Positions 1 through 64,000 of a DNA stretch of 64,000 nucleotides are shown piece by piece (the stretch's first letter is position 1; each line of letters opens with the position of its first letter). The DNA is taken from the NCBI RefSeq assembly GCF_001730525.1, contig NZ_MDFN01000001.1, positions 186,001 through 250,000 on the forward strand. Direction: 5' to 3'. The notes under the pieces were generated by a model. That model was not told the origin of the DNA. It was given only the letters and a program-made list of their open reading frames with translations, and searched no databases. The stretch is from Arcticibacter eurypsychrophilus (lineage in GTDB: Bacteria; Bacteroidota; Bacteroidia; Sphingobacteriales; Sphingobacteriaceae). Both the position numbers and the translations under genes were made by a program.

Positions 1-1397
1 TACTTATCCCTGATGTGTTCAAACCAGGATACGGTATATTCGATCAGGTTCTTTAAGTTATGCGTAACTTCTTTTATCCCATCCTGCAAAGATTTCAACT
101 GTTCATCCGCTTTCTTCACATCAAAACGGGTGATGCTACTCATCGGTCTTTCAATCAATTTTTTATAATCCTCAGCAAGAATTACACGATAGAACTTAGG
201 AAAGAAAGGCTCGAATAACTTATCCAGCACGACTACAACACGCTCAAAACTATTTGAACTTTCGTACTCCGCATTCTTATACATTCCCTCCTGGATAAAG
301 ATCCTTAACAAGGAGCTGAAGAATATTTTTTCCTTCAATTCCAACAGGCGGATCTCCAATTCGCGCTTTAAAAGATTGCGCGTATTATTGGTATTTTCAA
401 TCAGGATATCGTTTACACTTAGAAAGTGAGGTTTATCATCCCTGATCACACAAGTATTTGGAGATATTGAAACCTCACAATCGGTAAAAGCATATAAGGC
501 ATCTATGGTTACATCAGGAGAAGTTCCCGGTGCCAGATGGATCATAATTTCTACATCCTTCGCTGTATTATCCTCAATCTTTTTAATCTTAATCTTACCC
601 TTGTCATTGGCCGAAATAACACTATCAATTAAACTACCTGTAGTGGTAGAAAATGGAATTTCAGTAATTGCAAGCGTTTTTTTATCGCGTTCTTCAATCC
701 TTGCACGAACTCTGACTTTTCCTCCCCGCTGTCCTTCATTATAATTAGAACAATCTGCGGTACCTGCTGTAGGAAAATCCGGCAATAACTGAGGTCGAAT
801 CCCTTTCAATACACCAATGGAAGCATCTATGAGTTCAATAAAATTGTGAGGAAGAATTTTGGTTGCTAACCCTACCGCTATACCTTCTGCTCCCTGAGCC
901 AACAACAACGGAAACTTAACTGGCAACGTAATGGGTTCCTGATTTCTACCATCATAGCTTGCTTGCCAAAACGTAGTATCCGGATTAAAAACCACCTCCA
1001 AAGCAAATTTAGAAAGTCGTCCCTCAATATATCGTGGCGCAGCAGCAGAGTCTCCAGTCATCGGATCACCCCAGTTTCCCTGTGTTTCAATAAGAAGGTT
1101 CTTCTGCCCGATTTGAACCATAGCATCACCAATGGACGCATCACCATGTGGGTGATATTTCATTGTGTTGCCAATCACATTTGCCGCCTTGTTGAATCTG
1201 CCATCATCCATTTCTTTTAACGAATGGAGAATTCTTCTTTGAACCGGTTTAAAACCATCATTAATATGTGGCACTGCCCGGTCTAGTATTACATAGGAAG
1301 CATAATCAAGGAACCAATTTTCATATAAACCATTAATGAGAATGACATTTTGTAACTTATCTCTATTCTCATTATTATTACTCGACTCTTCGCTCAT
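1..1397 (-). CDS. parC: DNA topoisomerase IV subunit A (ParC/GyrA family), C-terminal part outside window
   Basis: This is the N-terminal 465 residues or so of a type IIA topoisomerase A subunit; the gene runs off the left edge. It cleaves and rejoins DNA together with a ParE/GyrB-type ATPase. The start is the ATG at 1395-1397. The winged-helix region is followed by the active-site segment AAPRYIEGRL, whose tyrosine is residue 123, and then the tower region (IPFSTTTGSLID, EILELKEKI-like helices). I call it ParC rather than GyrA because a short ParE-type B subunit is encoded on the same strand about 22 kb away, but GyrA and ParC are hard to separate without the C-terminal domain. A -7 promoter element lies at 1424-1431, right after the clpC terminator, so it probably has its own promoter. 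Confidence 0.88.
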   Translation of the reverse strand, partial: MSEESSNNNENRDKLQNVILINGLYENWFLDYASYVILDRAVPHINDGFKPVQRRILHSLKEMDDGRFNKAANVIGNTMKYHPHGDASIGDAMVQIGQKNLLIETQGNWGDPMTGDSAAAPRYIEGRLSKFALEVVFNPDTTFWQASYDGRNQEPITLPVKFPLLLAQGAEGIAVGLATKILPHNFIELIDASIGVLKGIRPQLLPDFPTAGTADCSNYNEGQRGGKVRVRARIEERDKKTLAITEIPFSTTTGSLIDSVISANDKGKIKIKKIEDNTAKDVEIMIHLAPGTSPDVTIDALYAFTDCEVSISPNTCVIRDDKPHFLSVNDILIENTNNTRNLLKRELEIRLLELKEKIFFSSLLRIFIQEGMYKNAEYESSNSFERVVVVLDKLFEPFFPKFYRVILAEDYKKLIERPMSSITRFDVKKADEQLKSLQDGIKEVTHNLKNLIEYTVSWFEHIRDK

Positions 1398-1423
1398 TAT
1401 ATCAATAAAGATCTTGGGATGGG

Positions 1424-1431
1424 CAAAGATA
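1424..1431 (-). promoter_or_regulatory. Bacteroidota -7 element for parC
   Basis: Read on the minus strand this is TATCTTTG, an exact match to TAnnTTTG. It lies 26 bases before the parC start. No clear -33 TTG is seen because that region overlaps the clpC terminator. Confidence 0.5.
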
Positions 1432-1442
1432 ACAGTTTAAAT

Positions 1443-1467
1443 AAAAAAACCCCATGTTTCCATGGGG
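1443..1467 (-). terminator. rho-independent terminator after clpC
   Basis: On the minus strand the 7-bp stem CCCCATG/CATGGGG with a 4-nt loop is followed by a run of seven T. It sits 42 bases past the clpC stop and separates clpC from parC. Confidence 0.85.
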
Positions 1468-1508
1468 CTTTTAAAATCAATCAAATCAAAATTATGAAAA
1501 AATCAAAA

Positions 1509-4070
1509 TTATTCTTCTTCAGCATCCTTTTTACCTTCTGGCAAATGAGGCTCTTTCTTCTTTTTAACAGCTATTAGCTTTGGAGTAATAACAATTTTAT
1601 CACTTTCTTTGTTATAATCGACCTCCATGACCTGGCCTTCTGTCAAATCGCCTTTTAGAATTTCTTCAGCAATCGGATCTTCCAAATGTTTCTGAATCGC
1701 TCTCTTTAAAGGTCTGGCTCCAAACTGTGAATCATAACCCTTTTCCGAAATGAACTCTTTCGCTGTATCGGTTAATGTAATTTCATATCCTAAATCATGT
1801 ACTCTTGAAAAAAGAGCTAACAATTCAATATCAATGATCTTGAATATATTCTCCTTTGACAGTGAATTGAATACAATTACATCATCAATACGATTTAAGA
1901 ATTCCGGTGCAAACGCACGCTTTAATGCATTTTCAATTACTCCTCTGGAATGATTGTCAACCTGCAGTGATTTAGCTGATGTCGTAAATCCAACACCCTG
2001 TCCGAAATCCTTCAGCTGACGTGCTCCTATGTTGGAAGTCATGATGATAATCGTGTTACGAAAATCAACTTTCCGTCCCAAACTATCTGTTAGCTGACCT
2101 TCATCCAACACTTGCAAAAGGATATTAAATACATCAGGATGTGCTTTTTCAATCTCATCCAATAAAACAACTGAATAAGGTTTGCGACGAACTTTCTCAG
2201 TCAGCTGACCACCTTCTTCATAGCCCACATATCCCGGAGGCGCTCCCACTAAACGTGATACCGCAAATTTCTCCATGTACTCACTCATATCAATCTGGAT
2301 CAATGAATCCTCATTGCCAAACATGAAACGAGCCAGTTCTTTTGCTAACTCAGTTTTACCAACCCCTGTTGGACCTAAAAATATAAAGGAGCCTATAGGC
2401 TTCTTCGGATCCTTTAAGCCTGCCCGGGTACGTTGAATCGCCTTAGTTAACTTCTTAATCGCTTCATCCTGTCCGATAATCCTTCCGGCCATTAATTCAG
2501 GCATAGCCAATAACTTCGCGCTATCAGACTGACCTACACGCTGAACAGGAATTCCTGTCATCATCGAAACTACTTCAGCCACATTATCTTCTGTAACCGT
2601 GTACCTTTTTGTCTTTGTATCAGCTTCCCATGCGCCTTTAGCACGTTCTAACTCTTCAAGCAAGTGCTTTTCAGTATCACGTAGCTTAGCAGCTTCTTCA
2701 TATTTCTGGCTGCGGACAACCTTATTCTTCTCGATCTTGATCTCTTCGATTTTTTGTTCGATATCAATAATTTCCTGAGGAACATGAATGTTGGTCAAAT
2801 GGACACGAGAACCTGATTCATCTAAAGCATCAATGGCTTTATCAGGAAGAAAACGGTCTGTTATATACCTGGAAGTTAAACTTACGCAAGCATTGATCGC
2901 TTCAGGAGTATAAGTTACACCATGGTGCTCTTCATATTTCTCCTTAATCCGATTCAGAATCTCAATAGTTTCTGCAGGAGTAGCAGGCTCAACCATCACC
3001 TTTTGAAAACGACGATCCAAGGCGCCATCCTTTTCAATGTACTGACGATATTCATCCAGGGTAGTGGCACCCACACATTGAATTTCTCCCCTTGCTAATG
3101 CCGGTTTGAACATGTTTGAGGCATCCAGAGATCCCGAAGCCCCTCCAGCACCAACAATAGTATGAATTTCATCAATAAACAGAATCACATCCGGAGATTT
3201 TTCCAGCTCATTCATAACGGCCTTCATCCTTTCTTCAAACTGCCCCCGATATTTTGTACCGGCAACTAATGAAGCAAGATCAAGCGTAACCACCCGTTTG
3301 TTAAACAATACGCGGGATACTTTACGTTGAATAATCCGAAGAGCAAGACCCTCTGCAATCGCAGACTTACCCACTCCAGGCTCACCAATTAAAATTGGGT
3401 TATTCTTTTTACGACGGGATAAAATCTGAGATACCCGTTCTATCTCCTTATCACGACCTACAATAGGGTCAAGTTTACCGTCTTCAGCAGCTTTGGTCAA
3501 ATCGCGACCAAAGTTGTCCAACACAGGAGTCTTTGATTTAATATCCGATACTTTTTTAGGTTGGCTAAAAGAAGACTCTTCCTCACGAAAATCATCGTCT
3601 CCCGCTGCAGAACCAGATGCTTCATCTCTGAAACCATCTCTGTTTTGTTCTACTTCTCCTTTAAATATATCGTAATTAACATTGTACTGCATTAGAATCT
3701 GTGAGGCGATGTTATCATCATCCCTTAAAATAGATAACAGGAGATGTTCAGTACCGATCACATCACTTTTAAAAATCTTAGCTTCCAAATAAGTGATCTT
3801 CAAAACCTTCTCTGCCTGTTTTGTAAGTGGGATGTTACCTAAGTTTGCGGTCGTTCCAGAAGTGCTTTTAACAGCATCCTCTATCGTCCTTCTCAATCTT
3901 GAAGTATCGACGGCCAGTGATTTAAGAACCTTTATAGCCATTCCATCACCTTCCCGGATAAGACCCAGCAGTAAGTGTTCTGTACCAATATAATCATGTC
4001 CTAAGCGAAGTGCTTCTTCTCTGCTATACGAAATAACGTCTTTGACACGGGGTGAAAATTTAGCTTCCAT
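1509..4070 (-). CDS. clpC: ATP-dependent Clp protease ATP-binding subunit ClpC
   Basis: An 853-residue Hsp100 AAA+ unfoldase that feeds proteins to ClpP in the cytoplasm. Two Clp N-domain repeats cover about residues 1-145 (two GTEHLLL copies). AAA1 has Walker A GEPGVGKS at 229-236 and Walker B LFIDEIH near 297. A UVR-type middle segment ([11 protein letters not shown]) lies near 455-465, and AAA2 has Walker A GPTGVGKT at 566-573 with the MSEYMEK segment after it. The UVR segment and length make it ClpC rather than ClpB or ClpA. The C-terminus is lysine- and acid-rich. It is single-gene, divergent from ettA, and ends in a strong terminator. No CtsR/McsA genes are beside it, so its control differs from that in Firmicutes. 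Confidence 0.96.
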
Positions 4071-4258
4071 TTATTAACCTTTCTACGTGTGAACGCCCTA
4101 ATGTAATAATTTGTTTTATCAATACACAGGACGAATTTGCAATAATTTAAACAACAATTAAGCCAAATTGAAAATAATTGCTGTCTATACTTCTAAGTTA
4201 ACAAAAAATTACATCAAAACGCTCCAATTAGCGATATTTGCACGACTAATACGCAAAT

Positions 4259-5941
4259 ATGGCAGACGAAAAAATAATCTTTTCCATGGCTGGGGTAAAT
4301 AAAATCTACCCTCCCCAAAAGCAGGTTCTTAAAAATATATACCTATCCTTTTTCTACGGTGCAAAAATTGGTGTAATTGGCCTAAATGGTTCCGGAAAAT
4401 CTTCCTTACTGAAAATAATTGCCGGCTTAGATAAAACCAATCAGGGTGAAGTGGTTTTTTCTCCCGGCTACAGTGTAGGATATCTTGCTCAGGAACCTAT
4501 TCTTGATGCAAGTAAAACAGTAAGGGAAGTCGTATTGGAAGGTGTAGCAGAAACCACAGCGATTTTAAAAGAATATGAATATATTAACGAGCAGTTTGGC
4601 CTGCCTGAAGTATATGAAGATGCTGATGCAATGGATAAATTGATGCTCAAACAAGGTCAACTGCAAGATCAAATCGATGCGCTAGGTGCGTGGGAGCTTG
4701 ATTCTAAGCTCGAAAGAGCCATGGATGCTTTACGCACACCCGACCCTGATGCCATAATAGCCAATTTGTCAGGAGGTGAGCGTAGAAGAGTAGCACTTTG
4801 TCGCCTTTTGCTTCAGGAACCCGATGTTCTTCTTCTGGATGAGCCTACCAATCACTTGGATGCTGAATCCATCGACTGGCTGGAACAACATTTAAAGCAA
4901 TATAAAGGAACTGTAATCGCTGTTACCCATGACCGTTATTTTCTGGACAACGTAGCCGGATGGATCCTTGAACTTGATCGCGGGGAAGGCATTCCTTGGA
5001 AAGGGAATTATTCTTCCTGGTTAGACCAGAAATCTAAACGACTGGCTCAAGAGGAGAAAACCGAAAGCAAACGTCAAAAAACACTCGAAAGGGAACTGGA
5101 ATGGGCACGCATGGCTCCTAAAGCACGTCATGCCAAGTCTAAAGCCCGTTTAGCCAACTACGATAAACTGGCCTCCGAAGAGACTAAAGAAAGAGAAGAT
5201 AAACTTGAGTTGTTTATTCCACCAGGTCCCCGTTTAGGAAATGTAGTCATCGAAGCCACAAACGTGAGCAAGGCCTATGGCGACAAAATATTATTTGATA
5301 ATTTAAACTTCTCGCTTCCGCCTGCAGGTATTGTAGGCATAATAGGACCAAATGGAGCTGGAAAAACTACACTTTTCCGTTTGATTACCGGACAGGAAAC
5401 TGCAGATAGCGGATCCTTTCGTGTGGGCGAAACAGTAGCGCTTGGCTATGTAGATCAAATGCATAATGATCTGGATGCCGACAAATCAGTTTGGGAGAAC
5501 ATTACTGACGGACAAGAAACTATATTATTGGGCAATAAACCCGTTAATTCCCGTGCTTACGTATCGAAGTTTAACTTCAACGGAGCTGATCAGCAAAAGA
5601 AGATCAGCGTAATTTCCGGTGGAGAACGAAATCGTGTACATCTGGCAATCACACTTAAAAAGGATTCTAACGTACTTTTACTGGATGAGCCAACCAATGA
5701 TATAGATATCAACACGTTGAGAGCATTGGAAGAAGGAATGGAAGGTTTTGCAGGTTGTGCTGTAATCATTTCCCATGACAGGTGGTTCCTTGACCGTATC
5801 TGCACACATATACTTGCCTTCGAAGGCGATTCCCAGGTCTATTTCTTTGAAGGGAACTACAGTGACTATGAAGAGAATCGTAAAAAGAGATTGGGTGACC
5901 TTGCTCCTAAGCGAATAAAGTATAAAAAACTCACAGTTTAA
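4259..5941 (+). CDS. ettA: energy-dependent translational throttle protein EttA (ABC-F)
   Basis: A 560-residue soluble ABC-F ATPase with two nucleotide-binding domains and no membrane segments; EttA binds the ribosomal E site and gates the first elongation steps according to ATP/ADP ratio. Walker A motifs are GLNGSGKS (41-48) and GPNGAGKT (second domain), with signature sequences LSGGERRR and ISGGERNR and Walker B LLLDEPTNHLD and LLLDEPTNDID. The charged linker between domains (KSKRLAQEEKTESKRQ region) is typical of the family. The length and the lack of the long EttA-paralogue C-terminal coiled coil support EttA over Uup. The upstream 188 bases are shared with divergent clpC. A stable hairpin follows the stop. 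Confidence 0.93.
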   Translation: MADEKIIFSMAGVNKIYPPQKQVLKNIYLSFFYGAKIGVIGLNGSGKSSLLKIIAGLDKTNQGEVVFSPGYSVGYLAQEPILDASKTVREVVLEGVAETTAILKEYEYINEQFGLPEVYEDADAMDKLMLKQGQLQDQIDALGAWELDSKLERAMDALRTPDPDAIIANLSGGERRRVALCRLLLQEPDVLLLDEPTNHLDAESIDWLEQHLKQYKGTVIAVTHDRYFLDNVAGWILELDRGEGIPWKGNYSSWLDQKSKRLAQEEKTESKRQKTLERELEWARMAPKARHAKSKARLANYDKLASEETKEREDKLELFIPPGPRLGNVVIEATNVSKAYGDKILFDNLNFSLPPAGIVGIIGPNGAGKTTLFRLITGQETADSGSFRVGETVALGYVDQMHNDLDADKSVWENITDGQETILLGNKPVNSRAYVSKFNFNGADQQKKISVISGGERNRVHLAITLKKDSNVLLLDEPTNDIDINTLRALEEGMEGFAGCAVIISHDRWFLDRICTHILAFEGDSQVYFFEGNYSDYEENRKKRLGDLAPKRIKYKKLTV

Positions 5942-5949
5942 AATCACCA

Positions 5950-5972
5950 ACCAACCGGAGACACCGGTTGGT
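5950..5972. repeat. 9-bp perfect hairpin between ettA and the MOSC gene
   Basis: ACCAACCGG and CCGGTTGGT flank a 5-base loop, starting 9 bases after the ettA stop and ending 15 bases before the MOSC start. There is no T-run, so it is more likely an mRNA processing or stabilising hairpin, or a weak attenuator, than a full terminator. Confidence 0.5.
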
Positions 5973-5987
5973 ACTAATTTCAACTTG

Positions 5988-6809
5988 ATGTTACAGATTA
6001 CTGAACTCTATATCTATCCGATTAAGTCATTAAGCGGCATATCGGTTAATCAGGCGGAGGTTACCACCCGGGGTTTTAAACACGACAGGCGATGGATGCT
6101 GGTGGACGAGCATAATCGTTTCCTTACTCAGCGCGAACACCCACAAATGGCCCTGATTCAGGTGCAAATAGCCTATTCTGGTTTACTCGTTTCTCATGCC
6201 CAACACAGATCACTTGAAATTCCTTTCCACAACCTTGAACAAAATAAACTGCATGTAGTAATCTGGGATGATAACTGCACCGCAGTATTCGTAGGAGATC
6301 AACAAGACACCTGGTTTAGTACCGTCCTAAACACAAAATGCCGCTTGGTTTATATGCCTGATGAGACCAAACGCGAAGTCGATCAGCGCTATGCAAAACC
6401 AGGCATCATTACCTCTTTTGCTGATGGATATCCTTTTTTGCTCATTGGCCAAGCCTCCCTGGACGATCTCAATGCGCGCATTCAGCTCCCCTTACCTATC
6501 GATCGGTTCAGACCTAGTATCGTCTTTACTGGCGGCCAGCCCTATGAAGAAGACCGGATGAACTCCTTTGCGATTGCAGGAATCCGGTTTAATGGTGTAA
6601 AATTGTGTGCCCGCTGCACCATCACCACGATAGATCAGCAAACAGGCCTAAAGGATAAGGAGCCTTTAACAACATTGGCAAAATATCGTTTAAAAAACAA
6701 CAAGGTGCTCTTTGGGCAAAATCTGATCCATGAAGGTTCAGGACACCTTACTATAGGTGATCAGCTAAGCATTTTAAGCACACACGAAGAAGAGCGCTTT
6801 ATCGTATGA
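5988..6809 (+). CDS. MOSC domain-containing protein (YcbX-like)
   Basis: A 273-residue protein with an N-terminal MOSC beta-barrel domain (ELYIYPIKSLSG, residues 4-15, then the RGFKHDRRWMLVD segment) and a C-terminal MOSC domain with the conserved cysteine segment FNGVKLCARCTITTID near residue 200. MOSC proteins bind the molybdenum cofactor; the YcbX branch reduces N-hydroxylated compounds. I take the ATG at 5988 rather than the in-frame TTG three bases before it. It follows ettA by 46 bases and could be partly co-transcribed. The gene order gives no substrate. Confidence 0.85.
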   Translation: MLQITELYIYPIKSLSGISVNQAEVTTRGFKHDRRWMLVDEHNRFLTQREHPQMALIQVQIAYSGLLVSHAQHRSLEIPFHNLEQNKLHVVIWDDNCTAVFVGDQQDTWFSTVLNTKCRLVYMPDETKREVDQRYAKPGIITSFADGYPFLLIGQASLDDLNARIQLPLPIDRFRPSIVFTGGQPYEEDRMNSFAIAGIRFNGVKLCARCTITTIDQQTGLKDKEPLTTLAKYRLKNNKVLFGQNLIHEGSGHLTIGDQLSILSTHEEERFIV

Positions 6810-6811
6810 AA

Positions 6812-7873
6812 TCAGATAATTTGTTCCTCATAAATCAGTTTACCCATACTTAAAACACCTGACGTATCAAGAGCCCAGGCAGAGAGATAAACAGTGCCAT
6901 CAATGGCAAAATGCAATTTAAAAAACCCCTTACTCTTCTCTCCAAATTGAAGGTATTTACCCGACTGCACCACATATTTTACTTTCGATCCTGAACCACT
7001 CACAATAAAATGATTCCTGTTTTTACGAATATACTGCAGATTATGCTCATGTCCGGCTGCATAGATCAGGTTGCTATAGTTAGAAAGAATTTCTTTCAAT
7101 TTATGCCTGAGTCTGCGGTATGGCGGATGCGCCATATCCTCCCTCGCCCCTAAAAACCGCCTGTATAAAGGCAGCAAAGACCCAATACCCGGCAAGGGAA
7201 TCCATGCATCCTGATCAAAGAGCGTTAATGGGAAAATATGATGCTTTAATTTGAAACGCCCGCCATGGATGGCGTAACTATATACCGGATGATGACCGAT
7301 AACCAACAAATGCTTTCGCTTGTTGGCATCCAGCAACTGCACTAACCGATCAAAAAACTCTTCCTCAGAAGTTAACCCGTCCGCACAAGCCGATCCATTA
7401 AAACTTAAGTCTCTTTGCATCCACCACTGGGTATCTATGGCCACAACTGCTATATTATCATTCAGGGTAAAGGATGTGGGACCGGGACACCCTCCTTCCG
7501 GGAGCAAAACCTTTTCACCAAATAAACCTTCGAGGTATTCATCCTGCCGCTCAATATATTCCTTTCCATTTTTCCTACCTTTATTCCAATCGTGATTACC
7601 TGCTATAAAAACCACCTTACCAGGATAATTTTTTAAGGCCTCATGATGCCGGATTAATGTATTTTCAGCATTTTTACGAAGGATATTCCCTACCGGAGGC
7701 AATCCACGCGGATAAATATTATCACCTAAAAAAATAACAGACGATGCTTGATTCGGATCAAAGTGTGCATTAAGCATTTCCAGTACAGGGTCAGGCTTAG
7801 ATATTGAAATATCCCCTGTATCACCAATAAGGAATAGATCAAAAGATGTATTTGAAGACGTTTGAAGCGACAT
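6812..7873 (-). CDS. calcineurin-like metallophosphoesterase
   Basis: A 353-residue protein with the metal-ligand blocks of the family in order: GDTGD (about 17-21), GDNIYPRG (about 50), GNHDW (about 92), GHHP (near 190) and GHEHNLQ (near 275). These residues bind a dinuclear metal centre that hydrolyses phosphomonoesters or diesters. No clear signal peptide is visible, so it is probably cytoplasmic or membrane-associated. It is convergent with the MOSC gene (stops 2 bases apart) with no obvious terminator between them. The substrate cannot be read from the sequence. Confidence 0.85.
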   Translation of the reverse strand: MSLQTSSNTSFDLFLIGDTGDISISKPDPVLEMLNAHFDPNQASSVIFLGDNIYPRGLPPVGNILRKNAENTLIRHHEALKNYPGKVVFIAGNHDWNKGRKNGKEYIERQDEYLEGLFGEKVLLPEGGCPGPTSFTLNDNIAVVAIDTQWWMQRDLSFNGSACADGLTSEEEFFDRLVQLLDANKRKHLLVIGHHPVYSYAIHGGRFKLKHHIFPLTLFDQDAWIPLPGIGSLLPLYRRFLGAREDMAHPPYRRLRHKLKEILSNYSNLIYAAGHEHNLQYIRKNRNHFIVSGSGSKVKYVVQSGKYLQFGEKSKGFFKLHFAIDGTVYLSAWALDTSGVLSMGKLIYEEQII

Positions 7874-8119
7874 AAAATACTTAACAAGATGCCCACTGTA
7901 TTGTTGAAATTCATTTAAATAAGGTTATCATATGCATAAGACAAACTAGAATTATACCATAACCCATTTAAATCCAATGTTCTGAACATTTAATAAACAT
8001 AAATAACTACAATAAACAGGAAAAATGTTAAACTTTATAGCAAATTAAGAGTTGATCTAATAACGCTCCAACAGTTTTTAATCAAAGAATGCTTTTTCCA
8101 TAAAATCATATATAACAGA

Positions 8120-8497
8120 ATGCTGAATTTATACCGTCAGTTAATAAGCAATAATCTTAATAATACTATTTTCGAAGAATTGTCCGAAGAATGGTTAGAC
8201 CGAATTTCACCTGAAGTTAGGAGTGTGGTTATAGACGGGTTTTATAATGCAGGGATCTTAACCATTAATCTTTCCAATTTCAATAAAAATGAGTTTTATA
8301 CCAAAAGCATTCGGCATAAATTTCCCCACTATTGCGAAAATTTACATATTCAAATAGGACCCGTTATTCAAAGATGTTTGCGTAGAATGTTTCTGGGATT
8401 CAACCCCAACCTTTTGGAATACAAGGTCGTACTTTTTATGGAAGGAAATGATGATGATCATCTGGAGCCTGTAAAATTCCAACTGGAGATCTTTTAG
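8120..8497 (+). CDS. hypothetical protein, 125 aa
   Basis: Not recognised. The 125-residue product has no signal peptide or membrane segment and few low-complexity stretches. It begins MLNLYRQLIS and has an acidic patch EGNDDDHLEP near the C-terminus. It is a single-gene unit: 246 bases of AT-rich DNA precede it and a terminator follows 13 bases after the stop. The clean terminator and normal codon use support a real gene. No function can be assigned. Confidence 0.7.
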   Translation: MLNLYRQLISNNLNNTIFEELSEEWLDRISPEVRSVVIDGFYNAGILTINLSNFNKNEFYTKSIRHKFPHYCENLHIQIGPVIQRCLRRMFLGFNPNLLEYKVVLFMEGNDDDHLEPVKFQLEIF

Positions 8498-8510
8498 CCC
8501 ATTCAAACAT

Positions 8511-8533
8511 AAGCCTGCACAAGGCTTTTTTTT
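8511..8533 (+). terminator. rho-independent terminator after the 125-aa gene
   Basis: Stem AAGCCT/AGGCTT with a 5-base loop followed by a run of T. The T-run overlaps the stop codon (8532-8534) of the convergent histidine kinase gene. Confidence 0.8.
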
Positions 8534-10493
8534 ACCTTTTAAAGGTAAAGAAAAATTCGGCGCCTTTATCCTGCCGGCTTTCAACCCAGATCAAACCATC
8601 GTTAGCCAGGATAAATTCTTTACACAACATTAAACCGATACCGGTTCCCAGTTCTCCACTAGTTCCCTCTGCTTTGAGCGCAAACGAAGAAAATAAATTC
8701 TGCGCATCCTGCTCATTCATCCCTTTTCCATTGTCGCACACGGAAAAACGGACATATTTATCCCACACCTGGGCCTTAAGCTGAATAACACCACCTGCGT
8801 AAGTAAATTTTATCGCATTACTGATCAGGTTCCTTAACACAAAATCAAAATGATCCGGATCAGCACAAATTTGAATCTCCGCCGGAATATGATTAACAAT
8901 TTGTATCAACTTCGCGCTGGAAGCAGCATGAAAAATATCCAGATTTTTCTTAATAATACTATCAACCTCAAAACTCGTTTGTTTTACACTCACTCCCTGA
9001 ATCTGGATTCTTCCCCAATCTAATAAAGAGTCCAGGGTTGACAATGAGGCCTCTGTATGTTTTTTAAGCACCCCAACAATCCCCTTCAATTCAGCCTGAT
9101 CCATTCCTCCGTTTTCGAAGAGCGTTAACATCTGCACAATATTACCCACCGGACCTCTTAAATCATGTCCAATTATAGAAAATAGCTTATCCTTTACCAA
9201 ATTCGACGCCTTGAGCTTTTTATTTAATTTACGAACATTATACAAGGTGATGTATACGGATACGAGAATAAGGATTACAAAAATGGCTACCCCTATTCCT
9301 GTATTTCGCTGAAGTGTTCTTTTGCTATTTACAAATTGAAGTGTTTTAACATGCGCATTTGCCTTATCTTTTTCATACACAGACTGCATTATTTCCATTT
9401 CTTTTTTTCGGTCTGTGCTAAATGCATCCTTATTTAAATCATATCGTTTCTCCGACATTAGAAAAGCATCTTTATAATTCCCCTGTTCTTTAAAAACGGC
9501 AATCATTGCCTCACAGGTTTCTGATATGAGATCTTTATCGTGAATAAAAATGGCTATGCTTAACGACTTTTGTAACAGCTCAAGCGCCTGACTAAATTCT
9601 TTTTTATCAGAATAAGCGGAAGCAAGATTTAACAATGCCCTGGATTCGCTTGCTGGTAATTTATAAATCCTGGATTCTGAAAATGATTGCTGATAATAAG
9701 TCAGTGCCTTATCCTTATATCCCAGCTTATAATACGCATTACCTGTATGTGTAAGCATGGGCAAATGCAGACTTGCGAATTCTGGTTTTATGGATTTTTG
9801 AACTCCTTTTAAAAAATAGGTTAGGGCCAGCTGCGTTTTCCCCATCCTGGCATTTAGAATTCCAAAACCTTGTAATATCCGTATGGTCTCGTACTCCGAA
9901 GGATTTATATCGTTCAACCGTTGCGCTTTTTTATAATAAAACAAGGACTTTTTCAGATCTCCTGCACTACTACAGATCTCAGCTAGCTTGATAGTGGATT
10001 GAACAACACCAACATTATTATTTAACTGCTTATAGATCGCAAGCGACTTTAGTAAATCATCAATAGCCTCGGGATAGTTCCCCATTTTGCTCTCCACAGT
10101 CCCAAGAATCTCATATCCGGAAGCAACACCTTGCTTGTTATTGATTTTTATTAACCCATTTAAAGATTCTTCTGCATAATGTTTAGCCAGACTCAAGTTT
10201 CCATCATACGTATTGATAGTCGCTAGTTTGCCTATCATCACGAGTTCAGCATAGGGATAGTTTACTTTACGTGCCAGGTTCAGTGCGTTCTTTATGTAAT
10301 AAAGCGAAGAATCTAAATTTGAACCCAGATAATAAATACCAAGATCCTGATAGATCCATACTTTAGCCGTGTCAGATTTTTCCACTTTTAACTTTAAAAA
10401 TAGTTTAGAAGGATGGTCCTGAGATAAGGCAATCGTATTTAGAAACACAAAACAAATAAGTGAGAGTTGCCTCATTGCTTTACTATTCTTCAA
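8532..10493 (-). CDS. TPR-repeat sensor histidine kinase
   Basis: A 653-residue membrane kinase of a type common in Bacteroidota. An N-terminal hydrophobic signal segment (LSLICFVFLNTIAL) is followed by an all-helical periplasmic part with at least five TPR units (for example LGTVESKMGNYPEAIDDL, GNAYYKLGYKDKALTYY), one transmembrane helix near 395-415 (IGVAIFVILILVSVYI), a HisKA domain with the phospho-acceptor in SIIGHDLRGP, and a HATPase domain with N-box NLISNAIKF, DNGKGM and GTGIGL. No response regulator gene adjoins it, so the output partner is elsewhere. Either MKNSKAM or the internal MRQLSL could be the true start. Its stop lies inside the terminator of the convergent gene. Confidence 0.9.
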   Translation of the reverse strand: MKNSKAMRQLSLICFVFLNTIALSQDHPSKLFLKLKVEKSDTAKVWIYQDLGIYYLGSNLDSSLYYIKNALNLARKVNYPYAELVMIGKLATINTYDGNLSLAKHYAEESLNGLIKINNKQGVASGYEILGTVESKMGNYPEAIDDLLKSLAIYKQLNNNVGVVQSTIKLAEICSSAGDLKKSLFYYKKAQRLNDINPSEYETIRILQGFGILNARMGKTQLALTYFLKGVQKSIKPEFASLHLPMLTHTGNAYYKLGYKDKALTYYQQSFSESRIYKLPASESRALLNLASAYSDKKEFSQALELLQKSLSIAIFIHDKDLISETCEAMIAVFKEQGNYKDAFLMSEKRYDLNKDAFSTDRKKEMEIMQSVYEKDKANAHVKTLQFVNSKRTLQRNTGIGVAIFVILILVSVYITLYNVRKLNKKLKASNLVKDKLFSIIGHDLRGPVGNIVQMLTLFENGGMDQAELKGIVGVLKKHTEASLSTLDSLLDWGRIQIQGVSVKQTSFEVDSIIKKNLDIFHAASSAKLIQIVNHIPAEIQICADPDHFDFVLRNLISNAIKFTYAGGVIQLKAQVWDKYVRFSVCDNGKGMNEQDAQNLFSSFALKAEGTSGELGTGIGLMLCKEFILANDGLIWVESRQDKGAEFFFTFKR

Positions 10494-10786
10494 TTTTTAG
10501 GAATATTTGAAAGATTTATGCTTATCAAAAAAAAGTTTATTAACCTGATTTTGATGTATTAAGTTATCAAAATAAATTCAAGTATAACTCTTTTGCTTTG
10601 CAATATGCGAGTAACCTTTTATTAATTGATCATTGGTGGTTATATTTACCCACATTTCTTCTGGAATAAATGATTTCAATCATCTCAAATAAGTCCTTCA
10701 GATCACTTTTTATTTTCCTAAATACACGGATGTTTGTCTCAATGATTGTTGCTACCCCAAGCAACTTTTTCATAGGTAGATGTAGG

Positions 10787-10820
10787 GTCAGGCAGTTTCA
10801 TATTGCCTGACTTTTTTTTT
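10787..10820 (+). terminator. orphan rho-independent terminator upstream of mnmA
   Basis: Stem GTCAGGCA/TGCCTGAC (8 bp perfect) with a 9-base loop, followed by nine T. Nothing is encoded on the plus strand for more than 2 kb upstream, so it terminates either a small RNA or a leader transcript. Confidence 0.75.
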
Positions 10821-10866
10821 GAGTTACATTTTACATGGCATTGACCCCCTATACTCATCTTTAATT

Positions 10867-10874
10867 TATCTTTG
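10867..10874 (+). promoter_or_regulatory. -7 promoter element of mnmA
   Basis: TATCTTTG matches TAnnTTTG exactly. A TTG at 10841-10843 could be the -33 element, though the 23-base gap is a little long. The element ends 8 bases before the ATG, implying an almost leaderless mRNA. Confidence 0.6.
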
Positions 10875-10882
10875 CAAATAAT

Positions 10883-11971
10883 ATGAGTAAGCACGGAAGA
10901 ATTTTAGTGGCAATGAGTGGCGGAGTGGATAGTTCCGTAGCTGCTGTAATGTTACACGAACAGGGCTATGAAGTAATAGGCCTGACGATGAAAACCTGGG
11001 ACTATGCTTCTTCTGGTGCATCATCAAAAGAAACAGGATGCTGCAGTTTGGATTCTATCAATGATGCCCGTTCTTTGGCCGTAGGATATGGATTTCCACA
11101 TTACATTCTGGATATCAGAAGTGAATTCGGAGACTTTGTGATCGATAACTTTGTTGATGAATACCTCGCCGGAAGAACCCCTAATCCTTGTGTATTATGC
11201 AACACGCACATCAAATGGGAAGCCCTTTTAAAACGTGCAGACAAACTGGACTGCGAGTTTATAGCTACAGGACATTATGCCAATATCCGACCTCAGGATA
11301 GCGGACGTTATGTAATTTCAAAAGGTAAAGACGAAAACAAGGACCAATCTTATGTCTTATGGGGCGTGTCGCAAAAAAACCTTTCCCGTACCAAATTCCC
11401 CTTAGGAAGTTTTACAAAAACAGAAATCAGACAAATGGCGGTCGATATGGGCCAGACCGAACTCGCTAAAAAAAGTGAGAGTTACGAAATTTGTTTTGTT
11501 CCCGATAATGATTACCGTTCTTTTTTACGCCATCGCGTAGAAGGACTGGAAGAAAAAGTAGAAGGTGGAAACTTCGCACTCACCGACGGATCGATTGTAG
11601 GTAAGCATAAAGGTTATCCTTTCTACACAATAGGTCAGCGCAAAGGACTTGGAGTTGCTTTTGGGCACCCCATGTTTGTGAAGGAAATTTTACCCGAAAG
11701 CAATACCGTAGTATTAGGCACACATGAGGAGCTAAACAAGTCTGTAGCCTTCGTAAAGGGCCTAAACCTGGTGAAATACGAAAGCATAGACCAGCCTATG
11801 GAAGCTATTACGAAAATAAGATATAAGGATGCCGGTTCCAATAGTATTATCGTGCAGGAAGACGGATTAATGAAGATCGAATTTGAGCACGCCGTTACCG
11901 GAATCGCACCTGGACAATCTGCCGTTTTCTATGAAGGAAATGACCTTTTAGGTGGAGGTTTTTTAATCTAG
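10883..11971 (+). CDS. mnmA: tRNA-specific 2-thiouridylase MnmA
   Basis: A 362-residue enzyme that makes the 2-thio group of wobble uridine 34 in tRNA-Lys, -Glu and -Gln. The ATP-pyrophosphatase P-loop SGGVDSS is at 12-18. The two catalytic cysteines are visible as C106 in NPCVLCN and C204 in SYEICFV. The conserved CCSLDSINDAR segment near 53-63 is typical of one MnmA subgroup. C-terminal barrel domains follow (YPFYTIGQRKGLG, then the GIAPGQSAVFYEG segment). It begins a plus-strand run with topA. The promoter lies almost on the start codon. Confidence 0.96.
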   Translation: MSKHGRILVAMSGGVDSSVAAVMLHEQGYEVIGLTMKTWDYASSGASSKETGCCSLDSINDARSLAVGYGFPHYILDIRSEFGDFVIDNFVDEYLAGRTPNPCVLCNTHIKWEALLKRADKLDCEFIATGHYANIRPQDSGRYVISKGKDENKDQSYVLWGVSQKNLSRTKFPLGSFTKTEIRQMAVDMGQTELAKKSESYEICFVPDNDYRSFLRHRVEGLEEKVEGGNFALTDGSIVGKHKGYPFYTIGQRKGLGVAFGHPMFVKEILPESNTVVLGTHEELNKSVAFVKGLNLVKYESIDQPMEAITKIRYKDAGSNSIIVQEDGLMKIEFEHAVTGIAPGQSAVFYEGNDLLGGGFLI

Positions 11972-12057
11972 TTATTAAAATATGCAGGCCCAAATCAATA
12001 TCTTATTTTGGATTGGGTTGATTAATGCCTTTATTTGCAGAAAAACCAATCAATTGA

Positions 12058-14403
12058 ATGGCTAAAAATTTACTAATCGTAGAATCTCCTGCTAAAGCAA
12101 AAACCATAGAAGGTTATTTGGGTTCCGATTTCATGGTAAGATCTAGTTACGGACATATCCGTGATTTGGTTAAAACCGATGATGCTATAGATGTTAATAA
12201 TAATTTTACCCAGCGGTATGAAGTACCGGCGGATAAAAAAGCTGTGGTCAGCGAACTGAAGAAATTGGCTAAAGAAGCCGAGATGGTTTGGCTGGCATCG
12301 GATGAGGATCGCGAAGGTGAAGCCATTTCCTGGCACCTTTTTGAAACTTTAGGATTAAAGGACGAAAAGACGAAGCGAATTGTTTTCCATGAAATCACTA
12401 AACCGGCAATTTTAAAGGCCATTGATTCACCAAGAACCATCGACTATAATCTTGTTTATGCACAACAGGCACGAAGGGTACTGGATCGCCTGGTAGGTTT
12501 TGAATTATCTCCCATTCTATGGAAGAAAGTAAAACCATCTTTATCTGCTGGTAGGGTTCAATCTGTTGCTGTACGTTTAATCGTAGAGCGCGAACGTGAA
12601 ATCAATAAATTTATCCCCATTGCAGCCTACAAGGTTACCGCTATCTTCAGCACAGGCAAAGTCAAAGAAATTTTCAAAGCCGAACTTCCCGAACGTTTTG
12701 ATACTGAAAGCGAAGCAACAGACTTTTTAAATGCTTGCCTGGATGCTACTTACAAAGTAACCTCTGTTGAAAGCAAACCTACAAAACGTAACCCATCCGC
12801 TCCTTTTACCACTTCAACCTTACAACAGGAAGCGAGCAGGAAATTAGGTTTTTCCGTTTCCAGAACCATGTTAATTGCCCAGAAGCTTTATGAGTCTGGG
12901 AAAATTACTTACATGAGAACAGACTCCGTGAATTTATCGGATACTGCTCTGGAAGCTGCTACCAACGAAATCAACAATGCTTATGGCGAAAAATACCATC
13001 AGCAACGTAAATATAAAACCAAGTCTGCAGGCGCTCAGGAAGCGCATGAGGCAATCAGACCTACTTATTTTGATGTGCATTCCATTGATGGCGATGCCTC
13101 GGAAAAGCGTCTGTATGAACTGATCTGGAAGCGCTCTATTGCTTCTCAGATGAGTGAAGCTCAATTTGAAAAAACAACTGCGAAGATTAGCATCTCTACC
13201 CGGAAGGAAAACTTTACTGCCACTGGTGAAGTCATGAAGTTCGACGGATTCCTGAAAGTTTATATGGAATCCAGTGATGACGATCAGGATCAGGAAATTA
13301 ACCTGGATGAAGACGCTGATAACGCCCTGCTCCCTCCTCTTTCTAAAGATCAGTCATTAATCAATCAGGAGATCAAGGCAACCGAACGTTATTCCCGTCC
13401 CCCTTCCCGTTATACAGAAGCCAGTCTAGTTAAAAAACTGGAAGAACTGGGTATCGGCCGTCCTTCTACTTACGCCCCAACCATTTCAACTGTACAAAAT
13501 AGGGGTTATGTAATTAAGGAAGACAGGGAAGGAAAATCAAGGAATTTCAATGTATTCACTCTTGCTAAATCAACTGTAGTTAAAGATATTAAAACGGAGA
13601 TGACAGGCGCGGAGAAATCCAAGCTGTTTCCCACGGATATCGGTGCCGTTGTAAATGACTTTTTAGTTCAGCATTTCAAGGGTATTGTCGACTTTCACTT
13701 TACTGCCAGTGTAGAAAAGGAGTTTGATGAGATTGCCAACGGACTGAAAGACTGGACCGAAATGCTAAAGGCTTTCTATAGTCCATTCCACAAGGAAGTT
13801 GAAAATACTTTACTTAATGCTGAAAAAGCACGTGGAGAAAGAGATCTCGGTGAAGAGCCTGAAACCGGAAAAAAGGTTTCTGTTCGGATAGGTCGTTATG
13901 GCCCCTTTGTTCAGATTGGTGATACAGAAGGTGAAGAAAAACCACGTTATGCCAGTTTACGCTCTGGTCAGATGATTGAAACCATCACGATGGACGAAGC
14001 GATGGAACTTTTCAGACTTCCTAAAGTTGTAGGAACGTTTGAAGAAAAGGACATGACTGTAGCGATTGGACGTTTCGGTCCTTACGTACGCCATAACAGC
14101 GTTTTCCATTCATTACCAAAAGGTGTAGACCCGCATTCCGTAACGGAAGAAGCTTGTATCGAAATCATCAAGGAAAAACGTCAGAAAGATGCTGAAAAGT
14201 TAATCAAAACGTTTGATGAAGATCCAACGGTTAAAATCCTGAATGGCAGATGGGGACCCTATATTGAATACGGAAAAGCAAATGTGAAGATTCCTAAAGA
14301 TAAAGAAGCAAGTGAACTGACTTTCGCAGAAGTAAAGGTATTATTTGACGCTGCTGAGAAAGAACCTAAAAAAGCAACAAAAAAATTCGCAAAGAAAAAA
14401 TAA
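12058..14403 (+). CDS. topA: DNA topoisomerase I
   Basis: A 781-residue type IA topoisomerase that relaxes negative supercoils. The Toprim domain opens the protein (IVESPAKAKTIEGYLG, then SDEDREGEAISW), and the active-site tyrosine is Y285 in GKITYMRTDS. The central domains carry SAGRVQSVA and EEAHEAIRPT-like motifs. In place of zinc fingers the C-terminus has a string of Topo_C repeats with the recurring GRYGPF/GRFGPY/GRWGPY signature and ends in a lysine/alanine-rich tail, as usual in Bacteroidota. A one-mismatch -7 element (TTTATTTG) lies about 20 bases before the ATG. Confidence 0.97.
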   Translation: MAKNLLIVESPAKAKTIEGYLGSDFMVRSSYGHIRDLVKTDDAIDVNNNFTQRYEVPADKKAVVSELKKLAKEAEMVWLASDEDREGEAISWHLFETLGLKDEKTKRIVFHEITKPAILKAIDSPRTIDYNLVYAQQARRVLDRLVGFELSPILWKKVKPSLSAGRVQSVAVRLIVEREREINKFIPIAAYKVTAIFSTGKVKEIFKAELPERFDTESEATDFLNACLDATYKVTSVESKPTKRNPSAPFTTSTLQQEASRKLGFSVSRTMLIAQKLYESGKITYMRTDSVNLSDTALEAATNEINNAYGEKYHQQRKYKTKSAGAQEAHEAIRPTYFDVHSIDGDASEKRLYELIWKRSIASQMSEAQFEKTTAKISISTRKENFTATGEVMKFDGFLKVYMESSDDDQDQEINLDEDADNALLPPLSKDQSLINQEIKATERYSRPPSRYTEASLVKKLEELGIGRPSTYAPTISTVQNRGYVIKEDREGKSRNFNVFTLAKSTVVKDIKTEMTGAEKSKLFPTDIGAVVNDFLVQHFKGIVDFHFTASVEKEFDEIANGLKDWTEMLKAFYSPFHKEVENTLLNAEKARGERDLGEEPETGKKVSVRIGRYGPFVQIGDTEGEEKPRYASLRSGQMIETITMDEAMELFRLPKVVGTFEEKDMTVAIGRFGPYVRHNSVFHSLPKGVDPHSVTEEACIEIIKEKRQKDAEKLIKTFDEDPTVKILNGRWGPYIEYGKANVKIPKDKEASELTFAEVKVLFDAAEKEPKKATKKFAKKK

Positions 14404-14427
14404 ATCGTTTGATCTGCTTATCAACCT

Positions 14428-14832
14428 ATGAAAAAAGATATTCCAGAAAATCGCGTAGAAGATATAGGTATAACCGTTGTACTTGAAAGTGAAAGTCCCG
14501 AGGGACGTTCATGGAATGTATACCTGATTAACCTGAAGAATGTGGCTATTGAAACCGTCCTCGTATCATCCAAAGGATATGGGACAAAAAATGGAGTGGA
14601 AGTGAAGACTTCGGTTTTAAGACATTCAATTGGTGATGTAGCATCAAAAGGATTTGCTAAAATAGAAGCCATAGATGAACAAGTATTTGGCTTGACAAAT
14701 GAATATCTATTAAGCTATTATATTGATAAACAGATTTTCGATAAGAAATACATATTTGTGCCCGAGAGTATAGTCGAAACGAATATGGTACGCATACCAT
14801 TACTAAATAAACCTGGTGTATTAATTCTGTAG
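14428..14832 (+). CDS. hypothetical protein downstream of topA, 134 aa
   Basis: I cannot give this protein a function. It is 134 residues, acidic at the N-terminus, predicted mostly beta (LESESPEGRSWNVYLINLKN), with no signal peptide or membrane segment. It starts 24 bases after the topA stop and shares its terminator, so it is probably co-transcribed with topA. I recall similar short proteins beside other genes in Sphingobacteriaceae, sometimes mislabelled in databases as a phenylalanyl-tRNA synthetase fragment; nothing in this sequence supports that label. Confidence 0.75.
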   Translation: MKKDIPENRVEDIGITVVLESESPEGRSWNVYLINLKNVAIETVLVSSKGYGTKNGVEVKTSVLRHSIGDVASKGFAKIEAIDEQVFGLTNEYLLSYYIDKQIFDKKYIFVPESIVETNMVRIPLLNKPGVLIL

Positions 14833-14863
14833 GTTAGGATTGATTATACTTTGTACCTTTAAA

Positions 14864-14897
14864 AAGAGGCGGCCGATCAGGTCGTCTCTTTTTTTTT
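14864..14897 (+). terminator. terminator after topA and the 134-aa gene
   Basis: An 11-bp stem (AAGAGGCGGCC with GGTCGTCTCTT, two G-T wobbles), a 5-base loop and a T-run. It ends the mnmA/topA transcription run. Confidence 0.88.
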
Positions 14898-14991
14898 ACT
14901 CCATTTTCAGAAAGCAAACAAATCGGTTCCGTATTAAAATTCCAGGTGTCAAATTAAGGAAAATTTTACATCAGATGATGGCCAGATTAAC

Positions 14992-15084
14992 GGTGATGCC
15001 ACAGTGATGCCACGGTGAGGCCACAGTGAGGCCACGTTTTTGCGTTAAAAGGTGGCCTCACTGTGGCCTCACTGTAACTTCACC
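14992..15084. repeat. palindromic array of 11-bp units
   Basis: Four head-to-tail 11-bp units (GGTGATGCCAC, AGTGATGCCAC, GGTGAGGCCAC, AGTGAGGCCAC; 14992-15035) are followed by a 16-base spacer and three inverted units (GTGGCCTCACT twice, then the diverged GTAACTTCACC; 15052-15084). The two inner units on each side form a perfect 21-bp inverted repeat (15015-15035 with 15052-15072), and the spacer can itself pair TTTT with AAAA. It can fold into a long hairpin or cruciform. It is far more GC-rich than its surroundings. Confidence 0.9.
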
Positions 15085-15293
15085 CTTGGGTCAAGGGTAA
15101 TCCGGTCATAACTTGTCGGTAACATGTTTAGTCCATTTATATCAAAAGGCTACAATCCATGCTAGTAATTTTATATATTCGATCCAGATAAAAGGCAAAT
15201 TTATTAACTTGGCCTTTTACGATCTATACATCTGAAATAACCATGAACTATATGGAGACACTTTATGTTGTGATCTTATAATACAATAACGAA

Positions 15294-17423
15294 ATGGCAA
15301 AGAAAAAATCCAACCATCTGATAGTTGTTTTTACGCAACTTATCACTGATATCTTGGAAAAGGGAGGCAACACTCCTATGAACTATAAACAGATTGCTTC
15401 AAAACTAAATTTGACTGACCCGGAATCGCGGGAGACCATATTATTAGTATTGCAGGAGGAAACCCATAAAGGGATATTTTCTGAACCTAAAAAGGGCAAA
15501 TTTCAGCTGAAAGAACTTAAAACCATTGTCACAGGGAAAGTTTCAATGACCAGTGATGGCTCTGCTTTCATTGTACCTGATGATGATCTGGAGGAAGACA
15601 TCTACATTGCTCCCCGAAAAGTAGGGATCGCGTTAAATAACGATAAAGTCCGCGCATACGTTTTTGCAAATAGCAAAGGCAGAAGAAAAGAGGGGGAGAT
15701 TATAGAGATCCTGGCACGTGCCAAAATGGATTTTACAGGGATCGTAAAAATCTCAGATAATTTCGCTTTTTTTATACCGGACGACCGTAAGATGCTAAGG
15801 GATATTTTTATTCCATTAGAAAAGCTGAACGGTGCGAAACACGGAGAAAAAGCGGTTGCAAAAATCACAAACTGGCCCGATGATGCGAAGAACCCCTTAG
15901 GAGAAATTACTACTGTGTTGGGTAAACAGGGAGAAAACAATACCGAAATGACTGCTATTCTGGCGGAATACGGGTTTCCACTAAAATTTCCCAAACAAGT
16001 AGAAGATGAAGCGAACGCAATTAAGGATGGTATTACGGCAAAGGAAATTGCGAAGAGAAGGGATTTCCGCGATATCCTGACTTTTACTATCGATCCTGCA
16101 GATGCAAAGGACTTTGATGATGCGATATCGTATCGTGTGCTGGAAAATGGAAACTATGAAATAGGGGTTCATATTGCGGATGTCTCACATTATGTGATTC
16201 CAGGTACAGCACTGGATCAGGAAGCTTTTGAACGGGGTACTTCGGTATATTTGGTCGACCGCGTGATTCCGATGTTGCCCGAGCGGCTTTCAAACGGAGT
16301 ATGTTCATTACGTCCTAACGAAGATAAGTTATGTTTCTCTGCTGTATTTGAGTTGGATAATAAAGCGAATATCATTGAACAATGGTTTGGTAAAACCATC
16401 ATCCACTCGAACAGACGTTTCAGTTACGAAGAGGCACAGGATGTGATAGAAGGCAAATCAGAAGATCTGCGGGAAGAAATCCTGAAGCTGAATGAACTTG
16501 CTTATATCCTGAGGGACCAAAAGTTCAAACAAGGAGCGATCAGCTTTGAAACTTCCGAAGTGAAGTTTAAGCTTGATGAAGCGGGCAAACCTATCGGTGT
16601 ATATGTGAAGGAACGCAAGGATGCACATAAACTGATTGAAGATTATATGTTACTGGCCAATAGAAAGGTGGCTGAGCTGATTGCAAAAAAAGGGAAGGGT
16701 AAAAACAAATACACTTTTGTATACCGTTCGCATGATGCGCCAAAGGAAACGGCTTTACTTAGTTTTGCGCAGTTTGCCGCTAAATTTGGTTATAAGATCA
16801 ATACCTCTTCCAGTAAGGAAGTGGCCAAATCACTCAACCTTTTAATGGAGGATGTGGAAGGCAAAAAAGAACAAAATGTGCTGACGCACCTGGCGATCCG
16901 CTCGATGGCCAAGGCGGTTTATACGACTAAAAAATCCAGTCACTACGGTCTGGCTTTCGATTATTACACCCACTTCACCTCCCCTATCCGCCGGTCGCCC
17001 GACGTGATGGTACACCGCTTGCTGCAACATTACCTGGAAGGAGGAAAGTCGGTAAATGAAGAAGAGTATGAAAAACTTTGTCTCCATGCTTCTCAAATGG
17101 AAAAAAAGGCGGCAGATGCGGAACGTGCTTCGGTGAAATACAAACAAGCTGAATACCTTCAGGACAATATTGGTAAAGAGTACAATGGTATAATTTCCGG
17201 TGTTACGGAATGGGGCATGTTTGTGGAGATTGAAGAAAATAAATGCGAAGGAATGATACGGCTCCGGGATATCTCAGATGATTTCTATGTATTGGATGAG
17301 AAGAACTACTGTATTATCGGTCAGCGTAAAAAGAAAAAATATCAGCTGGGAGATGAGGTCAGGATCCTGGTAAAAAAAGTGGAATTGGCTAAACGTCAGA
17401 TCGACTTTAAATTATTGCAATAA
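15294..17423 (+). CDS. rnr: ribonuclease R
   Basis: A 709-residue RNase II-family 3'-5' exoribonuclease. The order is an N-terminal helix-turn-helix-like segment (about 1-70), cold-shock OB domains (about 80-240), the RNB catalytic domain with its acidic cluster DPADAKDFDDAIS (metal-binding aspartates) and HIADVSHYV, the conserved TSPIRR block, and a C-terminal S1 domain (about 625-709, beginning GIISGVTEWGMFVEI). It degrades structured RNA in the cytoplasm. The polyprenyl synthase gene follows after 20 bases, so the two are likely one unit. Confidence 0.96.
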   Translation: MAKKKSNHLIVVFTQLITDILEKGGNTPMNYKQIASKLNLTDPESRETILLVLQEETHKGIFSEPKKGKFQLKELKTIVTGKVSMTSDGSAFIVPDDDLEEDIYIAPRKVGIALNNDKVRAYVFANSKGRRKEGEIIEILARAKMDFTGIVKISDNFAFFIPDDRKMLRDIFIPLEKLNGAKHGEKAVAKITNWPDDAKNPLGEITTVLGKQGENNTEMTAILAEYGFPLKFPKQVEDEANAIKDGITAKEIAKRRDFRDILTFTIDPADAKDFDDAISYRVLENGNYEIGVHIADVSHYVIPGTALDQEAFERGTSVYLVDRVIPMLPERLSNGVCSLRPNEDKLCFSAVFELDNKANIIEQWFGKTIIHSNRRFSYEEAQDVIEGKSEDLREEILKLNELAYILRDQKFKQGAISFETSEVKFKLDEAGKPIGVYVKERKDAHKLIEDYMLLANRKVAELIAKKGKGKNKYTFVYRSHDAPKETALLSFAQFAAKFGYKINTSSSKEVAKSLNLLMEDVEGKKEQNVLTHLAIRSMAKAVYTTKKSSHYGLAFDYYTHFTSPIRRSPDVMVHRLLQHYLEGGKSVNEEEYEKLCLHASQMEKKAADAERASVKYKQAEYLQDNIGKEYNGIISGVTEWGMFVEIEENKCEGMIRLRDISDDFYVLDEKNYCIIGQRKKKKYQLGDEVRILVKKVELAKRQIDFKLLQ

Positions 17424-17443
17424 AAGATGAACATGACCCGCGA

Positions 17444-18424
17444 ATGATGTATACGATTACGCAATTACAGGATTTAGTAAATAAGCAAATAGCTGCGAAG
17501 AGTTACACGGAAGCTCCGTCGGAACTATATGAACCTATAACTTATATTATGTCGTTAGGGGGCAAGAGAATGCGCCCTGTGCTGACTTTAATGGCCTGCG
17601 ACCTGTTCGATGGTCCGATTACTGCTGCACTTGATGCTGCAGTAGCTATAGAGGTATTTCATAATTTCACGCTGATGCATGATGACATTATGGATAAGGC
17701 TCCTTTACGAAGAGGAAAAGCGACTGTACATTCGAAGTGGAACGACAATATAGCCATCCTTTCGGGTGATGTGATGCTGATTGAATCGTACAAACTGCTT
17801 GTTGGTTCGGTTGAGAGCAGTATTTTGAAAGAGGTACTGGACGTGTTCAACGAAACTGCTGCCGGGGTATGCCAGGGGCAACAGATTGATATGAACTTTG
17901 AGATCACAGACGAAGTCAGCATTGCCCAGTATATGGAGATGATCCGGCTTAAAACAGCTGTATTGCTTGGAGGAAGTTTAAAAATTGGTGCGCTGATTAG
18001 TAAGGCCTCTACAGAAGTAGCGGATGAGTTGTATGCTTTTGGAGAAAACGTTGGAATTGCCTTCCAGCTGCAGGACGATATTTTGGATGTTTATGGAGAT
18101 CCGGAGAAATTTGGGAAGCAGGTTGGCGGGGATATTCTTTCTAATAAGAAAACGTTCCTCCTGATCAAGGCACTGGAGTTAGCAGATGAGCTGGATAAAG
18201 AAGAATTAACGTATTGGATTAATACCACGGAGTTTGACCCTGCCAGTAAGATCAAGTCTGTTACAGGAATCTACAACCGCTTAGGATTACGGCCACTTGC
18301 TGAAGAAGAAATGAACCATTATGCCAGGAAGGGACTTGCCGCACTGGACCAGGTTTCTGTACCTCAGGAGAAAAAGCAAGCGCTGGCAGAATTTGCGGGA
18401 CAGCTTTTAACCAGGGAAGCTTAA
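17444..18424 (+). CDS. trans-polyprenyl diphosphate synthase
   Basis: A 326-residue soluble isoprenyl synthase that condenses isopentenyl diphosphate onto an allylic diphosphate; in Bacteroidota this type makes the long side chain of menaquinone. Both aspartate-rich motifs are present: DDIMD (first, with KAPLRRGK after it) and DDILD (second, near 210), plus the GGKRMRP motif near residue 38. Small residues before the first aspartate motif suggest a long-chain product, but chain length cannot be fixed from sequence. It lies 20 bases after rnr and ends in a long bidirectional terminator. Confidence 0.92.
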   Translation: MMYTITQLQDLVNKQIAAKSYTEAPSELYEPITYIMSLGGKRMRPVLTLMACDLFDGPITAALDAAVAIEVFHNFTLMHDDIMDKAPLRRGKATVHSKWNDNIAILSGDVMLIESYKLLVGSVESSILKEVLDVFNETAAGVCQGQQIDMNFEITDEVSIAQYMEMIRLKTAVLLGGSLKIGALISKASTEVADELYAFGENVGIAFQLQDDILDVYGDPEKFGKQVGGDILSNKKTFLLIKALELADELDKEELTYWINTTEFDPASKIKSVTGIYNRLGLRPLAEEEMNHYARKGLAALDQVSVPQEKKQALAEFAGQLLTREA

Positions 18425-18444
18425 GTTTTCAATCGGGCATAAAT

Positions 18445-18511
18445 AAATACATCGTGTAATAAAAAAGGCCTTACTGAATCAGCAAGGCCTTTTTTATTAC
18501 ACGATGTATTT
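18445..18511. terminator. bidirectional terminator with a 28-bp perfect stem
   Basis: The arms 18445-18472 and 18484-18511 are exact inverted repeats around an 11-base loop, with a GGCC core and A6/T6 runs that give a T-run in both directions. It separates the convergent polyprenyl synthase and rpmA genes and touches the rpmA stop codon at 18512. Confidence 0.95.
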
Positions 18512-18826
18512 TTATTCAGCAGTAGCAAGCGCTTCAGCTTCAACAGCTGGACTCTCTGCAAGAGCAGAAACTTCCAGGGGAAGAATAGAAACGTATGATC
18601 TGTTATCTTTTTTCTTTCTGAACACTACAGTACCATCAACTAAAGCAAAGATCGTATGATCCTTTCCTAAGCCAACATTCTTATCTGGATGGTGTTTAGT
18701 TCCACGTTGACGAACAATGATGTTACCTGCAATAGCTGCCTGACCACCAAAGATCTTAATACCTAAGCGTTTGCTATGCGATTCTCTACCGTTATTCGAA
18801 CTACCAGCGCCTTTCTTATGTGCCAT
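18512..18826 (-). CDS. rpmA: 50S ribosomal protein L27
   Basis: A 104-residue L27. The N-terminus [22 protein letters not shown] matches the family closely, including the flexible N-terminal arm that reaches the peptidyl transferase centre; there is no Firmicutes-type cleaved extension. An alanine/glutamate-rich C-terminal tail (about 87-104) extends beyond the usual length. It follows rplU by 70 bases in the normal L21-L27 order. Confidence 0.97.
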
Positions 18827-18896
18827 GTTTTTTTATATTTTTGAATTGAATGATCAATTCAGGTTATTATTCTGTGTCTGTATATTAATTTGTGAA

Positions 18897-19208
18897 TTAC
18901 AAAGTAATACTTGTGATTGCAATCTTTGTGAACTGTTGACGATGACCGTTCTTTTTCTTGTATCCTTTACGACGTTTCTTTTTGAATACAATCACTTTAT
19001 CTCCTTTTAAATGAGTTAAGATCGTTGCTGAAACTTTCGCACCTACTAAAGCAGGAACACCTACTTGAATATCACTTCCGTCTACAGCTAACAATACCTG
19101 ATCAAATTCAACACTAGCGCCTTCTTCTCCTTGTAAGCGATGTACAAAGATCTGCTGGTCTTTTGCAACCTTGAATTGCTGTCCTGCTATATTTACTATT
19201 GCGTACAT
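18897..19208 (-). CDS. rplU: 50S ribosomal protein L21
   Basis: A 103-residue L21 (start MYAIVNIAGQQFKV; the KKKRRKGYKKKNGHRQQFT segment near the C-terminus binds 23S rRNA). It is the promoter-proximal gene of the rplU-rpmA unit. The promoter at 19239-19269 has a good -7 element and a leader of only about 20-25 bases, so there is little room for a long L21 leader structure as seen in some Firmicutes. Confidence 0.97.
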   Translation of the reverse strand: MYAIVNIAGQQFKVAKDQQIFVHRLQGEEGASVEFDQVLLAVDGSDIQVGVPALVGAKVSATILTHLKGDKVIVFKKKRRKGYKKKNGHRQQFTKIAITSITL

Positions 19209-19238
19209 TGTTAGTTATTATTTTTTTTAAATGAGGTG

Positions 19239-19269
19239 CAAATATAGAATTAATTTCTTTACAGGACAA
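19239..19269 (-). promoter_or_regulatory. promoter of rplU-rpmA
   Basis: On the minus strand a TTG (19267-19269) and TATATTTG (19239-19246) are separated by 20 bases, close to the Bacteroidota -33/-7 arrangement. The ATG is 30 bases downstream of the -7 element. Confidence 0.6.
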
Positions 19270-19479
19270 GCATGTGATCATAAATGCGTGTAAAAATTAA
19301 TTTGAGTAGTTTTTGAGGTACTAAACTACACACCGTGGTGATGTTCTACATATTTATTTTACACCAAACTCCCTTAAGCATTCATAACTAGTGTTTTGAC
19401 TATATTTCTCACAATGGCACGGAATTGCTACAAATGTTTATATCAATAATTGAATAATTTAATTCTAAAACGATATATC

Positions 19480-19704
19480 ATGAAAAAATTAATGTTCGCA
19501 GCCTCTTTATTGGCATTTGCAGGAATTACAACTTTGACAGCAACTAGTCACCCAGTTAAATATACTACTACTCAAGTTGCACAGGACACCACAACTGTTC
19601 CTACTGATACTACGAGTACACCAGCAACTACGCCTACGGATACTACAGCTGCACCGACAGATACTACAGCTGTACCGACTGACACTACAAAGGTTGGTCA
19701 ATAA
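19480..19704 (+). CDS. small secreted TDTT-repeat protein
   Basis: A 74-residue protein from the ATG at 19480, preferred to the upstream TTG because MKKLMFAASLLAFAGITTLTATS is a standard signal peptide. The mature part is almost only threonine, aspartate, proline and alanine, with five TDTT-type units (PTDTTSTP, PTDTTAAP, PTDTTAVP and so on). It is likely exported and unstructured. It is a single-gene unit with its own terminator. I know of similar short PT-rich exported peptides in Pedobacter but of no function. Confidence 0.7.
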   Translation: MKKLMFAASLLAFAGITTLTATSHPVKYTTTQVAQDTTTVPTDTTSTPATTPTDTTAAPTDTTAVPTDTTKVGQ

Positions 19705-19754
19705 TCTGTTCATCGCAGAGATCACCCTTTAATATTACAATTAAAAATGACCTT

Positions 19755-19779
19755 AAAGCCCCTATATTGGGGCTTTTTT
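19755..19779 (+). terminator. terminator after the TDTT-repeat gene
   Basis: Stem AAAGCCCC/GGGGCTTT with a 6-base loop followed by TTT runs. Confidence 0.88.
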
Positions 19780-19816
19780 CATTTAAAATCCTGATCTTCC
19801 GTTTTTAATTAAAGAT

Positions 19817-20098
19817 ATGATTCAGGTAAACGAATATTTTGATGGTACAGTTAAGTCACTGGCGTATGAATCGCCAGAAGGAAAATCGACTATTGGGGTG
19901 ATGGAAAAAGGAGAATATGAATTTAATACTTCTCAGAAGGAATACATGACCGTAATTGAAGGTGAGTTAGTGGTTCTGCTGCCTGAAGCCACAGAATGGA
20001 AAAGTTTTAAGAAGAACGAGACCTTTAGCGTTGATGCTCACGTATCCTTTAAAGTAAGAAGTAATGAACAAAGCTCTTATCTCTGCAAATATGCCTGA
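19817..20098 (+). CDS. ppnP: pyrimidine/purine nucleoside phosphorylase PpnP
   Basis: A 93-residue single cupin domain, full length for the family (formerly DUF1255/YaiE). It phosphorolyses several nucleosides to base and ribose-1-phosphate. Landmarks are VNEYFDGTVKSL at the start, GVMEKGEYEF, EYMTVIEGELVVLLPE in the middle and SSYLCKYA at the end. It stands alone between a terminator and a convergent gene. Confidence 0.92.
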   Translation: MIQVNEYFDGTVKSLAYESPEGKSTIGVMEKGEYEFNTSQKEYMTVIEGELVVLLPEATEWKSFKKNETFSVDAHVSFKVRSNEQSSYLCKYA

Positions 20099-20122
20099 TG
20101 GAAGGAGTGCAGCCGGCTCTCT

Positions 20123-21040
20123 TTAAAAGAATAACTGATCTGCTACTCTAAAGGTGTTGCAATGAGCCTCTACGATATCGATCATCTGGTGTGAGTAACC
20201 ACCACCCATACTAACCTGCAACGGGATATTCCATTGCTTGCAGGTACGTAGCACTATTTCATCGCGGGACTTGCAACCTGCCCTGCTTAATGCCAGATGA
20301 CCTAACTTATCAGTAGCTAATACATCTACCCCGGATAGATAAAATACAAAATCAGGTTTTACCTTTTCAAAAAGTTTTGGGAGTTGCGTTTTTAATATTT
20401 CCAGATATTCCTGATCTTCCATACCAATAGGTAATCCAATATCCAGATCAGACTTTTCCTTTCTAAAGGGGAAGTTTTTCTCCGCATGCATAGAAAAGGT
20501 AAATACCTGGTTGTTACTGGAGAAAATCTCCGCGGTACCATTGCCCTGATGCACGTCCAGATCAACGATTAAAATATTTTGGGCTAAGTGTGCTTTAAGG
20601 AGATAATTGGCGGCGATGGCCTGGTCGTTTAAAAAGCAGAAACCTTCTGCCCAATTACTGCCCGCATGATGTGTGCCACCGGCTACGTTAAAGGCAATAC
20701 CATATTGCAGAGCGAAGTGGCAGCACTCAATGGTGCCCTGCGCGATCATCAGTTCGCGCTCTACCAATGGACGCGTTAAAGGGAAACCTGACCGTCTGAT
20801 TTCTGCAGGACTTAAACGCAGATCCCTCAGGCGTTCCCAGTAATCTTGCTGGTGGGATAAAAGAATGATGTCTTCATTGACCTTGCCGGGAGAAAATAGA
20901 TTCTCTTGCGTGATTAATCCTTCATAAAGCAGCTGTCCGGGAATCAGTTCATACTTGAGCATTGGAAAACGGTGCCCTCCTGGCAAAGGCAAAACGTACG
21001 TGGGGTCCCAGGCTATCTTTAACACATCCCTAAAATACAA
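20123..21040 (-). CDS. histone deacetylase family protein (AcuC/acetylpolyamine amidohydrolase-like)
   Basis: A 305-residue zinc amidohydrolase of the class I/II deacetylase fold. The catalytic blocks are GGTHHAGSNWAEGFCFLND (tandem histidines), DLDVHQGNGT (zinc ligands Asp and His) and SGVDVLATDKLGHL (third zinc ligand Asp), with SMGGGYSH near the end. In bacteria such enzymes deacetylate acetyl-CoA synthetase, acetylpolyamines or other small amides; no acs or acu gene is nearby, so the substrate is open. Convergent with ppnP, divergent from the Smr-domain gene. Confidence 0.9.
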   Translation of the reverse strand: MYFRDVLKIAWDPTYVLPLPGGHRFPMLKYELIPGQLLYEGLITQENLFSPGKVNEDIILLSHQQDYWERLRDLRLSPAEIRRSGFPLTRPLVERELMIAQGTIECCHFALQYGIAFNVAGGTHHAGSNWAEGFCFLNDQAIAANYLLKAHLAQNILIVDLDVHQGNGTAEIFSSNNQVFTFSMHAEKNFPFRKEKSDLDIGLPIGMEDQEYLEILKTQLPKLFEKVKPDFVFYLSGVDVLATDKLGHLALSRAGCKSRDEIVLRTCKQWNIPLQVSMGGGYSHQMIDIVEAHCNTFRVADQLFF

Positions 21041-21077
21041 AAGAAATGAAACTCCCCTATATTATTCGCTAATTAAG

Positions 21078-21085
21078 TATTTTTG
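21078..21085 (+). promoter_or_regulatory. -7 element of the DUF2027/Smr gene
   Basis: TATTTTTG matches TAnnTTTG exactly and ends 23 bases before the ATG. No good -33 TTG is seen. Confidence 0.45.
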
Positions 21086-21108
21086 TTTTTTAATTAAGAT
21101 ACATCATC

Positions 21109-22053
21109 ATGGATTTGAAGCTAGGAGAATTTGTTCGGTTTGTAGACGAAAAAATGGAAGGTTATATCACCCGTATCATCAGTGAAGATATGATTGGGGT
21201 AACAGGAGAAGATGACTTTGAAATCCCGGTACCGGTTGCAAAGGTAACGCGGGTACATGGGCATAAATATGCGGATTCTCCCGAAGAAGTAACGCCTGCA
21301 GCCGAAGTATATACAGGACCATTTGAGACGAAGGGGATTTATGTTGCCGTGGTACCCGATCAGAATAAAGGATCAGTGGTTCACTTTAACCTGGTGAATG
21401 AGACCTCCTTTCAACTTTTGACTACACTGGTTACAGAGAAGGCAGGTTTATCAAAAGGCGAATATGCCGGTATGATCAATCCCCATTCCTCAACTGATAT
21501 CTATTCCGCTAACCTGGCAGACCTGAGTGTATGGCCTGCATTTACGGTAGAGATCCTATACTTCTCAAAACTGAATAGCAGTATCCCTGCTGCGCTACGG
21601 TTTACAGAGCGCTTTAAAGGAAAGGATTTTGCAGGAACAAAGAAGAGGGTAGCTCTTTTAAATAAGGATGCCTGGACATTCCGTTTGGATGAAGAAGATA
21701 TTATTATCGATGCAGAGAAGCTGAAGGAAAGTTTTTTTAAGCCAACAGAAGAAAAGAAGACAGTAGAGAAACCGGCAAATGAAATTGATCTGCATATCGA
21801 AAAATTGCGGGATGATTTTGCGCTTTTAAGCAAGACCGAGATTCTTAAGATCCAAATGGAGCATTATCAGAAGGCTTTGGATGCCGCAATTGTACACAAG
21901 CTGCATTCGGTGATTTTTATACACGGTGTTGGCAATGGCACTCTGAAAATAGAAATCCACAAAACCCTTGGACGCAATAAACAGGTGAAGACCTTTATGG
22001 ATGCCCGCAAAGAAAAATTCGGGTACGGAGCTACAGAGATATTTTTAAAATAG
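21109..22053 (+). CDS. DUF2027 and Smr/MutS2 domain protein
   Basis: A 314-residue protein. The N-terminal part starts as a small beta domain (KLGEFVRFVDEKMEGYITRI, MutS2/KOW-like), a DUF2027-type beta sandwich fills the middle, and the C-terminus from about residue 225 is an Smr domain: EIDLHIEKL (the xDLHG-type motif, here DLHIE) and FIHGVGNGTLKIEIHK (the HGxG block). Smr domains are nucleases or nucleic-acid binders acting on branched DNA or stalled mRNA-ribosome complexes. A proline/lysine-rich linker (KKTVEKPANE) precedes Smr. The kinase-like gene follows after 20 bases. Confidence 0.85.
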   Translation: MDLKLGEFVRFVDEKMEGYITRIISEDMIGVTGEDDFEIPVPVAKVTRVHGHKYADSPEEVTPAAEVYTGPFETKGIYVAVVPDQNKGSVVHFNLVNETSFQLLTTLVTEKAGLSKGEYAGMINPHSSTDIYSANLADLSVWPAFTVEILYFSKLNSSIPAALRFTERFKGKDFAGTKKRVALLNKDAWTFRLDEEDIIIDAEKLKESFFKPTEEKKTVEKPANEIDLHIEKLRDDFALLSKTEILKIQMEHYQKALDAAIVHKLHSVIFIHGVGNGTLKIEIHKTLGRNKQVKTFMDARKEKFGYGATEIFLK

Positions 22054-22073
22054 TATATAATACAATTTTCCCT

Positions 22074-23120
22074 ATGCCGGATTACGAAACCAGAGCAGAC
22101 GTACCTTCAAAGAAAAAGTTCTGTTACCAAATTACTGAACCCTTAAGGGAATATTTAGTCAAGTATAACAGGGAGGTAAAACTTCCTGTGCAGTATGCCG
22201 ATTTGTTGCGCTTTCAATTCAGCACTCCTTTATTAGATAAGGCAGGAAATGACACCCTCTGGCAAACGGTGTATTATGATCAGTCGGAAATGGGGGACCT
22301 CTTCCCGAACCTGAATTATATTTATGCGTTGATGAATGCAGACGGGGATATGCAGGTAATGGAACATCTGCACATTGCGCAAATAGACTATTGTACGTTC
22401 GGAAACTCCAAACCTTTCCGGATCAGAGTAATCAATAGGTTCAATGATAACTACGATTACTTCTACGTGAAGGTGGCAGACGCTTCCAGAGTGTACGGAA
22501 TTGAGCTGGAACACATTCTATCCCCTAATCGAATCACGTACCTTACAGACAACAATACGCTTATTGAGGAGCATATCTCCGGACTTCCGGGTGATGTATT
22601 CATTCAGCAGCGTACGAATACCTCTAAATTTAACCAGATCCGTATTTGCAAGGAGTTTGTTAAATTCAATGAACGTTGTTTTATCCGTCTGCTTGGCGAT
22701 ATGCGGTCCTATAATTACGTAGTTCATATTACCCCGGATATTGAGGGGAATCAATACCGGATCCGTGCGATTGACTTTGATCAGCAATCTTATGAAGGGC
22801 GCAGAAACTTTTATCTGCCACAGTATTTCAAAGAAAACAACAAGCTTGTCCAGTTGGGAATTCAGCATATGGATAAAACAACCATGCGGCAATACCAGGA
22901 AGAAGAGCGAAGCTTAATCAATGGCCGTATGAAACTAGTGAACTACCGGCTTAGGGATATACTGAATGTAATGAAGAAACATGAGATCTCCCCAAGGGAA
23001 AAAGTGGTTCAATTACGCAACGAATTATGGGAATATCATAAGAAAGGTTCCTTCTTAAATTGCAACACAATGGGAGAATTAGTGGAAGAACAACTCATAG
23101 TATTCTTCGAAAAAAAGTAA
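22074..23120 (+). CDS. unrecognised protein with protein-kinase/APH-like motifs, 348 aa
   Basis: I do not recognise this 348-residue protein by name. It has no signal peptide or membrane segment. Read against the kinase fold it shows a possible beta-3 lysine in YFYVKVAD (K133), a helix-C-like glutamate in GIELEHIL (E144/E146), a hinge-like LIEEHISGLPG (164-172), a catalytic-loop-like LLGDMRSYN (D209 and N214 spaced as in HGDxxxxN of aminoglycoside phosphotransferases) and a metal-binding-loop-like AIDFDQQ (D234). The order and spacing are right for an APH/choline-kinase-type fold; a glycine-rich loop is not obvious. It starts 20 bases after the DUF2027/Smr gene and is probably co-transcribed. 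The fold is my inference; activity is unknown. Confidence 0.75.
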   Translation: MPDYETRADVPSKKKFCYQITEPLREYLVKYNREVKLPVQYADLLRFQFSTPLLDKAGNDTLWQTVYYDQSEMGDLFPNLNYIYALMNADGDMQVMEHLHIAQIDYCTFGNSKPFRIRVINRFNDNYDYFYVKVADASRVYGIELEHILSPNRITYLTDNNTLIEEHISGLPGDVFIQQRTNTSKFNQIRICKEFVKFNERCFIRLLGDMRSYNYVVHITPDIEGNQYRIRAIDFDQQSYEGRRNFYLPQYFKENNKLVQLGIQHMDKTTMRQYQEEERSLINGRMKLVNYRLRDILNVMKKHEISPREKVVQLRNELWEYHKKGSFLNCNTMGELVEEQLIVFFEKK

Positions 23121-23313
23121 AGGTGATAAAGGTCATTTTTATAGGGGCATATCTGATAAAAATCACAATATAATTAATGCTTTTTTTAATCAAAAAACTG
23201 CTTAATAGCGATAGTGGAAAAGTAATAATTTGCAGGAATTACAAGGGCTTTCATACATTGTTGAAATTCAAGCAAAAGTACTGCTGAATGATGTGAACAG
23301 GCTTTTTCAGCTC

Positions 23314-23321
23314 TATATTTG
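23314..23321 (+). promoter_or_regulatory. -7 element of the small exported protein gene
   Basis: TATATTTG, an exact TAnnTTTG, 38 bases before the ATG at 23360. Confidence 0.5.
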
Positions 23322-23359
23322 TTGTGTAAAAAATAAAGAACAACTAAATAAATAAAGTT

Positions 23360-23785
23360 ATGAAAGCTTTTAAATCTATACTCGCCACATTATTATTATT
23401 ATCCTTAATTATCACTTCTGGTTATGCTAAAGTTGACAAAGAGTCTCTTACTATGGACTATGCCATTAAGACTTACATAGGTGCTGTATCTCAAGGAAAA
23501 ATTAAAGGAATAGAAGATATATTAGATCGCAATGTTAAGTTTACTCTTGCACAGGGAAGTAAGGTAATCAACTATAACAGAGCCGAAATGATCAGCTCTT
23601 TGAAAGTATCAGAAAACATTAACCAAAACTGCAAGACAGATTACTCCATTATAGAAAAAGGAGATGCTCAGTCTATCGTTAAAGTAACTATGACTTACGA
23701 AAACTTTTCAAAAGTGAACTATGTCACTATTTCAAATACAGATGAAGGATGGAAAATCACTAACGTATCAAGTGTATTCAACTAA
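23360..23785 (+). CDS. exported NTF2-like (putative lumazine-binding type) protein
   Basis: A 141-residue protein with a signal peptide (MKAFKSILATLLLLSLIITSGYA) and a mature domain of about 118 residues. Features of the NTF2-like fold are the N-terminal helix DYAIKTYIGAVSQGKIKGIEDIL, the NVKFTLAQGSKVINYNRAEMI strand-helix region and the closing DEGWKITNVSSVF strand. Such small exported proteins are frequent and mostly unstudied in Bacteroidota. It is monocistronic, with its own -7 element and a strong terminator. Confidence 0.75.
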   Translation: MKAFKSILATLLLLSLIITSGYAKVDKESLTMDYAIKTYIGAVSQGKIKGIEDILDRNVKFTLAQGSKVINYNRAEMISSLKVSENINQNCKTDYSIIEKGDAQSIVKVTMTYENFSKVNYVTISNTDEGWKITNVSSVFN

Positions 23786-23793
23786 TCGTATTT

Positions 23794-23845
23794 ATTAAAC
23801 AAAAGAAGGGGCTGTATGCAAATACAGCCCCTTCTTTTGTTTAAT
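23794..23845. terminator. bidirectional terminator with a 23-bp stem
   Basis: Arms 23794-23816 and 23823-23845 pair perfectly around a 6-base loop. The GGGGCTGTA core is flanked by A-rich and T-rich arms, so it can stop transcription from both the exported-protein gene and convergent parE. Confidence 0.93.
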
Positions 23846-23854
23846 GGTTTTCCA

Positions 23855-25753
23855 TCAGGCGGCGGACTCTTCTTCCAGATCTTCTGCTACTGTTGTTTTC
23901 TCTTCAGAAAGAATAAGCTTGTCATCTTTTTCTACGCGCAGATTGCGTACAATATGCTGCTGACGATCAGGTGTATTTTTACCCATAAAGTATTGCAGCA
24001 TGGCCTGGATATTGGAATCTTTCAGTATGACAGGGTCTAAACGGATATCTTTACCTATAAATAAGCCAAATTCACTGGGTGAAATTTCGCCCAATCCTTT
24101 AAATCGGGTAATTTCAGGTTTCACGCCAAGCTTATTTATAGCTCGGAGCCTTTCTTCATCACTGTAACAATAGATGGTTTCTTTTTTATTGCGGACCCTG
24201 AACAAGGGGGTCTGCAAAATAAACACATGTCTTGCTTTTACGAGATCAGGGAAAAACTGAAGGAAAAAGGTCATCAGTAAAAGCCGGATATGCATACCAT
24301 CCACATCAGCATCGGTAGCAATAACAATATTATTATAGCGAAGGCCATCCAGTCCGTCCTCAATATTTAGTGCATGTTGCAAAAGGTTGAACTCCTCATT
24401 TTCATACACTACTTTTTTTGTTAGTCCAAAACAATTAAGCGGTTTACCTTTGAGTGAAAACACGCCTTGGGTCATTACATCTCTGGATTTAGTAATGGAT
24501 CCACTTGCAGAATCTCCCTCGGTAATAAATAAGGTGGTATCCTGCTTCCGTTCGTGATTATCTTCAAAATGTATTTTGCAGTCTCTTAGTTTACGGTTAT
24601 GCAGGGATGCTTTTTTTGCGCGATCGTTAGCCAGTTTTTTAATTCCGGCAATGTCTTTACGTTCGCGTTCAGATTGCATGATCCGTTTTAACATGGCATC
24701 AGCTACTTGAGGATATTTATGAAGGTAGTCATCCAGACTTTTTTTAATAAAATCATTGACAAAGACACGTACTGTTGGACCCTCAGGACTCACATTTAAA
24801 GAACCGAGTTTGGTTTTAGTTTGAGATTCAAACACAGGTTCCTGAATACGTACCGAAACGGCAGCAACAATTGATGCCCTTACATCAGCGGCTTCAAATT
24901 CTTTCTTAAAAAACTCACGGATTGTTTTGACCACTGCTTCGCGGAATGCTGCCTGGTGTGTACCTCCTTGCGTGGTATGCTGCCCGTTTACAAAGGAATA
25001 GTATTCTTCGCCGTATTGCTGTGCATGGGTCATAGCAATTTCAATATCTTCCCCTTTCAGATGAATGATGGGGTATCGGAGCGTTTCGGCATCTGTATTT
25101 TTAACCAGCAGATCGTGAAGACCACGTTCAGAGAAGTATTTTTTACCGTTGAAAATTATGGTAAGTCCGGCATTCAGGAATACATAATTCCAGATCATAT
25201 TTTCTATGAATTCGGGAATAAAGCGATAGTGCCTGAAAATAGAATCGTCAGGATGGAACGTTATCGAGGTGCCGTTTCGCTGTGTCGTTTCTTTTTCCTC
25301 TTCATCCCTAACAATTTCGCCTTGACTGAACTCTGCAATTTTAGTTCGGTTATCCCTGTAGGATTGTACTATAAAGATAGATGAAAGTGCATTCACAGCC
25401 TTTGAACCTACCCCATTCAGACCAACGGATTTTTGAAAGGCACGGGAGTCATATTTGCCCCCGGTATTGATTTTAGAAACACAATCTACTACCTTACCAA
25501 GAGGGATGCCCCTGCCATAATCACGAACTGATACTTTATGCTCCGAAATATTAATATCAATTGTACGCCCCGCCCCCATCACAAATTCATCTATGGAGTT
25601 GTCGACAATCTCTTTTAATAATACATATATACCGTCATCGTAAGCAGACCCGTCACCTAGTTTGCCTATGTACATTCCGGGTCTTAAGCGAATATGTTCT
25701 TTCCAATCCAGTGACTTGATGCTATCTTCACTGTATGCGTTAATTTCCGCCAT
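23855..25753 (-). CDS. parE: DNA topoisomerase IV subunit B
   Basis: A 632-residue GyrB/ParE-type ATPase. The GHKL ATP site shows [19 protein letters not shown] and [14 protein letters not shown]; the transducer carries [10 protein letters not shown]; the Toprim domain has the metal-binding EGDSASGS and [10 protein letters not shown], and the PLRGK-like block appears as SLKGKPLN. It is the partner of the A subunit at the left edge: together they unlink daughter chromosomes. The short length and SLKGKPLN favour ParE over GyrB. A promoter is seen at 25780-25809. Confidence 0.93.
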
Positions 25754-25779
25754 ATTAGTATACTTTCAGTCCTCAGTTG

Positions 25780-25809
25780 CAAAAATAAGAATAATCAATT
25801 CTTCTCAAA
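25780..25809 (-). promoter_or_regulatory. promoter of parE
   Basis: On the minus strand TTTG (25806-25809) and TATTTTTG (25780-25787) are 18 bases apart, near the Bacteroidota consensus. The start codon is 27 bases downstream. Confidence 0.55.
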
Positions 25810-25991
25810 CATGGATTTGTCCTTTTCATGCTACAATTACACGGAAAACGAATGTATTTGTCAAAATTGTGTATAGAATTATTGACAGTACTATTCTTAT
25901 TTTATTCGTCTTTATGTGAAATTACGTGAAAATAAGTGCAATTATCAATCATTTGTACACTTTGGTATGGTATTCGTAAATGTAGGTGTAT

Positions 25992-26183
25992 ATGACTGTT
26001 CCAAATAAATTAAACATCTCTAAAGAAGAGCAGGAAGATATTCATGAGAAAGAGGATTTAACTTGGGAAAATCCTTCCGATCCTGAAAATGCCTCAGATA
26101 TCAGAGATGTAGAGCAACTGCAAAGGCAAAGAAAAGAAGCAGAAGCAAGTAAAGATAATTCATCAGATAATTCATCAAAATAG
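25992..26183 (+). CDS. small acidic hydrophilic protein, 63 aa
   Basis: A 63-residue protein from the ATG at 25992 (a GTG six bases earlier is in frame). It is strongly charged (KEEQEDIHEKEDLTWENPSDPE) and ends in a serine/asparagine/lysine-rich tail with a repeated DNSS unit. It has no signal peptide or membrane segment and is probably disordered. Small acidic proteins like this are common in Bacteroidota and have no known role. Confidence 0.55.
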   Translation: MTVPNKLNISKEEQEDIHEKEDLTWENPSDPENASDIRDVEQLQRQRKEAEASKDNSSDNSSK

Positions 26184-26542
26184 AACAAGCAACAGCACCT
26201 ATGCTAAATATTATGAAAACTCAAAAAACTGAACAGACAACCCAACTAATAAAGATAGTTTCAGAAATAAAAAAAATTAACATTAGAGAACCTCAATCAG
26301 TTAATGAAAGTCATGATCAGCTTATTATAAGAATGATACCCTACTCTCAATGTTTTCTAATTGCATAGTGCATATAAGATTTTAATTAAATAGCGCTCTC
26401 ATCGCTCAAGAAAAGAGGTTGTGTCCTAAGGGGTACATCCTTTTTTGTATTTACAATTTCAATTATTCCTTCATACTGATTCTCTGCTAGAGAGATACCA
26501 AAAAATTTAGCATACTAATAAATGATTTAGTAATTTAGCAGC
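26184..26542. other. 359-base region before ruvB
   Basis: Apart from the possible 55-codon frame, it is AT-rich, with a T-run at about 26440-26455 after a short imperfect inverted sequence that might terminate the upstream small genes. An imperfect -7 element (TAATTTAG) lies just before the ruvB ATG. Confidence 0.4.
26201..26368 (+). CDS. possible small protein, 55 aa
   Basis: A 55-codon open frame from the ATG at 26201 to TAG at 26366-26368, 17 bases after the acidic small protein, so the two could share an mRNA. The product is lysine/isoleucine-rich (MLNIMKTQKTEQTTQL) and a second ATG lies at codon 5. Composition is close to that of random AT-rich sequence, so it may not be translated. Confidence 0.3.
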   Translation: MLNIMKTQKTEQTTQLIKIVSEIKKINIREPQSVNESHDQLIIRMIPYSQCFLIA

Positions 26543-27568
26543 ATGCTGAATGAGAACATAGATCCCGACTCAGAACGTCTTACACCCACAGACCGTGATA
26601 TGGAGCGGGTGTTGCGACCACAGGTATTTGAAGATTTCACCGGACAGTTCAAGCTGCTTGAAAATCTCCGAATATTCGTACAGGCAGCTAAACAAAGGGG
26701 TGAATCTTTAGATCATGTATTGCTTCATGGCCCTCCAGGTCTTGGAAAAACCACCCTTTCGCATATCATTGCCAATGAAATGGGAGTAAATATCAAAATC
26801 ACATCAGGGCCTGTATTGGATAAACCAGGTGATCTTGCAGGGTTGTTAACTAACCTGGAAGAGGGTGATATTCTGTTTATTGATGAGATCCATCGTTTAA
26901 GTCCGGTAGTTGAAGAATATTTATACTCAGCAATGGAAGACTTCAAGATCGATATCATGCTTGAATCAGGACCTAATGCACGTTCCGTGCAGATCACGCT
27001 GAATCCATTCACATTGATTGGCGCAACAACAAGATCGGGGCTCCTGACTGCGCCTTTAAGAGCTCGCTTTGGCATCAATTCCAGATTGGAATATTATGAT
27101 GCGAAGTTACTCACCACTATTGTACTTCGCTCCTCTTCTATACTCAAAACCCCTATAAGCGAAACAGGGGCATATGAAATAGCGCGAAGGAGCCGTGGAA
27201 CTCCCCGTATAGCAAATGCTTTATTAAGGCGTACACGTGATTTTGCGCAGATAAAAGGGAATGGTTCCATTGATACGGATATAGCTAAGTATGCGCTTAA
27301 TGCGCTTAATGTAGATAGCTACGGACTGGACGAAATGGATAATAAGATTCTGATTACTATTATTGATAAATTTAAGGGAGGCCCTGTAGGACTTAAAACA
27401 ATCGCTACAGCTGTAGGAGAAGATGAGGGAACTATTGAGGAAGTATACGAACCCTTTTTAATTCAGGAAGGCTTTTTAATGCGGACTGCAAGAGGCCGTG
27501 AGGTTACCGACCTGGCTTACCGTCATTTAGGTAGATTAAAAGCGACAGATCATCCAACTTTATTTTGA
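26543..27568 (+). CDS. ruvB: Holliday junction branch migration ATPase RuvB
   Basis: A 341-residue AAA+ motor that drives RuvA-bound Holliday junctions. Walker [10 protein letters not shown] (near 65-73), Walker [10 protein letters not shown], sensor [17 protein letters not shown] with the arginine finger region, and the C-terminal winged helix ([10 protein letters not shown] to TDLAYRHLG) are all present at normal spacing. ruvA and ruvC are not in the window, as usual in Bacteroidota. prfC follows after 60 bases with its own -7 element. Confidence 0.97.
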
Positions 27569-27604
27569 GTTCTTCCTGCTGTTATATGTTATCATTAATA
27601 ATGG

Positions 27605-27612
27605 TACATTTG
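27605..27612 (+). promoter_or_regulatory. -7 element of prfC
   Basis: TACATTTG, an exact TAnnTTTG, ending 16 bases before the prfC ATG at 27629. Confidence 0.5.
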
Positions 27613-27628
27613 CAACCATTTGAAAACA

Positions 27629-29215
27629 ATGAGTGTCCATCCAGAAATAGATAAAAGAAAAACTTTCGCAATCATTAGTCACCCCGATGCGGGAAAAACA
27701 ACTTTAACTGAAAAGTTTTTGTTATTCGGTGGTGCCATCAATACTGCTGGTGCAGTTAAACGAAATAAAGCGAATCAGAATACAACTTCCGACTTTATGG
27801 AAATTGAAAAGCAGCGTGGCATTTCGGTTGCTACCTCTGTGATGGGTTTTGAATATAAAGGTAAAAGAATAAATATTCTGGATACTCCGGGACATAAAGA
27901 CTTTGCTGAAGATACATACCGCACATTATCAGCTGTGGATAGCGTGATACTGGTTGTAGATAGTGTGAAGGGCGTGGAGGAGCAGACTGAAAAACTAATG
28001 GAAGTCTGCCGGATGCGTAATACCCCGGTTATTATATTCATTAACAAAATGGATCGGGAAGGGAAAGATACCTTTGATCTGTTGGATGAACTGGAAACAA
28101 AACTTGCGATTAGTGTTTGTCCGCAATCGTGGCCTATCGGGCAGGGGCATACCTTCAAAGGGGTTTATAATATCTACGGTAATCAGTTGAATTTATTTGA
28201 GCCTGATAAAGCAAAAGTGACTGAGCCTGTAATTCATGTGAAAGATTTACATGACCCTACCCTTTCAGAATATCTGCAAACCAAAGCATTGGATAAATTG
28301 AAGTCCGATCTTGAACTTACGGAAGGAATCTACGGTCCGTTAGATAAAGAAATGTATCAGGAAGGTCTACTGGCTCCTGTATTTTTTGGCAGTGCCATTA
28401 ACAACTTTGGAATTCGTGAATTATTAGAGACGTTTATCGTCATTGCACCAAGTCCGGCTAGTCGCGAAGCAGATCAACGTATGGTTTATGCAGATGAAAA
28501 GGCCTTTACAGGTTTTGTATTTAAGATTCATGCTAACCTGGACCCAAAACACCGTGACCGGATTGCTTTCTTAAGAATCTGTTCCGGAAAGTTCGAACGT
28601 AATAAGTTTTATTTTAATACCCGTTTGAACAAGAAGCTGAAGTTCTCCAATCCGATGGACTTTATGGCAAATGATAAAACACTTGTGGAAGAAGCATGGC
28701 CAGGGGATGTAGTTGGATTATATGATAGTGGAAACTTTAAAATTGGCGATACGCTAACAGAAGGGGAAGAATTGCAGTTTAAAGGCATACCCAGTTTTTC
28801 TCCTGAAATATTTAAAGAAGTTGAAAATAGAGATCCTTTGAAGACCAAGCAGTTGGAAAAAGGAATTCAGCAGTTAACCGAAGAGGGTGTTGCCCAGTTA
28901 TTTATTCAACAACCGGGGAACAGAAAGATCGTCGGAGCTGTTGGTGCCTTACAATTTGAGGTGATCAATTTCAGATTAGAGCATGAGTATGGTGCAAAAT
29001 GTGCATTCAGACCTCTATCATTCTCCAGATCAAGCTGGATTACTGCTAAAGATAAAAAACAGTTACAGGAAATCATGCAACGGCGCTCTTCGCATATCGC
29101 ATTAGATAAAGATGGCAATGCGGTATTTCTAGCAGATAATGATTGGGCAATCAACCTGGCTAAACGCGATTTCCCGGAAATAGAGTTCCATCTAACATCT
29201 GAATTTAAAAAATAA
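27629..29215 (+). CDS. prfC: peptide chain release factor 3
   Basis: A 528-residue translational GTPase that recycles RF1 and RF2 after termination. G1 is SHPDAGKTT, switch I contains [12 protein letters not shown]3 is DTPGHKDF and G4 is INKMDRE; domains II and III follow ([20 protein letters not shown] near the end). I use the ATG at 27629 (MSVHPEID) rather than an in-frame TTG nine bases upstream. The length is normal for RF3 and the absence of domain IV separates it from EF-G and TetM-type proteins. Confidence 0.96.
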
Positions 29216-29225
29216 AAGATATTGA

Positions 29226-30005
29226 TTATTTCCTAACCGACTTTTTGTATGCAAGCACAGCATCCATAAGGTCGGTTACAATTTCATTTTGGCCTGCTGC
29301 AGATCGCATATATTGTTCTTCTGCGGGACTACTTAGAAACCCTATTTCAGTAAGCACCGCCGGCATAGATGCGCGGGCTAATACAGCCAGACTTTTCTCT
29401 TGTACAGTACGATCAAGTCGTCCCGACTGTGTAAATTCTTTTTGTATGATAGAAGCAAGCTTGATACTTTGATTCCGGTAAGCATTCTTCATTAAAGACA
29501 AGATGATATAACTCTCCGGATTTCTAGGGTCGTAACCAGCATAGTTTTTCTTATAGTCTTTTTCCAACAGGATAGAGGCGTTTTCTCGCAAAGCAATATC
29601 CTGCTCATCCAATCTACCAAAACCAGAAACAAAGGTTTCGGTTCCCCTTATAGACGCACGATTACTTTTATTTTGTGGCATAGAATTGCAGTGAATGGAT
29701 ATAAACAGGTTTGCTTTTACCTTATTTGCCAAACCTATTCGCTCGTATAAAGGAATAAATCGGTCTGTACTTCGTGTAACAATCACTTTAACACCTTTAG
29801 CTCTTAATTTATCACTGAGAAGAAGTGCAACCTTTAAAGCTATATCCTTTTCTTTGGATATTTTACCTGAAGCGCCACCATCATGTCCCCCGTGACCCGG
29901 GTCTATAACCACTGTAAATGTGGTAGCAATCTTTGCGGAAGGATCACCTAAAATAACTTGAGGGATCAATAATAGTAAAATTGCCTGAAACAATAATTTG
30001 ATCAT
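29226..30005 (-). CDS. N-acetylmuramoyl-L-alanine amidase (Amidase_3)
   Basis: A 259-residue exported zinc amidase that cuts the bond between N-acetylmuramic acid and L-alanine. A signal peptide (LLFQAILLLLIPQVILG) is followed by the catalytic domain: VIDPGHGGHDGGASG (first zinc histidine), the E in the KSNRASIRGTETF region, SIHCNSM (second histidine) and VLTEIGFLSSPAEE (catalytic Glu). It has no AMIN or SH3 targeting domain. The promoter lies inside a palindrome at 30029-30067. Confidence 0.93.
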   Translation of the reverse strand: MIKLLFQAILLLLIPQVILGDPSAKIATTFTVVIDPGHGGHDGGASGKISKEKDIALKVALLLSDKLRAKGVKVIVTRSTDRFIPLYERIGLANKVKANLFISIHCNSMPQNKSNRASIRGTETFVSGFGRLDEQDIALRENASILLEKDYKKNYAGYDPRNPESYIILSLMKNAYRNQSIKLASIIQKEFTQSGRLDRTVQEKSLAVLARASMPAVLTEIGFLSSPAEEQYMRSAAGQNEIVTDLMDAVLAYKKSVRK

Positions 30006-30028
30006 GTGCGATATAGTTCGTTAATGAT

Positions 30029-30067
30029 AAAGGCGCAAAGATAGTATAAATACTAATTTGCGCCTTT
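30029..30067. repeat. palindrome carrying the amidase -7 element
   Basis: Outer arms AAAGGCGCAAA (30029-30039) and TTTGCGCCTTT (30057-30067) pair perfectly; inner arms TAGTAT and ATACTA (30042-30047, 30050-30055) pair as well. The minus-strand -7 element TATCTTTG (30036-30043) of the amidase gene is inside it. The palindrome may end transcription of the upstream lipoprotein gene, serve as an operator, or both. Confidence 0.7.
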
Positions 30068-30107
30068 TCCAATATGAACAAAGCCTGTTGGGGCCTATTA
30101 ATAACTT

Positions 30108-30746
30108 CTAGAATTGCTTGATTACGCCGTCCTCAATCATCTTTTGAGCGATCACTTTGGCATAGCCTTCAATAAATTTATTCAGACTGGAAGGATTATG
30201 GGTACGTGACTGAACTGACCAAATCAACTCGCCACTCTTTGAATTAAAAACATTTGTTTCCAGATAATAATCTCTGTCTAAGGATGAGAAGCCGTTATCA
30301 TAGAAACCTCCGCCCCATCCACCGTACATACCCATACCCCATCGGTTTCCCCAACCCCAGGGTCCAAAACCACCACCTGAATAGTTTTGACTAACTTTTT
30401 TATCTACTACGGTATTGGTAACAATAATATCACTATTAAATTTACGGAGCTTCCGAAGCAAAGCTTCTTTGTCCTTGTTACTTTTACTGTTCAGATTAGG
30501 AGGAAATGCATCTATGCTTTTAGTTACAATAACGCCCGGTCTGCTCAGTATCATTGCTAATTCCTCTTCTACTTTTTGCTGCGCGTTTATGTTATTAGTC
30601 AAAGCAGCTACTAATACCCTTTGATAATTTAAGGTTTTTATTTCGGGCTTTTGCCAGGATCCAACAATCTGAGTTGAAGTCCCGCAAGAACTTAATAATA
30701 CAACAGGTATTACTAAGCTTGCTAATAATTTCAAATACTTATTCAT
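30108..30746 (-). CDS. lipoprotein with a Gly/Trp-rich insert, 212 aa
   Basis: A 212-residue lipoprotein: the signal segment LLASLVIPVVLLSSC ends in a lipobox with the acylated cysteine near residue 21. An alpha/beta part follows (QRVLVAALTNNINAQQKVEEELA, SDIIVTNTVVDKK), interrupted near 122-150 by a glycine/tryptophan/tyrosine-rich insert (GPWGWGNRWGMGMYGGWGGG). The C-terminal ELIWSVQSRT and FIEGYAKVIAQKM segments resemble exported proteins that assemble on the outer membrane. I do not recognise a named family. Confidence 0.8.
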   Translation of the reverse strand: MNKYLKLLASLVIPVVLLSSCGTSTQIVGSWQKPEIKTLNYQRVLVAALTNNINAQQKVEEELAMILSRPGVIVTKSIDAFPPNLNSKSNKDKEALLRKLRKFNSDIIVTNTVVDKKVSQNYSGGGFGPWGWGNRWGMGMYGGWGGGFYDNGFSSLDRDYYLETNVFNSKSGELIWSVQSRTHNPSSLNKFIEGYAKVIAQKMIEDGVIKQF

Positions 30747-30839
30747 GTGTGTTTGTTTTAATTCGTCTATTGTATGTACGTATTGTTTGAGATCTTTGTG
30801 TCACGGTATCGAACATTTTACTTCTTTTTATCCTAATCA

Positions 30840-31982
30840 TTATAATAATAAAGTATCTATACGATGAGCCTGTACAATGTTAGCCGAAGGTGACCATGAA
30901 AAGATAGTAAATACGCCATCCTGAGAAGCCACTAAAGCAATAGCGTCATGCTGATCATGTACAAATTGAGCTGCGGACAAGTGCCTTGTACCACCAATCT
31001 TCCCCGGATGAACGGTATCTGCTTCTCCCCCTACAATTGGTTCAATTAAAGCGACACGTTCAATGCGAACGCTCGTTTTTGCTATACCTATTTTTGCTCC
31101 AAATGCAATTAATTCATGCTGGTCGTTTAAAATTGTAGCACCATCAATTGCGGTAAGACCACCGATATTGTCCACTTCTTTATTCAGCATACTCTGCCAA
31201 ACACTTTCACTTCTATCTATGCCCTCTTTCCACACCATTTCGGCTAAGCCGGTAAAGGGAGGATTGACAGCATATTGCATCGGCTGAATCACAGAATGTT
31301 TCCATTCAGTATTATCTGCAGGAACGACGAGTAATATTCCACCCTGACCATGTGCCCTCATGGAAACAGCCAATTGAATTAATACGTTTACAGAATGGTT
31401 AACAAAAGAGGATAGATCCAGTAAAGCTTTTACGATGGGAGGACAATCTAAAGACTGCACACAAGATTCGTCGACTACCTTTATCTGGTCACCTTTAAGA
31501 ACAGCGACGTTTGAATACTTTCCAAAACCACACATACGTCTGTGCTTGATAACCAGCAAGCCTGGTTCGGAAACATCAAGTACAAAACAGAAGTTAGGTA
31601 ATTTTATAGTAGTACCCCAAACAAACAATCCATCTTCGTCATACCATACACCTAGATGAATACCAGGTCTTTCTACACCAGGAGCAAGCTTGGTTAAAAC
31701 AAGTGGAGTGAGGGGTTGTCTGGATTCAAACAGTAATGCTTTAGTAACCTGATCAGGAGCTAAGAAAGCAATAGAAATACGGGGACTTCTCCCTTCTTCC
31801 TTCCTTAAGCTTGCCCAAAATGCAGCATCTATCATTGCTTCAATATAACAGGCAGGAGGTTGTTTTGCCAGATTTAGCATGCCTTGTTCAGAAGCAGCAC
31901 TTACGTGATGAGCAAAATGAGCCTCCACCGTTTCAGCTACAGAACGTGCGGCCATGTAAGTTGAATCGTAATTTCTGGTCAT
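30840..31982 (-). CDS. DAC (DisA_N-like) domain protein with an N-terminal sensor domain
   Basis: A 380-residue soluble protein. The C-terminal 170 residues look like a diadenylate cyclase (DAC/DisA_N) domain: HGQGGILLVVP (211-221, the glycine-rich strand), AIDGATI with DGA at 280-282, and GGTRH at 330-334, followed by DAIALVASQDGV (346-357) as in DAC. DGA and the GTRH block bind ATP in DisA and CdaA. The second arginine of the RHR signature is replaced by leucine (RHL), so activity is uncertain. The first 180 residues form a separate domain, matching what I recall as the DACNV-type sensor architecture. It has no membrane helices. It is probably a nucleotide-second-messenger synthase or a related sensor. 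Confidence 0.75.
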   Translation of the reverse strand: MTRNYDSTYMAARSVAETVEAHFAHHVSAASEQGMLNLAKQPPACYIEAMIDAAFWASLRKEEGRSPRISIAFLAPDQVTKALLFESRQPLTPLVLTKLAPGVERPGIHLGVWYDEDGLFVWGTTIKLPNFCFVLDVSEPGLLVIKHRRMCGFGKYSNVAVLKGDQIKVVDESCVQSLDCPPIVKALLDLSSFVNHSVNVLIQLAVSMRAHGQGGILLVVPADNTEWKHSVIQPMQYAVNPPFTGLAEMVWKEGIDRSESVWQSMLNKEVDNIGGLTAIDGATILNDQHELIAFGAKIGIAKTSVRIERVALIEPIVGGEADTVHPGKIGGTRHLSAAQFVHDQHDAIALVASQDGVFTIFSWSPSANIVQAHRIDTLLL

Positions 31983-32230
31983 GATATAAAATTAAACTAA
32001 TTGTCGGTCGCTTTTACATAATGTATGGGTATCTATACAATTTTACATTATTATTGTACAATGAGAACATTTTGATTAAGATTTTTAAAACAAAATAAAA
32101 GTTTAATAAAATAATAATTTTAAGTTAAGAGACTATTCCTCAATTAACTATAGCAAAATAACTTTATTTTAATACTTCATTAAACCTTTCTGGCATCATT
32201 ATGTCATATATGTTTACGAATTATATGATT

Positions 32231-32725
32231 ATGAAAAAATTATTAACAATACTAGCATTTGCATCAATAGTTGTTGCATGTAGCTCAAATGATAAAATTA
32301 AGGCTGATCTTAAAGCAAAGAATGATTCCATGAAAATGATGAAGGATAGTTTGAAACTTGATAGTTTTCAACGAGCATCTGCTGCTATCGAAGAGCAAAA
32401 AAGAATTGAAGCAAAAGAAGCTGAGCAAGCAGCTGTTTTAGCAGCCGCAGCCAGAAGAAGTACGAGGAGTACAAACACAGTGCGTTACGTAAATTATCCA
32501 TCAAGATCTACCTCTACAAGCTCTGCTACAACACAATCACAGAAGAAAGGGATGAGTTCTGCTGCAAAGGGAGCCCTTATAGGTGGTGGTGCTGGTGCAG
32601 TAACAGGTATACTTGTTGACAAGAAAAATGCACGTGGAGCTATTATTGGTGGTGTTCTCGGCGCAGGTACAGGTTATGTTATTGGACGTGATAAAGATGT
32701 AAAATCAGGTAGAGTTCAAAAATAA
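32231..32725 (+). CDS. lipoprotein with coiled coil and glycine-zipper domain
   Basis: A 164-residue protein from the ATG at 32231; the upstream in-frame ATG at 32201 would bury the signal peptide. Lipobox VVACSS gives an acylated cysteine near residue 17. A lysine/glutamate-rich coiled coil follows (KADLKAKNDSMKMMKDSLK and the QKRIEAKEAEQAA stretch), then a low-complexity serine/threonine linker and a C-terminal glycine zipper (GALIGGGAGAVTG and GAIIGGVLGAGTG), a motif that packs into membranes. It is monocistronic with a bidirectional terminator. Confidence 0.8.
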   Translation: MKKLLTILAFASIVVACSSNDKIKADLKAKNDSMKMMKDSLKLDSFQRASAAIEEQKRIEAKEAEQAAVLAAAARRSTRSTNTVRYVNYPSRSTSTSSATTQSQKKGMSSAAKGALIGGGAGAVTGILVDKKNARGAIIGGVLGAGTGYVIGRDKDVKSGRVQK

Positions 32726-32771
32726 CTTTTACTAGTATAGTCATTCTCATTTTTGAGATTACGTTATAAAT

Positions 32772-32823
32772 AAAAAGTCCTCAAAATCAATCTCATAAAT
32801 GCGATTGGTTTTGAGGACTTTTT
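32772..32823. terminator. bidirectional terminator, 21-bp stem
   Basis: Arms 32772-32792 and 32803-32823 pair with one wobble around a 10-base loop, with A5/T5 ends. It serves the glycine-zipper lipoprotein gene on the plus strand and can also serve the convergent large gene. Confidence 0.9.
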
Positions 32824-32878
32824 ATTACCCGGTTCTTAGTGTAGCGTATAAGCTTACTTTAATGCACAGTTCTTCTAA

Positions 32879-35602
32879 CTATTTAATCGTGTAGCGATAT
32901 ATATATCTGCCAATATTACCTTCAGTATCCATACCTTCAATTATTGCACGGTAAGTTCCTTTTGAATCTGCATTATAATACTCTACAACTGCATTACCTG
33001 ATTGATCTGTTGTTATTAAAGGATTCCAATAAATAGTAGTTCTCAGATCGGCAGTGATTACACCTTTTTTAGGTCCCTCATATTTGGGAGCATAGAATTG
33101 TTTAGCTTTTCTATATCCCATAGGCGAAAAGTCAATCACATTACTTTTAGGGAGCAAGTCTGCCAACTGACCCGGTTTTAATTTAATCTTTTCTACCTTT
33201 TTAGTATTGACAACTAATACACCATTGGTATTATAAAGGCGGTTTACAGTTCCCAAATCATCCCTTAGAAAGATTTCAACGGATTCGACTTCTGAAGAAT
33301 TAACTGTACTCAGACCATTTACATCAATAGGCATCCCATTTAAAAAGACTTGTACCGGTGTACGCTGTCCTGCGTTATAGTCCCGATTAACATAGAACTG
33401 TTCATCCGCAAAGATCAACCCCATTGCAGAAGTCTTCAGACAATTCAAAAGGAAAGGACAATCTTTAAACCGATCGCCAGATATTAAATGATCGGGCATC
33501 ATACTTAATCCGCTCAAAGAAGAATGGTCTGCATGACTTGGCTTTTTTATGGTACTTTTTGCCACAATAACCACTTCATCCAATAAGTTAGCCGTACGAT
33601 ACTGGCGCTTGCTATTTTGCAGGTATGGATTCAAGGTACTATCAATATTGACAACAGCATCGGCCATGTTGGTATTTTTAGTAACCGCAGGAAAGGCAGA
33701 TCCATCCACAACAATGATCATATTACGGGAATTCAGGTTATTTCTGGCACTTAATATCGCTTTGGCAGAATCAGGGAAAACCAGATTAGTAAACTTAAAC
33801 TTACCCTCTTCATCGGTAAGTACGCTTAATGAAATGTTCTTATCCGGGATGCTTAACTGCATATTACCCTTAATAACGGGCATTCCATTCATCATTCGCA
33901 ATGTGCCTGTTATTTCCATGCCTTGTTCGGGCAAGAAAGAAATAGGAGGATATTTGTCGTTTAAATAATTTTCGTATTCAAAGGCACGGTATCCTTGTGT
34001 CAGCAGGAGCAAATCAAGATCAGCTCTTTTTTTATCATCCTGGTTATTAAAATAGTAATTAGGCAACTCAATGTAACCACGAAGATCAGAACGAAGAAGC
34101 ATACTACTGAATATAGAAGTTTCCGCATCTTCATTATAAGGCACTTTACTTTCGTCAACTACTGAGAGGGAATAACTCCCAGGTAAAGCTTTGAGTGGAT
34201 TTTTAGCAGAAACAGTCATCTTTACCTTTTGTCGGGGTAGGTATGATGGTTTATCACTCGTTAACGTTAATTTAAATGTTTCAGGATGCTGAATAAATGC
34301 GATCCGCTCACTCAAAGGCATGCCTGATGAGGTAAATAGGGTTATCTGCACAATCCCATTTGGAAACTTGTTTTTTGGAATTAACGCATTATAAATCTGG
34401 CTCTGCAGTTTTATCTGAGCGGCATAACAAACCACACCAGAACTCTGTGCAATGATATAAAATGCTTTATTTTTATAATTATCAACAAAGGTGCTACTTG
34501 CAGCAATCCTCACAGATAAACTGGCGGTATCCACATCGTTAATTGCAATATTGATCCCTTCCTTTAATGCGGCAGGCATATTGTAGGTACTACTTGTTCC
34601 ATCTGCAAATGCCACATTGGCTTTATATGTTTTATTGGGTTCAGGAATATAGTTGAGCATCCCTAATCCCAGATGCTGAGAGGCGAATTTCACCACCTCT
34701 TTGCCTTCATTATCAGTAATGTTTCCTTTTACCGCAATCCCGAGACCGTCAGATTTAATTGCTTTAAAAGCGAATTTTGTGGTAAGACCAATAAGGGCGA
34801 CACCACCTTCAGGAAGAAACTGAATCTCATTGGTTGTCAATGTAGATTTCAACGAAAATGAACTGCTTAACGTTTTTTCATTACTCACAGAAAGGTCAGT
34901 TTCAAGTGTTCCAGCATTTAAAAGCGCCCTATTCGCATTTGTTGCAGAAATATTAATAAAGCCGTTCGCATCCGTAACTCCCTTTCCTTTACTAATATCC
35001 TCAAATTTTGATACTACTTTCCAGCTTACCTTCCGATCAGAATAAGGTTTGCCAGCTTCATCCTTAAATTGAACTTTTACATTTACCTCCGCTTGTTTGT
35101 CTGTAAAACTACTTCTAAGCGTAATATTGGTATATAATTTCTTATTGAGTGTATTACCTATAGTGATCGTTTTATTAAAGAAATAGGCTTCTCCAAAATT
35201 CATCATCCAATTGGTATATGCCCTGAACTGATAGTTTCCCTCTGCATAGTTCATAGGAGCTAAAGTCAGATTTCCGTTTGCAATACCACTTGAAACAGGA
35301 AGCTTCATGGTTTCTATCAAAGAATCACGATCATTTATAACATCAACATACACTACTTTACTAATTGGTGATGGTTGCTGAAGTCTGCTCGATATATAGG
35401 TTTTAAACCAGAGGGTATCCCCAACGGCATAATAAGGTTTATCAAAATGAAGATGGGCCTTTTCTGTCGGGTAATGTTCTGAATATTCAACGGCCTTTTC
35501 AATGATGGTTTTTAGACTCACACTATCTTCTTGTGCCAGAGCTGAAAAATGCATTGCTAAACAGAAAAGCAAAAGCGTAAAGAATTTTATAATTGAATTC
35601 AT
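32879..35602 (-). CDS. exported macroglobulin-like (MG2) protein with TonB-plug-like domain
   Basis: A 907-residue exported protein. A signal peptide (FFTLLLFCLAMHFSALAQ) precedes an alpha-2-macroglobulin-type MG2 region (EKAHLHFDKPYYAVGDTLWFKTYI, near 45-70). Several beta-sandwich repeats follow, then a carboxypeptidase-regulatory-like segment (GMEITGTLRMMNGMPVIKG), and from about 690 a TonB-plug-like stretch (LNGMPIDVNGLSTVNSSEVESVEIFLRDD). There is no 22-strand barrel after the plug-like part. In Bacteroidota such proteins occur at the outer membrane or periplasm; function is unknown. It lies alone. Confidence 0.82.
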   Translation of the reverse strand: MNSIIKFFTLLLFCLAMHFSALAQEDSVSLKTIIEKAVEYSEHYPTEKAHLHFDKPYYAVGDTLWFKTYISSRLQQPSPISKVVYVDVINDRDSLIETMKLPVSSGIANGNLTLAPMNYAEGNYQFRAYTNWMMNFGEAYFFNKTITIGNTLNKKLYTNITLRSSFTDKQAEVNVKVQFKDEAGKPYSDRKVSWKVVSKFEDISKGKGVTDANGFINISATNANRALLNAGTLETDLSVSNEKTLSSSFSLKSTLTTNEIQFLPEGGVALIGLTTKFAFKAIKSDGLGIAVKGNITDNEGKEVVKFASQHLGLGMLNYIPEPNKTYKANVAFADGTSSTYNMPAALKEGINIAINDVDTASLSVRIAASSTFVDNYKNKAFYIIAQSSGVVCYAAQIKLQSQIYNALIPKNKFPNGIVQITLFTSSGMPLSERIAFIQHPETFKLTLTSDKPSYLPRQKVKMTVSAKNPLKALPGSYSLSVVDESKVPYNEDAETSIFSSMLLRSDLRGYIELPNYYFNNQDDKKRADLDLLLLTQGYRAFEYENYLNDKYPPISFLPEQGMEITGTLRMMNGMPVIKGNMQLSIPDKNISLSVLTDEEGKFKFTNLVFPDSAKAILSARNNLNSRNMIIVVDGSAFPAVTKNTNMADAVVNIDSTLNPYLQNSKRQYRTANLLDEVVIVAKSTIKKPSHADHSSLSGLSMMPDHLISGDRFKDCPFLLNCLKTSAMGLIFADEQFYVNRDYNAGQRTPVQVFLNGMPIDVNGLSTVNSSEVESVEIFLRDDLGTVNRLYNTNGVLVVNTKKVEKIKLKPGQLADLLPKSNVIDFSPMGYRKAKQFYAPKYEGPKKGVITADLRTTIYWNPLITTDQSGNAVVEYYNADSKGTYRAIIEGMDTEGNIGRYIYRYTIK

Positions 35603-35694
35603 TAAAACTATTTAAACAATATGGAGCATAAAGATATTCAATTATGACCGAGCAATAAAGTTTCCGGTCATGTTTAACACTTTTTCACATTTAT

Positions 35695-36843
35695 ATGGTT
35701 CGTTTAGGCCTAATTACAACTATTTTGTTACTTTCTCTTCTTGCTTTATTTAACGCGCCCACCTATCATCTCTGGCTTGCTGCGGTTGCAATTACTGAAT
35801 TCCCATTAATTTTCGTAGGCATCACATTTATTTTGATCCTATCAGTTACTATTACAAGAAGGTTCAAATCCTTAGGTACCTTTCTGGGTATTGTTGCTTT
35901 GATTATTTTCAGTACTCCAATAGCCCGTGCTTATTTAATTGCTGATAACCTGGGAATTGAAATGGATGAAGCCTTTAAATCAAGCCCTGTTACTTCCAGC
36001 AATTATAAATTTAATTTTTGGAAACTAGCCTCACGGGAACCTGATCTATCTTCCTACCAAACATTGAAATACATAAAAATTCAGCACATGGACTTAACTC
36101 TTGATTATTACCAATCTGATAGTGCAGGTCTGAGACCCTGCATTGTTGTCATTCACGGGGGGTCCTGGAGTAGCGGAAATAGTCAGCAATTGCCCGAACT
36201 AAACACGCGTCTCGCCAGACTTGGATATAATGTTGCATCTGTAAATTATAGAAAAGCATCTCAGTGGAAAAGTCCCGCTCCACTGGATGATGTAAAAAAC
36301 GCATTATCCTATCTTAATAAAAATGCAGATAAACTTCATATTGACACGACTTCAATTATTTTGTTAGGTCGATCTGCTGGTTCACAAATTGCACTCTTAG
36401 CAGCCTACACACTCAAAAATAAAGACATTAAAGGAGTTATAGATTTTTACGGACCTGCTGACATGATTTGGGGTTATTCCGTACCAGCTAATCCCTGGGT
36501 TATGAACTCCCAAAGAGTGATGGAAAATTATTTAGGAGGAACCTATAAACAGGTGCCAGAAAATTACAAATCAAGCTCCCCCCTGAATTATGTGAGTAAA
36601 AATAGCGTACCCACCTTGATGATTCACGGCAAAAATGATGTATTAGTATCCTACCAGCACAGCATTCATCTGCAAAAAAAGCTAAATGACCTCGGAATCC
36701 CTAATTATTTACTCAGCTTGCCCTGGGGAACCCATGGACTTGATTACACCTTAAACGGCCCCAGTGGCCAGCTATCCACGAATGCCATAGAAATATTCCT
36801 TAAAAAACTCTTTTCAGAGCAATCCACTGTAAGACAGCAGTAA
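35695..36843 (+). CDS. membrane-anchored alpha/beta hydrolase (esterase)
   Basis: A 382-residue protein with three hydrophobic helices in the first 90 residues and a hydrolase domain behind them, probably facing the periplasm. The oxyanion segment is VVIHGGSWSSGN, the nucleophile elbow is LLGRSAGSQIA (Ser), the acid is in TLMIHGKNDVLVSYQHS (Asp) and the histidine is in PWGTHGLDY. This is the BD-FAE/carboxylesterase layout. The substrate is unknown. Its start is 92 bases from the divergent MG2 gene. Confidence 0.85.
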   Translation: MVRLGLITTILLLSLLALFNAPTYHLWLAAVAITEFPLIFVGITFILILSVTITRRFKSLGTFLGIVALIIFSTPIARAYLIADNLGIEMDEAFKSSPVTSSNYKFNFWKLASREPDLSSYQTLKYIKIQHMDLTLDYYQSDSAGLRPCIVVIHGGSWSSGNSQQLPELNTRLARLGYNVASVNYRKASQWKSPAPLDDVKNALSYLNKNADKLHIDTTSIILLGRSAGSQIALLAAYTLKNKDIKGVIDFYGPADMIWGYSVPANPWVMNSQRVMENYLGGTYKQVPENYKSSSPLNYVSKNSVPTLMIHGKNDVLVSYQHSIHLQKKLNDLGIPNYLLSLPWGTHGLDYTLNGPSGQLSTNAIEIFLKKLFSEQSTVRQQ

Positions 36844-36942
36844 CGCAAATGCAATTTGGATAAAATATTTTCATTAATTATTATTCTTTTATCAAAAATT
36901 GCTTTTTTTCGCTTATCTTTACAACTTTAATATTTAAATACA

Positions 36943-37134
36943 ATGCAAGAAGGAACAGTAAAATTTTTCAACGAAACAAAAGGTTTCGGATTCATTAAAC
37001 CAAGCTCAGGTGGCAGCGAAATCTTCGTTCACTCTTCAGGTCTTATCGATAGCATTCGTGAGAATGATACTGTAAGCTACGAAGTAGAACAAGGTAAAAA
37101 AGGTTTAAATGCGGTTAATGTAAAAGTAATCTAA
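36943..37134 (+). CDS. cold-shock protein (CspA family)
   Basis: A 63-residue single cold-shock domain that binds single-stranded RNA and DNA. RNP1 is KGFGFI and RNP2 is EIFVHSS; start MQEGTVKFFNETKG is canonical. It is slightly shorter than CspA of E. coli. An almost perfect -7 element (TATCTTTA) lies about 25 bases before the ATG, so there is no room for the long thermosensing leader known from E. coli cspA. Confidence 0.95.
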   Translation: MQEGTVKFFNETKGFGFIKPSSGGSEIFVHSSGLIDSIRENDTVSYEVEQGKKGLNAVNVKVI

Positions 37135-37161
37135 AGATTAAATTAACATCATATATCGTAT

Positions 37162-37190
37162 AAGCATCCGGCTCCTCCGGATGCTTTTTT
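37162..37190 (+). terminator. terminator after the cold-shock gene
   Basis: Stem AAGCATCCG/CGGATGCTT with a 7-base loop and six T. Confidence 0.9.
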
Positions 37191-37209
37191 CGTTTAAAGA
37201 CCTTTATTT

Positions 37210-39807
37210 CTATTTTGTTGTTATCTTAAACATCGTTGCTATTCCAATTCGGTAACCAAATTCTTTATAATGACTATCCAAAAATGAGGTAGCTATTTCA
37301 ACCCTGAAAATTCTAAATATATTATCGAGCGAATAACCCAGCTCATAATAGTTTGCAGATCGCTCTGTTTTTAAATAATTACCAAACAAATTTTCTTTTA
37401 ACCCTGCTAGCCTAACCTCTGGAATCCGCGTAAATAATAACTTCCTTATTTGATAATATACATTAGCCGTAACATAGGATCCATTTGTACTGTAATAATA
37501 GTAATCCAATAGCCTAAAAGTTCCTGCTGGTTTTGCACTTGCCAGAAATACCCTGTTTGCATCAAAATGTTTATAATCCATGAAATACATCTGCTTGCTA
37601 TTTAGAAAAGTCCCTCCCCGTACTTCAAAGTTCAATCTTGAACCTAGTCCTGCTTCAAACCCATGATTAACACCCAGCTCAAGCTGATCAAAGTCAACAT
37701 CACTTCCTAATACTCCGGAGATTCCCTTTTTATAGTTCAGCAAAAGCTCCGGAGACCTTTCATATAGTGGAATTTTCTTCCCGTTGTAAGTCCGGTAACT
37801 TTGAATCGGCCGGTATTTTAATTGTATATCCGCTATAAATGCATTATGAGTAGCAAAATCAGTATTTTGATCCGTTATATTTACAGGAATATTAAGTGTG
37901 TAATCCCTGGAATCTGATTTAAAAAAGCTATAATCCGACTGATTATATAAGGCTGACCTTTTTGCCCATTCAGCATTTAAGGACATAGAGAAAAAGGCAG
38001 AAGGCTTATAGGTATACCCCGCTTTCAGAAAAGTCTTCTCATACAATTTCATATAATTCCTTCTGGCAAATAAGGAGCTTATTGAATTAACCAAAGGATG
38101 GATAGGTTCCTCATCATTAAACTGACTCACAAATTGACCTCTGGATAAAGAAACATCAGTAACAATACCTGCATTTTCTTTCCGGTAGTTCAATGTAGCT
38201 TTTGAATATAGCGTGTGACTTGAAAATCCATAACGCAAGGCAGGAGCAAAAGACAAAGATCTCTTGAGACTATCAAAATCATATTTGAGCTCTCCACTTA
38301 AATTCACATTAAATCCCTCTATTGTATTAAAATAGAACTGCGTAAAGGAGGGATCTATTTTAATTGAAGTATTTGTGAATACTTTATAATACCCTCCTGT
38401 AACCAAATCAAGGGGATTAAATAGCTTATGTTTTTTTACCCCGGTTGAGTCTTTTAAGGATTTCTTTATGGAGTCCACTTTTACAAGCGAATCATCCCGG
38501 TGGTATCCCTGCACCTCTTTGGTAGTCAATGGAACAGAACGCTCGTTTGTCCAATAAACCGAATCTCTCTTTCTGGCTAACGAATCAGTAGTAATTGCAC
38601 GTTCTTTAATAATTTCCGGATTACGCTGTTGTTTCAGTGATTCCTTTTCAACCTGATCCACCATTTTCCTAAACTGCTTTCTGCTGAGTTTAGCATTATT
38701 GCTTACAGGCAATTCAACTACAGATGAGGATAGAGGTTTACTATCCTCCATAAGCTCTGCTTTTGCAATTAAGTCCTTATTTAAAGTAACCTTAAACTGG
38801 CTGCAGACCGCTATGTACTTATAGTGCCCGGCAAAACCCAATACATTTCCAGAGAAATCATATTGATGATTAACGGGTAACCATACCAAAGGGGCAACTT
38901 CTGCGAAATTCTGTCTAACCAGTATGGGGAAACCAAGAACGCTGGTCCTCAAATTAACGCTATGGATCGCCCATTCGTCTTCAATAATAAAAATGCTCCC
39001 TTCAAACACATTATCCCCCTTTGAACGTGGGATAACCAGAATTTTATTGATAATATGATTGCCCTCCGTGAAACTTCCCTCATACTTAAACCTGTAATAA
39101 TTAAAAGCAGAACGAGATAACGGAGAAATAATATTGGCCACTTTATCCTTATAAAAAGTCGCTGCAATGAACATTGAGGGAGAACCAACACCCGAATCTT
39201 CTCCAGTGCTGCGGGTAGCAATTACTTTTTCAGTAACCTTATCCGGCTGACTAAAGTTAATCATACTGACCGATTCGGAAGTATACGCTTCATTTAATTT
39301 AACACCCTCCTTCTTTAGTTTCCCTTTAACAAAAAAGGGAGCTTTCAACAGTTCACCCGTTCCTTTAACATACACTTTCATTTGATAATCAGTGTATTGT
39401 AAACGATGAAATTTACTCTTAGCAATCGCATTCCGGATGATGGTATTGGCATAATCACCTTTTTCACCCTTTCCTATCCTTACTTCCTGCAATTGATACC
39501 CTTGTACTTTTAAGCTGAAATCCTGGATTGCCCAATCACTACCTATAACTACTTCTTTTTCTTGCGAAACATAACCAATATTTTGAATCCGGATAGCATA
39601 GGTTCCCGAAGGCAGCTTAATCTCGTACTCTCCAATTGAATTTGCAGAAGTACCTGATTTACTTCCTACTAAAAAGATAGAAGCATAAGGTAGTGGTTCA
39701 CCATTCGTAGCTCTTATAACACCCTTTATTCCCTGACCATAAACAGAAGAAAAAAAACACAATAAGGCTGCTGCAGCTGTTAAAAATTTAGGGTAAAGGA
39801 AGTTCAT
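37210..39807 (-). CDS. DUF5686 outer-membrane protein with carboxypeptidase-like N-terminal domain
   Basis: An 865-residue exported protein: signal peptide (FLTAAAALLCFFSSVYGQ), a carboxypeptidase-D regulatory-like beta domain at about 25-110 (IKGVIRATNGEPLPYASIFL), then a DUF5686-type region with a long predicted beta-barrel C-terminus ending in FKITTK. This family is specific to Bacteroidota and is predicted to sit in the outer membrane; function is unknown. A lysine/arginine-rich linker (about 375-460) separates the two halves. It is monocistronic. Confidence 0.85.
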   Translation of the reverse strand: MNFLYPKFLTAAAALLCFFSSVYGQGIKGVIRATNGEPLPYASIFLVGSKSGTSANSIGEYEIKLPSGTYAIRIQNIGYVSQEKEVVIGSDWAIQDFSLKVQGYQLQEVRIGKGEKGDYANTIIRNAIAKSKFHRLQYTDYQMKVYVKGTGELLKAPFFVKGKLKKEGVKLNEAYTSESVSMINFSQPDKVTEKVIATRSTGEDSGVGSPSMFIAATFYKDKVANIISPLSRSAFNYYRFKYEGSFTEGNHIINKILVIPRSKGDNVFEGSIFIIEDEWAIHSVNLRTSVLGFPILVRQNFAEVAPLVWLPVNHQYDFSGNVLGFAGHYKYIAVCSQFKVTLNKDLIAKAELMEDSKPLSSSVVELPVSNNAKLSRKQFRKMVDQVEKESLKQQRNPEIIKERAITTDSLARKRDSVYWTNERSVPLTTKEVQGYHRDDSLVKVDSIKKSLKDSTGVKKHKLFNPLDLVTGGYYKVFTNTSIKIDPSFTQFYFNTIEGFNVNLSGELKYDFDSLKRSLSFAPALRYGFSSHTLYSKATLNYRKENAGIVTDVSLSRGQFVSQFNDEEPIHPLVNSISSLFARRNYMKLYEKTFLKAGYTYKPSAFFSMSLNAEWAKRSALYNQSDYSFFKSDSRDYTLNIPVNITDQNTDFATHNAFIADIQLKYRPIQSYRTYNGKKIPLYERSPELLLNYKKGISGVLGSDVDFDQLELGVNHGFEAGLGSRLNFEVRGGTFLNSKQMYFMDYKHFDANRVFLASAKPAGTFRLLDYYYYSTNGSYVTANVYYQIRKLLFTRIPEVRLAGLKENLFGNYLKTERSANYYELGYSLDNIFRIFRVEIATSFLDSHYKEFGYRIGIATMFKITTK

Positions 39808-40018
39808 GGTTTAAATATAGTTATAGCTAGTAATAAACGAAAAGACTTTCTAGTTAAACTTAGTTAAACTAGAAAATATGAGATGTGGAGGCAATTTATT
39901 CGATTCATTCACCTAAAAGAGGTGAGGATTTTAGCAAAGAAGATTGCAAATCTGAAATAAACCAGACAATAAAAAACTTTTCTTAATCTGGGTTAAGTGT
40001 ACTTCCCAACAGGGACCT

Positions 40019-40026
40019 TAATTTTG
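40019..40026 (+). promoter_or_regulatory. -7 element of the YceI gene
   Basis: TAATTTTG, an exact TAnnTTTG, about 50 bases before the ATG, giving a leader of about 40 AT-rich bases. Confidence 0.45.
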
Positions 40027-40074
40027 TTTAAAGATAATTACTAAAAAATACTAAAAATTAATAATAATAAAATC

Positions 40075-40605
40075 ATGGCAAATAATTGGAAAATTGATCC
40101 TACTCACAGTGAAATTCAGTTTAAGGTTAAACATTTGATGATCACTACGGTTACTGGTAACTTTAACGAATTTGATGGGTCAGCTATTACTGAGGCAGAA
40201 GATTTCAGTGCTGGCTCTCAAAGTGAATTTACAGCAACTATTAGTTCAATCAGCACTAATAACGAACAACGTGATGAACATTTAAAGTCTGCAGACTTTT
40301 TTGATGCTGTTCAATTCCCAACTTTATCCTTTAAAAGCACTAAAACTGAAGGTTCAGGAGACGATATGAAAATATATGGCGACCTGACTCTCAAAGGAGT
40401 AACCAAACCAGTTGTTCTGAATGCCGAGTTTGGCGGAATAGTAGTTGATCCTTACGGACAAACAAAAGCAGGTTTTACAATATCCGGTAAAATCAGTAGA
40501 AAAGAGTTTGGACTTACCTGGAGCGCTATTACTGAAGCAGGATCAATTGTTGTAAGTGACGATATCAGATTACTAGCTGAAGTACAATTTGTTAAACAAG
40601 CATAA
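40075..40605 (+). CDS. YceI family protein
   Basis: A 176-residue lipocalin-like beta barrel that binds polyprenyl lipids. The start NNWKIDPTHSEIQFKVKHLMI is the family signature; EQRDEHLKSADFFDAVQFPTLSF and the LTLKGVTKPV block follow. There is no signal peptide, unlike E. coli YceI, so this copy is predicted to be cytoplasmic. It is monocistronic with a strong terminator. Confidence 0.95.
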   Translation: MANNWKIDPTHSEIQFKVKHLMITTVTGNFNEFDGSAITEAEDFSAGSQSEFTATISSISTNNEQRDEHLKSADFFDAVQFPTLSFKSTKTEGSGDDMKIYGDLTLKGVTKPVVLNAEFGGIVVDPYGQTKAGFTISGKISRKEFGLTWSAITEAGSIVVSDDIRLLAEVQFVKQA

Positions 40606-40634
40606 TTCAATCATTAAAAAATCATAGTAAATGT

Positions 40635-40669
40635 AAAAAGGGAAGGCTCCAATAAAGCTTTCCCTTTTT
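40635..40669 (+). terminator. terminator after the YceI gene
   Basis: A 14-bp stem (AAAAAGGGAAGGCT with AGCTTTCCCTTTTT, one wobble) with a 7-base loop. Confidence 0.9.
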
Positions 40670-40731
40670 ATGCATACAACCGCCTTATTCGTGTTCACTT
40701 CAGTCAATGCCCATCTCCTCTTTTATTCAAG

Positions 40732-40863
40732 AATCATTTCCATTTCAGATCCTAATCTACTAAAACAGACTCACAAATCATTTCCATTTCAGATCCTAAT
40801 CTACTAAAGCAGACTCACAAATCATATCCATTTCAGATCCTAACCTACTACAGCAGACTCACA
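40732..40863. repeat. three tandem 44-bp repeats at the 3' end of the HAD gene
   Basis: Copies at 40732-40775, 40776-40819 and 40820-40863. Copies 1 and 2 differ at one base, copy 3 at a few more. Copy 3 contains the last codons and the stop (40840-40842) of the minus-strand HAD gene, so the gene's tail and the bases beyond its stop have been duplicated twice downstream. No spacers, so not a CRISPR array. Confidence 0.95.
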
Positions 40864-41691
40864 AATATACGTAGGTATAATTCCCGTAGACGCAATCAAT
40901 GCATCCCGATCTGCCGCTAATGTATTTCCTGACAATACCAGCACCGTATCAAGGCCAAACTTATTCCCCCCAAGAATATCAGTAAAAAGCGTATCCCCGA
41001 CCATTAAAATATCGTTCTTGGTAGCCATAGAAGATTTCCGCACCAGATCATAGGCAAACATAAATAACTGCGAATCCGGTTTACCAAAATTGATAAACTC
41101 TCTCCCCAGTATATTCTCAATCATCGATGCAACCCCACCAATGGCTATAGAAACCTCATTTTTATTTACCGGATAGGCATAATCCGCATTCGCTACAATA
41201 ACAGGTATAGTTCTTTTTCTTAATAAATTAACAGTTTTATTTAAATCACTGCACCAGTCAAAACCCTCATCATCCAAAAATACCAATACATTAACCAAAT
41301 CGATATTACTCTCATCGATTAAACTCATCGGTAATGTTTTCAATCTTGAGCTCTCAATATAATGGGCCGAATTGCTCGTTCCCAGATAAGCCACAATACC
41401 ATCATGCACCTTTAAATCAAGGTATTCTCTGGCCAGCATGCCTGATGAAATAATCCGGTGATGCGAAATGGAAGGAAGCCCCATTTGATGGTATATTGAA
41501 GCTAACTGTCTTGGACTTCTTGAAGCATCGTTCGTCACAATATAGTACTCCTTTTGTCGAGCCTCCAGTAAAGCAAACGTCCTTTCAATACCTGGAAACA
41601 GTCCGTTATAATTTCTCAGCACCCCATATGCGTCGAAGAATATTACTTTATACTTTTCTATAATGGATTCAAAGTCGCTCAGATAAGTCAT
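40840..41691 (-). CDS. HAD-superfamily phosphatase (NagD-like, TIGR01459-type)
   Basis: A 283-residue HAD hydrolase. Motif I is FFDAYGVLRNY (nucleophile Asp, near 19), motif II is the VTND segment (YYIVTNDASRSPRQ) and motif IV is ILMVGDTLFTDILGG. The NagD-type cap lies between motifs II and III. Such enzymes dephosphorylate small phosphometabolites. It is the third gene of a unit: it starts 13 bases after the APH-like gene and should act in the same pathway. Its final codons lie in the third copy of the 44-bp repeat. Confidence 0.85.
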   Translation of the reverse strand: MTYLSDFESIIEKYKVIFFDAYGVLRNYNGLFPGIERTFALLEARQKEYYIVTNDASRSPRQLASIYHQMGLPSISHHRIISSGMLAREYLDLKVHDGIVAYLGTSNSAHYIESSRLKTLPMSLIDESNIDLVNVLVFLDDEGFDWCSDLNKTVNLLRKRTIPVIVANADYAYPVNKNEVSIAIGGVASMIENILGREFINFGKPDSQLFMFAYDLVRKSSMATKNDILMVGDTLFTDILGGNKFGLDTVLVLSGNTLAADRDALIASTGIIPTYICESAVVG

Positions 41692-41704
41692 TCTTAAGTT
41701 TAAT

Positions 41705-42745
41705 TTAAATAATATGCAATGCTTCTATTATCTTTTCCGGATCAAAATCCCGATCTATCGAAGGAAAATAGATCTCAAAGGCTTCAGACTGCAACTTCGT
41801 TGCATATTGCTCACTGAAGAAATGTGTTCCATCCTTGATCACATAATTCAATATAAAAAATCGATATACCTCCCTGATAAACCTCACTTCCATGGCCGTT
41901 AACGGATTAATTTTATGATACTCTTCCAGAAAAATAATGAACCGGTCTTCAGTAAGTGGACCGATTAGATAACTAAATACCGTTTTATCCCCCGCGTCGG
42001 ATACTACACGACTTAGGAAATAAAAATCCATCACCCTACTGCTCATCCTAAACCAATCATAATCCCAGCGCGAATAAAGCTTTAGCGCTGGAGTAACCGA
42101 AAAGTTCCCAATATTCCAGTCTATAAACACAGGAATACTTTCAAAAGCAAAAGCATTAAATAATAGCCTGTTCTTTAAAAAGCTTTCACAATGAAAACGC
42201 AAGACCCCTATTTGTTCAGCAGTAAATTGCTTTTTAAGCTTTGCAGTATCCAATTGTTTAATCAGGGTATTTATATCGGTGCTTAAGTTCTTTGATGACT
42301 TAGGAAGCACCTTACTTACTCTGGAACATGCACGGTGAAAGCGACCAATCTGTTGTCCCAATTTACGAATTTGCTGCTCTTCCAAACGCTTAGGCAAGCG
42401 ATTTTGTACCCTTGCCGGGTTGTAAAAGACCACCCAGGTATCAACCTTTCCTGTTTTATGATGATACGTGTATACCCGGTTATTCTTCAATAAAGACTTG
42501 GCCAATAAATTCTCAAAAGGATACAACAGGTTATTTGCCAAGGCATGTATTATCCGATGATCCTCCTTAAAATGTTCATACTTACCAAAAAAAGACAGCT
42601 TGGCTATCACAATGTCTTCATCCTCAAAAAGAATCCTGAAGACATGATTAGTAGAAACCATAGCACTGATGTCCTGGATCCTTACAATAGTTTTCGATGG
42701 ATCATAATCCTTCCATGCCTTTTTAATAATTCTGGAATAGTCCAT
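41705..42745 (-). CDS. aminoglycoside-phosphotransferase-fold small-molecule kinase
   Basis: A 346-residue APH/choline-kinase-type kinase. A beta-3 lysine lies in DIVIAKLSFFG (K49), the typical helix in KLGQQIGRFHRAC (129-140), the catalytic loop reads PVFIDWNIGN (D209, N214, with the usual His replaced) and the metal loop reads SRWDYDWFRM (D228/D230). Family members phosphorylate hydroxyls of choline, ethanolamine, homoserine, thiamine and similar compounds. It starts 17 bases after the glutamine-synthetase-like gene and ends 13 bases before the HAD gene. A role in antibiotic resistance is unlikely given the context. Confidence 0.8.
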   Translation of the reverse strand: MDYSRIIKKAWKDYDPSKTIVRIQDISAMVSTNHVFRILFEDEDIVIAKLSFFGKYEHFKEDHRIIHALANNLLYPFENLLAKSLLKNNRVYTYHHKTGKVDTWVVFYNPARVQNRLPKRLEEQQIRKLGQQIGRFHRACSRVSKVLPKSSKNLSTDINTLIKQLDTAKLKKQFTAEQIGVLRFHCESFLKNRLLFNAFAFESIPVFIDWNIGNFSVTPALKLYSRWDYDWFRMSSRVMDFYFLSRVVSDAGDKTVFSYLIGPLTEDRFIIFLEEYHKINPLTAMEVRFIREVYRFFILNYVIKDGTHFFSEQYATKLQSEAFEIYFPSIDRDFDPEKIIEALHII

Positions 42746-42762
42746 GAATACGCTCTATTTAT

Positions 42763-44121
42763 TTATATACTTTCAAAATATCTTCTCAACTCCCAGTCAC
42801 TTACATATTTACTATGTTCCGTACATTCCCAGAAGCGGGTTTTGCTAAAATGATTAATAAACTCTACACCAAATAGCTCTGCAGGCAATGGCGACTTATA
42901 CATGATCGACGTTGCCTCATGCAAACTGGATGGAAGCCTTTCTATATTCATCTGCGCATAAGCATTTCCCTTAACAGCCGGAATGTGAAGTGGAATTTTA
43001 TTCGCAATTCCATATAAACCGGAAGCCAAAGAAGCAGCCATGGCAAGGTAAGGATTCGTATCCGAACCAGGGATCCTCGTTTCCAAACGAGTCAATGCAT
43101 GATTCTGATTGATCACCCGTAACGCTGTAGTGCGATTTTCAATCCCCCAGGTCACCGTTGTCGGTGCCCACGCCCCTTTCACCAACCGTTTATAACTATT
43201 GATTGTAGGCGCATAAAAAGGCATAATATAAGGCATGCAATAAAGCTGTCCCGCCAGATAATGCTTAAATAAATCACTCATCTTGTCCACATCCTGCTCA
43301 TCATAGAACAAATTGTGCTGCTTGTCCCGATCCCAAAGACTCTGGTGAATATGGCCGCTGCAACCAGGAAGCGTTTCATTCCACTTGGCCATAAAAGAAG
43401 CCAGCAGGCCATGGTTGCCCGCAATCTCTTTTACCGACGACTTTAACAATAATGCCTGATCTGCTGCCTCCAGCACTTCATTATGTATAATGGCTGCTTC
43501 GTACACTCCCGGGCCTGTTTCCGCATGCAACCCTTCCAAAGGAACATTAAACTTAGCCAGCTGCCCGGCCAGATCATAAAAATAATCACTATGCTGAGAT
43601 GGTCGCAAGATGGAATAACCCAACATTCCCGGACTCAGAGTCTGCAGGTTACGGAAGTTTTTATCCACTACCGTCTGTGCATTCTCCTTGAAATTAAACC
43701 ACTCAAACTCTTGTGCAAACTCAGCATGGAATCCCATTTCAGTGCACTGCCTTCTGATTTTTTTTAACAGGCCGCGAGGACAAGCAGAAAGCCCCGTTTC
43801 TTCACCTTTACTAAAATCAGCGATAAAAAAAGGAATATCATGCTGCCAGGGAATCGTACGAAAAGTAGAAAGATCTATAAAACAAAGTTTATCCGGATAA
43901 CCACTATGCCAGCCTGTTACCTCCAGATTTGTATTTAAAACATCTGCGCTATCCCAGCCAAATACGACATCACAAAAGCCATATCCAGCATCCAGACCCG
44001 CTATAAATTTATCTTTATGGATCACCTTACCCCTCAATATACCATCGATATCAGCAAATGCAAACTTGATATAATCTGCATTTTTATCTCTTAAATAGTC
44101 AATGATCTGGTTCTTCTCCAT
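42763..44121 (-). CDS. glutamine-synthetase-like gamma-glutamyl ligase (GS-I type)
   Basis: A 452-residue protein of the glutamine synthetase catalytic superfamily, related to gamma-glutamylpolyamine synthetases rather than to true GlnA. Metal/glutamate site segments include AEFAQEFEWF, ETGPGVYEAAI and GCSGHIHQSLW; the ATP/ammonia region shows NRTTALRV and LETRIPGSDTNPYLA. The N-terminal beta-grasp domain begins KFAFADIDGILRGK. It probably joins glutamate to an amine other than ammonia, since a separate type II enzyme sits next door. It is the first gene of the cluster with the kinase and HAD phosphatase. Confidence 0.85.
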   Translation of the reverse strand: MEKNQIIDYLRDKNADYIKFAFADIDGILRGKVIHKDKFIAGLDAGYGFCDVVFGWDSADVLNTNLEVTGWHSGYPDKLCFIDLSTFRTIPWQHDIPFFIADFSKGEETGLSACPRGLLKKIRRQCTEMGFHAEFAQEFEWFNFKENAQTVVDKNFRNLQTLSPGMLGYSILRPSQHSDYFYDLAGQLAKFNVPLEGLHAETGPGVYEAAIIHNEVLEAADQALLLKSSVKEIAGNHGLLASFMAKWNETLPGCSGHIHQSLWDRDKQHNLFYDEQDVDKMSDLFKHYLAGQLYCMPYIMPFYAPTINSYKRLVKGAWAPTTVTWGIENRTTALRVINQNHALTRLETRIPGSDTNPYLAMAASLASGLYGIANKIPLHIPAVKGNAYAQMNIERLPSSLHEATSIMYKSPLPAELFGVEFINHFSKTRFWECTEHSKYVSDWELRRYFESI

Positions 44122-44190
44122 TAAAATAGTATTGAAACAGTAAATTTCCGTTAATTAAACCGAAATAACTATTAAAGACAAAAAATCACA

Positions 44191-44218
44191 AAAAAAAACC
44201 CCTGAACGTTTCAGAGGT
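44191..44218 (-). terminator. terminator after glutamine synthetase (GS-II)
   Basis: On the minus strand a 9-bp stem ACCTCTGAA/TTCAGGGGT (one wobble) with a 3-base loop is followed by eight T. Confidence 0.85.
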
Positions 44219-44240
44219 CTTTTTTATATATAAAAACTAA

Positions 44241-45251
44241 TTATACTTTAGCCGATTTTACTGTCTTAATAATAATAGCTGCAACTTTATAAGGATCTGC
44301 AGCAGAGTTTGGACGACGATCTTCCAAGTATCCGTTCCATCCTTTTTCTACCGTGTATAAAGGAATACGAATAGATGCGCCACGATCAGATATACCGAAG
44401 CTGAAGTCCATAATAGACGCAGTTTCATGTTTACCTGTTAAGCGTAAGTGGTTATCAGCACCATATACATCAATATGTTCTTTAATCACCGGACGGAAAG
44501 CTTCACAAATAATGTCGTAAGTTTCCTTGCTTCCAGCAGTTCTCAACGTAGTATTAGAGAAGTTAGCATGCATTCCTGATCCATTCCAGTCCAAAGAGCC
44601 AAGAGGTTTACAATGCCAGTTGATAGAAACACCGTAATCTTCACCAATTCTTTCTAATAAATAACGGGCAACCCAGATTTGATCACCAGCTTCTTTAGCA
44701 CCTTTAGCGAAAATCTGAAACTCCCACTGTCCCGCAGCAACTTCAGCATTGATACCTTCAACATTCAAACCAGCATCCAAACAAGCATCTAAATGTTCTT
44801 CTACGATCTCTCTTCCGAAGGCATTCTGAGCCCCTACTGAACAGTAGTAAGGACCCTGTGGACTAGGATAACCTGCTGCAGGAAAACCAAGTGGTTTACT
44901 TGTTTCAGGATCCCAAAGGAAATACTCTTGTTCAAAGCCGAACCAGAAGTCATTATCATCATCTTCAATCGTTGCACGACCATTAGAAGGATGAGGCTCA
45001 TGAGTTGAAGTTAACACTTCACACATAACAAGATAAGCCTCTTTTCTTTGAGGATCAGGACAAATGAAAACTGGTTTTAAAACGCAATCAGATGAACCTC
45101 CTGGCGCCTGCTCGGTAGAAGAACCGTCAAAGCTCCAATAAGGGCAATCTTCTAATTTACCACTGAAATCCTTTTCAATTTTCGTTTTACTACGCAGGCT
45201 CTGTGTTGGTTTGTAACCATCAAGCCAGATGTACTCTAATTTTGTTGCCAT
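44241..45251 (-). CDS. glnA: glutamine synthetase, type II
   Basis: A 336-residue enzyme of the eukaryote-type GS-II family, which makes glutamine from glutamate, ammonia and ATP. Signature pieces are the beta-grasp opening EYIWLDGYKPTQSLRSKTK, the WSFDGSSTEQA loop, GFEQEYFLWD, AEVAAGQWEFQI, NWHCKPLGSLDWNGSGMHANFS and ETASIMDFSFG. GS-II is common in Bacteroidota. No PII-type regulator is in the window. It ends in its own terminator, so it is separate from the GS-like gene downstream. Confidence 0.95.
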   Translation of the reverse strand: MATKLEYIWLDGYKPTQSLRSKTKIEKDFSGKLEDCPYWSFDGSSTEQAPGGSSDCVLKPVFICPDPQRKEAYLVMCEVLTSTHEPHPSNGRATIEDDDNDFWFGFEQEYFLWDPETSKPLGFPAAGYPSPQGPYYCSVGAQNAFGREIVEEHLDACLDAGLNVEGINAEVAAGQWEFQIFAKGAKEAGDQIWVARYLLERIGEDYGVSINWHCKPLGSLDWNGSGMHANFSNTTLRTAGSKETYDIICEAFRPVIKEHIDVYGADNHLRLTGKHETASIMDFSFGISDRGASIRIPLYTVEKGWNGYLEDRRPNSAADPYKVAAIIIKTVKSAKV

Positions 45252-45559
45252 TTTTGAATATATCGCTAAAATTTACCTTAAATAATATGTTATTGTCTTA
45301 ATTATCTAAACTGAAATTCGAATCTACATTTTTATTTCTATTATTTGCAAAACTTTAGCACATTTATTAAAAATAAATCAAGTATTTTTAATAATACCCC
45401 TAGATGTTACATTTAACCCAATTTTACGAACCCAAAATAAATCCCCTCTCTAAAAATAAAGCCTTCGCGATAAAACATGAAGCTAAATTTTAAATAAAAA
45501 AAATAAAATTGCATAAAAAAACCCTCTTGTTTAAAGAAGGTTAAATAAATTTATACTGC
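45252..45559. other. 308-base region between sufT and glnA
   Basis: It holds the suf terminator at 45514-45542 and, nearer glnA, a very AT-rich glnA promoter region. No clear -7 or -24/-12 element and no open frame stand out. Confidence 0.4.
45514..45542 (-). terminator. terminator of the suf operon
   Basis: On the minus strand AACCTTCTT pairs with AAGAGGGTT (one wobble) and is followed by eight T, 18 bases after the last suf gene. Confidence 0.85.
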
Positions 45560-45880
45560 TTATAAAAATCCAAGCTCCAGTTTAGCTTCTTCGCTCATCA
45601 TCTCTCTGTCCCATGGCGGATCAAATGTAATTTCCACCCTCACCTCCTTAACTCCTTCTATCACAGAAAGTCCGCGCTCCACATCCTGAAGAATCTGGTC
45701 GGCAACCGGACAGCCCGGAGCAGTAAGAGTCATAATTATTTTAATGATCCCATTCGGATAAGTAATCAACTCATAGATCAAACCAAGCTCATAAATATCC
45801 ACAGGAAGTTCCGGATCAAAGATCGTTTTAAGTCTTTCAATTACCTTATCCTGTATTCCCGCCGCATCATTTATTATCAT
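45560..45880 (-). CDS. sufT: SufT/MIP18-type Fe-S assembly protein (DUF59)
   Basis: A 106-residue single-domain protein of the MIP18/DUF59 family, involved in maturation of Fe-S proteins. Landmarks are DPELPVDIYELGLIY near 18-32, LTAPGCPVADQI with the conserved cysteine, and EVRVEITFDPPWDREMMSEEAK at the end. It is the last gene of the suf operon, 4 bases after sufE. Confidence 0.93.
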   Translation of the reverse strand: MIINDAAGIQDKVIERLKTIFDPELPVDIYELGLIYELITYPNGIIKIIMTLTAPGCPVADQILQDVERGLSVIEGVKEVRVEITFDPPWDREMMSEEAKLELGFL

Positions 45881-45884
45881 CTCA

Positions 45885-46310
45885 TCAGGCTTTTAAAGAG
45901 TTATAGGCATGTGCATACAACTTAATTTGTTTCAACATGGAAAGCAATCCATTTGAACGTGTTGGCGAAAGATGTTCTTTCAAACCAATCCGGTCGATAA
46001 AATAAACATCAGCTCCTACAATTTCAGCTGGAGTATACCCTGACAACACCTGTACAACCAGGTTAACCAGCCCTTTTGATATAATCGCATCACTATCAGC
46101 TGTGAAGAAGATCTTTCCATCCCTTGTCTCCGGATAGAGCCACACTCTGGATTGGCATCCCTTAATCAAATATTGATCTTGTTTATATTTTTCATCAATT
46201 ATAGGCAGTTCCTTTGCAGAAGTAATGATGTATTCGTATTTATCAATCCAGTCTATCAGAAATTCAAACTCATCTACAAGTTCATCCTGCTTCTCATTTA
46301 TAGTCATCAA
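45885..46310 (-). CDS. sufE: sulfur acceptor protein SufE
   Basis: A 141-residue SufE that accepts persulfide from SufS and passes it to SufB. The active-site cysteine is C52 in YLIKGCQSRVW. An MM start leaves the first residue uncertain by one. It lies 3 bases downstream of sufS in the operon. Confidence 0.95.
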   Translation of the reverse strand: MMTINEKQDELVDEFEFLIDWIDKYEYIITSAKELPIIDEKYKQDQYLIKGCQSRVWLYPETRDGKIFFTADSDAIISKGLVNLVVQVLSGYTPAEIVGADVYFIDRIGLKEHLSPTRSNGLLSMLKQIKLYAHAYNSLKA

Positions 46311-46313
46311 TCC

Positions 46314-47567
46314 TTAAATTAAAATAGTAAGCGCCCTTTTTAAACTAGTTATAAAGACATCTATTTCCTGTTTAGTATTATACACCGCAAAAGAGATCCT
46401 CAATGTACCCGGTATTTCAAAGAAATCCATAACCGGTTGGGTACAATGATGTCCGGTACGAACAGCTACACCCATTTTATCAAGCAAAACACCAATATCA
46501 TAGGGATGAGCACCTTGAACAACCATCGAAATAGCACCGGAACGATGTGCAGCCGTACCGATTATACGAACACCCTCTACTTGCAATAATTGATTTAAAG
46601 CATATTGATACAATTCCGTTTCATATCGTTCAATATTTTCAAGCCCGATTTCATTAATGAAATCAATAGCCGAATTCAGCGTGATAGCCGCTTCAATATT
46701 GGGCGTACCCGCCTCAAACTTAAAAGGCAAATCGTTATATTCCGTACCTTCAAAAGTAACGGATTTAATCATATCTCCCCCACCCTGATAAGGTGGAAGT
46801 TTATTCAGCCACTCTTCCTTACCATAAAGGATACCAATCCCGGTAGGACCATACATTTTATGTCCCGAGAAAACCAAAAAGTCGCAATCCATTGCCTGAA
46901 CATCAACCTTAGTATGTTGTACCGCTTGTGCAGCATCCACTAGAACAGGAATATTATTTTCATGCGCAATCTTAATAATTTCAGATACAGGGTTAACTGT
47001 TCCCAAACTGTTCGATACCATCGTTACTGCAACGATCTTCACACGATCATCAAGCAGGCGTTCAAATTCATCCAGTAACAGCTCACCAGACTCATCCATT
47101 GGTATAACCTTTAATGTCGCTCCCCTTTTTCCGCAGATGATCTGCCAGGGTACGATATTAGAATGATGCTCCATAGCAGAGATCAACACGCTATCACCGG
47201 GATTCAGATACGTATATCCAAACGTATCCGCAATCAGGTTAATACCATCTGTAGTACCCTTTGTAAAAATAACTTCATGAGAATGAGGCGCATTGATAAA
47301 GGAAGCCACACTATTCCGTGTTACTTCATAAGCATCAGTAGCTTGCTGACTTAAATAATGCACCCCCCTGTGGATATTACTGTTTATCGTAGAATAGTAT
47401 GCAGTAATAGCCTCAATAACAGCATTCGGCTTCTGTGTAGTCGCCGCATTATCAAAGTATACCAACGGTTTGCCATACACAGATTGATGTAAAGCAGGAA
47501 ATTGATTCCGTATGGGCTCTCCCTTATATATAAACGCGGTTTCTACCCGATCTGTAATTGCTTCCAT
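46314..47567 (-). CDS. sufS: cysteine desulfurase SufS
   Basis: A 417-residue PLP enzyme that takes sulfur from cysteine. The PLP lysine is in FSGHKMYGPTGIG, the PLP-binding histidine in AMEHHSNIVPW, and the persulfide cysteine in RTGHHCTQPVMDF; the short loop around the cysteine marks group II (SufS) desulfurases that need SufE. It is the fourth gene of the operon, 27 bases after sufD. Confidence 0.96.
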   Translation of the reverse strand: MEAITDRVETAFIYKGEPIRNQFPALHQSVYGKPLVYFDNAATTQKPNAVIEAITAYYSTINSNIHRGVHYLSQQATDAYEVTRNSVASFINAPHSHEVIFTKGTTDGINLIADTFGYTYLNPGDSVLISAMEHHSNIVPWQIICGKRGATLKVIPMDESGELLLDEFERLLDDRVKIVAVTMVSNSLGTVNPVSEIIKIAHENNIPVLVDAAQAVQHTKVDVQAMDCDFLVFSGHKMYGPTGIGILYGKEEWLNKLPPYQGGGDMIKSVTFEGTEYNDLPFKFEAGTPNIEAAITLNSAIDFINEIGLENIERYETELYQYALNQLLQVEGVRIIGTAAHRSGAISMVVQGAHPYDIGVLLDKMGVAVRTGHHCTQPVMDFFEIPGTLRISFAVYNTKQEIDVFITSLKRALTILI

Positions 47568-47594
47568 AAATTCTTAAATAATCCGTACCAATTT

Positions 47595-48920
47595 TTAAAC
47601 TACAGTAAGATTCTCTGTATTCAGTTTTTTGTTTAATAAATCGGATACATAATCCTGCAGCGATTCAATTTTTATACGCAAAATCACGTCAAATATAAAC
47701 GATTGCATAATCAGTTTCTTTGCGGCCTCTTCTCCAATACCACGTGTCTGCAGATAAAACAAAGCATCCTCATTGATCTGACCTATTGTTGATCCATGTG
47801 AACATTTCACATCATCAGCAAATATTTCCAATTGAGGTTTACTGTTTACCGTAGCCTGATCACTCAGCAAAAGATTATTGTTCTGCTGAAAAGCATTGGT
47901 TTTTTGAGCATCGGGACGCACAAATACCTTACCATTAAATACAGCGTGAGAAGTATCAAGCAGAATTCCTTTATATACTTCGTTGGTATTACAATTAGGC
48001 GACTGATGATCTACCAAAGTATGATTATCAACGTGCTGGTCACCGGTCAATATGTATGCTCCTATTAAATTAGTTTCCGTACCTACATCCTTCAATTGAA
48101 AGTTCAGGTCGTTTCTTAATAAAGTAACATCGCTCAGCGCAATATTTGAATTATTCAGCACACTGTTCCGGTATTGAAAAACCTCTCTATGTTGCACGAA
48201 ATAGGCATTTTCCGGAAGCGTGTTGATCATGTGGGTATGAAGAACCGCTGATTCATGAACCTCCTGTTCGCATACATAACTCACAAAAAGCGGATGTACC
48301 AGCGAATCAGAATGAAAGGTTTCAATTATAGTGGCTTCACTGTGTTTTTCAGCAATCACCAACATGCGGTAAGGCACAAATTCAGCGATATCATTCACTG
48401 TAAACACATGGGATACATGAACCGGTTTTTCTACAATTGCATGAGCAGCTATCTGCAAAACGCTTACTTCAGTAAAAAAAGCGGTGTTCAACGCCAGCAT
48501 AGGCGCATCATCTTCCGTTGCCAGCGTAGAGATCTTATCTGCAAACCTGGATTCAGCCAAGGTAGCCTGAGTATCATAAAAAGTAATTCCTTCAGGCAAA
48601 GCATCCGAAAGTTCCGGAGCAAAACGCCCGTTCACCAATACCAAATGAACCGCGTCTAAAGAGTGAATCCGGTTGGTGTTGATCAAGGAATGATCATGTT
48701 CAATCATTAACTGCAACTCATCTTTCAGCGCAGCAGATAAACTGGTAAACTTCCATTCCTCATATTTACGGGTAGGAAACCCCATTTCCTTAAATATAGA
48801 AAAAGCTTCATTCCGCTTTGCTGTCAGATTTACCGATTCAATATAGGTTAAAGCAGCCTGCTTCTTATCAAAGCTGTCAATTAAGTATCTATAAAAATTA
48901 TTATACAGTCCCTGTTTCAT
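47595..48920 (-). CDS. sufD: Fe-S cluster assembly protein SufD
   Basis: A 441-residue SufD of the SufBC2D scaffold. The C-terminal SufBD beta-helix core is clear ([19 protein letters not shown] region, [26 protein letters not shown] with the conserved cysteine-histidine pair). Its first 20 bases overlap the end of sufC, indicating translational coupling. Confidence 0.94.
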
Positions 48921-49659
48921 GTTGTGTTATCCAGTCATACCCTTTTTCCTCAAGTTCCAACGCTAATTCCTTAGTGCCCGATTTAATAATACGTCCATCA
49001 TATAAAATATGAACAAAATCAGGAATAATGTAATCAAGCAGCCGCTGGTAATGAGTAATAATAACAAATGCATTATTTTCAGTACGCAATTTATTTACAC
49101 CACTTGCCACGATCCGTAGCGCATCAATATCCAATCCGGAATCTGTTTCATCCAGAATAGCCAGTTTAGGATCCAGCATGGCTAACTGCAATATTTCATT
49201 CCTCTTCTTTTCACCACCGGAGAAACCTTCGTTCAATGAACGGTTCACCAACGATGATTTTAATTCTACAAGCTCTTGTTTGTCTTTTAAAAGCTTCAAA
49301 AACTCTTTAGAAGTCAACTCAGGCAAGCCTCTATGCGCACGGATTTCAGTAAGCGCTGTCTTCAAAAAGTTAATGTTAGAAACTCCAGGTATTTCTACAG
49401 GGTACTGAAAAGCTAGAAATAGTCCTTCGCGTGCCCGTTCTTCAGGAGCCATTTCCAACAGGTTCTTTCCATCTAGAAAAGCCTCTCCTTCAGTCACCTC
49501 ATATTCAGCCTTTCCAGCTAAAACAGAAGCCAAAGTACTTTTACCTGATCCATTAGGACCCATTATAGCGTGAATTTCTCCCGCATTTACCTTAAGATCA
49601 ATCCCTTTCAGGATTTTTTTTCCTTCAATCGAAGAATGAAGATTCGTTATATTAAGCAT
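48901..49659 (-). CDS. sufC: Fe-S cluster assembly ATPase SufC
   Basis: A 252-residue ABC-type ATPase. Walker A is GPNGSGKST, the signature is [10 protein letters not shown] and Walker B is [12 protein letters not shown] start at [10 protein letters not shown] (49659): the longer frame to 49716 adds residues that are not SufC-like and overlaps sufB. It energises the SufBC2D scaffold. It overlaps sufD by 20 bases and starts 25 bases after sufB. Confidence 0.95.
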
Positions 49660-49684
49660 GTTTTTGTCCAAATTAACAATAAAA

Positions 49685-51127
49685 CTATCCAACACTTCCG
49701 TCAAGTGAGATAGCAAGTAATTTCTGTGCCTCTACAGCAAATTCCATTGGAAGTTTATTCAGCACCTCCCTGGCATAACCACTCACGATCAAAGCTACCG
49801 CTTTCTCATTATCAATTCCACGTTGGTTCAGATAGAAAATCTGATCTTCCGCAATCTTGGATGTAGTTGCCTCATGTTCTACAATGGAGCTGCTGTTTTT
49901 TCCTTCAATATATGGGAATGTATGCGCACCACATTTATCACCGATCAGCAAAGAATCACACTGCGTAAAGTTACGCGAATTAACTGCACCCGAATGGATA
50001 GAAACTAAACCGCGATAGCTGTTGTGGCTATGTCCGGCAGAGATTCCTTTAGATATAATCCGGCTCTTGGTATTTTTACCCAAATGGATCATCTTCGTTC
50101 CTGTATCAGCAATCTGTCTGTTTCTGGTTAGCGCTACAGAATAGAATTCTCCTGAAGAGTTATCACCCTTTAAAATCACACTAGGATATTTCCATGTAAT
50201 GGCAGAACCGGTTTCAACCTGAGTCCAGGATATTTTTGAATTTCTACCTTTAGCAATAGCTCTTTTGGTTACGAAGTTATATACCCCTCCCTTACCATCT
50301 TTATCGCCTGGATACCAGTTTTGCACCGTAGAATATTTGATCTCAGCATCATCCATTGCAATCAGTTCCACTACCGCAGCATGCAACTGATTCTCATCGC
50401 GCCTTGGTGCAGTACATCCTTCCAGGTAACTTACATAGCTGCCCTCATCCGCAATAAGCAAGGTACGCTCAAACTGACCGCTGTTCATGGCATTGATCCG
50501 AAAATAAGTAGAAAGTTCCATTGGGCAACGTACACCCTTAGGGATGTAAGCAAATGATCCGTCGGAAAATACCGCAGCATTCAGTGCAGCAAACAAATTA
50601 TCAGTAGCAGGCACAACGGTTCCTAAATATTTCTTAACCAGTTCAGGATGATTTTGTACCGCTTCACCGAAGGAACAAAAGATAACCCCTATCTCGGCCA
50701 ACTTACCTTTAAATGAGGTACCTACTGAAACACTGTCGAAAACAACATCTACAGCAACTCCTGAAAGCATCTTCTGCTCATCAAGAGAGATTCCCAGTTT
50801 AGCAAAGGTCTCCAGTAACTCCGGATCGACTTCATCCAGACTTGCCAAAGCCTTTTTCTTAGGTGCAGCATAGTAGGAGATATCCTGAAAATTCAAATCA
50901 GGAAAATTGAAGTTCTGCCAGTCTGGTGTCTCCATTGTTAAAAAGTGTTTTAACGCTTTCAGACGATATTCCAATAACCAAGCCGGTTCATTCTTCTTAG
51001 CTGAAATAAATCGTACCGTATCTTCATTCAAACCCGGAGGTAAAATCTCTGTATCTATATTAGTAGAAAACCCGTACTCGTATTCACTGTTGGCAAGTTC
51101 TTCTAATAACTCTTGGTCTTTACTCAT
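49685..51127 (-). CDS. sufB: Fe-S cluster assembly protein SufB
   Basis: A 480-residue SufB, the scaffold subunit that receives persulfide sulfur. Conserved parts include [60 protein letters not shown] and the C-terminal [10 protein letters not shown] with [21 protein letters not shown]. It is the first gene of the operon sufB-C-D-S-E-T. Its promoter at 51212-51219 directly abuts that of the divergent SufR-like gene. Confidence 0.97.
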
Positions 51128-51211
51128 CGTTCAAATTAATTAAACCTTTATTTTATTTATCAGGAAATCGCAACCCGCATTCCATTTTAAAAATTTTCTC
51201 TTTATTAATCA

Positions 51212-51228
51212 CAAAGTTACTACTTTTG
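51212..51228. promoter_or_regulatory. back-to-back -7 elements for the suf operon and the SufR-like gene
   Basis: The minus-strand TAACTTTG (51212-51219) and plus-strand TACTTTTG (51221-51228) are separated by a single base, both exact TAnnTTTG matches. Two polymerases cannot sit on both at once, so expression of the two units should be mutually exclusive at the promoter and a single bound regulator could cover both. Confidence 0.65.
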
Positions 51229-51260
51229 TATTAAACAAGTAAATCCTTGGAAAAATAATT

Positions 51261-51884
51261 ATGCGACCAAACAGGTTCTTACAGCTTCTTAAAACGAGAG
51301 GGCCTCTTAGTGCCAAAACTATTGCCGTTGAATTAGGTATGACGGGCGAAGGCGCACGTCAGCAACTAATCAAACTGACAGAAGAGGGACTCTTAAAAGC
51401 GACCTCCATTTCTAACGGTGTAGGAAGACCCATGCAAATATATGAACTTACCGAACATGGCAATACGTATTTTCCAAACAACCATGCGGAGCTTAGTGTA
51501 GAACTGCTTAATGCCATTAAAGATGAGCTGGGTGAGGCCGCCTTGGAAGTGGTATTAGTTACCCGTGAAAAACAGGCCGTTAAGCGCTATATGGAGGTCT
51601 TAAAGGACTATCAGGGCCTTGAAAATATCCTCAAAGCATACACTGCAATGCGGTCTACTGAGGGGTATATGGCGGAATGTATTAAAGAGTCTGAACACGT
51701 ATATACCCTACTGGAGAACCATTGTCCCATAGGTGCTGCATCCAGTGCCTGCTCCGGATTTTGCCATTCAGACACGCGCATTCTGCAACAGGTTTTGGGA
51801 GAAAGTGTGCAGATCAAACAAGAACATACTATTGCAAATGGGCAACGTGTTTGCTCTTACAGTATCATTGAAGTGCAATGTTAA
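51261..51884 (+). CDS. SufR-like iron-sulfur transcriptional regulator
   Basis: A 207-residue regulator with an N-terminal winged helix (residues 1-75, ELGMTGEGARQQLIKLTEEGL) and a C-terminal domain with cysteines at 155, 164, 168, 198 and 207 (NHCPI, CSGFCHSD, GQRVCSYSI). The pattern matches SufR of cyanobacteria and related regulators that bind a [4Fe-4S] cluster and repress suf. Divergent placement beside sufB with overlapping promoters supports control of suf and of itself. I infer a repressor that is relieved when the cluster is lost. Confidence 0.88.
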   Translation: MRPNRFLQLLKTRGPLSAKTIAVELGMTGEGARQQLIKLTEEGLLKATSISNGVGRPMQIYELTEHGNTYFPNNHAELSVELLNAIKDELGEAALEVVLVTREKQAVKRYMEVLKDYQGLENILKAYTAMRSTEGYMAECIKESEHVYTLLENHCPIGAASSACSGFCHSDTRILQQVLGESVQIKQEHTIANGQRVCSYSIIEVQC

Positions 51885-52033
51885 TATGACTTTTAGATTA
51901 ACTAATTTGCACCTTTTACAGAATTGACTCGCAGATTGGGTTGCATCGAGCGGAGAAGGTGCGGAGAAGGTGGATGTCAAGTGCGCAATAATCAATACGT
52001 TGCTTGTAATCAAATCTTAGCCAGGTAATTTAC

Positions 52034-52705
52034 TTAGATCAGATTACTGAACGGATCTAATTCTTTAAGAGAATTGATTGTTCGCATTGGATTATCTGAA
52101 GAAAAAACAAAATTTCCGGCTACAAGCACATTCGCACCAGCCTTTACAAGAGAAGTCGCGTTGGTTAAGTTTACCCCTCCATCCACTTCAATATACAAAG
52201 AATCATTCCTTCCAGCAGCCAAAGCTTTCAGGGTATGAAGTTTTTGATACGTGTGATTAATAAATTTTTGGCCTCCAAAACCTGGATTAACAGACATCAC
52301 GAGTACCATGTCTACATCTTCAATAATATCTTCCAATAAAGAGATGGGCGTATGCGGATTTAAGGCTACACCGGCAGTACAACCCATTTTTTTTATAGCA
52401 TCTATGGTGCGGTGCAAATGGGTACATGCTTCATAATGAACGGTTATATTCGTGGCACCAGCGTTCTTAAACGGCTCAAGGTAACGATCCGGATCTGTGA
52501 TCATTAAATGCACATCAAGAGGTTTTCTAGCATACCTTGCGATAGCCTCTACAACAGGAAAGCCAAATGAAATATTAGGAACAAATACACCATCCATAAT
52601 ATCCACATGAAACCAATCTGCTTCAGAATTATTAATTAACTCAATATCACGCTGGAGATTAGCGAAATCTGCGGCTAAAACAGAGGGAGCAATAAGATGA
52701 TTCAT
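52034..52705 (-). CDS. rpe: ribulose-phosphate 3-epimerase
   Basis: A 223-residue TIM-barrel enzyme interconverting ribulose-5-phosphate and xylulose-5-phosphate. Metal-binding/catalytic segments are HVDIMDGVFVPN, DVHLMI, MSVNPGFGGQKF and EVDGGVNLTNA. It begins 3 bases after the end of a lone receiver-domain gene and is thus in one operon with it. No other pentose-phosphate genes adjoin. Confidence 0.96.
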   Translation of the reverse strand: MNHLIAPSVLAADFANLQRDIELINNSEADWFHVDIMDGVFVPNISFGFPVVEAIARYARKPLDVHLMITDPDRYLEPFKNAGATNITVHYEACTHLHRTIDAIKKMGCTAGVALNPHTPISLLEDIIEDVDMVLVMSVNPGFGGQKFINHTYQKLHTLKALAAGRNDSLYIEVDGGVNLTNATSLVKAGANVLVAGNFVFSSDNPMRTINSLKELDPFSNLI

Positions 52706-52708
52706 AGA

Positions 52709-53062
52709 TCAAATATAGGCTTTAAGTAGGGTTGTCACCTCTTTAATGTGAAATGGTTTTTGGATATAATCATCTGCGCCACATTCAAAAGCAAGATTTG
52801 AAAGCTTTATAGAAGTCGAAATGAGGATAAAAGGAATATGTTTGGTTGCTTCGTCACTCTTTATAATCTTGCAAATTTCACTTCCCTTTACAGTAGGAAC
52901 CCAAATGTCACATAGCACAAGATCAGGCATAATGGCTTTGATCTCTTCCACAATTTTCCCATCGCGTGACGACACCACTTCATACCCCTCCTCCGTTAGG
53001 AGAAGTGTCAGTATATCTTGAATATCTATATCATCCTCGATCACTAATATTTTCTTCTTCAT
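52709..53062 (-). CDS. single-domain response regulator (CheY-like)
   Basis: A 117-residue receiver domain with no output domain. The acidic pocket is EDD (9-11), the phospho-acceptor is D52 in LVLCDIWVP, the switch Ser/Thr is in LISTS and the conserved lysine is in YIQKPF. It is co-transcribed with rpe (3-base gap), a pairing without an obvious logic. It may act in a phosphorelay with a hybrid kinase encoded elsewhere. Confidence 0.92.
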   Translation of the reverse strand: MKKKILVIEDDIDIQDILTLLLTEEGYEVVSSRDGKIVEEIKAIMPDLVLCDIWVPTVKGSEICKIIKSDEATKHIPFILISTSIKLSNLAFECGADDYIQKPFHIKEVTTLLKAYI

Positions 53063-53164
53063 GTAAAAATTGATCTTAAAAATTATTTGTAAAAATTAAA
53101 GTGTTATATACTATTACCTGTTTTTGTGATATATTGTTTAATTTAACCCATCTTTCTTTAGTAA

Positions 53165-53172
53165 TACATTTG
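53165..53172 (+). promoter_or_regulatory. -7 element of rocD
   Basis: TACATTTG, exact match to TAnnTTTG, ending 6 bases before the ATG at 53179; transcription would start at or near the start codon. Confidence 0.6.
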
Positions 53173-53178
53173 AAATAT

Positions 53179-54405
53179 ATGATAACCAGTCAGGAAGCAA
53201 TCGATTTAGAAAACCAATACGGAGCCCATAATTACCATCCACTGCCGGTTGTACTGGCAAAAGGGAAAGGGGTATTCGTGTGGGATCCTGAAGGCAACAA
53301 ATACTTTGATTTTCTGTCTGCCTACAGTGCGGTGAACCAAGGGCACTGCCACCCTACGATTATCAAGGCGCTTATTGAACAGGCTCAGGTACTTACGCTG
53401 ACTTCGCGTGCCTTTTATAGTGTAAAATTAGGACAATGTGAAAAGTTTATATGTGATTTTTTCGGCTATGAGAAGGTGCTGATGATGAATTCAGGGGCTG
53501 AAGCAGTGGAGACAGCTTTAAAATTAAGCCGGAAATGGGGTTATGTAAAAAAGGGAATTTCCGATGATCAGGCGCAGATTATTGTATGTCAGGAGAATTT
53601 CCACGGACGTACTACAGGTATCATCTCATTTTCATCCGATCCGGATTCCACGACCAACTTCGGACCTTTTACACCGGGTTATATTCCTATTCCATACAAT
53701 AACCTTGCAGCACTGGAAGAGGCATTAAGTAATCCAAATGTATGCGCCTTTCTTGTAGAGCCCATTCAGGGAGAGGCTGGGATAAAGATTCCGGATGAAG
53801 GTTACCTGACACAAGCCTGGGCATTATGTAAGAGCCACAATGTTCTTTTCGTTGCCGATGAAATACAGACCGGAATTGCGCGAACAGGTAAAATGCTGGC
53901 CTGTGATTTCGAACATGTTCGTCCGGACGTTCTTATTTTGGGCAAAGCACTCTCAGGAGGAGTGCTTCCTGTGTCAGCGGTGCTTGCCGATGATGCGATT
54001 ATGCTGGTAATAAAACCGGGCGAGCATGGCTCTACTTTTGGAGGAAATGCACTGGCCTGTGCGGTATCTATGGCTGCTTTATCAGTAATCAAAGAGGAAA
54101 ACTTAGCAGAAAATGCCGCCAAAATGGGACTTCTCTTTATAAACAGGATGAAGGAACTGAAGGACAAGTTTCCCGATATCATCTCTGAAGTACGCGGAAA
54201 GGGATTAATGAACGCAGTTGAAATTAAATCACAAAAAAATGGACATACTGCCTGGGATTTCTGTATTCTATTAAAAAACAAAGGATTATTAGCTAAACCT
54301 ACACATGGCCATATCATACGATTTGGCCCTCCACTTGTTATTGATGCCAAACAGATGGAAGAGTGTCTGCTCATTATCGAAGCTACACTTGATGAATTTG
54401 GCTAA
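53179..54405 (+). CDS. rocD: ornithine-oxo-acid transaminase
   Basis: A 408-residue class III PLP aminotransferase that converts ornithine and 2-oxoglutarate into glutamate semialdehyde and glutamate. [26 protein letters not shown] is the usual N-terminus of the family; the PLP lysine is in [15 protein letters not shown], and [17 protein letters not shown] and [14 protein letters not shown] are conserved. I choose the ATG at 53179; the frame is open for 26 codons upstream but those are not family-like and include the promoter. It gives entry to proline or to arginine/ornithine breakdown. Confidence 0.93.
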
Positions 54406-54484
54406 TATTGGAAAAGATTATTTCAACATTCAAACTTATACACTTAACATCTGTTAAAATTTGGTCTATATAAGCTTGTGATCT

Positions 54485-55159
54485 ATGAATAAAATCTATC
54501 TATTCTTTACAACCCTCATTTTGTTTTTTTTTACTACTGCCAGCCGGGCACAAAGTGTGGATTCATTATTACTTAAAAGTCAGGTCATCTTATCAAAAGA
54601 GCGCATTTTTAGTATAAAGGGTTTGGGGATGGCCTTCCCTGTTGGCGGTGTATCAGAGATCTTAAGACCTCGGTTTTCATCTTCAATCGGGTATCAGATT
54701 CTCAGTAAGAATAGAAAAAACTTTATTTTTCCGGCTCTCGATTACTTAAACTATAAGTATGATCAAAAATTCCCGACGGATGGCTACAATACCAAAAATG
54801 CAAATGCCAGGTTCTACATGGCCACGCTTTCTTATGGATATATTAAAAGCATCAAACAATTGAGTATTTTTGGATCAGCTGGAATAGGAGGAGGACTGGT
54901 AAATGAACCCAGAGCTTCAATAGATGAAGCAGCAGGAAACATCAACTTCAGAAACAAAAGTTCTTTCTCTGGGATAGTTAAATTAAATACAGGAATTGAC
55001 TATGGGAAACGTCGATTTAAGTTTTTTGCTGAGTTAAGTTACATGCAAAACACGAAACGAATAGAGACGCATAATCTACAGACATTGGCCTTTAACATCG
55101 GTACAAAAAGCAATCTGTTTCGCCTGGCACAAAGTATAGAAGGCATCAGAAAGAAATAA
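54485..55159 (+). CDS. exported probable outer-membrane protein, 224 aa
   Basis: Not a family I can name. It is 224 residues with a signal peptide (IYLFFTTLILFFFTTASRAQS) and amphipathic beta strands in the mature part (FSSSIGYQIL, ARFYMATLSYGYI, SIFGSAGIGGGLV, KLNTGIDYG, KFFAELSYM), as in small outer-membrane beta barrels. The last residues do not show a clear aromatic barrel end. It follows rocD by 79 bases and is convergent with the VirJ-family gene; a 9-bp palindrome (55170-55189) lies between them. Confidence 0.7.
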   Translation: MNKIYLFFTTLILFFFTTASRAQSVDSLLLKSQVILSKERIFSIKGLGMAFPVGGVSEILRPRFSSSIGYQILSKNRKNFIFPALDYLNYKYDQKFPTDGYNTKNANARFYMATLSYGYIKSIKQLSIFGSAGIGGGLVNEPRASIDEAAGNINFRNKSSFSGIVKLNTGIDYGKRRFKFFAELSYMQNTKRIETHNLQTLAFNIGTKSNLFRLAQSIEGIRKK

Positions 55160-55177
55160 ACAGCAGGTCGATATCAA

Positions 55178-55855
55178 TCAATTGATATCATTAATTATAG
55201 TGTTTGCCAATAAAAGTTGATCATTGTTGTAGTAATGATTCCCTTTTAAGGTCACTACACGGTTGCCTGCATTCCTAAATTCTTTTGTTATACCTGCATT
55301 TTCCAGTGTTCCAAAAAAGCATAACGCTTTCATGGATTTAATTTTTTTCAGTTCGGCCAATACATCGTATTTACCGGATGCCTTCATATTCAACATACCG
55401 GAGACACTCACTTCAAAATCGGCTCTTGGCTCAGCAGAGATCATACTTAAACCAGTAAGGGAAGCCTTTAGATTTTCAGGAAGTCTGCGGGCCACGAAAG
55501 GAACGATGCTGCCACCAAAAGAAAAGCCAGTGAGCAAAAAAGTGTCTTTTTTCCATAATCTCATATAGCGATTAATCACTTCAGAAATCTCAAGGGTAGT
55601 TTGATCCGGTGATTTTTCATCCCAAAAGTATTTCTTCGCATCTAAAGCGACTACAGGATAGCCTTTCGCAGCAAAGGTTTCAGCGAGTTTCTGGGAGAAA
55701 CTATTCCATCCTCCATCGCCTGAAATGAAGAATACCATGGGCAATTTAGCATTCGTATGGGTTGCAGGAATAACCTTTAAGGGTAAATCGGCAGCCTTGA
55801 GCAATACAGAGGAAGATAATATGAGAATCAGGACTATTAAACGATTGAAAGTCAT
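55178..55855 (-). CDS. AcvB/VirJ-family alpha/beta hydrolase, probable lysyl-phosphatidylglycerol hydrolase
   Basis: A 225-residue exported hydrolase (signal peptide LIVLILILSSSVLLKA). The family blocks FFISGDGGWNSFSQKLA, ALDAKKYFW, LLTGFSFGGSIVPFVARRLP (nucleophile Ser) and NHYYNND (His) are present. AcvB of Agrobacterium hydrolyses lysyl-phosphatidylglycerol in the periplasm. Here the start codon overlaps the mprF stop by four bases (ATGA), which links it to synthesis of that lipid. It corresponds to the shorter VirJ form, lacking the N-terminal half of AcvB. Confidence 0.85.
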   Translation of the reverse strand: MTFNRLIVLILILSSSVLLKAADLPLKVIPATHTNAKLPMVFFISGDGGWNSFSQKLAETFAAKGYPVVALDAKKYFWDEKSPDQTTLEISEVINRYMRLWKKDTFLLTGFSFGGSIVPFVARRLPENLKASLTGLSMISAEPRADFEVSVSGMLNMKASGKYDVLAELKKIKSMKALCFFGTLENAGITKEFRNAGNRVVTLKGNHYYNNDQLLLANTIINDIN

Positions 55856-58461
55856 GGTTTGATTACTTTATTGAGAATAGAAGGAATTTGAAAGAGATCA
55901 TAATCATTATCGTATATCAGATATTTGTTGGACCATGATGGTTCAAACTTATCTTTATACTCTCTTAAACCTTTATAATGGGAAAATGTTCTAATGCGTT
56001 CGTAAGCAAATTTCATTGACTTTTCAGGAAATGTTCTTGCCTCATCCAGTCCAGCCAAAGGCGCAAAGCCAAGATTTACAGCATGGTAATCATTCTCTTT
56101 CAGGTAATTAAAAAGTTCTATAAGGACAAAGTCCATGATTCCATTTGGCGCATCTGATGATTTACGCATCAGATCGTAGGTAGCCTCCCCTTTTACAAAG
56201 TCGGGAATAATATTTAGGAAAGCGACCACTTTCTCTTCTTCGTTCTCTACAGTGATGACGACCTGGTTTTTAATTTCTTCCCAAATAAACATCCCTTGGG
56301 AGAAGATAATTTCAGAGCGCTTGGTGTCCTGTAGCCATTCATCGGATACCGCCTTTAATTTTTGCAGCAATCCGTCTTTTAAAGGAGGCGTATGAACGGT
56401 GGCTTTAAATCCCTTGTCGCTTACTTTTTTCAATGCGTTGCGCATAGACTTTTTAGTGCCGCCGGCTAAAGAAAAAACGTCCAAATCTACTACTCCCTCC
56501 TGCCCAAGGAAAAGTGCTTTTTTGCCTAATTCCTTATAAATCGGCATACTTTGTTCCGATACGCGGTAATAGATGGGCTTAAGACCATTTTCATAGCCAT
56601 ACTGATCAAATGCTTTGATACATTGTTTTATGCTTTCATCATCGGGGGCAACAGGATCTTCGAGCACTACGGCGTAATTTCCAATCACACGGTAAGAAAT
56701 AAAGCTTTCATCTCCCGAGTGAAAGATCAGCTTATCGAAGTAAGTTTTAAAATAATCGAGGGCAGAATGACCATATTTTTCAAGCAAGTTTTCCGCCTTA
56801 TCCAATTCCTCTTTAGAAGGCTCTTCCTTCGAAACATAGGGTCGGATGAGCGTGTAGAGTAAAAATGCAATGGATAACACCCCACTGATATTAATGGAAT
56901 AGAGAAAATTACGACCAAATTGGCTTTGTGCCACCAGACTCCCATCAACAATTAAGAAATAATTTTCGAGCGTATAACGGATAGACTGAATTAAACTAAA
57001 GTCGAGATCAAAATGTCGTTTATCCAGAAGATAAAACCCCAGTATGCCATAAATAATGACAGCCCCAATGCTGAATAAAGTCGTTTGAATGCCAATGTTT
57101 CGCAATCGGGGATTGATGCGTACGTAGTATTCCTTTCGGGAAACAAACAAGATGACGGTGACCACCAAAGCGATAGTCGACTCTTCATAATCAACAGCCT
57201 TTGCCAAGTTTCCTATAAAAGAAATCAGACTCAGCGTGAGTGCCAGATACCATGCAGAGCGCAGTCCCTTGAGCATAAAAGCAGCCGTGATGAGCAAAAA
57301 TAAACCAGCAGCAAGTACAAAATAGTTGGATAAAGAAATGACTTCAGGTGCCATTATTCCTTTTAGAAATTCAACACGAACGGCAATTGAAGGTGTGAGA
57401 ACGGAAATAATATTGATCAGACCGAGTACAAACAACAGAAACGCAGGCAGCACCCGCATCAGCAGTTTATTAATTTTCAGCAAAAAGCTAAAAGCACCGG
57501 CAATCATGGGCAGCCAGAACTCAAAAAAGCGATATAAAAAGGTAACGGCAATCGCTTCAACTTCGGAGAACCCAAAACGGGTAATCACGAAAGCCATGGA
57601 CACCTCTATTGCTCCTAATCCCCTTAAAAAAGGAGATATGATCAAAAAGATGACCGAGATAATATAGGCCATGGAGGAGGTAAGCAAGGAAGGATTCAGG
57701 TTTAAGGCCAGCATGGCGATATAGATATGAGCAATACCGACCACTTCAATGATGGAGCTATAAAGAACCGTTAACATAAAGCCTTTACTTTCCAGCTTGT
57801 TATTGATTAGCCCATCCACGAAAAAAGTAGCGGCAGGAAAATATCGCTGAATGCTGTGGTAAATGAAACCCCGACTTTTGATCGAGTGGTACACGTAGAC
57901 CAGCAAGCTGACCAACCCAATAATAGAGGCTAAGGCAAACCACTCGCCAGCACCTACTGTACTATTTAGGAAAGCAATGACAAAGACCGGTAGAGCAACC
58001 AGAATAACTGATAAGATACCTACAAAACCATATATGGAAGAAGCAAAATGAATTTGCGACTTATTAACTCCTCTTTCTTCGATATCACCGGTAAAAAAGG
58101 CTAATGAAGATATGCCTCCGGCAGGAAGGAAAACACTTATAAAATTACGTTTAAGAAATAAAATCAGGCCAATGCGGAGTGGTATTTCAGTTCCTACAGA
58201 TTTAAATGAAGCCACGTACATCATTCCCTGTAAGAGCAGGTAGACGACGGTTAGTATAATCCCCGGAATAATCCACTCTATGGAGGCAGCCGACATGACG
58301 TCTTTAACCTGAGAAATTTCTGCCCGCTCATTTTTAATGAACCAGATTCCAATTCCAATAAAAAAAAGCGTCAGAATAAACTGTGAAATCAGTTTTAGAT
58401 TTTCCCTTAAAAAGGGGATACTCCTGTCGTTGAGTAGTTTAAAAGGTTTTGTATATGGCAT
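55852..58461 (-). CDS. mprF: lysylphosphatidylglycerol synthase/flippase MprF
   Basis: An 869-residue membrane protein. The first roughly 510 residues hold about 14 transmembrane helices (flippase part); the rest is a cytosolic DUF2156-type aminoacyltransferase domain (GQEGVVDLDVFSLAGGTKKSMRNALKK, NIIPDFVKGEATYDLMRKS, NLGFAPLAGLDEA). It transfers lysine or another residue from tRNA to phosphatidylglycerol and flips the product, lowering the negative surface charge. It begins 16 bases after the DUF502 gene and overlaps the VirJ-family gene. Confidence 0.93.
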   Translation of the reverse strand: MPYTKPFKLLNDRSIPFLRENLKLISQFILTLFFIGIGIWFIKNERAEISQVKDVMSAASIEWIIPGIILTVVYLLLQGMMYVASFKSVGTEIPLRIGLILFLKRNFISVFLPAGGISSLAFFTGDIEERGVNKSQIHFASSIYGFVGILSVILVALPVFVIAFLNSTVGAGEWFALASIIGLVSLLVYVYHSIKSRGFIYHSIQRYFPAATFFVDGLINNKLESKGFMLTVLYSSIIEVVGIAHIYIAMLALNLNPSLLTSSMAYIISVIFLIISPFLRGLGAIEVSMAFVITRFGFSEVEAIAVTFLYRFFEFWLPMIAGAFSFLLKINKLLMRVLPAFLLFVLGLINIISVLTPSIAVRVEFLKGIMAPEVISLSNYFVLAAGLFLLITAAFMLKGLRSAWYLALTLSLISFIGNLAKAVDYEESTIALVVTVILFVSRKEYYVRINPRLRNIGIQTTLFSIGAVIIYGILGFYLLDKRHFDLDFSLIQSIRYTLENYFLIVDGSLVAQSQFGRNFLYSINISGVLSIAFLLYTLIRPYVSKEEPSKEELDKAENLLEKYGHSALDYFKTYFDKLIFHSGDESFISYRVIGNYAVVLEDPVAPDDESIKQCIKAFDQYGYENGLKPIYYRVSEQSMPIYKELGKKALFLGQEGVVDLDVFSLAGGTKKSMRNALKKVSDKGFKATVHTPPLKDGLLQKLKAVSDEWLQDTKRSEIIFSQGMFIWEEIKNQVVITVENEEEKVVAFLNIIPDFVKGEATYDLMRKSSDAPNGIMDFVLIELFNYLKENDYHAVNLGFAPLAGLDEARTFPEKSMKFAYERIRTFSHYKGLREYKDKFEPSWSNKYLIYDNDYDLFQIPSILNKVIKP

Positions 58462-58477
58462 TAGAGTTTAGAATAGA

Positions 58478-59074
58478 TTAATCTACACCACTGACACCGC
58501 CAGAAACGATAAACTTCATGGCATCACTAGCGCTCATTTGTAAAGGTTTTACATTTTCAGCTTTAACAATAGCCAACTGTCCGGCGAACGAATAAGAAAA
58601 AGGGAAATAAACGGCCACATTACCTTCCAGGTTAAGTTTTGAAAGATCTTTTTTAGTGACAAAGCCAATTTGTTTCAGACCGAAATCATTAATCTCAACA
58701 ATAACAGGTTCATGAAATTTCTTTTCATCCCCTACAAAAGCTTCGGTTAGATCTTTAACTGAAGAATACAGGATATTGAACAAGGGAACCCGGTTGAACC
58801 ATCTGTTAAACCAATGTTTGATCGGTTCCGTAATCAAGTTAGTAACCACAATTCCTGCAAATAAGATGATGACGAGTACCGTCAGGATCCCCAAACCGGG
58901 AATATACATTGGTTTGCCGGTTTTAGCATCTACCCAAATTACGCCACTCAGATTTAAAGATTGGTCGAGGGTTGATACAATCCAGTACACAAGAAAAATG
59001 GCCACTCCTATTGGAACGACCACAATTATGCCTTTAATAAAATAATTAATTAATGCGCTGAATATCTTGTTCAT
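58478..59074 (-). CDS. DUF502 family membrane protein
   Basis: A 198-residue protein with two transmembrane helices (IVVVPIGVAIFLVYWIVS near 17-34; LGILTVLVIILFAGIVV near 60-76) and a soluble C-terminal domain (YSSVKDLTEAFVGDEKKFHEPV, VAVYFPFSYSFAGQL). Members are widespread and uncharacterised. It lies between murF-alr and mprF, all on the minus strand with short gaps. Confidence 0.9.
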   Translation of the reverse strand: MNKIFSALINYFIKGIIVVVPIGVAIFLVYWIVSTLDQSLNLSGVIWVDAKTGKPMYIPGLGILTVLVIILFAGIVVTNLITEPIKHWFNRWFNRVPLFNILYSSVKDLTEAFVGDEKKFHEPVIVEINDFGLKQIGFVTKKDLSKLNLEGNVAVYFPFSYSFAGQLAIVKAENVKPLQMSASDAMKFIVSGGVSGVD

Positions 59075-59130
59075 CTTGGGTATGACGTAAAGGAAGTGAA
59101 ATAAATTACAAAATCGGAATCTATATTTGG

Positions 59131-61599
59131 TTACTCATAATAATATATACGTTTTACACGTTGAGAAATGCTTGTTAAAACCTCATAAGGGATGGTTTTT
59201 AATTGATCGGCAATATCATTAACAGTATGATGTTCGTCAAATACGAGCACATCATCCCCTTCTTCAGCAGGAACACCTGTAATGTCGAGCATACACATAT
59301 CCATACAGATATTTCCGATAGTAGGAACTAAAAAGCCATTAACCAGCATTTTGCCTGTGCCATTGCCCAATTGTCTGTTATACCCATCTGCATATCCGAT
59401 TTTCACGGTTGCTACCCGGCCGTCATGCGTCATCACTCCCTTTCGATTATATCCTACGGTATCTCCGTTCTTCAGTTCCCTGATTTGGGAAATGCAGGTT
59501 TTGAGCTTGGCCACTGTTTCCAGTGGTGATTTATGCGCCGGATAAGTACCATCAATACCATACAATCCAATGCCCAGGCGAACCATATCGAACTGTGCTT
59601 CAGGAAAACGGCTAATAGCTGAGGTATTCGCTATGTGTTTAATAATGGGATAGCCCAGGGTCTTTTCCATAACATTAGTGATGGAAGTGAACAAGTTAAT
59701 CTGTTCATGAGTGAGGTCGTCAGACAATGGATCTTCACTGCTGGTAAGATGAGAAAATGCACTTTTAACTACAATCAAGGGATTTTTAGCAATGATTTTT
59801 AACATGGGACCAATCTCTACCGTAGAAAAGCCAAGACGGTGCATACCTGTATCTAACTTAATATGGATGGGATAACGCTTCTTCTCAGTCTTTTTAAGCG
59901 CTACAATAAAATCATTCAGGACACGCAAACTGTAGATTTCGGGTTCCAGGTTATCTTCAATCATCATTTCAAAACCAAGCAAGTCAGGATTCATCACCAT
60001 GATAGGTAATGTTACACCCGCTTCTCTAAGCGAGATTCCTTCATCTGTATAGGCAACAGCTAAATAATCAACCCGGTTAAACTGGAGCACGTTTGCAATT
60101 TCAAAACTTCCGCTTCCATAAGAAAAAGCCTTTACCATGGCCATCAATTTTACGCCGGGTTTCAGATGCGATTTGTAGTGATTGAGATTATTTTCAAGTG
60201 CATTGAGGTTGATCTCTAAAACCGTTTCATGAACCTTTTGGGTAAGAATTTTGCTGATCAGTTCGAATTCAAACTTTCTTGCACCTTTAAGCAAAATAGT
60301 TTCATCGGTTATACGAATGGTATGAATCTGGCTGATTAACGTAGCTGTATCAGGGAAAAATGTTTTTTCTATAGAGAAGAGTTTGGCATAAGAAGATATT
60401 TCGGGACCTACACCAATTAAGCGATCTACAGATTTACTTTCCAGTAGTTCGGCTATTTGTTTATATAGTATTTTAGGCGACATCCCCGCTTCAGGAATAT
60501 CAGAAAGAATCAGGGTTTTTTTAGGGTGTTGATTTTGCTGATTTAAAAAATCGAGCGCAATAGCAAGAGAAGAGAGGTCCAAACTATAGGAATCATCGAT
60601 TATCGAGCAGTTGTTGATTCCTGTTTTAAGCTCCATGCGCATCCTTACGGCATGGAGCTCTTGAATCCAGATCGTCACATCATCCCCATCGTATTTAAGT
60701 GCAAGCAGTAACGCCCAACAGCAAACCGCATTTTCTACTGAGGCAGCATCTTTAAAAGGAAGCATAGTTTTCATACTCTTTCCCTTAAAAATGGCAGTTA
60801 GGACGGTGTAGTTCTCATATCCATCATATTGGCGGATGACATTCAGATCTGCAGGTTGATTGAATGCCCAGGTAAATTTCTTTTTACCGGGAATAGTTCC
60901 TTTATAATTATAGAGATATTTAGGCGAATACACGAAAAGATCCACACCCTTAAAAAGAATCAGCTTTTCGGCTATTTTTTCATCCCTGGAGATAAATCCT
61001 TCATTGTGGGCTTGACCTATATTGGTCAAAACACCTATATTGGGACGGATAATGCTTTTCAGAGCAGACATCTCCCCTTTTCGTGAGATCCCAGCTTCAA
61101 AGATTCCCATGTTATTTTTCTCATTCATATTCCATACGGAAAGGGGAACGCCGATTTGAGAGTTGTAACTTTTGGGACTGCGGATTATATTTTTTTCATG
61201 ACCCAGTAACTGGTAGAGCCATTCCTTCACTATGGTTTTACCGTTGCTGCCGGTGATTGCGATAACGGGATAGCTGAAATTTTTGCGGTGTTTGGAAACC
61301 AAGTCCTGCAATGCCTTCAGGGTATCTTCCACTAATAAGAAATTGGCATCGGGAAACTCAGAAACTCCGGTATAGTTTTTTTGTACTACAAAATTCCGAA
61401 TGCCTTCCTGGTACGCTTCCTTTATGTATAGATCTCCGTTTCTTCGCCCACTTAACGCGAAAAAAAGTGCGTATTTTTCATCTACCAACTTCCTGCTGTC
61501 GTAAGCCAGGGTGCGGATGCTGTATTCAGGATGGGGGGTAATTCCCTCTGCTTGAATAACTTGTTTTATTTCTTCAAGAGAATAAGCTATGTGATACAT
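59131..61599 (-). CDS. murF-alr: bifunctional UDP-MurNAc-tripeptide:D-Ala-D-Ala ligase / alanine racemase
   Basis: An 822-residue fusion. The N-terminal part (about 1-450) is MurF: ATP loop AITGSNGKTIVKEW, GIFEAGISRKGEM and DDSYSLD. The C-terminal part (about 455-822) is alanine racemase: PLP lysine in LMAMVKAFSYGSG, LDTGMHRLGF, and the second catalytic base in LGIGLYGIDG. It makes D-alanine and adds D-Ala-D-Ala to the peptidoglycan precursor. The fusion is characteristic of Bacteroidota. The MurF Asp-Asp binding part appears intact. It is divergent from recX, and DUF502 follows after 56 bases. Confidence 0.96.
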   Translation of the reverse strand: MYHIAYSLEEIKQVIQAEGITPHPEYSIRTLAYDSRKLVDEKYALFFALSGRRNGDLYIKEAYQEGIRNFVVQKNYTGVSEFPDANFLLVEDTLKALQDLVSKHRKNFSYPVIAITGSNGKTIVKEWLYQLLGHEKNIIRSPKSYNSQIGVPLSVWNMNEKNNMGIFEAGISRKGEMSALKSIIRPNIGVLTNIGQAHNEGFISRDEKIAEKLILFKGVDLFVYSPKYLYNYKGTIPGKKKFTWAFNQPADLNVIRQYDGYENYTVLTAIFKGKSMKTMLPFKDAASVENAVCCWALLLALKYDGDDVTIWIQELHAVRMRMELKTGINNCSIIDDSYSLDLSSLAIALDFLNQQNQHPKKTLILSDIPEAGMSPKILYKQIAELLESKSVDRLIGVGPEISSYAKLFSIEKTFFPDTATLISQIHTIRITDETILLKGARKFEFELISKILTQKVHETVLEINLNALENNLNHYKSHLKPGVKLMAMVKAFSYGSGSFEIANVLQFNRVDYLAVAYTDEGISLREAGVTLPIMVMNPDLLGFEMMIEDNLEPEIYSLRVLNDFIVALKKTEKKRYPIHIKLDTGMHRLGFSTVEIGPMLKIIAKNPLIVVKSAFSHLTSSEDPLSDDLTHEQINLFTSITNVMEKTLGYPIIKHIANTSAISRFPEAQFDMVRLGIGLYGIDGTYPAHKSPLETVAKLKTCISQIRELKNGDTVGYNRKGVMTHDGRVATVKIGYADGYNRQLGNGTGKMLVNGFLVPTIGNICMDMCMLDITGVPAEEGDDVLVFDEHHTVNDIADQLKTIPYEVLTSISQRVKRIYYYE

Positions 61600-61663
61600 T
61601 TGCGGACGAATTTCCGTATTTTTTTGCGATTTGAGTGATAAAATTACTAAATAGCGTTCTGTT

Positions 61664-62152
61664 ATGAATTTAGAAAAGCCTATAAATAAAGTTCTTGATA
61701 AAAAGGCGGCACAAGCTAAGGCAGAGCACTATTGTGCCTATCAGGAACGTTCGCAACAAGAAGTGCGTAATAAGTTATACGAATACGGTTTAAGGAGCAA
61801 TGAAGTCGAGGAAGTTATTTCGGAGCTGATACAAACTAACTTTTTGAACGAAGAGCGTTTCGCGATTGCCTACACGCTAGGGAAATTCAGGATCAATCAC
61901 TGGGGAAGGATCAAGATCAAGATGGGATTGAAGAGTAAAAAGGTATCAGACAAACTTATTGTGTATGCGCTCAGGAAGATTGATGCGGAAGATTATTTCA
62001 ACTCGCTCTGCCATATTATGAGTAAAAAAGCGGAGCAAGTGAAGGAGTCTGACCCATATAAAAGGAAGCATAAGCTGATTCAATACGGTTTAATGCGGGG
62101 ATATGAAAGCGATATCATTTTTGATGCTCTGGAATTCAGTGCATTACTATAA
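61664..62152 (+). CDS. recX: regulatory protein RecX
   Basis: A 162-residue protein built of three-helix repeats that binds RecA filaments and limits their activity. Segments such as AKAEHYCAYQERSQQEVRNKLYEYG, LNEERFAIAYTLGKFR and NHWGRIKIKMGLKSK match the family. recA is not adjacent. It is divergent from murF-alr with a 64-base gap. Confidence 0.92.
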   Translation: MNLEKPINKVLDKKAAQAKAEHYCAYQERSQQEVRNKLYEYGLRSNEVEEVISELIQTNFLNEERFAIAYTLGKFRINHWGRIKIKMGLKSKKVSDKLIVYALRKIDAEDYFNSLCHIMSKKAEQVKESDPYKRKHKLIQYGLMRGYESDIIFDALEFSALL

Positions 62153-62177
62153 AGTTAAAAAATAATTACATTTTCTC

Positions 62178-62207
62178 TTGACAAAACTACTTTTCTATCT
62201 ATATTTG
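62178..62207 (+). promoter_or_regulatory. promoter of the tRNA-Gly/tRNA-Leu unit
   Basis: TTG (62178-62180, within TTGAC) and TATATTTG (62200-62207) are exactly 19 bases apart, a perfect Bacteroidota -33/-7 promoter and the best in the window. Confidence 0.88.
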
Positions 62208-62211
62208 CAAC

Positions 62212-62235
62212 ATCAAAACGGATCGACGTTTTGAT
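62212..62235. repeat. 9-bp inverted repeat at the tRNA transcript start
   Basis: ATCAAAACG and CGTTTTGAT flank GATCGA. It starts about 5 bases after the -7 element, so it forms a hairpin at or near the 5' end of the tRNA precursor, 20 bases upstream of tRNA-Gly. Confidence 0.75.
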
Positions 62236-62255
62236 AAATACCAAACAATAACAAT

Positions 62256-62331
<76 letters not shown>

Positions 62332-62380
62332 ATCCCTTCCTCTACCGAGAAGGGATTTATTTTAAAAGGTTTTTAAACCT

Positions 62381-62466
62381 GCTGAAGTGGTGGAACTGGT
62401 AGACACGCAGGACTTAAAATCCTGTTCGCCTTAAAGCGAGTGCGGGTTCGATTCCCGCCTTCAGTA
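62381..62466 (+). tRNA. tRNA-Leu (TAA)
   Basis: An 86-base class II tRNA with acceptor GCTGAAG/CTTCAGT (G-T first pair), anticodon loop CTTAAAA (anticodon TAA), a long variable arm (TGTTCGCCTTAAAGCGAGT), T-arm GGGTTCGATTCCC and discriminator A. CCA is not encoded (CAA follows), unlike the tRNA-Gly beside it, so it needs the CCA-adding enzyme. Confidence 0.96.
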
Positions 62467-62467
62467 C

Positions 62468-62504
62468 AAATGCTCTCTAAGCCAACTTAGAGGGCATTTT
62501 TTTT
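62468..62504 (+). terminator. terminator of the tRNA unit
   Basis: A 14-bp stem (62468-62481 with 62486-62499, one wobble) with loop CCAA and a T-run. It ends 3 bases from the stop of the convergent DUF4256 gene. Confidence 0.92.
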
Positions 62505-62506
62505 GT

Positions 62507-63073
62507 TTAAACCCTTAGTGAGCCACGGAACCCTCTGCCGGCATAATATGATTCTGCACCATTGTGATACACGAAGACAGTGCCATAACGATAATCGGCA
62601 AAGATGGCACCACCAAGGTTTCTAATCATAGTAGGTGTCATAATCCAGCTTGATGTTTTAGTGTCAAAATTTCCCAATTTCTGTAAATCCCGATATTGTT
62701 CTTCTGTTAAGAGCTCAATACCTATGGAAGCGGCCATGTCAATAGCGTTATTTGCCGGTTTAAATTCTTTCCTCGACTCCAGTGCTTTACGGTCGTAGCA
62801 AACGCTTCTACGACCCTTAGGACTTTCCGCTGAACAATCATAAAAAATATATTCGTCCGTCTTTTTATCATGTCCAATAACATCAGGTTCCCCATCAGTT
62901 ATTTCCATTTCGTTAACTGCCCACAGTTTTTCAGTATTTGCTAACAGCTTTGCTTGTACTTTAGACCATTCAAGCTCTTTATGGCGGTTTATGTGTTTCT
63001 CAAAACGGACTTTCAATACGCTGAGTAGTACTTCACTCTGTTCTAATGTCAACTCTTTTTTATTGCTCTTCAT
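62507..63073 (-). CDS. DUF4256 family protein
   Basis: A 188-residue protein matching DUF4256: ITDGEPDVIGHDKKTDEYIFYDCS, SPKGRRSVCYDRKALESRK, then TPTMIRNLGGAIFADYRYGTVFVYHNGAESYYAGRGFRG at the end. It has no signal peptide. The family is found in scattered bacteria and has no known function. It is a single gene convergent with the tRNA unit. Confidence 0.9.
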   Translation of the reverse strand: MKSNKKELTLEQSEVLLSVLKVRFEKHINRHKELEWSKVQAKLLANTEKLWAVNEMEITDGEPDVIGHDKKTDEYIFYDCSAESPKGRRSVCYDRKALESRKEFKPANNAIDMAASIGIELLTEEQYRDLQKLGNFDTKTSSWIMTPTMIRNLGGAIFADYRYGTVFVYHNGAESYYAGRGFRGSLRV

Positions 63074-63401
63074 ATTATTGATTTTTTTATGTTATATTGA
63101 ACAGTTAACCGCAGCTACACGTATACACACCTAATAATCATAAAATAGAATTCTATAGTTTTCTTTGTTGCCATATGTCTAAGATTAGAAATAAAATTAA
63201 TGAATATTTTACGTATTAATCCAAAGAAATTACCAAGCGTACTGGTAGTCAAACACATCTTAAAAGCAAGCTATTTTATAAATATAAGCCGTACAAATAC
63301 GTATTTCCTTCAAATGAGGCAATTAGATTGTATAATCCTTCCAAGAATTAAGTAGTATTGACTGAATTTCCATAATTTAAAAAACTACCATTTAATAAAA
63401 A
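63074..63401. other. 328-base region between DUF4256 and the AraC gene
   Basis: Very AT-rich. It contains no clear promoter consensus. A run of codons 63175-63351, broken by one internal stop at 63217-63219, reads like a weak coding relic but may be chance. Confidence 0.3.
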
Positions 63402-64000
63402 ATGAAACTACACATCAAGAACATGGTTTCGGTTCGCTGTAAAATGATTGTCAAACAAGAATTAAAAAAGCTTGGTCTTCATTTTATAATAGTAGAATTA
63501 GGAGAAGTGGAAATTATGGAAAACATCAGAGGCGAGCAGTTAGAGCAGGTAAAAATCGCTTTGCTTCAGTCTGGACTCGAACTATTGGATAACAAAAGAT
63601 CGGTTTTAATTGAAAAAATTAAAAACACGATTGTTGACATGGTTCATACAGATGGGTTGATTAACATGACTTTTTCTGATTATTTAAGTGGCAAATTGAA
63701 TCACGACTATACCTACCTGGCAAATTTATTTTCGGAGATACAAGGCACTACCATTGAGCAATTTATCATTTCGCATAAAATTGAACGGATAAAAGAGCTC
63801 ATCATTTATGATGAATTGAATATCACTGAGATTGCCTGGAAAATGAATTATAAAAGTGTAGCGCATTTATCAAACCAATTTAAAAAAGTAACAGGATTAT
63901 CACCCTCTCATTTTAAACAATTGAAGGATAGAAGAAGAAGTCCCATTGAAGAAATTGGATACCTGGGATCACAATCGTCAATTATTTCAGACGAGCTGCC
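63402..64000 (+). CDS. AraC-family regulator with N-terminal HMA-like domain (3' end outside window)
   Basis: The first 199 codons of a regulator that runs off the right edge. Residues 1-80 look like a ferredoxin-fold heavy-metal-associated (HMA) domain (MKLHIKNMVSVRCKMIVKQ, LGLHFIIVELGEVEI), but the metal-binding pattern MxCxxC reads MVSVRC, with only one cysteine. From about 95 an AraC/XylS helix-turn-helix domain follows (LANLFSEIQGTTIEQFI, ITEIAWKMNYKSVAHLSNQFKKVTGLSPSHFKQ). I recall the same architecture in other Sphingobacteriaceae. Confidence 0.85.
   Translation, partial: MKLHIKNMVSVRCKMIVKQELKKLGLHFIIVELGEVEIMENIRGEQLEQVKIALLQSGLELLDNKRSVLIEKIKNTIVDMVHTDGLINMTFSDYLSGKLNHDYTYLANLFSEIQGTTIEQFIISHKIERIKELIIYDELNITEIAWKMNYKSVAHLSNQFKKVTGLSPSHFKQLKDRRRSPIEEIGYLGSQSSIISDEL

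Follow-up and report, generated by a model that had tools for sequence, protein, structure and literature searches.

A 348-residue protein encoded in the stretch of Arcticibacter eurypsychrophilus DNA that we analysed (64,000 nucleotides, hereafter the window) is predicted to be an atypical kinase with a complete set of catalytic residues, placed in the protein-kinase-like (PKL) superfamily. Its architecture would be PI3/PI4-kinase-like and its substrate is probably soluble, and we consider this explanation, taken as a whole, to be quite likely. Judging from the conserved residues and the structural models, the protein is best read as belonging to a new family within the superfamily.

The gene is an open reading frame of 348 codons with an ATG start at 22074-23120 on the plus strand, in agreement with the product length given in the original prediction. 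That prediction had also named K133, E144, E146, the string LIEEHISGLPG at residues 163-173, GDMRSYN with D209 and N214, and IDFDQ with D234 as kinase-like elements, and all of them are found where it had placed them. The features of the gene and of its upstream neighbour are as follows.

22074..23120, plus strand: kinase-like protein of 348 aa (open reading frame, model, and 130 distinct homologues including itself)
22368..22475, plus strand: predicted N-lobe strands, residues 99-107, 115-121 and 126-134 (DSSP on the AlphaFold2 model)
22467..22475, plus strand: V132-K133-V134, end of the strand 126-134; K133 invariant in 130/130
22470-22472, plus strand: codon of K133, the candidate ATP-binding lysine, invariant in 130/130
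22479..22520, plus strand: helix-C region, residues 136-149, with D136, R139, E144 and E146 (helix 137-149 in the model; all four residues invariant)
22560..22592, plus strand: hinge-like LIEEHISGLPG, residues 163-173 (strand 162-166 and the turn preceding helix 173-180)
22695..22715, plus strand: catalytic-type loop G208-D209-M-R-S-Y-N214 (G208, D209, M210 and N214 invariant)
22770..22784, plus strand: metal-binding-type loop I233-D234-F-D236-Q237 (D234, F235, D236 and Q237 invariant)
21109..22053, plus strand: upstream gene with an Smr domain (PF01713, E 1.2e-10)

The window gene showed a dN/dS of 0.03 against its nearest homologue (L005), and in three further homologues of the same genus the synonymous sites were saturated relative to it. 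The reading frame is a genuine gene under strong purifying selection.

Homologues were collected from three sources: relatives (29 of 60 genomes positive, the own genome counted), named genomes (the best 80 of at least 588 confirmed stretches), and a draw across the phylum, in which 80 of 296 Bacteroidota genomes were positive (own genome counted, and one with broken fragments only) and 30 loci were fetched. The pooled set contained 130 distinct sequences, the window protein counted, with pairwise identities as low as 40%. K133, D136, R139, E144, E146, D209, N214, D234 and D236 are identical in all 130 of them. Invariance of K133, D209, N214 and D234 had been proposed as a check on the kinase reading; none of the four changes in any homologue, and D209 and D234 thus do not vary freely. 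The six residues picked beforehand from the single sequence (K133, E144, E146, D209, N214 and D234) are all invariant, while 47 of the 348 positions are invariant over the 130 distinct homologues. The picks were made without an alignment, and their agreement is more than coincidence: the probability of such an outcome is about 5e-6, rising to about 1e-4 once residue type is taken into account.

In PMC1821047, the key residues of the PKL superfamily include an ATP-binding Lys, a helix-C Glu, a catalytic Asp, an Asn five residues later and a metal Asp; the other five correspond to G52, P104, H158, H164 and D220 of PKA. The first five occur in this order in our protein as K133, E144 or E146, D209, N214 and D234, invariant in 130/130. 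In the structural model of the window protein (model 1, below) K133 lies at a strand end, E144 and E146 in the next helix, and D209 and D234 in loops. The residues D136 and R139 form with K133 a PIK-like K-x2-D-x2-R pattern, and E165 and H167 are invariant in the hinge-like segment. A loop GNSxPFR between the N-lobe strands of the model would sit where a phosphate-binding loop is expected, and its N111, P114 and R116 are invariant in alignments A1 (28 members) and A2.

Based on these residues, the protein would act as an ATP-Mg phosphotransferase. K133 would grip the phosphates of ATP, D209 would position or activate the acceptor hydroxyl, and N214 and D234, perhaps together with D236, would bind Mg. 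The residue two positions after D209 occupies the place of the His found in PI3/PI4 kinases, HipA and APH-type kinases. This position (211) is Arg in 102/130 and His in 28/130 homologues. The sequences with His, which carry GDMHxxN, comprise L138, L139, L140, L142 and 24 other rows, and many of their genera (Algoriphagus, Cyclobacterium, Roseivirga) we take to be Cytophagales. Among them, L138, L139, L140 and L142 belong to one family outside the window's class and have LLGDMHAGNFV at the catalytic-type loop; HipA_C proteins and PI3/PI4 kinases share this D-x-H-x2-N form.

Two AlphaFold2 models were compared. Model 1, of the window protein with 55 homologues in the alignment, had a mean pLDDT of 90.0 and a pTM of 0.87. 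At the start, helices and strands form an N-lobe extension, followed by the strands 99-107, 115-121 and 126-134 (K133 near the end of the last) and by the helix 137-149 that holds E144 and E146. Strands 156-159 and 162-166, the hinge and the helices 173-180 and 185-205 make up the middle. The D209-N214 loop comes next, then the strand pair 215-221 and 226-232 with the D234 loop after it, and a helical C-lobe ends the chain. Model 2, of the homologue from Hymenobacter telluris (L062), had a pLDDT of 87.5 and a pTM of 0.86, with nearly the same order of elements. The two models are not independent because most alignment rows are common to both. The two-lobed kinase fold by which the PKL superfamily is defined is present in the predicted models.

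In Foldseek searches of the PDB at E <= 0.001, all 17 matches of model 1 were kinases or kinase-fold domains, pseudokinases included, and 13 of the 14 matches of model 2 were kinase folds by title; the title of the remaining one, 8g66_C ('Structure with SJ3149'), does not specify the molecule. TM-scores by query length were low, the best listed being those of VPS34 (0.38 for model 1 and 0.43 for model 2). When ranked by E-value, ordinary protein kinases and pseudokinases, not PIKs, led for both models. A search against viral models gave 12 matches at E <= 0.001, of which 10 were named kinases, 1 was uncharacterised and 1 was a nidovirus replicase polyprotein.

The 1000 best Foldseek chains were then re-aligned with VIA-align, a non-exhaustive search in which 983 chains (model 1) and 991 chains (model 2) could be aligned. 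All 50 listed rows for each model (the best 50 of 983 and of 991) were PI3K, PI4K or PIKK structures, with Z of 13.1-11.3 for model 1 and 12.8-10.5 for model 2. VPS34 matched model 1 with Z 13.1 over 273 residues (rmsd 4.4) and model 2 with Z 12.8 over 268 residues (rmsd 4.3), and PI4K-beta matched model 1 with Z 12.7 over 260 residues (rmsd 4.1). The structural match spans residues 21-348 of model 1 and 10-330 of model 2 and includes the N-lobe extension; both predicted models thus have a PIK-type fold with this extension among the best 50 rows listed. The kinase-like fold of the original prediction is therefore backed by the predicted fold of two models and by the invariant residues, and a fold unrelated to kinases was not what Foldseek and the structural re-alignment listed. 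The original prediction had suggested APH, choline kinase, HipA and Fam20 as fold candidates; a kinase-type fold was obtained, with PI3K, PI4K and PIKK structures as the nearest listed instead. No HipA, APH or Fam20 entry was among the best 50 of the 983 and 991 re-aligned rows, which are too few to exclude these types.

A kinase fold that binds ATP without phosphorylating a substrate, either as a pseudokinase scaffold or as an AMP-transferring enzyme like SelO (which has a kinase fold), would account for some of these observations. The pseudokinase domains of JAK2 and TYK2 are among the best Foldseek matches of the window model, DFD stands in place of DFG, and the 102/130 homologues with Arg at position 211 have no His two residues after the catalytic-type Asp. 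On the other hand, the Lys, the catalytic-type Asp, the Asn and the metal-type Asp are kept in 130/130 homologues, and such invariance of all four is unusual for a pseudokinase. We regard this explanation as unlikely and favour a catalytically complete kinase.

Sequence searches gave the family no name. The best Pfam match had E 0.044 and the best NCBIfam match E 0.011, the lowest of any library; in both libraries the matches were scattered and nothing came near a cut-off. Among the NCBIfam matches, the FomB phosphonate kinase model hit 1 of 56 members (E 0.021). PHROGs matches were likewise scattered (best E 0.035), PADLOC gave four families with one member of 56 each (best E 0.025), and two sequence searches of the PDB returned no kinase, the matches being a mitochondrial ribosomal protein (E 0.25) and a C2H2-type protein (E 0.048). 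PF00454 had no match to the window protein at E up to 10, nor did any of the 28 A1 sequences match it at E up to 1, and a search of 148 genomes of the phylum gave no match either. The HipA_C (PF07804) and APH (PF01636) models likewise matched neither the window protein nor the A1 members; the three APH matches of the own genome are all at other loci. By these searches, the protein belongs to a conserved Bacteroidota family that is unnamed by Pfam, NCBIfam, PHROGs, PADLOC and PDB sequence searches. Our literature search found no paper about the family by title or by the start of the abstract, and one may exist beyond the terms searched; a study of Bacteroidetes signature proteins (PMC1887533) may include a member.

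Profile-profile kinship with PIK, HipA, APH, Pkinase and CotH was tried and rejected: the hhalign scores lay within the spread of 23 control families, and some of the controls scored higher. Against the PIK profile, built from only four sequences, D209, N214 and D234 were in register with a score below several controls, and against APH the loop alone was aligned, at noise level. As sequence methods link the family to no kinase family, the kinase reading rests on the predicted fold and the invariant motif. In fold and residues the protein resembles a kinase, and membership in a named family is without sequence support.

The PI3/PI4 kinases (VPS34, PI4K-beta, p110 and the PIKKs; PF00454) are the best listed structural matches of both models over nearly the whole chain, N-lobe included. 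The family also has the K-x2-D-x2-R and D-x4-N spacing of VPS34, p110-gamma and PI4K-beta as well as an IDF loop, whereas mTOR has Glu at K+3. PI3/PI4 kinases are characterised by a DRHxxN catalytic loop and DFG, both present in the four PIK segments compared. In the Bacteroidota family, in contrast, DMR or DMH (GDM[RH]xxN) stands in place of DRH and DFD in place of DFG. The spacing also differs: from the Lys to D209 there are 76 residues against 107-151 in the four PIKs (at least 31 shorter), and from D209 to D234 there are 25 against 18-19 (6-7 longer). No PF00454 match was found and hhalign was not significant. Since a match to the PF00454 model, DRH and DFG were looked for and not found, we do not count the protein among the PI3/PI4 kinases.

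Two other kinase groups resemble the family in part. HipA-type kinases (PF07804) are bacterial, and their D-x-H-x2-N loop occurs in part of the family; on the other side, their Pfam model gave no match, no partner gene is conserved and the hhalign score was not significant. APH/choline kinase-like enzymes (PF01636) carry HGDxHxxN, and the family shares with them an ID loop of the metal type as well as a G-D-x-[RH]-x2-N loop, but no Pfam match was obtained and hhalign aligned nothing beyond the loop, at noise level.

The gene occurs in about a quarter of the Bacteroidota genomes drawn. Of the 80 carriers, 78 have a single match, G145 holds a second copy, and G301 carries two fragments side by side. 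These fragments, at G301:C1:3158145-3158407, contain internal stop codons and apparently represent a decayed copy. In the single-contig genomes G012, G021 and G033 the gene lies on that contig of 3.9-4.4 Mb. In a 56-row tree, the rows from Sphingobacteriaceae, Chitinophagaceae, Hymenobacteraceae and Saprospiraceae cluster largely by family, with the window gene among the Sphingobacteriaceae; some deep forks are unresolved and the Mucilaginibacter-labelled rows are split. The longest end branch (1.65) belongs to L104, a row labelled Opitutales (Verrucomicrobiota), for which mis-binning and transfer are both possible. No relative was found in plasmid, phage and viral-contig collections. Neither did the loci reveal a fixed operon partner: the commonest neighbour family, class II aldolase-like by its sequence, was present in 11 of 79 loci (L108 of the 80 was not placed). 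The picture is that of a stand-alone gene passed on largely by vertical descent, and not one expected of a module for toxin-antitoxin, defence or resistance functions. A mobile or defence role was rejected, there being no plasmid, phage or viral-contig relative and only scattered PADLOC matches.

These data bear on whether the protein could be a toxin of the HipA kind or a resistance kinase of the APH kind. The D-x-H-x2-N loop of 28/130 homologues resembles that of HipA_C proteins of the relatives, and the order of residues fits APH. Against both stand the missing HipA_C and APH matches in Pfam, the empty plasmid, phage and viral collections and a gene tree that largely follows bacterial families; for HipA, moreover, no conserved neighbour could serve as an antitoxin. 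We find this explanation barely plausible.

The original prediction had also paired the kinase with the upstream gene, which it called DUF2027/Smr. The Smr assignment holds, whereas DUF2027 had no Pfam match at E up to 10. The Smr stop and the kinase-like start are 20 bases apart on the same strand, as it had said. We searched the loci for relatives of the window's Smr protein (E 1e-5, so that a strongly diverged Smr gene could escape) in flanks reaching at most 6 kb, a number of them shortened by contig ends. A relative of the window's Smr was present in 0/80 named loci (the best 80 of at least 588), and the nearest relatives outside the genus (L008 and L033, 81% identical) are without an adjoining Smr gene. 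Adjacency, with the Smr gene upstream, was seen only in five genomes of the window's genus, its own among them, and these are all the carriers of the kinase-like gene from that genus in our set. The short gap and this consistency within the genus would suit a functional pair acting on ribosomes or DNA, an idea to which the survey leaves scarcely any credence. The Smr gene is not part of a conserved system because the adjacency was unseen outside the genus; a kinase-Smr system was rejected on this ground, and the neighbour is merely a local arrangement.

A phosphoinositide or inositol-lipid kinase is suggested by the nearest folds, VPS34 and PI4K-beta being among the nearest listed structures. 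Inositol lipids are produced by some Bacteroidetes (PMC9246714), and a match to inositol-phosphate synthase (PF01658) is present in the genome from which the window comes. We tallied PF01658 and the kinase-like gene over two draws of 296 genomes, presumed to be the same set: PF01658 was present in 49/296 genomes and overlapped with the kinase-like gene in 14, against 13.2 expected (Fisher P 0.86), leaving 66 of the 80 carriers without it. Moreover, the fold group of the listed structural matches also holds the protein kinases mTOR, Tel1 and SMG1. As there is no co-occurrence with PF01658 over the 296 genomes, a phosphoinositide role is not favoured and the inositol-lipid kinase, very unlikely in our view, was set aside; carriers might also take up inositol.

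Instead of phosphatidylinositol, the predicted kinase would act on a soluble housekeeping protein or a small molecule encoded or made elsewhere. A soluble housekeeping substrate appears most likely because inheritance follows the bacterial families and no operon partner is fixed; the want of a partner gene and of any sign of mobility, together with a fold group that includes protein kinases, likewise points to a soluble protein or small molecule. The reading frame, the invariant residues, the predicted fold, the distribution and the missing conserved neighbour are computed results, from which ATP binding, catalysis, the roles of single residues and the solubility and class of the substrate are inferred. 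More tentatively, and with less than even confidence, the family might be a largely vertically inherited bacterial branch of the PI3/PI4-kinase-type fold. Found in several orders and in at least two classes of Bacteroidota, it would comprise soluble regulatory kinases that phosphorylate a protein or metabolite, and would be a compact relative of VPS34 and the PIKKs.

The gene is thus a mostly single-copy one that the libraries searched leave unnamed. If active, its product adds to the Bacteroidota, whose kinase signalling is in our judgement little charted, an atypical kinase nearest in shape to the eukaryotic PI3/PI4 kinases, and the compact protein would offer a biochemical test case for a PI3/PI4-kinase-like fold.

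Two further reading frames of the window were noted. Downstream of the kinase-like gene, at a distance of about 240 bases, 23360-23785 (plus strand) encodes 141 aa with a start that is signal-like by eye, and its product matches PF12893 (Lumazine_bd_2) at E 0.00022, with 22.4 bits just over the cut-off of 22.1. An 84-aa reading frame at 19450-19704 (plus strand) also has a signal-like start by eye and carries TDTT/PTDTT repeats in its C-terminal half.
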